This document shows, piece after piece, positions 1-25,561 of a DNA stretch of 25,561 nt. How positions within the stretch are numbered: the stretch's first letter is position 1; each line of letters opens with the position of its first letter. The DNA is taken from IMG/VR virus record IMGVR_UViG_3300004770_000104, positions 1 to 25,561 of that record. One strand, given 5' to 3'. The position numbers and the translations under genes were made by a program. The DNA comes from a virus. The notes beneath the pieces are model-generated. The model ran no database searches, was not told the DNA's origin, and was given only the letters and a program-made list of their open reading frames with translations.

Positions 1-1
1 C

Positions 2-1324
2 GGCACAGACGGCTTCTCTACGACTCTTGCCTACACAGTCGGCGCAGAGCAGGTATTCATCAACGGCGTTCTTCTCGTTCGCGGAACTGACTACACCGCT
101 TCAACAGGTACTTCGATCACCGGACTTACTGCTCTTGTTGCAGGAGATTCTGCCGTTGTAGCTTCACCTAGCAGCTTCACAGTTGCCAACGCTATTCCGC
201 TTTCAACAATCGCAGCCAAGGGCGACCTTGTTGTCGGCACAGGAGCTTCAACAGTCACTAACCTCGGCGTAGGCGCTGACGGCTCAACACTCGTGGCAAA
301 CTCTTCTGCTGGTGGTGGGGTAAGTTGGGCAGGGCAAGTAATGGCTGGCAAAAATGCAGTCATCAACGGCGGCTTTGACATCTGGCAACGCGGAACATCA
401 TTTACTGGCGCACAGGGCAGTTATACGGCAGACCGTTGGACAAGTTCGTGCAATGCAACTGGAACAAGTCTTACGGTTACGCAAAGCACATCTGTACCAA
501 ATGGCGGCATTTATTATTCTGCGAAGTATTTACAAGCAACATCCTCGGCAACTTCAGTCGTGGAATATGTAGCCCGACAGTTTATTGAAACTAGCAACAT
601 TTATTCTTTGATGGGCAAGACAGTCACCTTGTCGTTTTGGTATATGTCCAACAAGACTGGCACTCACGCTGCTCGCATAGGTGGTTCTAGTCAAACTGGT
701 GGCGGAGATTATGTAGCAGGATTTACAGTCAATGCCGCAAATACTTGGCAATTTATTACCATCTCATCAGCCGTTCCTTTTGGCTCTGCAACTGCTATCG
801 CAACTGCTCCTACTGCTTGGGGTGCTTTTGTAGATATTGGATTTAGAAGTAATGGCACAACAGGCTTCACTTCTTTGTCTGCCAATGATTATTTTCAAAT
901 TGCAAATGTTCAACTAGAAGCAAGTCCAGTCGCAACACCATTCTCCCGAGCTGGTGGCACACTTCAGGGGGAGTTAGCCGCTTGCCAGAGGTACTACTAC
1001 CGAATGACAACTGATTCATCTCAGTATTTAACCTTTGGTCAAGGCGCAGCGCAAAACTCAACCCTTGTCGAGATTCAAACCTTCTTCCCAGTAACGATGC
1101 GCGCACAACCAAACACCTTGGATTACGCAAACCTACAACTTCAGCAATATCCTGCTGGCTCTGTATATTCCGCAACATCGGCAACGGTTGGCGTGGGCAA
1201 CGGCAGAAATATGGCATCAACACAACTGACAGTTTCATCTGGTTTAAGCACAGGCACAATGTATCGTGGGCTTCTCAATGGCTCTTCCACAACAGGCTAT
1301 CTTGGATTTAGTGCGGAGTTGTAA
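2..1324 (+). CDS. Phage fibre-like structural protein, 5' truncated
   Basis: The frame is open from the window edge, so the N-terminus lies upstream; internal ATGs are not the true start. The visible N-terminal part has the fibre pattern VFINGVLL..GTDYT followed by TGLTAL, a short beta repeat common in phage fibre and receptor-binding proteins. The C-terminal part carries INGGFDIWQRG, then a beta-rich region resembling a galactose-binding/carbohydrate-binding fold, then TLQGELAACQRYYYR and a terminal FSAEL. These motifs recur in many phage fibres. It is a paralogue of the protein at 1483-2544. Its stop overlaps the next start (TAATG), implying coupled translation. Adhesion to host surface glycan is inferred from the family. 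Because it sits upstream of the portal and not in the tail module, a head fibre is also possible. Confidence 0.75.
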   Translation, partial: GTDGFSTTLAYTVGAEQVFINGVLLVRGTDYTASTGTSITGLTALVAGDSAVVASPSSFTVANAIPLSTIAAKGDLVVGTGASTVTNLGVGADGSTLVANSSAGGGVSWAGQVMAGKNAVINGGFDIWQRGTSFTGAQGSYTADRWTSSCNATGTSLTVTQSTSVPNGGIYYSAKYLQATSSATSVVEYVARQFIETSNIYSLMGKTVTLSFWYMSNKTGTHAARIGGSSQTGGGDYVAGFTVNAANTWQFITISSAVPFGSATAIATAPTAWGAFVDIGFRSNGTTGFTSLSANDYFQIANVQLEASPVATPFSRAGGTLQGELAACQRYYYRMTTDSSQYLTFGQGAAQNSTLVEIQTFFPVTMRAQPNTLDYANLQLQQYPAGSVYSATSATVGVGNGRNMASTQLTVSSGLSTGTMYRGLLNGSSTTGYLGFSAEL

Positions 1325-1482
1325 TGGACAATGTAACCTTTCAAGACATTCCCAATGGCATCAACGGCGAAGTAACAACTTTTGCGATTATTGACAACGG
1401 CAACGGCTCGTTCACTTCAATGCCAAAAGCCGAATACGACACACTCCCATCCAACTCTTCTACACCACAGGCAGGTGAATAA
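1324..1482 (+). CDS. Small protein coupled to upstream fibre (52 aa)
   Basis: Short ORF whose ATG overlaps the stop of the fibre gene (TAATG) and whose stop directly abuts the next fibre gene start. The core reads IIDNGNGSFTSMPKAEYD, and the protein at 2544-2696, in the equivalent place after the second fibre, has IITNEDGSYTSMLKSTYD. That conserved pattern and the repeated coupling are the main evidence that both are real genes. There is no signal peptide or membrane segment. Function is unknown; a fibre assembly partner or a small subunit bound to the fibre tip would fit the context, but this is inference. Confidence 0.65.
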   Translation: MDNVTFQDIPNGINGEVTTFAIIDNGNGSFTSMPKAEYDTLPSNSSTPQAGE

Positions 1483-2544
1483 ATGAGTCGCGCACAATTA
1501 ACTTCAACAGTTGAGCAGAATACGGGTGGGGCAGTAGCGCCTTTTTTGGCTGGTAAGAATAAAATAATCAATGGTGACTTCCGCATCAATCAGAGAAACT
1601 TCACTTCAGCAACTAGCGGGTATTGTTTTGACCGTTGGACAATTGCCGCAAGCGGTGGAACTATGACTGTAACACCACAAACATTTACTGCTGGCGCTGC
1701 ACCTGTAACTGGTTACGAAGCACAAACTTATGCTCAGATTGTTACATCTGGATACGGTAGTGCTGGTGATTACGGCCTATTTATTCAAAACATTGAAGAT
1801 GCTCGTACTTTTGCAGGTCAAACAGTAACAATTTCTTTTTGGGCAAAGGCAGCAAGCGGTACTCCCAAAATTGCAGTTGAAACTTATTTGGGTATAGGTA
1901 TTGGTGGTTCTGGTGGAACAACATCAACGCCTGCTGGTGCGGTAACAATTTCAACATCTTGGGCAAGATATTCAGTAACTTTTGCAGTTCCGTCACTTAG
2001 CGGAGCAACTGTTGGTACAAGTTCAACTATTGCTGTAAATTTATGGGTAAGTGCTGGCTCAACTTTTAACACTCGCGCCAGTTCAATCGGAACACAGAAC
2101 AATACCTTCAGCATTTGGGGCGTACAGGCAGAGAACGGCTCAGTAGCCACACCTTTCACCACCGCATCAGGCACACTCCAAGGAGAGTTAGCCCTTTGCC
2201 AGAGGTACGCTTATGCAGTCGGTGGTGAAAGTTCCTATCAATGGTTTGGTTCAGGAAGTCAGGCATCAACGACTTCAACTCGCCCAGTTGTCCCGTTTCC
2301 TGTCAAAATGAGAACCGCGCCATCATCAGTAACCGTTTCATCTAACTCACACTTCCTGATTGATAACGGCGCATCCTCAATAGCAACCATCAGTTCGATT
2401 GTGATTGACTCTGGAACGACAAACTCAAACGCTGGATGCTTGGGTGTAACTACTTCAAGCGGAGTCGGTTCAAGCGGTGGCAACATTCGCCTATTGGCAA
2501 ACAACACAACCTCAGCACTTCTAGTCTTTAGCGCGGAGTTATAA
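1483..2544 (+). CDS. Fibre-like structural protein, paralogue of the first
   Basis: A complete 353-aa protein starting immediately after the preceding stop. It is short compared with typical tail fibres and corresponds to the C-terminal, carbohydrate-binding-like part of the upstream protein: INGDFRINQRNF near residue 30, a beta-rich middle, GTLQGELALCQRYAYA near residue 235, and the same terminal FSAEL. The shared order of motifs shows that the two arose by duplication. Residue choice between the motifs has diverged strongly, as expected for surface-recognition proteins. Its stop overlaps the next small gene (TAATG). Likely role: receptor or glycan binding, either on the tail tip or as a capsid fibre; the sequence does not decide between them. 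Confidence 0.75.
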   Translation: MSRAQLTSTVEQNTGGAVAPFLAGKNKIINGDFRINQRNFTSATSGYCFDRWTIAASGGTMTVTPQTFTAGAAPVTGYEAQTYAQIVTSGYGSAGDYGLFIQNIEDARTFAGQTVTISFWAKAASGTPKIAVETYLGIGIGGSGGTTSTPAGAVTISTSWARYSVTFAVPSLSGATVGTSSTIAVNLWVSAGSTFNTRASSIGTQNNTFSIWGVQAENGSVATPFTTASGTLQGELALCQRYAYAVGGESSYQWFGSGSQASTTSTRPVVPFPVKMRTAPSSVTVSSNSHFLIDNGASSIATISSIVIDSGTTNSNAGCLGVTTSSGVGSSGGNIRLLANNTTSALLVFSAEL

Positions 2545-2696
2545 TGAGCAATGTTCAGGTAATTGACTTTGAAGAATACCCATCGGGCCTTACAACTCAA
2601 ATGGTTATCATCACCAACGAGGATGGCTCTTATACCTCAATGCTTAAAAGCACCTACGATGCTCAACAGGCTCAGGCTAACTTTACAGAGAGTTAG
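2544..2696 (+). CDS. Small protein coupled to second fibre (50 aa)
   Basis: ATG overlaps the stop of the second fibre gene. The protein shares the central motif (D/E)GS(F/Y)TSM.K..YD with the small protein at 1324-1482, so the fibre plus small-protein pair has been duplicated as a unit. It is acidic, soluble and without recognisable domain. Function unknown; an association with the fibre is inferred from coupling and co-duplication. Confidence 0.62.
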   Translation: MSNVQVIDFEEYPSGLTTQMVIITNEDGSYTSMLKSTYDAQQAQANFTES

Positions 2697-2700
2697 TACC

Positions 2701-2715
2701 TGCTAAGATCGCCTT
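2701..2715 (+). promoter_or_regulatory. Predicted extended -10 promoter for leaderless gene
   Basis: TGC-TAAGAT (TAAGAT at 2704-2709) ends exactly six bases before the ATG at 2716, which places +1 on the A of the start codon. No Shine-Dalgarno sequence is present before this ATG. The arrangement matches the leaderless promoters common in Actinobacteria. No convincing -35 box is seen. Confidence 0.5.
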
Positions 2716-3696
2716 ATGAACTTAGTCCAAAAGGCGGTTGGACAAGGTGGCAAGCTCTCACCTTTGATTATCCCGGCTGACATCACAGGCGGTACAGGCT
2801 TGATGAACCCGTCAGTCTTTATAGACGATGACGGCGACATTCTCTGCATTGTTCGCCACATTAACTACTCGCTTTATCACGCCGAGAACGATCAGCGCTT
2901 TCCTAGCATTTGGGGGCCGCTTGCCTATCTGCACCCAGAGCAAGATCAGCACCTTCGCACGACTAACTACCTTTGCAGACTCAATGACGATCTCACCATC
3001 GCTCAATTCTGCGAGATCGAGATGCTCAACCTTCACACCCCTATCTGGGAGTTTGTCGGCTTAGAGGATGCTCGCCTATCTAAATGGGATGGCGAATACT
3101 TCATCTCAGGAGTGCGCCGAGATACCACAGTCAATGGTCAAGGTCGCATGGAGTTGTGCCAGATCGAGATTAACAAGACCGACTGGACTTGCAAAGAGAT
3201 TTCCCGCAAGCGCATTGAAGTAGCTGACAGTTCCTCGTACTGCGAAAAGAACTGGATGCCTATTCAAGATAGCGCGTTCTGTTATGTTAAATGGACTGCG
3301 CCTACTGAGATCGTTAGCGCGATGACTAACCCCGCTTCTGTTGTAGCTCTTAAGCAGGGCAAACAACCGCCGACAGATCAACGCGGTGGCTCTCAGGTTA
3401 TCCGTTGGGGTGAGTATTACATCGCCGTAACGCATGAGGTCGTACTGTTCAAGAACTACATGGGGCAGAAGAACGGCACTTATCGCCACAGGCTTTGTGT
3501 TTGGAATCAAGATTTTGAGCTGATCGGCTTCTCACCTGAGAACTGGTCGTTCCTAAACGGGCAGATTGAGTTCTGCGCCGGGATTGCTGAACACAACGGC
3601 GATCTACTTATTGGCTTTGGCTTTCAGGACAATGCCGCTTTCATGTTACAAGTATCAGGCAACCTTGTAGATGAGATGGTGGCAGAGTGCTTATAG
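2716..3696 (+). CDS. GH130-like five-bladed beta-propeller protein
   Basis: The 326-aa sequence carries motifs of the glycoside hydrolase/phosphorylase family 130 fold: NPSVF near residue 31, VRHINY near 46, GLEDAR at 115-120 (the GxEDxR motif that contains the general-acid Asp in GH130 enzymes), EKNWMPI at 177-183, GGSQVI near 225 and a THEV histidine motif near 239. GH130 members cleave or phosphorolyse beta-mannosides, but viral and glycosyltransferase-linked relatives are poorly characterised, so the substrate cannot be named. The start follows a predicted leaderless promoter and not an SD site, so this gene and the next may be expressed apart from the fibres. Its stop overlaps the next gene by ten bases. 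A role in processing or binding host surface glycan, or in decorating the virion, is inferred from its position beside the fibres. Confidence 0.65.
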   Translation: MNLVQKAVGQGGKLSPLIIPADITGGTGLMNPSVFIDDDGDILCIVRHINYSLYHAENDQRFPSIWGPLAYLHPEQDQHLRTTNYLCRLNDDLTIAQFCEIEMLNLHTPIWEFVGLEDARLSKWDGEYFISGVRRDTTVNGQGRMELCQIEINKTDWTCKEISRKRIEVADSSSYCEKNWMPIQDSAFCYVKWTAPTEIVSAMTNPASVVALKQGKQPPTDQRGGSQVIRWGEYYIAVTHEVVLFKNYMGQKNGTYRHRLCVWNQDFELIGFSPENWSFLNGQIEFCAGIAEHNGDLLIGFGFQDNAAFMLQVSGNLVDEMVAECL

Positions 3697-4235
3697 AAAC
3701 CTTAATCACAGACCTATCGCGTGACCCGTTCAACCCTGAACTCAACTTTGAGATTGCTCAGGAGTACGAGCGCATAGGGCAGACGGCGAGCGCAATCTCG
3801 TTCTATCTGCGAACTGCCGAGTATGGCTACGAGTCAAGACCTTCCTACGCCTACGCCTCGCTTCTTAAAGCCTCGATCTGTTTTGAGAGCCAGCAGAACC
3901 GCCAAGCAACGGTGGAGAACTTGATCTACAAGGCGATTGCCTACCTGCCTTATCGCCAAGAGGCTTACTTCTTCTTGTCGCGCTTTTACGAGCGTTCGGC
4001 TAAATGGCAAGAATCCTACACATGGGCTTGCGCTGGACTTCATCTCAACAAGATGCCAGAACTACCCGCAGACCTTGGCTTCAATGATTACTGCTTGCAG
4101 TTTGAGAAAGCCGTATCTGCTTGGTGGGTTGGTCGCAAAGATGAATCCGTTGAAATCTTTACCGACTTACTAACCAAAGACCTATCCCCTGAATATCGAA
4201 CCGCCATTGAAGGCAATCTCGCACGAATACAATAA
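3687..4235 (+). CDS. TPR-repeat protein
   Basis: A 182-aa, helix-rich protein with about four tetratricopeptide-like repeats, roughly at residues 19-50, 56-88, 91-121 and 136-168; typical TPR residues are visible (A at the turn, aromatic pairs such as AYFFLSRFYE). The start is GTG inside the end of the GH130-like gene, a ten-base overlap that implies coupled translation. TPRs act as protein-protein interaction scaffolds and are often found beside carbohydrate-active enzymes. Pairing with the propeller is inferred from coupling. No signal peptide or membrane segment is seen. Confidence 0.65.
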   Translation: MLIETLITDLSRDPFNPELNFEIAQEYERIGQTASAISFYLRTAEYGYESRPSYAYASLLKASICFESQQNRQATVENLIYKAIAYLPYRQEAYFFLSRFYERSAKWQESYTWACAGLHLNKMPELPADLGFNDYCLQFEKAVSAWWVGRKDESVEIFTDLLTKDLSPEYRTAIEGNLARIQ

Positions 4236-4244
4236 GGAGAATAC

Positions 4245-6059
4245 ATGGGCATCCTAGACAGGATTGCAGCTCGCGTAGCGGCAGAGATTAACAAAGCCCC
4301 AACTCTCCCAACAGGTTCAGTTGCCATGACCGAATCTCAAATGCGTAACAATGCGCTCGCTCAGCAACAGGGCTACGGCACACAGGTTCCGCTACCACGC
4401 GACCCTAACATTGCCAATGTACCTTTCACACCCGGCGTTCCTCTTGTACCCGGCGCGATTAACCCACTTCGTCAAGATGGTCGCCCAGACCCTCGCCGTT
4501 ACGAGTTCCTTGTTGCTCAAAACATCAACATCACGGAAACTCGCCTTGTACCTTTTGCAACCCTACGCGCTGCTGCCGATCAAATTGACATCCTGCGCCG
4601 TTGCATTGAAGTTCTCAAGAACAAAGTTGCTGCTCTTGATTGGGATATCGTCATCTCAGACGATGCTTCAGAAAAGATCATTGCTGACTCAGGTGGCAAT
4701 CACCTACAAGCTATGGATAAGGCTCGCACAGAGTTTTCAGGCGAGATTGATCGCCTCGTTGATTTCTGGAAGATGCCAGATGTTGCAGAAGGTCTAACTT
4801 TTGCCGATTGGATTCGCCTCTGCCTTGAGGAAGTTCTCGTTCTTGATGCGTGGGCTATCTGGCCTCAAAAGACTGTCGGTGGCGATCTTATGGGCTTCAA
4901 GGTTTTAGATGGCTCAACAATCAAGCCACTTATCAATGACCTAGGCTTCCGACCAACCCCAGAGCAAGGCCCCGCTTACCAACAGATTCTCTACGGCTTC
5001 CCACGCTCTGAGTTTGATGTTACTAACGATGCGCCAGATGCCGATGGTGAGTTCACCTCAGATCAGCTCGTTTACAACATTATGAACCGCCGAACATGGA
5101 CTGTGTACGGCTACTCACCTGTTGAGCGTTCTTTGATGATCGCCGACATTTACCTTCGCCGTCAGCAATGGATTCGCGCTGAATACACCGATGGCGTTGT
5201 GCCAGAGATGCTATTTGAAACAGATGCAACCTTTGGTAATAACCCAGAGTTGCTTCGCGCTTATGAGAACATCTTTAACGATGACCTTGCCGGACAGACA
5301 GAACAACGCAAGCGCGCTCGCCTACTACCAGCAGGTATCAAGGCAGTTCAGCTTGAAGGCTACGGCGAGAAGTTCTCAGATGTTTTTGATGAATACCTCG
5401 TCACCTCTATCTGCGGTCACTTTGGCGTATTGCCTACCGAAATCGGTTTTTCATCTAAGGGTGGCATTGGCGCAAGCGGTCACCAAAAGGGTGAGGCTGA
5501 GGCAGCGCAACAACTTGGACTTGAGCCACTACAACAATGGCTTGCCAAGGTTCTCACAAACCTTTCCTACTCATTCTTGGGTATGCCACGCGAGCTTGAA
5601 TTTAAGTTCATGGCTTCAACCCGCAATGACACCAAGGAGCAAGCAGACCGCGATGATACCGAGGTTCGCAACGGTGGCTTGACTATCAATGAACACCGCG
5701 CTGAGAACGGCTTGCCACTTCTTGATACACCAGAAGCAGATATGCCTATCCTCGTAGCAGGTCAGTCGGTTTATCTCTTTACCCCAGATGGAATCGTTGC
5801 TGCTGGAACCTCTCTTGACGAGAACGGCATCCAAGACAACGAGCCATCTGCCACAGAAGCGCCAAAGGAAGAAACACCAGACACACCTGAGCGCACCGAG
5901 GTTAAGAAGTTCATTCGTTGGGCAAATCGCGGAACACCAACCCGCCCATTTAACTTTGAACACCTAGATCATGCTTACGCCGAAACTCTCAACAAGTTTA
6001 TTGAGGCGAAAGACATTGACGGCGCTCGCTGGTACGCCGAACGCTATTTGGGGTTGTAA
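4245..6059 (+). CDS. Phage portal protein
   Basis: The 604-aa length and sequence fit the portal family: an alpha/beta N-terminal part with LRRCIEVLKNKVAALDWDI near residue 115, and a C-terminal helical part with FGVLPTEIGFSS, a GGIGASGHQKGEAE segment and NEHRAENGLPLLD, all typical of actinophage portals. Portals form the dodecameric ring at the capsid vertex through which DNA is packaged and which nucleates capsid assembly. A clear SD (AAGGAG) precedes the ATG. The stop overlaps the start of the MuF-like gene, the usual partner order. A C-terminal extension (about residues 540-604) with acidic and Pro-rich residues is present. Confidence 0.9.
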   Translation: MGILDRIAARVAAEINKAPTLPTGSVAMTESQMRNNALAQQQGYGTQVPLPRDPNIANVPFTPGVPLVPGAINPLRQDGRPDPRRYEFLVAQNINITETRLVPFATLRAAADQIDILRRCIEVLKNKVAALDWDIVISDDASEKIIADSGGNHLQAMDKARTEFSGEIDRLVDFWKMPDVAEGLTFADWIRLCLEEVLVLDAWAIWPQKTVGGDLMGFKVLDGSTIKPLINDLGFRPTPEQGPAYQQILYGFPRSEFDVTNDAPDADGEFTSDQLVYNIMNRRTWTVYGYSPVERSLMIADIYLRRQQWIRAEYTDGVVPEMLFETDATFGNNPELLRAYENIFNDDLAGQTEQRKRARLLPAGIKAVQLEGYGEKFSDVFDEYLVTSICGHFGVLPTEIGFSSKGGIGASGHQKGEAEAAQQLGLEPLQQWLAKVLTNLSYSFLGMPRELEFKFMASTRNDTKEQADRDDTEVRNGGLTINEHRAENGLPLLDTPEADMPILVAGQSVYLFTPDGIVAAGTSLDENGIQDNEPSATEAPKEETPDTPERTEVKKFIRWANRGTPTRPFNFEHLDHAYAETLNKFIEAKDIDGARWYAERYLGL

Positions 6060-6838
6060 TGCATTGGCCTTCTCATGGCGCGGCAGTTCGATTAGCCTCT
6101 CGTCATGCAGATCAAATCCGCAAAGGATTTCAGAAAGCGTTTAACGCCGATGATATCGTGGAGCGTTGGTTTCACGCACACATCGGTTCGCAATCTACAA
6201 CAACTCGACAGGCGCGAGATTGGGCAAGATCAAGCATTACCCCGGATAAAAAGGCTTTGCTTGATGCTCTCAAGCCTCTTTACGCCGATGGTTGGGTACT
6301 AGGTACAACTGCTGCTCAAGAAGCCCTTAAAGGCGTACAGAAGGCTCCTAGCGTGGGCGTGGTGGACTGGCAAACTTGGACACCCGGCAACCAAGCTGCT
6401 GCTGCTCTTATTAAGCCAAAGAACGCGCTTCAAGGCTTGCTAGATCGCCGAGGAATTGTCATTGACGGCATCTCTCAGACAAAGATTGATCGTATCGGCA
6501 CAGTTCTTGGCGATGCGCTCGCACAAGGCATCACGCCAAGCAAGGTTTCTATTTTGGTAGATCAGGTCATCAATGACCCACAACAGGCGCTCACAATCGC
6601 GCAGACCGAAATGTCACGCGCCGTATCTGTTGCCTCTCGTAACCTCTATCAAGACTCAGGTGTTGAGCAGGTTGAGTGGTTAGTTGCAGAAGGTTGTGAG
6701 GATTGCCAAGAAAACGCAGATGCCTCACCTATCGGCATTGACGAAACATTCCCCACAGGGGATACCGAGCCACCAGCTCACCCAAACTGTATGTGCAGTC
6801 TTGCACCTTATATAGATACATCAACCCTAGGAGAATAA
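6059..6838 (+). CDS. MuF-like minor head protein
   Basis: A 259-aa protein directly after, and overlapping, the portal gene. It carries the Mu gpF-family C-terminal signature: AQTEMSRA at residues 181-188, a CEDC pair at 213-216, and HPNCMC at 241-246, which forms a metal-binding-like Cys/His cluster. This family of minor head proteins binds the portal and is packaged in or on the head, often being ejected with DNA. The N-terminal helical part has no recognisable toxin domain. It ends just before an AGGAG-led small gene. Confidence 0.85.
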   Translation: MHWPSHGAAVRLASRHADQIRKGFQKAFNADDIVERWFHAHIGSQSTTTRQARDWARSSITPDKKALLDALKPLYADGWVLGTTAAQEALKGVQKAPSVGVVDWQTWTPGNQAAAALIKPKNALQGLLDRRGIVIDGISQTKIDRIGTVLGDALAQGITPSKVSILVDQVINDPQQALTIAQTEMSRAVSVASRNLYQDSGVEQVEWLVAEGCEDCQENADASPIGIDETFPTGDTEPPAHPNCMCSLAPYIDTSTLGE

Positions 6839-7126
6839 ATGGCCGCACCACTTCAACACGGCACAGTAACCGTAGGAACAACCGCGCAAACTCTGTTTGT
6901 GGTTCCAACTGGTGTACGCCGTGCGCTCGTCACAGTTCGCAACAACGACTCATCAAAAGTTATCTATATTGGCGATGGAACAGTTACCGCAAGCGGAGCA
7001 ACACAAGGCTTGCCAATCCCTGCAAACACAACTCAGTCACTTGAGTTCACATCAGGAACAATCATTTCTGTAATCGCCTCAGGTTCTTCAACTTCAGTTT
7101 CTTTCCTATGGGCAGCAGGTAACTAA
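6839..7126 (+). CDS. Small beta-rich virion protein (95 aa)
   Basis: A beta-rich protein with no charged helix, rich in Thr/Ser/Val, containing FVVPTGVRRALVTVRNND and a Gly-rich turn. SD AGGAG lies seven bases upstream of the ATG. Similar small proteins lie between the minor head and protease genes in other actinophages, where they may decorate the capsid. The fold resembles small capsid decoration or fibre-head domains, but I do not recognise a specific family. The stop overlaps the protease start (TAATG). Confidence 0.6.
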   Translation: MAAPLQHGTVTVGTTAQTLFVVPTGVRRALVTVRNNDSSKVIYIGDGTVTASGATQGLPIPANTTQSLEFTSGTIISVIASGSSTSVSFLWAAGN

Positions 7127-8853
7127 TGAACAACGATTTCGCAACCTCGTATGCAGCAATCATCAAGGCTGAAAAACAAGATGACGGCTCACTTATGGTT
7201 TACGGCAAGGCAACGGATGAAACCCTTGACCTTGACAATCAAATCTGCGATGCCGCATGGCTCTCAACCGCTATGCCTCAATGGTTCAAGTCCGGCGGAA
7301 ACATCCGCGAAATGCACTCATCAATTGCGGCAGGAGTAGCCAAAGAATATGAAGCTAAGGAAGATGGTCATTATATCCGCGCTCATGTTGTTGATCGTGA
7401 TAGCGTTAAGAAAGTCGAAGCGGGCGTTCTTAAAGGCTTCTCAATAGGCATCAAAGCCCCTCGCGTTGTACGCGACACCAAGGCTGCTAATGGTCGCATT
7501 ATTGACGGTCAGATCATCGAGGTTTCACTCGTAGATCGCCCTGCTAACCCATCTGCCAAACTCATCATGGCTAAGAGCGTAGATGGCGAGTCCACACTCG
7601 TTCAGGTTGAAGAGTTGCACGAATACTCAGCACCACTTCCAAGCGATCTCTTTAAGCGTGAGGTTTCCGATAAGGAGCGCCAAACCCTTGCAGCTCGCGG
7701 TGCAGCGATGCCAGATGGCTCATACCCAATCGCAAATGTCAGCGACCTCAAGAACGCTATTCAAGCCTTCGGTCGCGCTAAGAATCCATCCGCAGTTAAG
7801 AAGCACATCATCCGCCGCGCTCGCGCACTACACGCGCTTGATGTTCTGCCTGAGGAATGGAATGTCGGAAAGGCGCTCAAGGGAATTACCCCAGATAGCG
7901 TGAAGTTCGACCAAGATGCCTTTGAAGTTGCCCGCCGAGCTATTGCTCAACTTATTCAGGTTGAGGCTGGCGAAATGGGCGATGGAGAAGATGAAACCTA
8001 TTCTCTTGGACAACTGGTCGAGGTGGCTAATCACCTTATGGCTTGGTACGAGGGAGAACAACAAGAGGGAGAAACAATGCCAGAATCAATCGAGTTGTCT
8101 GCTGCGGCTGACACGGTAAAAGAGCCTGACACAACCGCCGGATGCGATTGTGATGGCTGCAAGTCTTGTAAGTCTGACGGTGGATGCGATGACAAGATGT
8201 GCAAGTCACATCACACAGGCGCAGACAAGTCAGCAACAGTTGAGAAATGCCTACAATGCGGATGCAACCAAGTTGGTCAATCTCACGGTCTAACCACCGT
8301 TCCAGATGTCACCGCACCGGGTCAAATCCCAGTTCAAGCAAATGTATCAACTGCCACAATCGTTACACCTGAGCAACTTGGCGGAAGCGTTAAGTCTGTT
8401 GAGGGTGACGAAGTTCCTGCTGCCGAAGAGGTTGCAGAAGAAGTTGCTACCGAAGAAGTAGCGACAGAAGAAGTTTCTGCTGAGGAATCAGCAGAGAAAA
8501 CCCTGCTTAGTGATGAAGTCGTACAGACCATCATTGAAAAGGCCGTGTCAATGGTTACGGAATCTGTGAAAGCAGAAGTTGTGCTTGCTAAGGCTGCGAT
8601 TGAGGCAGCAGAGAGCAAGGCAGCAGAGCTTGAAACCGAACTCGCACAGGCTAAATCAGCAGCAGTCGCAGGTGGGCCAAAGCGCTCAGCGATTGCAGCA
8701 GGTAAAACCCAAGCTAACGATCTCCTTGTTAAGGCAGCGCAGTATTCTGCAAAAGCAGCCGCAGCAACAGATCAAATTCTCGCAAAAGGCTACAAGGACT
8801 TGGCAAACGAATTTATTGCCAAGGCTCAAGCCTCAACCACAGAAAAGGAATAA
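7126..8853 (+). CDS. Prohead protease fused to scaffold
   Basis: 575 aa. Residues 1-150 are a caudoviral prohead protease (S78/U35-like): His64 in REMHSS, Ser106 in GVLKGFSIGI and EVSLVDRPAN at 132-141. Residues 180-245 resemble the DUF6582-like helical domain often joined to these proteases. Then comes a linker, a Cys-rich segment (nine Cys at 340-380), an acidic Glu/Val repeat (430-460) and an Ala/Lys/Glu coiled coil to the end, which looks like a scaffold. The protease matures the head by cleaving scaffold and capsid N-termini. The major capsid gene follows after six bases. An in-frame start at codon 318 with its own SD would yield the scaffold alone. Confidence 0.85.
   Translation: MNNDFATSYAAIIKAEKQDDGSLMVYGKATDETLDLDNQICDAAWLSTAMPQWFKSGGNIREMHSSIAAGVAKEYEAKEDGHYIRAHVVDRDSVKKVEAGVLKGFSIGIKAPRVVRDTKAANGRIIDGQIIEVSLVDRPANPSAKLIMAKSVDGESTLVQVEELHEYSAPLPSDLFKREVSDKERQTLAARGAAMPDGSYPIANVSDLKNAIQAFGRAKNPSAVKKHIIRRARALHALDVLPEEWNVGKALKGITPDSVKFDQDAFEVARRAIAQLIQVEAGEMGDGEDETYSLGQLVEVANHLMAWYEGEQQEGETMPESIELSAAADTVKEPDTTAGCDCDGCKSCKSDGGCDDKMCKSHHTGADKSATVEKCLQCGCNQVGQSHGLTTVPDVTAPGQIPVQANVSTATIVTPEQLGGSVKSVEGDEVPAAEEVAEEVATEEVATEEVSAEESAEKTLLSDEVVQTIIEKAVSMVTESVKAEVVLAKAAIEAAESKAAELETELAQAKSAAVAGGPKRSAIAAGKTQANDLLVKAAQYSAKAAAATDQILAKGYKDLANEFIAKAQASTTEKE
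8077..8853 (+). CDS. Nested scaffold protein from internal start
   Basis: An ATG at 8077 lies in frame with the protease gene (codon 318) and is preceded by GAGGGAG, ending about six bases upstream, a better SD than that of many full genes here. Translation from it would give 258 aa containing the Cys-rich segment, the acidic repeat and the C-terminal coiled coil, i.e. a protease-free scaffold. Lambda uses the same arrangement (C and Nu3). That this start is used is inference from the site and the known precedent. Confidence 0.5.
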   Translation: MPESIELSAAADTVKEPDTTAGCDCDGCKSCKSDGGCDDKMCKSHHTGADKSATVEKCLQCGCNQVGQSHGLTTVPDVTAPGQIPVQANVSTATIVTPEQLGGSVKSVEGDEVPAAEEVAEEVATEEVATEEVSAEESAEKTLLSDEVVQTIIEKAVSMVTESVKAEVVLAKAAIEAAESKAAELETELAQAKSAAVAGGPKRSAIAAGKTQANDLLVKAAQYSAKAAAATDQILAKGYKDLANEFIAKAQASTTEKE

Positions 8854-8859
8854 CCAAAC

Positions 8860-10518
8860 ATGGCCCAAATGCCTAAAGCAACAGACCTGTTTGCAGATGC
8901 TAACGATGCCAAGACATCGGCATTGCGCATGGAAGAGTATGTAGAAGTTCTCGGAAAGTCACTTTCTACTTCTACAAACGCTCCCGGCGTATCTGCTTCA
9001 GTAGATGCAACAGCACAACTTGAGGCTCTCGCAGCTAACAAGTCAATCACACCAGATGCTCTTAACTCACTTAACTCTGCTCTCGCTGCACAACGCCAGT
9101 CACAAGCAGATATCGTCAAGGACATCAGCCTTACATCTCCATTGTCATCATCTTTCGCAGCCTTCGACCTCGAAGCACCTGCAAAGCTCTTGACACCTCG
9201 CCCAACACCACTTCGCAACAAGATCGCCCGTAAAAAGGGTGTCGGTACTTCTCACCGTGTAAAGCGTATCCTCGGTTACACAGGTACAGGTACTGGTGGA
9301 GTCGGAAACATCTGGCCGGGAATCACAGAAACATCAACTGCAACTTTTGGTTCAATCAACTACGAGCGTGGCCCAAAGATCAGTTATGCTGCTGATGATC
9401 TAATCCTTCCATACAACACCTACTCACTATCTGACTCTGTCAGCTTCGATGCTAACTTCTCTGGCCTTGGATTCCAAGACCTTCGCCAGTTGTCATCAAC
9501 TTCTACCCTTTACGCAACAATGCTCATGGAAGAGCGTATGCTCCTCATGGCTCGCGGTACCGCTACAGGTTACTCAGGCGCTCTCTCAGCTCCAACAGTT
9601 TCAGTTGCAGCAGTAAACGCTTCTGGCACACAGACCGCTTTGGCTTCAAGCCAAGCCTTCTATGTCTATGTAACTGCTGATGCTGGTTCATTTGGACAAT
9701 CTGTTCTTTCAACAGTTCAGACCGCAACAACCTCATCTGGTTCACAGGTTCTTACCATCACAGTAACACCTGTAACTGGCGCACTTGGTTACAATGTTTA
9801 TGTCGGAACAACCACAGGTGCAGCTAACGCTCACTTCGTTGGTCGCTTCACAGGCTTGACTGCAACACTTCAGGGTGCTGCTTCAACACAGACAACAAAC
9901 AACAACCTTGTATTCAACACCACAGGTGTTCTCGCTTCAACAATCACAGGCGACACATCTGCTTACGCAACTGGTTATGACGGAATCATTCCTACACTTC
10001 TCGGTTCTGCTGGTGGATACAACAACAACATCAACGCTCAGTTCTCAACCTCTAATCCGGGTTCTGAATACCAGACCGTTTTCTACAACCTCTACAACAA
10101 TGTTAAGGCTGACCCAGATGAAATCCTCATCAACGGTTCAGACCGCAAGCAGTTGTCAGATGCAATCAAGAACGGCTCTACTGCAAACTATCGTTTGAAC
10201 CTCACCCAAACTGATGCTGGCGACTATGTCGGTGGCGCAACAATTGGTGGACTTTACAACGAAGTTACAGGCAAGCTAGTGGACATCACAGTTCACCCAT
10301 GGTTGCCACAGGGCGTATCTCCTGTTATGTCTTACACCCTTCCAATCCCTGACACAGAGGTTAGCGATTGCTGGGCTGTTTACAATGTACAGGATTACAT
10401 GGGTATCCAATGGCCTGTCACACAGTTCTCATACGATTTCAGCACATACTTCCGTGGAACATTCATGGCACAAGCACCAGCTTGGTCAGGTATCGTTTCA
10501 GGAATCGCATCTGCATAA
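8860..10518 (+). CDS. Major capsid protein, HK97 fold, with inserted domain
   Basis: 552 aa, placed directly after the protease/scaffold. The N-terminal ~105 residues are helical and charged, like a delta domain removed at maturation. The core then reads IARKKGVGTSHRVKRILGY, a long E-loop region, and RQLSSTSTLYATMLMEERMLLM (spine helix). Residues about 242-352 (positions about 9583-9915) are a beta-rich Ser/Thr insertion ending in TPVTGALGYNVYVGTTTG, a pattern typical of FN3/Ig-like domains. After it the capsid fold resumes (TGYDGIIPTLL, then EILINGSDRKQLSDAI near residue 425). SD AAAAGGAA precedes the ATG at about ten bases. The insertion is probably exposed on the capsid surface. Confidence 0.87.
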   Translation: MAQMPKATDLFADANDAKTSALRMEEYVEVLGKSLSTSTNAPGVSASVDATAQLEALAANKSITPDALNSLNSALAAQRQSQADIVKDISLTSPLSSSFAAFDLEAPAKLLTPRPTPLRNKIARKKGVGTSHRVKRILGYTGTGTGGVGNIWPGITETSTATFGSINYERGPKISYAADDLILPYNTYSLSDSVSFDANFSGLGFQDLRQLSSTSTLYATMLMEERMLLMARGTATGYSGALSAPTVSVAAVNASGTQTALASSQAFYVYVTADAGSFGQSVLSTVQTATTSSGSQVLTITVTPVTGALGYNVYVGTTTGAANAHFVGRFTGLTATLQGAASTQTTNNNLVFNTTGVLASTITGDTSAYATGYDGIIPTLLGSAGGYNNNINAQFSTSNPGSEYQTVFYNLYNNVKADPDEILINGSDRKQLSDAIKNGSTANYRLNLTQTDAGDYVGGATIGGLYNEVTGKLVDITVHPWLPQGVSPVMSYTLPIPDTEVSDCWAVYNVQDYMGIQWPVTQFSYDFSTYFRGTFMAQAPAWSGIVSGIASA

Positions 10519-10534
10519 TCATAAGAACACTAAG

Positions 10535-10560
10535 CAAGGCGCATCTTCGGGTGCGCCTTG
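10535..10560 (+). terminator. Strong UUCG-loop hairpin after capsid gene
   Basis: An 11-bp stem (CAAGGCGCATC at 10535-10545 with GGTGCGCCTTG at 10550-10560, one G-U pair) closed by a TTCG tetraloop. It is followed by TCTTATT, only weakly T-rich, so it could be a partial terminator or a 3'-end stabiliser for the abundant capsid message. Confidence 0.65.
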
Positions 10561-10581
10561 TCTTATTAAAGGAGAGGGCGC

Positions 10582-10845
10582 ATGACAAGATTTATCCCAC
10601 CACAAGGAATGAAATCCATTGGTGTTGAAACAAAAGATGGTGTTAAGACACTCAGGGCTGGCAGAGATGGAACATTCACCGTTAATGACCCTAAGTTGGC
10701 TAAACAACTCAAAAAAGAAGGCTTAGGTATCGCTGGAACTGCTGGCGTTATCGCTAACCCATCAAGCGTGGGCTTTAACTGCAAAAACTGCGGTTTCGGC
10801 TCATTCTTCAAAAAATGCTCAAAGTGCGGAGAGATAAATGGCTAA
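10582..10845 (+). CDS. Small zinc-ribbon head protein (87 aa)
   Basis: SD AAAGGAGAG precedes the ATG. The N-terminal half (GMKSIGVETKDGV, RAGRDGTFTVND) resembles small proteins found just after capsid genes in actinophages. The C-terminus is a zinc ribbon: CKNC and, nine residues later, CSKC. Its end overlaps the next gene by eight bases. A role in capsid or connector assembly is inferred from position; the metal site is inferred from the Cys pairs. Confidence 0.6.
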   Translation: MTRFIPPQGMKSIGVETKDGVKTLRAGRDGTFTVNDPKLAKQLKKEGLGIAGTAGVIANPSSVGFNCKNCGFGSFFKKCSKCGEING

Positions 10846-11080
10846 TGCTTACTCAGGTACAACTCACCAGTTCTCCACACCTTACCTCACGCTTACCGAG
10901 TACAAGAACGCGCCTACCGCGATTGATCTCGATAACCTCGTATGGAATTCACAAGACCCAGATGTTCAAGATGCGGAACTAGCCAATGTCATTGCTCGCG
11001 CAAGCTCATGGATTGATACATACTGCAACCAAGTCCTCAGCAACCACCGAAACCGAGCAACAACGCTCCCGTATCCGTGA
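10838..11080 (+). CDS. Head-tail connector, N-terminal part (frameshifted)
   Basis: The N-terminal 67 or so residues (YLTLTEYKNAPT, LANVIARASSWIDTYCNQVL) look like the start of a gp6-like/adaptor head-tail connector. After QVL the reading turns to NHRNRATTLPYP and stops, which does not look like the family. The +1 frame, at the same place, reads ATTETEQQRSRIRDDGTIRFHPR, the expected continuation. The gene is therefore one connector of about 296 aa covering 10838-11729, broken by a +1 change near 11036-11045. No canonical slippery site is visible there, so an indel mutation or a sequencing error is more likely than programmed frameshifting. Confidence 0.6.
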   Translation: MANAYSGTTHQFSTPYLTLTEYKNAPTAIDLDNLVWNSQDPDVQDAELANVIARASSWIDTYCNQVLSNHRNRATTLPYP

Positions 11081-11729
11081 CGATGGCACAATCCGCTTTC
11101 ATCCTCGCTATAACCCAATTATCGCGCTGACCTCATTTGCTTACGGCAACCCTAACTATCAGATGACAACAGTTGCCGATTGCTCGATTGCATGGATTGA
11201 GGATTCGCAGGTTATCTTTCCTTACTCAATGCTTTCAACTTCGTACACAAATCAGGGGCCACTTCAATTTGGCTTCCCAACAACGCCTCGCCAAGAAGTG
11301 TTCCTCAAGTACACCTATGTAAACGGCTACGCCAACACCCTTATTAACACGGCTACCGCAGGGCAATCAAGCCTCACAGTTACAGATGGCACAGGAATCA
11401 CCGCAGGGCTAACACTCAAGATTTACGATGGCTTTGATTCAGAGTTTGTCACAGTCGCCAGCACCTATACCTTTGGCTCAACCACAGTCCCACTCGTTGC
11501 GCCTCTTGCATACTCTCACGCTAACGGCGTATCTATCTCAGCGCTACCGCCAGCAATCAAGGAAGCTGCCATCTTGGTAACTACCTCAATGCTCAAAGTT
11601 CGTGGCGATAACTCAATGGTGATGAGCGTTGCCTCTCGCGCTTCACAGGCAGTTGAAGGCGCACAAGGTCTTGGCACAGAGATCAAGATTGCTCAAAACC
11701 TACTTGCTCCTTATCGCAGGATTAGATAA
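10986..11729 (+). CDS. Head-tail connector, C-terminal part
   Basis: Continuation of the connector in the +1 frame. From about 11040 the protein reads ATTETEQQRSRIRDDGTIRFHPRYNPIIALTSFAYG, a pattern of head-tail adaptor proteins that bind under the portal. It then has a beta insertion (about residues 120-180, TVTDGTGITAGLTLKIYDG) resembling domains in siphovirus connectors, and a C-terminal helix. The first ~19 residues from the ATG at 10986 (MSLLAQAHGL) are an out-of-frame reading of the N-terminal part and are probably not real. The stop overlaps the next start (TAATG). Confidence 0.65.
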   Translation: MSLLAQAHGLIHTATKSSATTETEQQRSRIRDDGTIRFHPRYNPIIALTSFAYGNPNYQMTTVADCSIAWIEDSQVIFPYSMLSTSYTNQGPLQFGFPTTPRQEVFLKYTYVNGYANTLINTATAGQSSLTVTDGTGITAGLTLKIYDGFDSEFVTVASTYTFGSTTVPLVAPLAYSHANGVSISALPPAIKEAAILVTTSMLKVRGDNSMVMSVASRASQAVEGAQGLGTEIKIAQNLLAPYRRIR

Positions 11730-12223
11730 TGGCTCTAGTAGGTCGTCAAGCCGTTCGGTCGGTTCTCGCAAACTTCATCGGTCAGCCAAATGTTCAAGGC
11801 TTGAATCAGGTTTTTACCTCGTTTCCTAAGCGTATTGACTTTGCCGTCAATGCCTTGCCTTCTCAGCAATCTCGCGCTGCCGCAGTTATCCATATCGAGT
11901 CAGAGCGCGAAACCCGCTTGGCTATCGGTGGAGCTACATCTGGAATCAAGCAGGTTGATTACACCGTTGTAATTCAGGTGTTTCATCATTCTATGGAGCG
12001 CGACTCGCAAGATGCTATGGATGACTTTGACCTAACGATTGACAACCTCAAAGAAAAGTTGCGCTCAGATCACACTTTCGGCGACCCATCAAGCAACCTC
12101 GTATGGCAAGGCGCAGAGCCAGCGATTGATGTTTCCTACGGCGAGCCTGTATCCAATGACGGCACATCTACCGAAACATGGGCATCACTTCGTTTTACCG
12201 TTACCCAAATGATTCAAGCATAA
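11729..12223 (+). CDS. Tail terminator/completion-like protein
   Basis: A 164-aa alpha/beta protein between the connector and the major tail protein, the usual place for tail terminator or head-tail joining proteins. It shows a VDYTVVIQVFHH beta strand, a central helix (DAMDDFDLTIDNLKEKLR) and a C-terminal strand LRFTVTQM, matching the compact fold of gpU-like terminators. These cap the tail tube and join it to the head. The call rests on position and secondary-structure pattern, not on a signature motif. Confidence 0.6.
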   Translation: MALVGRQAVRSVLANFIGQPNVQGLNQVFTSFPKRIDFAVNALPSQQSRAAAVIHIESERETRLAIGGATSGIKQVDYTVVIQVFHHSMERDSQDAMDDFDLTIDNLKEKLRSDHTFGDPSSNLVWQGAEPAIDVSYGEPVSNDGTSTETWASLRFTVTQMIQA

Positions 12224-12231
12224 GGAGCATC

Positions 12232-12390
12232 ATGGCTAAACATAAATACACGGGAGAGTACGAAGTTACCTTCCCCTCAATCGCAACCGTAGTAAAGCCG
12301 GGCGATGTATTTGAAGCGCCAGCAGATTTCAAGGCACATAATGTAGTACCAGTTAAAACAACCAAGCCAACAGTAGGAGATGAAGAATGA
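12232..12390 (+). CDS. Small protein upstream of major tail gene (52 aa)
   Basis: The start at 12232 is chosen because AAGGAG lies five bases upstream; an in-frame upstream start has no SD and would overlap the previous gene. The protein is beta-rich (KYTGEYEVTFPSIATVVKPGDVFEAP). Its stop overlaps the next start (ATGA). Comparable tiny genes occur before the tail tube gene in actinophages. Function unknown. Confidence 0.6.
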   Translation: MAKHKYTGEYEVTFPSIATVVKPGDVFEAPADFKAHNVVPVKTTKPTVGDEE

Positions 12391-13376
12391 CACTAGCCCA
12401 AAATTCCGTCAAGAGTTACCTTGGTGTTGCGCTTGAAACAACCAAAGGTACTGCGGTAGCCGCAACCAACTTCGTACCAATCACACTCAATAGCTTTAAG
12501 CCAGTTGATGTCATCGCGCCTCTTTACGACACAGGTATTCGTGGCTCACTTGTTGAGAACTACAACTATGTTCAAGGTCGCCGTAACACAACAGTAGATT
12601 TTAATGGCCCTGTATTTGCTGACACCATCGGATTCTGGGTTGCGGGCGTTCTTGGCGATGTAGTTACTTCTGGCTCAGGCGCTCCTTACACCCATGTAAT
12701 TTCTCTCAAGAACACAGTCGGAACAAGCACAGATGCTCAGCCAAAGGCTTTGACAATCACCGACTTCTATGGCGCAAACACTCGTTACTATCCGGGCTGC
12801 CAGATCACAGACCTTGGCTTGACCTTCAACGCTGACGGAATGTTGGAATACACCGCTAAGGCAATGGGTTTCCCATCAACCACAACAACCGCGCCAACAC
12901 CTTCTTTTACCAGCGTTCTACCTACTCAGGTATGGACAGGAACCGTGTCAATCGGTGGTACTCAGGTCGGATACCTTCGCACAGGTACTCTTGATCTTTC
13001 TCGCAAGTCTGAGGCCATCTGGGGTGTTTCTAACACACAGAACCCTTACCAAGTATTCCTTGGCAGCCTAACCGCTAAGGGCAAGATGACCTTCGTTATG
13101 CAAGATGACACCGAACTTACTCGCTACATCACAAACACTCAGCCAGCAATCACCGTGAACTTCTCAACAGGTTCAGGTGCAACTGCTACCGAGTTCCAAT
13201 TCACTCTCTCAAAGGGTGCTTATGTAACTGGCGCGATTGATCGCACCGCAGAGTATGTAGAAGTCACAGTTGATATTGAGGGTCTTGGTAACTCAACAGA
13301 TGTTGGTGCAACTGGTGGCTACTCACCTGTAAAGTTCACTCTACAAAACGCTTTCCCTTCTGGCACATACCAGTAA
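12387..13376 (+). CDS. Major tail (tube) protein
   Basis: 329 aa. It begins with SYLGVALETTKGTAVAATNFVPI, a hallmark of siphovirus tail tube proteins that start with a small N-arm and a tube strand. A beta-sandwich core follows, and the C-terminal part (KGAYVTGAIDRTAEYVEVTVDIEGLGN) is the usual closing strand pair. It polymerises into the tail tube through which DNA passes. It is coupled to the preceding gene by ATGA. A strong hairpin lies just downstream, and the tail chaperone genes follow, the classic order. Confidence 0.85.
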   Translation: MTLAQNSVKSYLGVALETTKGTAVAATNFVPITLNSFKPVDVIAPLYDTGIRGSLVENYNYVQGRRNTTVDFNGPVFADTIGFWVAGVLGDVVTSGSGAPYTHVISLKNTVGTSTDAQPKALTITDFYGANTRYYPGCQITDLGLTFNADGMLEYTAKAMGFPSTTTTAPTPSFTSVLPTQVWTGTVSIGGTQVGYLRTGTLDLSRKSEAIWGVSNTQNPYQVFLGSLTAKGKMTFVMQDDTELTRYITNTQPAITVNFSTGSGATATEFQFTLSKGAYVTGAIDRTAEYVEVTVDIEGLGNSTDVGATGGYSPVKFTLQNAFPSGTYQ

Positions 13377-13390
13377 CAGGGAGAAAACTG

Positions 13391-13421
13391 TATAGCCGGG
13401 GCCGCCTTCCCCCCGGCTATA
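13391..13421 (+). terminator. GC-rich hairpin after major tail gene
   Basis: A perfect 11-bp inverted repeat (TATAGCCGGGG at 13391-13401 and CCCCGGCTATA at 13411-13421) with a nine-base loop. No T-run follows, so it may act as an attenuator or as a 3'-end stabiliser, as suggested for the hairpin after the capsid gene. Confidence 0.55.
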
Positions 13422-13454
13422 CCCTAACCAGCGAAGGCAAGCAGGAAGGAAATC

Positions 13455-13805
13455 ATGGCTAAAACAATTACACTCCCAAGCGGTAACACCGTAACTTTGC
13501 GTGACCCTAGTGAGTTGCGCGTTAAAGATCGCAACAAGGTACTAGCTGCGGCACAAGGTCAAGAAGGCTTACTGCAAACAATGTCTATGCTCGATGGACT
13601 TATGGCAGTTCTTATCTCGGCGTGGTCATTTGATTTGATTATCCCATCAGTTGTTCTTACCTCTTTGGGCGAACTGACTATGGCTGACTACGATGCTATT
13701 GCGGCAGAAGTAGCAACTGCTCAAAATTCACTATTCCCCGCGCTCGCTGAAACACCAGAAACAGAAGCGAACCCTGATAGCCCTTTCGCCGACTCCAACG
13801 CCTAA
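13455..13805 (+). CDS. Tail assembly chaperone (G-like, unshifted)
   Basis: A 116-aa protein beginning MAKTITLPSGNTVTLRDPSELRVKDR, typical of the first tail assembly chaperone in actinophages. It lies between the tail tube and tape measure genes, the diagnostic place. SD AGGAAGGA is upstream. The C-terminus is acidic and Pro-rich. Near its end sits a -1 slippery heptamer with a downstream stem-loop, so part of the ribosomes should make a longer chaperone (see 13455-13993). Chaperones of this kind hold the tape measure in extended form during tail assembly. Confidence 0.82.
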   Translation: MAKTITLPSGNTVTLRDPSELRVKDRNKVLAAAQGQEGLLQTMSMLDGLMAVLISAWSFDLIIPSVVLTSLGELTMADYDAIAAEVATAQNSLFPALAETPETEANPDSPFADSNA

Positions 13806-13993
13806 AGTGGGTGTTGGAAGGTAATCGCAGAGAAGAAACTCTTAACTACCCAGACCAAGAGTATTTCTACTATGTCTGCGCTAAAGAGTTCGGCTGGACT
13901 ATCACCGAAACCGATGAGCAACCAGCAGCTTTGGTTGATTGGCTTGTGTCCATTCATAGCGTAGTCAGACAGGTTGAAAATGATAACAACTAA
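13455..13993 (+). CDS. Frameshifted tail assembly chaperone (GT-like fusion)
   Basis: A -1 shift on CCCTTTC at 13781-13787 joins codons 1-111 of the first chaperone to a second frame read from 13787, giving about 179 aa. The second frame is open only from 13781 (a TAG sits at 13778-13780), so the shift must occur at or after this exact site. Its protein is family-like: RRLQRLKWVLEGNRREETL, then DQEYFYYVCAKEFGW, and ALVDWLVSI near the end. No SD precedes the possible GTG at 13811, which argues against a separate gene. The fused form normally binds tape measure and tail protein together. Confidence 0.8.
13781..13818 (+). promoter_or_regulatory. Programmed -1 frameshift signal
   Basis: The heptamer C-CCT-TTC (13781-13787) is in the zero frame of the first chaperone and allows both tRNAs to re-pair (CCT to CCC, TTC to TTT). 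After a six-base spacer there is a nine-bp stem (TCCAACGCC at 13794-13802 with GGTGTTGGA at 13810-13818, one G-U pair) whose loop contains the zero-frame stop TAA (13803-13805). All three standard elements are present. Confidence 0.82.
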
Positions 13994-14381
13994 CATTTAC
14001 ACGGTTAAAAAGGCTATTGACAAAAAATTAACCGATGTTGATGTGAGCGTTATGAAAGCCCGCGATGAGATGATGGCTCGACTCATTCAACTCTCGCAAG
14101 AGGAAATTAAGGGTCGCCGACCTAAAGGCCAAAAGGCTACATCTGGCGAACCACCAATGAACCGCACAGGTAACCTACGCCGATCTATCACAGGCAAGAA
14201 AGCCCAAGAAGGATTTGCTCGTTACTCAGCCGAGGTCGGTCCAACAATGATTTACTCACGCGCCGTTGAATTAGGTGGCGCACCTACTTGGCACGATGGT
14301 CAGCATTTTCCATATATGAAACCAGCATTACAGAAGTTCCAACGCGAAGCGATGGCTATTGTCAGAAAATATCTAGGCTAG
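13980..14381 (+). CDS. HK97 gp10-like tail protein
   Basis: About 133 aa from the ATG at 13980; an in-frame TTG six bases earlier is less likely. The family pattern is clear: KARDEMMARLIQLSQEEIKGR helix, PPMNRTGNLRRSITGK, YSRAVELGG and FPYMKPALQKF near the C-terminus. Such proteins are minor components of head-tail joining or tail completion. The start lies inside the end of the second chaperone frame. Its place here, after the chaperones and not beside the tail terminator, is unusual. Confidence 0.75.
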   Translation: MITTNIYTVKKAIDKKLTDVDVSVMKARDEMMARLIQLSQEEIKGRRPKGQKATSGEPPMNRTGNLRRSITGKKAQEGFARYSAEVGPTMIYSRAVELGGAPTWHDGQHFPYMKPALQKFQREAMAIVRKYLG

Positions 14382-14393
14382 GAAGGAAAGCAC

Positions 14394-15731
14394 ATGGCAG
14401 AGTTTCTACCACCAGTCATACTTGAAATCCAAGCCAATGCAACTAAGGCTATTGCTCAGATGCAAATGGTCAATGGCGAGCTTGACAAGATGGAAGTCAA
14501 GGCTCTTAAGGCTGGCGGTTCCATTGATGTAATGACCAAAGCCTCTAAGTTTGCTGGTACTGCCTTGCTTGGTATCGCCGGAGTTCTTGGAACTGTTGGC
14601 GCAGTTAGCATTAAAGCAGCGCTTGGCGTTCAGGAATCTCAAGCCAAACTTCAAACTGCGGTTAAAAATACTGGCGTAAGTTTTGCAGCATTTGTTCCTT
14701 ATATGAACAACGCGCAAGATGCTATGGTCAAGTTTGGGTTTAGCGCTTCTGACACAAACGAAGCATTAGCAATGATGACGGCTGCAACTCGAAACCCTGC
14801 TACCGCCGTAGCCAATCTTGGCGTAGTTGCTGATCTTGCTGCTTTCAAGAATGAATCACTTGCCGCTGCTGCCGACACAGTATCTCGCGCAACAATGGGT
14901 CAGGCTCGCGGTCTTGCTGATCTTGGCTTGGCTATTGGTAAGACAATTCCTAAAGGCGCTGATCTGGCCACAATTACTAAGATGATTGAGGATAGAACCA
15001 AGGGAGCGGCTGCCGCTGCTGCTAAATCTGACCCTTGGAAAGTTTTAACTGCTCAATTTGTTGCGTTGGAAGAGAAGCTAGGAACAGCGCTATTACCAAC
15101 ATTCAATAAATTAACTGACTGGATTATTAACAAAGGTTTGCCTGATCTTAAAGCGCTAGGCAAATGGATTAGCGATAACAAGGGATTGTTTGAAAGCCTT
15201 ATTGCCGCTTTAGCCGTTATTTGGGCAGTTCCTAAAGTTGCTGGATTGATTACTGCCATCGGTGTTATTAAAGATGCTTTCGTTGCATTGCGCGATACCT
15301 TGATTGGCGTAGATATTGCCGAAGCGCTTGCTACTGGTGGAACTAGCGTTTACGCTGGAATGGCTGCTCTTGGAATTGCGGGAGCCACTTATCTAAGCTT
15401 TAAGAACATTTTTGGACAGGGTGATTCATCAACAGATGGTGTAGCGCCGGGAACTAAATTGGCTAAAAGTTTTCAATCATCGGGTACAAAAATTGCGGGA
15501 CTTCCTACTCTTAGCATACCGAAACCTGCAAATATCAATAGCGGTAAATCGCCTTTGCTGATCTCTTCAACTAAGACTGCAAAGCCAAAAGCCCCAAGTC
15601 TTGCTCAGCAAAAAGCAGGTATGATGGGTGGCGGTGGAGCGCTTACGCTTACAATTACAACCGACACCGGAGCAGTTGTTAAAGGAATTACAGGCTCGGC
15701 GGGTACTACGAAAGTGGTGGTTAAGAAATAA
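14394..15731 (+). CDS. Tape measure protein (short)
   Basis: 445 aa, Ala-rich and helical, with hydrophobic stretches at about residues 52-75 (TALLGIAGVLGTVGAVSI) and 265-290, and a family-type segment (AQDAMVKFGFSASDTNEAL, then RATMGQARGLADLGL) seen in actinophage tape measures. It lies after the chaperones and before the Dit-like gene. SD GGAAGGAAAG precedes the ATG. The tape measure sets tail length and is ejected into the host envelope. At about 0.15 nm per residue, 445 residues predicts a tail near 65-70 nm. No lysozyme or peptidase domain is visible. Confidence 0.85.
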   Translation: MAEFLPPVILEIQANATKAIAQMQMVNGELDKMEVKALKAGGSIDVMTKASKFAGTALLGIAGVLGTVGAVSIKAALGVQESQAKLQTAVKNTGVSFAAFVPYMNNAQDAMVKFGFSASDTNEALAMMTAATRNPATAVANLGVVADLAAFKNESLAAAADTVSRATMGQARGLADLGLAIGKTIPKGADLATITKMIEDRTKGAAAAAAKSDPWKVLTAQFVALEEKLGTALLPTFNKLTDWIINKGLPDLKALGKWISDNKGLFESLIAALAVIWAVPKVAGLITAIGVIKDAFVALRDTLIGVDIAEALATGGTSVYAGMAALGIAGATYLSFKNIFGQGDSSTDGVAPGTKLAKSFQSSGTKIAGLPTLSIPKPANINSGKSPLLISSTKTAKPKAPSLAQQKAGMMGGGGALTLTITTDTGAVVKGITGSAGTTKVVVKK

Positions 15732-16510
15732 TGGCAACCTTCGTATCAAGCCTTAACCCGTTTCAATTTGCTTTTAATGGTTTCATCTTTGGCTCAGGCA
15801 CAACCTATACAGTCACAAATATAGATGGTCTTGCTGGACTTGCGCCTTTGCGCGTTCAAGATGACATTCGCGGTTATACCGATGGACAGTATTCAGGTCG
15901 TGATTTCTACGATGGCAGAACTGTCACAATTGACATGGTTATTCTTGGCGACTCATCTCACAACGCCCAGTATTACTACAACCAGTTACAGACAAACCTC
16001 TATCCTCAGCAACTAGGTACGCCGTCAGCTCTTGGCGCGTTTCAATTTGAGTTGTCGTCATCTATCGGGCTAAAGGTTATGTATGGTCGCGTTCGCAATA
16101 TACAAACATCCATTGACCCAGATTTTGCCTATGGCTACATTCAGACCAGCGTTGAGTTCTTTTTCCCAGACCCTCGCTACTACGATTATCCTTACACGAC
16201 TTCATCTGGCACATCTGTTGCTATGACAAATAGCGGGTGGGCTATTTCTTGCCCTGTTATCACCGTTGCCAGCAACCCCGGCGGTTTCACTATCACCGAC
16301 TCAAACAGTAACTCAATGAGTTTTAGCGCAACTAGCGGAACAACTGTTGTGATTGATTTGCTTCAACGCACCATTACTCAAAATGGCAACCCTAATCGCG
16401 GGATAATGACAACCTCAACTGGCTGGCTACAACTTGCGCCTGTTAGCAGCAATACCTTTACGATCAGCGCTGGCAGTATGTCAATCAGTTACACTAACGC
16501 TTATGTCTGA
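15731..16510 (+). CDS. Distal tail (Dit)-like protein
   Basis: 259 aa following the tape measure, with a coupled start (TAATG). It contains FVSSLNPFQFAFNGFIFGSG, GRDFYDGRTVTIDMVILGD (the beta sandwich of Dit proteins) and FFFPDPRYYDYP, a phrase typical of this family just before the C-terminal beta-rich domain. Dit forms the hub ring linking the tail tube to the receptor-binding parts. The C-terminal ~80 residues resemble a galectin-like carbohydrate module, seen in many Dit proteins. Confidence 0.78.
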   Translation: MATFVSSLNPFQFAFNGFIFGSGTTYTVTNIDGLAGLAPLRVQDDIRGYTDGQYSGRDFYDGRTVTIDMVILGDSSHNAQYYYNQLQTNLYPQQLGTPSALGAFQFELSSSIGLKVMYGRVRNIQTSIDPDFAYGYIQTSVEFFFPDPRYYDYPYTTSSGTSVAMTNSGWAISCPVITVASNPGGFTITDSNSNSMSFSATSGTTVVIDLLQRTITQNGNPNRGIMTTSTGWLQLAPVSSNTFTISAGSMSISYTNAYV

Positions 16511-17765
16511 TTTTCGTTATTTCACAACCGCGCTTTATCAAAGTGGGACTACGCCCAATTCCATCCTTGCCGAGTTGCCTTTAACTGCCGTCAGCTTCGA
16601 CACTCAACTCAACAGCATTGGTTCCTTTACTGGCGAGCTTCTTTTGTCAGGTTTGGATGCTGCAAAACTTAATGTCTTTAGCGGAACCAACCCCGGACAG
16701 ACTTGCCTTTATGTGGACTATGGCGGAAAAATTATTTGGGGTGGCGTTATCTGGTTGCGCGAGTATGACTCAACGACTCAGATTCTCAAGATTACGGGTC
16801 AAGAAATGCTCTCGTATTTCAAGCGCCGTAAGATCACGCCTCTCAACACTACTTATTACGGCACATCTCCAACGCCTACCTCAATCAACTACACAGGCGA
16901 CATTTGCTCAATCGCCAACGACCTCATTGTCAATTACGCTCAAAGCGTGACTTTTCCAAACCAAGGTGGCACGGTCAAAGGCAATATCGGCTTGCAGTCT
17001 AGCTCAACAACTTCTGGTTACTCTGTAACTCGTACCTACTTTGACTATGAACTCAAAGAGGTTTATCAAGCAGTTAAAGACTTATCAGATGGTTTAGATT
17101 CATCGTCAGGCAATCCGTATTTCGACTTTGTGATTACTTACACATACGATTCATCGGGTCGCCCAGTCAAGCACTTCACAATGTATATTCCGAGCAGCGC
17201 AACGACTACTGCGGTCTTTCAATTTCCCGGCAATCTTGTTGAGTATATTTACAATCAAGATGCTACTAGCGCGGCTAACGCTCTTTGGGGACTTGGCTAT
17301 GGCAAGAACGCCAACAAAATCATTGCTTTGGCATTAGACAACCAATACTCATACGACCCTGCTGGCAGCATTAACTCAACAAGCGGTAACGCTGCTATTT
17401 TGGAAGATATCGCTAGCTTCATTGATATTGAGGATTCAAGCCTTCTCGGTGCTACTAACGCTGGACAACTTAACGCTCGCACGGGTATCACTCACCCACT
17501 TACAGGTAACCCAGTTATTTCAGCTCCTGAAGTTGTGCAAGTTGTTCTTCCGCCATACAACGACCCATATTTGGGAACTTACAAAGTCGGAGATTTTGCT
17601 CGTTTGGTTATTATTGATGATCTGTTTCCCGCAGGTTACGATTATTCAGAATGGCGCATTGGGTCTATCAGCGTAGAACCCGGCGAGGATGGAGCAAGCA
17701 GAGTGACAGTTTCATTATCTCGCGCCGTCTATAATCAAGGCACTTCTTGGATTGTAACTCTCTAA
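16503..17765 (+). CDS. Tail tip protein (Gp37/Tal-like)
   Basis: About 420 aa from the ATG at 16503, which overlaps the Dit stop; an upstream in-frame TTG inside Dit is unlikely to be used. Motifs of the siphovirus Gp37-like/Tal family are visible: GGVIWLREYDSTTQILKITGQEMLSYFKRR near residue 78, and FARLVIIDDLFPAGYDYSEWRIGS near the C-terminus. These proteins form the tail tip baseplate hub with Dit. Its stop overlaps the next start (TAATG). Confidence 0.75.
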   Translation: MSDFRYFTTALYQSGTTPNSILAELPLTAVSFDTQLNSIGSFTGELLLSGLDAAKLNVFSGTNPGQTCLYVDYGGKIIWGGVIWLREYDSTTQILKITGQEMLSYFKRRKITPLNTTYYGTSPTPTSINYTGDICSIANDLIVNYAQSVTFPNQGGTVKGNIGLQSSSTTSGYSVTRTYFDYELKEVYQAVKDLSDGLDSSSGNPYFDFVITYTYDSSGRPVKHFTMYIPSSATTTAVFQFPGNLVEYIYNQDATSAANALWGLGYGKNANKIIALALDNQYSYDPAGSINSTSGNAAILEDIASFIDIEDSSLLGATNAGQLNARTGITHPLTGNPVISAPEVVQVVLPPYNDPYLGTYKVGDFARLVIIDDLFPAGYDYSEWRIGSISVEPGEDGASRVTVSLSRAVYNQGTSWIVTL

Positions 17766-18895
17766 TGGCATATACAAACATTCCCGCTAATCTCTACGAT
17801 TACTTCAGCACGATCAACCAACGCATCCGCAAACTAGAGTCTGCGCCCGATCAAGCGATGACTACTGCTCAAAGCGCATCTACTCAGGCGACCACCGCAG
17901 AGGCTCAAGCAACTACCGCACTTGCCAATGCCGCAACTGCTTATGCAGCTGCTATCGGTTCGCTTCAACCAAGCGCATCAACAATCGTCAATTCAAGCAA
18001 CCAGATGACGGCAATTTCTACAAACGGAATTACTGTTTACTCAGGTTCATCCGCTTCAAGTGGTGCGCGTGTAGTAATGAACTCGGCTGGCATCGCTGGC
18101 TACGATTCTGGCGGTTCTGCCACATTTGCCATTGTTGCCTCAACGGGAGCAGCTTCTTTCAAGGGAAGCATCACAGGCTCTTCCATTACTGGCTCAACCT
18201 TGAACATTGGTGGAAACTTCTATGTTGATGGCTCAACAGGTTTATTGACCTGTACGGGCGCAACAATTACAGGAACAATCACCGCAACATCAGGTTCATT
18301 TACTGGAAGCATTTACTCATCAAACGGAACCATTGGCGGTTTCTCTCTTACTTCCTATGCTTTAACTGGTGGCGGTCTAAGCATCAACTCTTCAAGCGGG
18401 CAGATTTCAAGCAGCGCATCTATTGTCACTTCAAGCACTATTACCGCCGGAAGCACAATGACGGCTCAGGCTTATTTCTACAACTCTGGTTACGCAACCA
18501 CAACATCCTCGGCTAACGCTTACATAAACTCATCTAGCGGTTTGCTTGCTCGATCATCCTCATCTTTGCGTTACAAGCTAGATGTTGAGCTTCAGGCAAT
18601 TCCTTTGCAATCTATCCTTGCTTTATCTCCTAAATCTTTTATTGACAAAGGTGCGGCAGATGCTCAGGGCGGTTCTACTGATGGCTTGCCTCGCATCCTT
18701 GGACTTATTGCCGAAGAGATCGCGGAGATACCTGTTCTTGCTGATTTGCTTATGAACAAAAATGAAGAAGGTCAGCCAGATTCGGTAAACTATGACCGCG
18801 TAGCAGTTGCTCTCATTCCGCTATTGCAATCCCACGAAGCACGACTAGCAAAGTTAGAAGGCGCAAATGGAACTGGAACATCATCTACAAATTGA
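17765..18895 (+). CDS. Tail fibre with C-terminal S74 chaperone domain
   Basis: 376 aa from the ATG at 17765, coupled to the previous stop. The N-terminus is a helical tail-attachment segment (INQRIRKLESAP), then an Ala/Thr-rich coiled coil (30-65). Residues 85-260 form a Gly/Ser/Thr beta-helix-like shaft (SITGSSITGSTLNIGGNFYV, TITGTITATSGSF). Residues 264-366 are an intramolecular chaperone of the peptidase S74 type: SSLRYK with Ser266 and Lys271 spaced as the catalytic dyad, ILALSPKSF, GLIAEEIAEI and VNYDRVAVALIPLLQSHEARLAKLE. This domain folds the trimer and then cuts itself off in known fibres. Confidence 0.85.
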   Translation: MAYTNIPANLYDYFSTINQRIRKLESAPDQAMTTAQSASTQATTAEAQATTALANAATAYAAAIGSLQPSASTIVNSSNQMTAISTNGITVYSGSSASSGARVVMNSAGIAGYDSGGSATFAIVASTGAASFKGSITGSSITGSTLNIGGNFYVDGSTGLLTCTGATITGTITATSGSFTGSIYSSNGTIGGFSLTSYALTGGGLSINSSSGQISSSASIVTSSTITAGSTMTAQAYFYNSGYATTTSSANAYINSSSGLLARSSSSLRYKLDVELQAIPLQSILALSPKSFIDKGAADAQGGSTDGLPRILGLIAEEIAEIPVLADLLMNKNEEGQPDSVNYDRVAVALIPLLQSHEARLAKLEGANGTGTSSTN

Positions 18896-19049
18896 GGACA
18901 TTCTCAAACACCTTAAAGATCAGGTAGCAGAACAAGCGCAGACAATCGCCGTTCTTAAAGCCACGATTGATTCTTTGACTCGACCTAAACCTATTGAACC
19001 AACAACTACGGCGACAACGCCAAATGTTGAAGGGCCAAAAGGAATCTAA
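18867..19049 (+). CDS. Small coiled-coil protein (60 aa)
   Basis: Starts inside the last 29 bases of the S74 fibre gene with AGAAGG seven bases upstream. The N-terminal 40 residues are a heptad-like helix (IEDILKHLKDQVAEQAQTI), followed by a Thr/Pro tail. It may be a fibre-associated or tail-tip accessory protein; function unknown. Confidence 0.58.
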   Translation: MELEHHLQIEDILKHLKDQVAEQAQTIAVLKATIDSLTRPKPIEPTTTATTPNVEGPKGI

Positions 19050-19074
19050 CCCCACAACCTGAAACGGCGCAAAA

Positions 19075-19344
19075 ATGCTAAAATCTACTAGCGATGTACT
19101 TACCAACCAAGCAAACTTCTCTGGCGCAATTTATTACTACACCACAGTTGCGGCAATGATTTTGGGCGGTATTGGATGGTTGATTAGGCACTTTCACCAG
19201 ATGGATTCTCGTATGCGCCGAGTTGAATACGCTCTCTACAACGATGGCAAGACTGGGCTGATTAACAAGGTTGATTCGCTCATTGAAAACCAGCAATGTA
19301 TCAAGGTTGATGTTGAAGTTATGAAAGCCAAAATTGGCGAATGA
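19075..19344 (+). CDS. Single-pass membrane protein, holin-like candidate
   Basis: 89 aa with one membrane segment at about residues 18-38 (AIYYYTTVAAMILGGIGWLI), then a basic helix (HQMDSRMRRVEYALYNDGK) and a C-terminal coiled coil. The layout resembles the DUF2746-type membrane proteins found near actinophage lysis genes. No clear SD is seen before the ATG. The stop overlaps the next start (ATGA). Whether it is a holin, a regulator of lysis timing or another membrane factor cannot be told from sequence. Confidence 0.6.
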   Translation: MLKSTSDVLTNQANFSGAIYYYTTVAAMILGGIGWLIRHFHQMDSRMRRVEYALYNDGKTGLINKVDSLIENQQCIKVDVEVMKAKIGE

Positions 19345-19520
19345 ACAAATGGCGCACACTCGCGGGCGCTTGGTTTGAAACCTTTATTACTTTTGAGCTT
19401 GTCTTACACGCCAAGGATTTAATTAAGCCGGGCTTGCTTATACAGGCTGCATTAGCCGCGTTTCTGCCAATCGCAATTCGCTGGATTGACCCTAAAGACA
19501 AATTCCCAGATGGAGAGTAA
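19341..19520 (+). CDS. Small membrane-associated protein (59 aa)
   Basis: Coupled by ATGA to the preceding gene and abutting the next start. The sequence is moderately hydrophobic in the centre (LLIQAALAAFLPIAIRWI), suggesting one membrane segment, with an aromatic N-terminus (WRTLAGAWFETF). I do not recognise a family; the tight coupling within the lysis-region cluster supports a real gene. Confidence 0.55.
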   Translation: MNKWRTLAGAWFETFITFELVLHAKDLIKPGLLIQAALAAFLPIAIRWIDPKDKFPDGE

Positions 19521-19865
19521 ATGTTCAAAAGAAAATACATTCACCCAGACACTCAGGATGTTTTAACTTTTGGCGAGCAAGTATCTTGGAAAATTCAGGG
19601 CATTATCCGCAACTGGTGGTTTGTAGGCTTTTGGTCTATCGGCAGTTTTGTATGGTGGCTTAAGCCTACTTGGTTCCGCGACAACCACTCATATATTCAT
19701 TGGCAACTATTGGCTTCCTATCTAGCCGTTCTTGTTGAGTTGATGATTGGTATTGCAATGATCGGACAGACCAAGCGCGATGCCATGATTATTCGACACA
19801 TCCTGAAACTTGAGAAACAAGAGATTGAACACTTACAGGATTTACTAGAGGAAAAAAATGACTGA
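19521..19865 (+). CDS. Two-pass membrane protein, holin candidate
   Basis: 114 aa. Two Trp/aromatic-rich membrane segments at about residues 32-48 (WWFVGFWSIGSFVWWL) and 62-82 (QLLASYLAVLVELMIGIAM), then a charged helix (LKLEKQEIEHLQDLLEEKND) forming a cytoplasmic coiled coil. Size and layout fit a holin, but similar proteins in this region have other roles. Coupled to both neighbours. Confidence 0.58.
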   Translation: MFKRKYIHPDTQDVLTFGEQVSWKIQGIIRNWWFVGFWSIGSFVWWLKPTWFRDNHSYIHWQLLASYLAVLVELMIGIAMIGQTKRDAMIIRHILKLEKQEIEHLQDLLEEKND

Positions 19866-20331
19866 TGGTCACGATCAAAAGATTACTAACTCGTATGTGG
19901 TGCATTACCCTGCTCACGAACCACGCGAAACTGACCCGCACTATAAAGACTTTAATGCCTACCGCGAGCGAACCAAAGACACCGCCAAGTGCGCTATCGG
20001 AGAACATCGTTCAGATTTCTCTGAGTGCGATGGCGGATTAGAGCTTCATCATTCTCACATTGAGTTCTCACTCCAAAACGGCGTAAACTTGAAGTGGCTG
20101 GAAGTGGACTATCCGGGCGTGTCTGACCCTGAGTCAGTTGGGGCTTGGGTTGAGTCAGGTGCTAACTTGATTTGGTACTGCGAACGCCATCATAGAGGCG
20201 TTGGGGGCGTACACCACGCTGCCGCTTCCGACTGGGAAGCAGAGAAATTTGTTAAGAACTTGATTTCAAAGCGCGACCCAGATTCTTCACCAGATCAGGA
20301 TGCCATTTCTTCAAATGCTCAGCCTGAGTAG
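19858..20331 (+). CDS. HNH-like protein
   Basis: 157 aa, start overlapping the previous gene by eight bases. It has an HNH/treble-clef pattern: Cys45 in CAIGEH, LELHHSHIEF with His64/65/67, ESGANLIWYCERHHRGVGG with Asn103, Cys108 and His111/112, then VHHAAASDWEAEKF. Members occur in many actinophages near lysis or tail genes, where their role is unknown; nuclease activity is not proven. Its last 80 bases overlap the 3' end of a reverse-strand HNH gene. Confidence 0.65.
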   Translation: MTDGHDQKITNSYVVHYPAHEPRETDPHYKDFNAYRERTKDTAKCAIGEHRSDFSECDGGLELHHSHIEFSLQNGVNLKWLEVDYPGVSDPESVGAWVESGANLIWYCERHHRGVGGVHHAAASDWEAEKFVKNLISKRDPDSSPDQDAISSNAQPE

Positions 20332-20662
20332 CGCACAAAACTAAATTCTCAGGTCGGTTGTCAGTTCGATCACCGTTAAGATGATGAACGCGCTCAACTG
20401 AGGTTAAAGGGCGATTTATCATGTTTTCCATGACAACCCGATGTTCCATTTTTGCCTTACCATCAACCAAAATACGAATATAACCTTTTTCGCTTAATCT
20501 GCGAGATTGATTGCCTTTATTCCATTTGGGCAATTCGTTCAAAGCTGCTACTCGGCAAGTATTGGAGCAGTACCGATTTGGTCGAGTGCGCCAATGACCA
20601 CGCGCTTTGTATTCTGTATTGCAACGCTCACAATGAAACTTAGGTATGGTAGATTTTCTCAT
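20252..20662 (-). CDS. Reverse-strand HNH endonuclease
   Basis: 136 aa on the opposite strand to its neighbours. N-terminal zinc ribbon (C11xxC14 and C32xxxC36), a linker with RILVDGK, and an HNH core: EHRVVMENMINRP (H74), VHHLNGDRTDNRPENLVLC with His93/94, Asn96, Asp98, Asn102 and Asn106, and a helix ending HLKKWHP. This is the layout of small free-standing homing endonucleases (HNH_3 type). The ATG overlaps an inverted repeat (20636-20673), and a TANNNT box places +1 at the ATG. The 3' end overlaps the HNH-like gene convergently by 80 bases, so this looks like an inserted mobile gene. Homing activity is inferred. Confidence 0.75.
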   Translation of the reverse strand: MRKSTIPKFHCERCNTEYKARGHWRTRPNRYCSNTCRVAALNELPKWNKGNQSRRLSEKGYIRILVDGKAKMEHRVVMENMINRPLTSVERVHHLNGDRTDNRPENLVLCATQAEHLKKWHPDLVKNLGRALKSSS

Positions 20663-20677
20663 ACCTAAAGTTTAGCA
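20636..20677 (-). promoter_or_regulatory. Leaderless promoter inside inverted repeat at HNH start
   Basis: On the reverse strand TGC-TAAACT (20677-20669) ends six bases before the ATG, giving +1 on the start codon. The same region forms an inverted repeat: AAACTTTAGGTATG (20673-20660, reverse strand) pairs with CATACCTAAGTTT (20648-20636) with one unpaired base and an 11-base loop. The start codon lies in the stem. Confidence 0.55.
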
Positions 20678-20713
20678 CATAGCCACTTTAGTAAACCAAG
20701 GGAAAGGTAGAAA

Positions 20714-21022
20714 ATGGCAACCAAGAAGTTTAATTATCATTTTACAACCAAGGAAAAGGCTCTTGCCGAACACTATGTGTACGGCATCCTTGCTGCTGGT
20801 CTTGCTACGCATGAACTTGCACCGCACGACACATTCAAGGTTATCGCTATCAAGGCATTGGTCGGCGGCCTAGTCGCACCAGTTCTTGCTCGCATTAACC
20901 CTGCTTCGCTTGTCAATCAAATTGACGAAGCCACAGGCGCTCCTGCAACTCTTACCGCACCAGTTGTTTCTGCCGTAGTAGCAGATGCGACAAAGTTGGT
21001 TCAAGCAGAAGCAACCAAGTAA
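20714..21022 (+). CDS. Membrane protein, probable holin
   Basis: 102 aa with two membrane segments at about residues 20-36 (HYVYGILAAGLATHEL) and 43-60 (VIAIKALVGGLVAPVLARI), then an Ala/Val/Thr-rich tail. SD GGGAAAGG is upstream. It lies just before the endolysin but is separated from it by a terminator. Size and topology fit a class II holin. Cationic N-terminus (MATKKFNYHFTTKEK) is typical of this group. Confidence 0.6.
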   Translation: MATKKFNYHFTTKEKALAEHYVYGILAAGLATHELAPHDTFKVIAIKALVGGLVAPVLARINPASLVNQIDEATGAPATLTAPVVSAVVADATKLVQAEATK

Positions 21023-21032
21023 GTTTTACCCC

Positions 21033-21049
21033 GCACTTGGGGCAAGTGC
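21033..21049 (+). terminator. Short hairpin before terminator
   Basis: A perfect 7-bp inverted repeat (GCACTTG at 21033-21039, GGG loop, CAAGTGC at 21043-21049). It is directly followed by a second, T-tailed hairpin, so it probably belongs to the same 3' end. Confidence 0.4.
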
Positions 21050-21052
21050 ATT

Positions 21053-21080
21053 AGACCCTCGGAAACGGGGGTCTTTTTTT
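21053..21080 (+). terminator. Rho-independent terminator before endolysin
   Basis: Nine-bp stem (AGACCCTCG at 21053-21061 with CGGGGGTCT at 21066-21074, one G-T pair) with a GAAA tetraloop, followed by T6 (21075-21080). This is a textbook intrinsic terminator on the plus strand and should separate the holin-like gene from the endolysin. Confidence 0.85.
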
Positions 21081-21095
21081 ATAGAAAGGCAAAAG

Positions 21096-21950
21096 ATGGC
21101 TACCGCACTTGATGTTCTCAATGTCGCTAGAAGTCAGATCGGCTTTCACGCTGGCGCGCAAGATGAGAACCCTTATGGCGATTGGTATGGGATTCCTAAT
21201 GCTCCCTACTGCGCTATGGGTGTGAGTTGGTGTTTTGCTCAGGTCGGTCTATCTAGCCTTGTAGCTGCTCAAACCCCTAAAGGATTTGCCTACAACCCTG
21301 CTGCTCTGCCTTGGTTTCAACGCCAAGGCTTAGTAGTCAATAAGTATCAAGGGCAACCCGGCGATCTGGTCTTCTTTGACTGGAACTCGGATGGCGTTGT
21401 AGATCATGTCGAGATCGTAGAAGCGGCAAGTCCTGACGGGCTGACTACCATTGGGTTCAACACAGGCAACCCAAATGACTCGGTTCACGAAAGCGGATGC
21501 TTTAGAGTCCACCGCCCTTACTTCTATGTAGCCGCCATTGTCAGACCACGCTACCAAGTAGCCCTAAAACCCGCGCAAAAGGGCATTACAAGCAAGAAGG
21601 CTACTGCTGCGGTTGGCGCAACGGGAACGGCGGTTGCGGGCGTTACAGGGGCAATTCACGGCGGTTTAATGACCACTACGCCAACGGCTACAACACCTGC
21701 CCAGACTGTATTCGTGGCTCCCCCATTTCCCACCGATACCACCGCGTTTAACCTAGGTCAAAAGAGCGATGCTGTTATGGCAGTTGAGAAGGCTCTGCTC
21801 AAGGCGGGGTTACTTCCGACTACCTATGTCACGGGAACGATGAACACCCAGACTCAAGCTGCTCTCGTCAAGTACGAGGCAAAGCAAGGTATCAAGGTCA
21901 CGGGCGCACTTCCTCAGATTATTTACGATGAGCTTAAAGGTTCGCTATGA
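21096..21950 (+). CDS. Endolysin: CHAP domain plus peptidoglycan-binding domain
   Basis: 284 aa from the ATG at 21096, chosen because an upstream in-frame start would run through the terminator. Residues 1-150 are a CHAP amidase/endopeptidase: Cys39 in NAPYCAMGVSWC, PGDLVFFDWNSDG at 88-100, His104 in DHVEIV and Asn122 in TIGFNTG. A Gly/Ala linker (170-190) is hydrophobic. Residues 215-284 are a PG_binding_1-type domain (LGQKSDAVMAVEKALLKAGLL, then TGTMNTQTQAALVKYEAKQGI). It cuts host peptidoglycan at lysis. The stop overlaps the next membrane gene (ATGA). No signal peptide, so export needs a holin. Confidence 0.87.
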   Translation: MATALDVLNVARSQIGFHAGAQDENPYGDWYGIPNAPYCAMGVSWCFAQVGLSSLVAAQTPKGFAYNPAALPWFQRQGLVVNKYQGQPGDLVFFDWNSDGVVDHVEIVEAASPDGLTTIGFNTGNPNDSVHESGCFRVHRPYFYVAAIVRPRYQVALKPAQKGITSKKATAAVGATGTAVAGVTGAIHGGLMTTTPTATTPAQTVFVAPPFPTDTTAFNLGQKSDAVMAVEKALLKAGLLPTTYVTGTMNTQTQAALVKYEAKQGIKVTGALPQIIYDELKGSL

Positions 21951-22276
21951 AGCACTTTAGATTTCACATACTTGATGCCAAGCAGCTCGCAATCGCTATG
22001 ACTGGCGCATTTAGCACATGGGCGGCAACAGGCTTTCAGCACGACCCAGCGCACCTTGCCTATATCGCCATTGGATTTATTACTGGTGGGTTGGTGTCGC
22101 ACAACGAGCAAGCAAACCCGAATGTTGTACCCGAATCGCATATCCAAACTCCCTACCTTGCCAATATGGAAGGGTCTGGCGTTCCCGAGCCAATTGGTAT
22201 TCCTAAAGACCCATACAAGCCAGAAGGCACAGATGTTGCTGAAGTCATCAAGATAAATAGTGGATTGATTAAATGA
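21947..22276 (+). CDS. Membrane protein coupled to endolysin, holin-like
   Basis: 109 aa, start overlapping the endolysin stop. Two short hydrophobic segments at about residues 13-30 (QLAIAMTGAFSTWAATGF) and 37-52 (LAYIAIGFITGGLVSH), followed by a polar Pro-rich tail. Position directly after the endolysin and the segments suggest a holin, an antiholin or a spanin-like partner. Three other membrane proteins in this region could also be the holin, so the assignment stays open. Confidence 0.55.
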   Translation: MKHFRFHILDAKQLAIAMTGAFSTWAATGFQHDPAHLAYIAIGFITGGLVSHNEQANPNVVPESHIQTPYLANMEGSGVPEPIGIPKDPYKPEGTDVAEVIKINSGLIK

Positions 22277-22346
22277 TGTGCTAAGTTTGCGTTCTCGGTC
22301 CAGATGGCTGAGGCAATCGCACAAAGAGTCAAAAAAACTTAATAAT

Positions 22347-22386
22347 AAAAACCCCGTAGCCCCTAAAAAGGTTGCGGGGTTTTTTT
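22347..22386 (+). terminator. Terminator ending the lysis block
   Basis: AAAAACCCCGTAGCC pairs with GGTTGCGGGGTTTTT (a stem of about 15 bp when the flanking A/T pairs and two G-T pairs are counted), followed by T's up to 22386. It is the strongest terminator in the window and marks the end of the late, rightward transcription unit. Between 22277 and 22346 I see no gene. Confidence 0.85.
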
Positions 22387-22390
22387 CGTT

Positions 22391-22426
22391 TTGTTACGCA
22401 CTTTATTTCGTTTCATAATGTAAGAT
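22391..22426 (+). promoter_or_regulatory. Predicted sigma70-type promoter
   Basis: TTGTTA (22391-22396), 17-base spacer, CATAAT (22414-22419). A second -10-like TAAGAT follows at 22421-22426. It lies right after the terminator and before the HTH gene, where a new transcription unit is expected. Confidence 0.5.
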
Positions 22427-22447
22427 TTATTTGACAAAGGGGGCAAC

Positions 22448-22690
22448 ATGGACTTAGCAACAGACCTTCAACAGTTGAGGGGCAAGATCGGAGTAGGCGG
22501 CAGACCTTGTAGTGTGAAAACCTACATGGACACGCTGACTGGTAAAGACTTAAAGGCATTTCAAGATGCGCTGGAAGATCGCACTATTACCAATGTGGCG
22601 CTCTTTAGTTATCTCAAGTCGCACAACATATTGGTGACTTCATCACAACTACAAACCCACCGCGCTAAGCAATGCAGGTGCTACCTATGA
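22448..22690 (+). CDS. Small helix-turn-helix protein
   Basis: 80 aa with SD GGGGGC. A helical core (TYMDTLTGKDLKAFQDALED) is followed by a likely HTH (TNVALFSYLKSHNILVTSSQ) and a C-terminal HRAKQCRC, the pattern R/PCSV...L...HR..xCxC shared by small HTH proteins beside metallophosphoesterase genes in actinophages. The Cys pair CRC with Cys21 may bind a metal. It is likely a DNA-binding regulator or a DNA-end-binding protein; not a recognised terminase small subunit. Confidence 0.6.
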   Translation: MDLATDLQQLRGKIGVGGRPCSVKTYMDTLTGKDLKAFQDALEDRTITNVALFSYLKSHNILVTSSQLQTHRAKQCRCYL

Positions 22691-23718
22691 GCCTCGCTGA
22701 CGATCTCAAGAAAATTAAAGAAGAGGCTGACCCGCAGGTCACCGATTTACGCAAAGCCTTACTGAACGCGCAGAAGCAGTTAGCCAAGATCAAAGACCGC
22801 GACCAACAGTTAGGCGAGTTGGTACTTCAAGCAGCTTATGATGCAACGCTCTCTATGGGCGCAATCCCGCCAGTACCTAAGCCAAATCTAACGAAGGCTA
22901 AGGCTAAGGCAGAGGTAGCTCTCGTTCACGCTACTGACTGGCAAGGCTCCAAGATCACCACCACTTACAACTCTGAGGTGATGAAGAAGCGGGTTATGCA
23001 GTTTGCCGAGAAATGCGTGAAGATTACTGAGATTCAGCGCCACGATCACCCCGTTAATGATGTGGTGATTATGTTCGGTGGCGACATGATTGAAGGCCTT
23101 TTTAATTATCCCGCACAACTTTGGGAAGTAGATGCCACGCTATTTGAGCAATGGGACATCGTGTCGTTCCTTATGGTGGACTTCGTTCGCTACTTTCTCG
23201 CTAATTTTGACAAGGTAACAGTTGTCGCCGAGTGGGGAAATCACGGCAGAATTGGTAGCAAGCGAGATCATGTCCCTAAAGCGGATAACTTTGATCGTAT
23301 GTGCTATCAGTTCGCCAGAAAGATTCTCGCTGGGGAAAAGCGCCTGACATGGGAAGATTGCCCAGAGGATATTCAGCGCGTTGAGATTGGCAATTATCGA
23401 GCGCTCTTAATGCACGGAGATGAAGTAGGTAGATCAGGCTTTGCCTCTCCTAGCGCTTGGCAAGCTGCTGGTAACCGTTGGAAAGCAGGAGCCTATAAGT
23501 GGCCGTTCACCGATATTTTTCTAGGGCACTATCACCGTTTTGCTCAAGAACCTCTAAGCGCTCAGGATGGCAACATATTCTGGACTGGTTCAACTGAATC
23601 GGACAACAGGTACGCCCGCGATTCTATGGCGGTTAGCGGAATCCCATCACAACGCTTACATTTTATTGACCCGATCAAAGGTCGGACTACGGCTCAATAT
23701 CAGGTCTTTTTAGATTGA
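22687..23718 (+). CDS. Metallophosphoesterase (calcineurin-like)
   Basis: 343 aa. The start at 22687 is preferred since it overlaps the HTH stop (ATGA); an in-frame ATG fifteen bases upstream is possible. The N-terminal 65 residues form a coiled coil. The metal-binding motifs of the family are visible: HATDWQ (H81, D84), GGDMIEG (D133), AEWGNHGR (N185, H186), LLMHGDE (H243) and LGHYHRF (H281, H283). The family includes Mre11/SbcD-like nucleases and phosphodiesterases. Position after a promoter with an HTH protein suggests DNA processing in the early block; the true substrate is not known. Confidence 0.8.
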   Translation: MSLADDLKKIKEEADPQVTDLRKALLNAQKQLAKIKDRDQQLGELVLQAAYDATLSMGAIPPVPKPNLTKAKAKAEVALVHATDWQGSKITTTYNSEVMKKRVMQFAEKCVKITEIQRHDHPVNDVVIMFGGDMIEGLFNYPAQLWEVDATLFEQWDIVSFLMVDFVRYFLANFDKVTVVAEWGNHGRIGSKRDHVPKADNFDRMCYQFARKILAGEKRLTWEDCPEDIQRVEIGNYRALLMHGDEVGRSGFASPSAWQAAGNRWKAGAYKWPFTDIFLGHYHRFAQEPLSAQDGNIFWTGSTESDNRYARDSMAVSGIPSQRLHFIDPIKGRTTAQYQVFLD

Positions 23719-23760
23719 TGCTATGATAATGCCTTGGCGGTGCGACTAACACCCCAAGGC
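23719..23760 (+). promoter_or_regulatory. Extended -10 promoter and leader hairpin before HNH gene
   Basis: TG-C-TATGAT (23719-23727) is an extended -10 element and predicts +1 near 23734. A hairpin begins there: GCCTTGGCGGTG (23731-23742) pairs with CACCCCAAGGC (23750-23760), 11 bp with one bulged C. No T-run follows, so it is more likely a 5' leader structure than a terminator. Confidence 0.4.
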
Positions 23761-23787
23761 TGGCACAAACTAATAAGGAGTTCGTAC

Positions 23788-24318
23788 ATGGCTAAACCTA
23801 GCAGAATTGCTCATTGCGGCACAAGGTCTGGATACAACAGACATTTAAGATTAAAAAATCAACCATGCGATTTGTGCAAAGAAGCTAATCGCGTATGGGT
23901 TGCTCAATGGACTGCTAAAAACCCTGAGCGTATTAAAGAAATTAACGAGAAGGCTCGTACAAAATATCGCTCTCGCCCTGAAATTCAGAAACAACGCAAA
24001 ATTAAAGGGCGAGAATACTCTTATACGGAAAATGGTCGGGAAGCCAGTATTAGGGCTAAGCATCGGCGTAGGGCGCGCAAAATGAGCGCTCATGCTGAAA
24101 AATATACTACTCAGCAAATACTTGACCTTTATGGCGCTATTTGCCATCTATGCTCTTTACCTATTGACCTTAGCCTTCCTCGCAAATGCGGTATTGAAGG
24201 ATGGGAAATGGGTTTGCAACTTGACCATGTAATTCCCTTGGCTAAAGGTGGAGAGGATAGCCCAGCAAATGTGCGCCCGTCACACGGAATATGTAATAAA
24301 AGAAAAGGCGGCTTCTAA
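23788..24318 (+). CDS. HNH endonuclease
   Basis: 176 aa from the ATG at 23788, which has AAGGAG seven bases upstream; an in-frame GTG start upstream would lie inside the leader hairpin. The N-terminus has a Cys cluster (C10, C27, C30: NQPCDLCKEANRVW) resembling a zinc-ribbon or NUMOD-type DNA-contact element. A basic segment (KHRRRARK) follows. The HNH core is CHLC at 119-122, LQLDHVIPLAKGG (D146, H147), NVRPSHGICNKRKG (N161, H166, C169). It is likely a free-standing phage HNH nuclease, homing or packaging-related. It ends the rightward early unit. Confidence 0.8.
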   Translation: MAKPSRIAHCGTRSGYNRHLRLKNQPCDLCKEANRVWVAQWTAKNPERIKEINEKARTKYRSRPEIQKQRKIKGREYSYTENGREASIRAKHRRRARKMSAHAEKYTTQQILDLYGAICHLCSLPIDLSLPRKCGIEGWEMGLQLDHVIPLAKGGEDSPANVRPSHGICNKRKGGF

Positions 24319-24351
24319 CACCCGTAAGGGTGGAAATTGAAAATTTTTTTT
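24319..24351 (+). terminator. Weak hairpin after HNH gene
   Basis: CACCC-GTAA-GGGTG (24319-24332) with a T8 run that begins 11 bases later (24344-24351). The spacing to the T-run is larger than normal, so termination on the plus strand is only possible, not certain. Confidence 0.35.
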
Positions 24352-24371
24352 AGATTTTGGCGCGCAAAGAC

Positions 24372-24395
24372 AAAAACCCCAGAATTTCTCTGGGG
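24372..24395 (-). terminator. Reverse-strand terminator
   Basis: CCCCAGA (24377-24383) and TCTGGGG (24389-24395) form a perfect 7-bp stem. On the reverse strand it is followed by TTTTTG (24376-24371 region). It lies directly downstream of the reverse-strand 61-aa gene. Confidence 0.7.
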
Positions 24396-24422
24396 TAATG
24401 TCCGACTGAAGGGGGAGTAGAA

Positions 24423-24608
24423 TTATAGAGTTTCTTCTTCATCTGGCAAATCGGCTTCAAGGGCAAAGCCAGCTCGCCTTAAGGTTTGTAGTGATTCCTC
24501 AAATAGCTTGCCCACGCGATTGCAGTAATCGGTCACTTGGTCGGGGTAGTGGTCGCTTGCTTGGATTTCAACCTCTAGTTCCTCGTACCTGACCATTACG
24601 CTTATCAT
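24423..24608 (-). CDS. Small reverse-strand protein (61 aa)
   Basis: A separate small gene on the reverse strand between the HNH gene and the next plus-strand block. The sequence (YEELEVEIQASDHYPDQVTDYCNRV, then LQTLRRAGFALEAD) is acidic and helical; no family is recognised. Support for being a real gene: a TANNNT box (TATTCT) places +1 exactly on its ATG, a terminator follows it, and no plus-strand gene overlaps. No SD. An internal ATG at the fifth codon is an alternative start. It may be a regulator or an accessory factor; function is unknown. Confidence 0.6.
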   Translation of the reverse strand: MISVMVRYEELEVEIQASDHYPDQVTDYCNRVGKLFEESLQTLRRAGFALEADLPDEEETL

Positions 24609-24623
24609 GGGTAAAGAATAGCC
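24609..24623 (-). promoter_or_regulatory. Predicted leaderless promoter, reverse strand
   Basis: On the reverse strand GGC-TATTCT ends six bases before the ATG (TATTCT at 24620-24615), placing +1 on the start codon. It resembles the other TGC-TANNNT sites in this window. There is no convincing -35 box at normal spacing. Confidence 0.45.
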
Positions 24624-24647
24624 TAAAAAGAAACTTACAAAATGTCC

Positions 24648-24677
24648 TTGCTTTTGCCTTACGCCTTGCCTTACAGT
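24648..24677 (+). promoter_or_regulatory. Predicted promoter with direct repeat
   Basis: TTGCTT (24648-24653), 18-base spacer, TACAGT (24672-24677). Within the spacer TTGCCTTAC occurs twice (24654-24662 and 24666-24674, period 12), which may be a protein-binding site. It is divergent from the leaderless promoter at 24609-24623. Confidence 0.4.
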
Positions 24678-24720
24678 TGAGCCAATGCCAACAGGGGCAT
24701 ACCTGAACGAAGGAACGGCT

Positions 24721-25251
24721 ATGGCTTACAACCTAGACAATTATGAGACAGTAGAAACACGCCTTGAGCGCTTTTGGGAGAAGTACCCAACAGGTCGCAC
24801 TCAAACACAGGTGCTAGAAAAGACCGAATCATCTATCTTGATGATCGCTTCAATCTATGCAGAACGCAATGACTTAAACCCAATCGCTACCGGTATTGCC
24901 GAAGAGATCAAATCAAACTCTGGTGTCAATCGTGATGCATGGGTTGAGAACTGTGAAACCTCTGCGCTAGGTCGCGCACTTGCTAATGGTGGCTTTGCTG
25001 CTAAGGGCAAGCGCCCATCACGCGAAGAGATGCAGAAGGTTGAACGCCGTCAGGCAGAGCCAGAAGTTTCACCTGAACTGCTTGCGCTCGCTAAGGAAGC
25101 GTACGATCAAATCCCAACCATTGAAACAATCGAGGAACTTAAAGATTTCTACACAGGTGCTAAAGATGCTGGACTTCTTGCAGTAGTCATCAACGGCAAG
25201 ACTCTCAACGCAGTTATCACCGCCCGCAAAACAGTATTGGAGAAGAAGTAA
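24721..25251 (+). CDS. Probable ssDNA annealing/binding protein
   Basis: 176 aa from the ATG at 24721 with GAAGGAAC upstream; an in-frame ATG at 24685 lacks an SD and is less likely. The pattern ERFWEKYPTGRTQTQ, ATGIAEEI, NCETSALGRALANGG (residues 77-91) and KRPSREEM belongs to a family widespread in actinophages with similarity to Erf/Rad52-like single-strand annealing proteins; the NCETSAxGRALAN stretch is the diagnostic part. A role in recombination or DNA repair during replication is inferred. The stop overlaps the next start (TAATG). Confidence 0.6.
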   Translation: MAYNLDNYETVETRLERFWEKYPTGRTQTQVLEKTESSILMIASIYAERNDLNPIATGIAEEIKSNSGVNRDAWVENCETSALGRALANGGFAAKGKRPSREEMQKVERRQAEPEVSPELLALAKEAYDQIPTIETIEELKDFYTGAKDAGLLAVVINGKTLNAVITARKTVLEKK

Positions 25252-25385
25252 TGACTATCTACGACTCAGTTGATACCGCCAAGCACCCAGTTTCTTATTA
25301 TGTAATCCGTGACTTTGTGCGCGTGATCTTTTGGGGAACAATTTTCTTTGCACCGCTTTATGTCTTGTATGTGTTGGTGGCGTAA
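25251..25385 (+). CDS. Small membrane protein (44 aa)
   Basis: Starts inside the previous stop (TAATG) and its own stop overlaps the next start (TAATG). One membrane segment covers about residues 23-44 (VRVIFWGTIFFAPLYVLYVL). No family recognised. Coupling to both neighbours is the best support. Confidence 0.55.
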   Translation: MTIYDSVDTAKHPVSYYVIRDFVRVIFWGTIFFAPLYVLYVLVA

Positions 25386-25561
25386 TGGCTACACCAGCAG
25401 AAGTTGAAGCACGACTCATCTCACTCAGCAAGGAATATGACGAAGCCTATAAAGATTTGGCTACGGCTGATGAGCAATACCTTGTCAGAAAATCTCACTT
25501 GGAGATTGCAATGGCAAAATCTCGTATGAAGTACGCCGGACTTTCCTCGCCTACTGGCAAA
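25385..25561 (+). CDS. Coiled-coil protein, 3' truncated by window end
   Basis: The first 59 codons are visible with no stop; the gene runs past the window. The N-terminal region is a helix with heptad-like spacing (VEARLISLSKEYDEAYKDL) followed by LEIAMAKSRMKYAG. Small proteins of this type often sit next to annealing/recombination genes in actinophages, and it is coupled (TAATG) to the upstream gene. Function unknown. Confidence 0.6.
   Translation, partial: MATPAEVEARLISLSKEYDEAYKDLATADEQYLVRKSHLEIAMAKSRMKYAGLSSPTGK

Follow-up and report, generated by a model that had tools for sequence, protein, structure and literature searches.

A predicted leaderless promoter and a putative start-sealing hairpin at a mobile HNH endonuclease gene of a lake phage

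A free-standing HNH homing endonuclease gene in an uncultured lake phage appears to carry its own leaderless promoter, the spacer and start codon of which can pair with codons 5-9 of the same gene. RNA begun further upstream would hold the AUG closed and would not be translated, while RNA from the gene's own promoter would start at the AUG, lack the pairing strand and be translated as a leaderless message. With the AUG open on the latter RNA and closed on the former, expression of the cassette would depend on its own promoter alone, whatever the site of insertion. This explanation, which claims no temporal (early/late) switch and to which we give a probability of about 0.5, joins the sequence, the insertion and the fold and opening energies computed in silico to a predicted promoter activity and start site, a putative translational silencing, and presumed nuclease and homing activities.

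The HNH cassette and its insertion site

The stretch of DNA analyzed here, called the window, is a virus contig of 25.6 kb (25,561 nucleotides) with structural and lysis genes on the plus strand; its main features are collected in Table 1. The HNH_3 gene is antisense to all window genes except the one at 24423-24608. Its 136-aa product scored 32.2 bits against PF13392 (HNH_3), above the curated cutoff of 24.8, and belongs to this family. The N-terminus carries zinc-ribbon-like CxxC motifs, and the best annotated relatives include the hidden HNH genes of the ShiLan type, at 38-41% identity; no solved structure matched the protein by sequence.

Table 1. Coordinates of the HNH cassette, its start region and its neighbors in the window
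Feature	Position	Strand	Remarks
HNH-like left neighbor	19858..20331	+	conserved in dozens of related lake phage contigs (L041-L120)
Diverged tract, 62-75% identity to L005	20163..20253		nearly identical flanks; read as co-conversion accompanying insertion
HNH_3 endonuclease ORF, 136 aa	20252..20662	-	free-standing homing-endonuclease type; PF13392 and PHROG HNH families
Inserted cassette (HNH gene, promoter, hairpin)	20254..20700		absent from empty-site relatives
Inverted repeat predicted to seal the AUG	20636..20673	-	5' arm 20673-20660, loop 20659-20649, 3' arm 20648-20636
ATG start codon, predicted transcription start at A	20660..20662	-	in-frame TAA upstream; opening energies
Predicted extended -10 TGC-TAAACT, leaderless promoter	20669..20677	-	6 nt before ATG; geometry recurs in other HNH genes
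Right-hand neighbor, small gene ahead of the endolysin gene	20714..21022	+	no confident family

The relatives of the left neighbor lie between structural and lysis genes. The 3' end of this gene is cassette sequence in the window, where the inserted cassette supplies the C-terminus of the protein. Three contigs with an empty site (L005, L007, and L010) were obtained from relatives of the right-hand neighbor gene, and in their alignments, which break off at window position 20253 or before it and continue at 20701, both gene and hairpin are absent. Compared with L005, the left flank shows almost no differences until about position 20162, and on the right the identity is 97% from 20701 on; the insertion thus looks recent, and one flank was apparently co-converted. 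The gene is present in the window and in L002-L004 and missing from the three empty-site contigs at the same position, which is the presence/absence pattern of a free-standing homing endonuclease. Because the hairpin and the promoter both lie inside the inserted segment, they are part of the mobile cassette. Only three other contigs contain the HNH_3 gene, all 100% identical at the protein level and likewise over the 630-nt junction region, and because all copies are identical, neither conservation nor covariation of the arms within this gene is informative. Taken from these comparisons, the HNH_3 gene is probably a free-standing HNH homing endonuclease recently inserted between two phage genes, with a presumed nuclease and homing activity. 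Copying into a cleaved empty allele would be in keeping with the diverged tract at 20163-20253, read as co-conversion, which supports it indirectly.

Promoter, start codon and inverted repeat

The minus strand reads, from 5' to 3', TGC (20677-20675), TAAACT (20674-20669), TTAGGT and the ATG (20662-20660). The sequence before this ATG has no usable Shine-Dalgarno element, and no -35 element is evident for the promoter. Actinobacterial leaderless genes are recognized by a TANNNT -10 element about 6-7 nt before the start codon and by the lack of a Shine-Dalgarno element, and TGC-TAAACT-N6-ATG has this arrangement. An in-frame TAA lies inside the -10 element, so that the 136-aa ORF can start no earlier than the ATG at 20662.

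The inverted repeat consists of AAACTTTAGGTATG as the 5' arm, which takes in the last 5 nt of TGC-TAAACT, an 11-nt loop, AGAAAATCTAC, and CATACCTAAGTTT as the 3' arm. The stem has 13 pairs, namely nine perfect ones, a 1-nt bulge, and four more, and the arm AAACTTTAGGTATG holds the only possible AUG of the HNH_3 gene. A search against Rfam returned nothing near a gathering score, and a role as a terminator was ruled out, as the repeat has no T-run. The initial annotation had described a promoter TGC-TAAACT overlapping one arm of a 13/14-base repeat with the AUG in the stem, and direct reading of the sequence proved both its coordinates and its description right.

The minus-strand gene at 24423-24608 is preceded by TATTCT-N6-ATG, with TATCCT and CATAAT at the same place in its relatives, and this spacing makes leaderless starts in the phage lineage of the window plausible. 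The segment 24376-24608 of the minus strand holds a small conserved gene with leaderless-like spacing, followed by a terminator (24396-24376). A minus-strand promoter close to consensus, TTGCCA-N16-TATAAT, is found immediately ahead of this terminator, an arrangement that would yield a very short RNA.

Accessibility of the AUG in silico

For RNAs with 5' ends from -40 to -5, the AUG was fully paired and its opening cost 5.6-5.7 kcal/mol. The cost was still 4.9 kcal/mol with the 5' end at -3 and fell to 0.34 kcal/mol for RNA starting at the AUG; when the upstream 40 nt were shuffled 60 times, the read-through value was not reached once. The claim that the AUG would be hidden on read-through RNA and free on leaderless RNA is therefore borne out in silico (about 5.7 versus 0.3 kcal/mol). 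The proposed switch works on paper, and it would do so only for a truly leaderless transcript, a sharper demand than that of the initial annotation.

The early/late timing that had also been suggested found no support, as the gene is antisense and the nearest upstream minus-strand gene has a terminator. No source of read-through on the minus strand was found in the window, where the transcript of the 24423-24608 gene would meet the terminator at 24396-24376. The lock may instead serve the cassette at other locations.

Leaderless promoters and start-sealing stems in other HNH genes

Start-sealing stems showed no general excess among 154 HNH_3 genes (4 of 154 at P <=0.01, versus 4 of 220 controls), were not enriched among 79 NUMOD4 genes, and were generally absent from HNH relatives at 30-45% identity, those of the ShiLan type included. 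The leaderless geometry is over-represented at HNH starts, with 17 of 813 candidates versus 21 of 3680. Furthermore, six of 14 actinophage HNH genes, a further set chosen by protein similarity, have a predicted leaderless promoter, versus none of 69 annotated neighbors (Fisher 8e-6). Actinomycetota genomes were uninformative as a replication set, since none of the 20 matching ORFs had such a promoter.

Most leaderless HNH genes have no start-sealing stem. A stem score of at least 21 was nevertheless reached by 4 of 18 leaderless HNH genes when the window gene was included and by 3 of 17 without it, versus 8 of 347 controls, with P values (0.0016 and 0.011) that are indicative because the repeat definitions were adjusted during the analysis. 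By a shuffle criterion (P <=0.02), the enrichment was weaker, with equally indicative values of 0.017 and, without the window gene, 0.067. Start-sealing hairpins are modestly enriched among leaderless HNH genes, not across HNH genes overall.

The window gene, L335, L310, and L495 each have a strong repeat that joins the promoter, or the sequence before it, to the start, and L285 has a weaker one; the only outliers in opening energy are the window gene, L495, and a doubtful TTG start of the second HNH gene of the window. Several candidate parallels were rejected. The repeats of L335 and L285 do not raise the opening energy. Neither is it raised, with a 40-nt leader, in L310, where one repeat has the AUG in its loop and a second possible stem includes it. 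L253, with TGC-TATAAT in a 13-bp arm, was dismissed as a second exact parallel, as the structure is different in L327, a relative 69% identical to it. In L310 itself (422-534), three mutually complementary segments surround the start of a gene with a TGC-TATACT promoter, one before the promoter, one over it, and one in codons 4-8, and these could form alternative hairpins.

The second HNH gene of the window (23715-24314; PF01844) is unrelated to the first, and its exact insertion is absent from L005. It is preceded by TGC-TATGAT-N6-TTG and a strong leader hairpin; it was not retained as a parallel, as the TTG start is probably unused, an ATG at 23788 led by a Shine-Dalgarno element is likelier, and the Shine-Dalgarno effect is borderline (P 0.05).

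The survey also bears on gene annotation. In Comrade (L499), Cece (L496), GiJojo (L493), and MulchMansion (L503), the annotated HNH starts lie 99-228 nt from a leaderless promoter-ATG, and the leaderless ATG fits the conserved N-terminus; the annotated starts of these genes are probably wrong.

Related arrangements in Streptomyces phages and beside terminase genes

Outside the window, the clearest example comes from the Streptomyces phages Quaran19, CeilingFan, and Karimac (gp252), whose HNH nuclease gene, like the window gene, has a predicted leaderless start and a repeat predicted to close the AUG only on read-through RNA. The repeat is a perfect one of 14 bp: its 5' arm, TTCTGCTCTCTCAT, occupies -41..-28, and its 3' arm, ATGAGAGAGCAGAA, is made up of the initial 14 nt of the ORF and so starts with the AUG itself. 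The loop contains TATAAT-N7-ATG. In Quaran19, the opening of the AUG costs 6.1 kcal/mol on read-through RNA versus 0.65 on leaderless RNA. Differently from the window, the promoter is in the loop and not in an arm, the gene is co-oriented with the upstream gene, and the arm sequences are unrelated. In Karimac, 9 of the 27 bases in the loop are changed, but none of the 26 arm bases counted and none in the -10 element (Fisher 0.001). Conservation of the 5' arm, with 0 changes in 13 bases between Quaran19 and Karimac, does not exceed that of the flank farther out (2 in 104). The retention of the arms is suggestive of an independent case of the lock logic and is not proof of it.

A pattern scan for the window arms led to a NUMOD4-HNH gene that adjoins a terminase gene (L019/L036) and carries TTAGGT-ATG...CATACCTAA in matching register. 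In L129 (1501), L151 (1351), and L152 (ATG 1501), a NUMOD4-HNH gene is inserted just before the large-terminase gene, and one member of this family, L129, has the 9-nt arms of the window in the same register and a start-sealing hairpin. Its relatives of 93% and 78% identity keep the stem although it has undergone a double change (G-C to A-U) along with three wobble changes, and a mismatch in the stem is repaired among relatives. With three sequences, the covariation counts did not exceed the shuffle control (170/500), and no leaderless promoter is evident at this gene. The retention of the stem is suggestive as a third line for a start lock.

Alternative explanations of the repeat

The leaderless promoter might be real and the repeat an accident of AT-rich sequence around the start, without any part in regulation. 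Unbulged stems of this strength that take in the start codon were found at 3 of 800 window ATGs and in 0.55% of shuffles, and by folding energy 14 of 803 window ATGs are equally stable with the start paired, which puts the single-gene odds of a chance repeat at about 0.4-1.7% per ATG. The 101-nt fold around the start is ordinary as a whole (z -0.27), which also fits a chance origin, as do the missing family-wide enrichment and the many leaderless relatives without such a repeat. However, the repeat falls on the promoter and the start in precisely the frame that the switch would require, and L310, L335, and L495 have strong repeats of their own. The motif TGN-TA[AT]ANT-N5-8-[AG]TG, moreover, occurs once in the window, at the HNH_3 start. 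Although the hairpin by itself is not extraordinary, its combination with the promoter is unlikely to be due to chance, and the coincidence would not stand alone; an accidental repeat is regarded as rather improbable.

A smaller likelihood is assigned to a DNA operator that overlaps the promoter and is recognized by a repressor, whether of the phage or of the host, or else by the HNH product. The -10 element lies partly within the repeat, autorepression of this kind is documented for I-TevI (PMC2988022), and the start region loosely resembles the empty target site when gaps are allowed (P about 0.001). This similarity is gone with the ungapped scoring that a binding site would need, and an operator resembling the homing site was rejected, its significance being limited to loose gap scoring. 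The arms are also offset by the bulge, and the window contains no second exact copy of an arm, although 9-mers with a single mismatch are somewhat commoner than expected (9 versus 3.8). Palindromes of the type TTAGGTATGG-N5-7-CCATACCTAA were encountered in unrelated viral contigs (L018, L022, L025, L026, L027, L031, L034, L038, and L040), up to five copies in each; they usually adjoin a TTGACA-like box on one or both sides and resemble a repeated operator with promoters on both strands. As for a hairpin acting on the plus-strand late mRNA, for example by stabilizing or insulating the 5' side of the gene at 20714, the repeat does fold in the plus-strand RNA as well, some 40 nt ahead of the start of this gene (z -1.3), but empty-site relatives manage without the repeat, and the hairpin, having no T-run, is not a terminator; such a role is highly improbable.

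Relation to known systems

Hairpins that sequester the start region (RBS) on early transcripts have been described for I-TevI, I-TevII, I-TevIII, segB, and mobE, in which the late promoter sits downstream of the inhibitory arm; I-TevI also represses its own late promoter (PMC2988022). The initial annotation's comparison with I-TevI is apt, since these T4-type genes combine a start-hiding hairpin with a promoter past the inhibitory arm (PMC2988022). The T4-type genes (I-TevI/II/III and segB, and mobE of Aeh1) are, like the window gene, homing endonucleases with a stem that hides the start on read-through RNA, which for the window gene was found in silico. In the T4-type genes, the gene's own promoter is placed so that its transcripts lack the inhibitory arm, and the predicted promoter of the window gene, which lies in the arm, would have the same effect. 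In the T4-type genes, it is the Shine-Dalgarno element that is sequestered and a leader remains, whereas the window gene has no such element, the AUG itself would be sealed, and only leaderless RNA would be free. The two differ further in host group, nuclease family, and orientation, and no early/late switch is proposed for the window gene. Its putative lock would be a variation on the known I-TevI/mobE hairpin control, new in that the AUG is sealed instead of the ribosome-binding site.

Among actinophage HNH homing elements, the hidden HNH gene of the ShiLan domain in mycobacteriophages is both similar in kind and among the best annotated relatives of the window protein, and leaderless initiation was proposed for it, without a promoter or hairpin (PMC11855218). 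It has a GTG start and lies out of frame inside a methylase gene (PMC11855218), the ShiLan domain being an in-frame methylase insertion, whereas the window cassette is intergenic and antisense, with a visible promoter; no start-sealing stem was found at the ShiLan start. Like the window gene, segD of T4 is a free-standing homing endonuclease gene antisense to its neighbors, but it encodes a GIY-YIG nuclease and no promoter of its own was found (PMC2988022), in contrast to the HNH gene with its predicted promoter. The open-access literature yielded no account of a leaderless homing gene with a hairpin that seals its start.

Implications

A wider proposal, put forward tentatively and at somewhat less than even odds, is that a portable leaderless promoter is common among the free-standing HNH homing genes of actinophages and that a subset add a read-through lock. 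In such a lock, the first codons would pair with a strand located within the promoter or upstream of it, and the gene would be silent in whatever operon it is inserted and read only from its own start. The hypothesis is transferable to cultivable Streptomyces phages, which would permit direct testing in place of the uncultured lake phage.

If true, the leaderless promoter with its start lock would explain how selfish endonuclease genes are expressed without harming the host phage. It would account for the translation of actinophage HNH genes without ribosome-binding sites, which has so far been left to speculation (PMC11855218), and it would carry the hairpin principle known from T4 over to leaderless genes, predicting a sharp dependence of expression on the exact transcription start.
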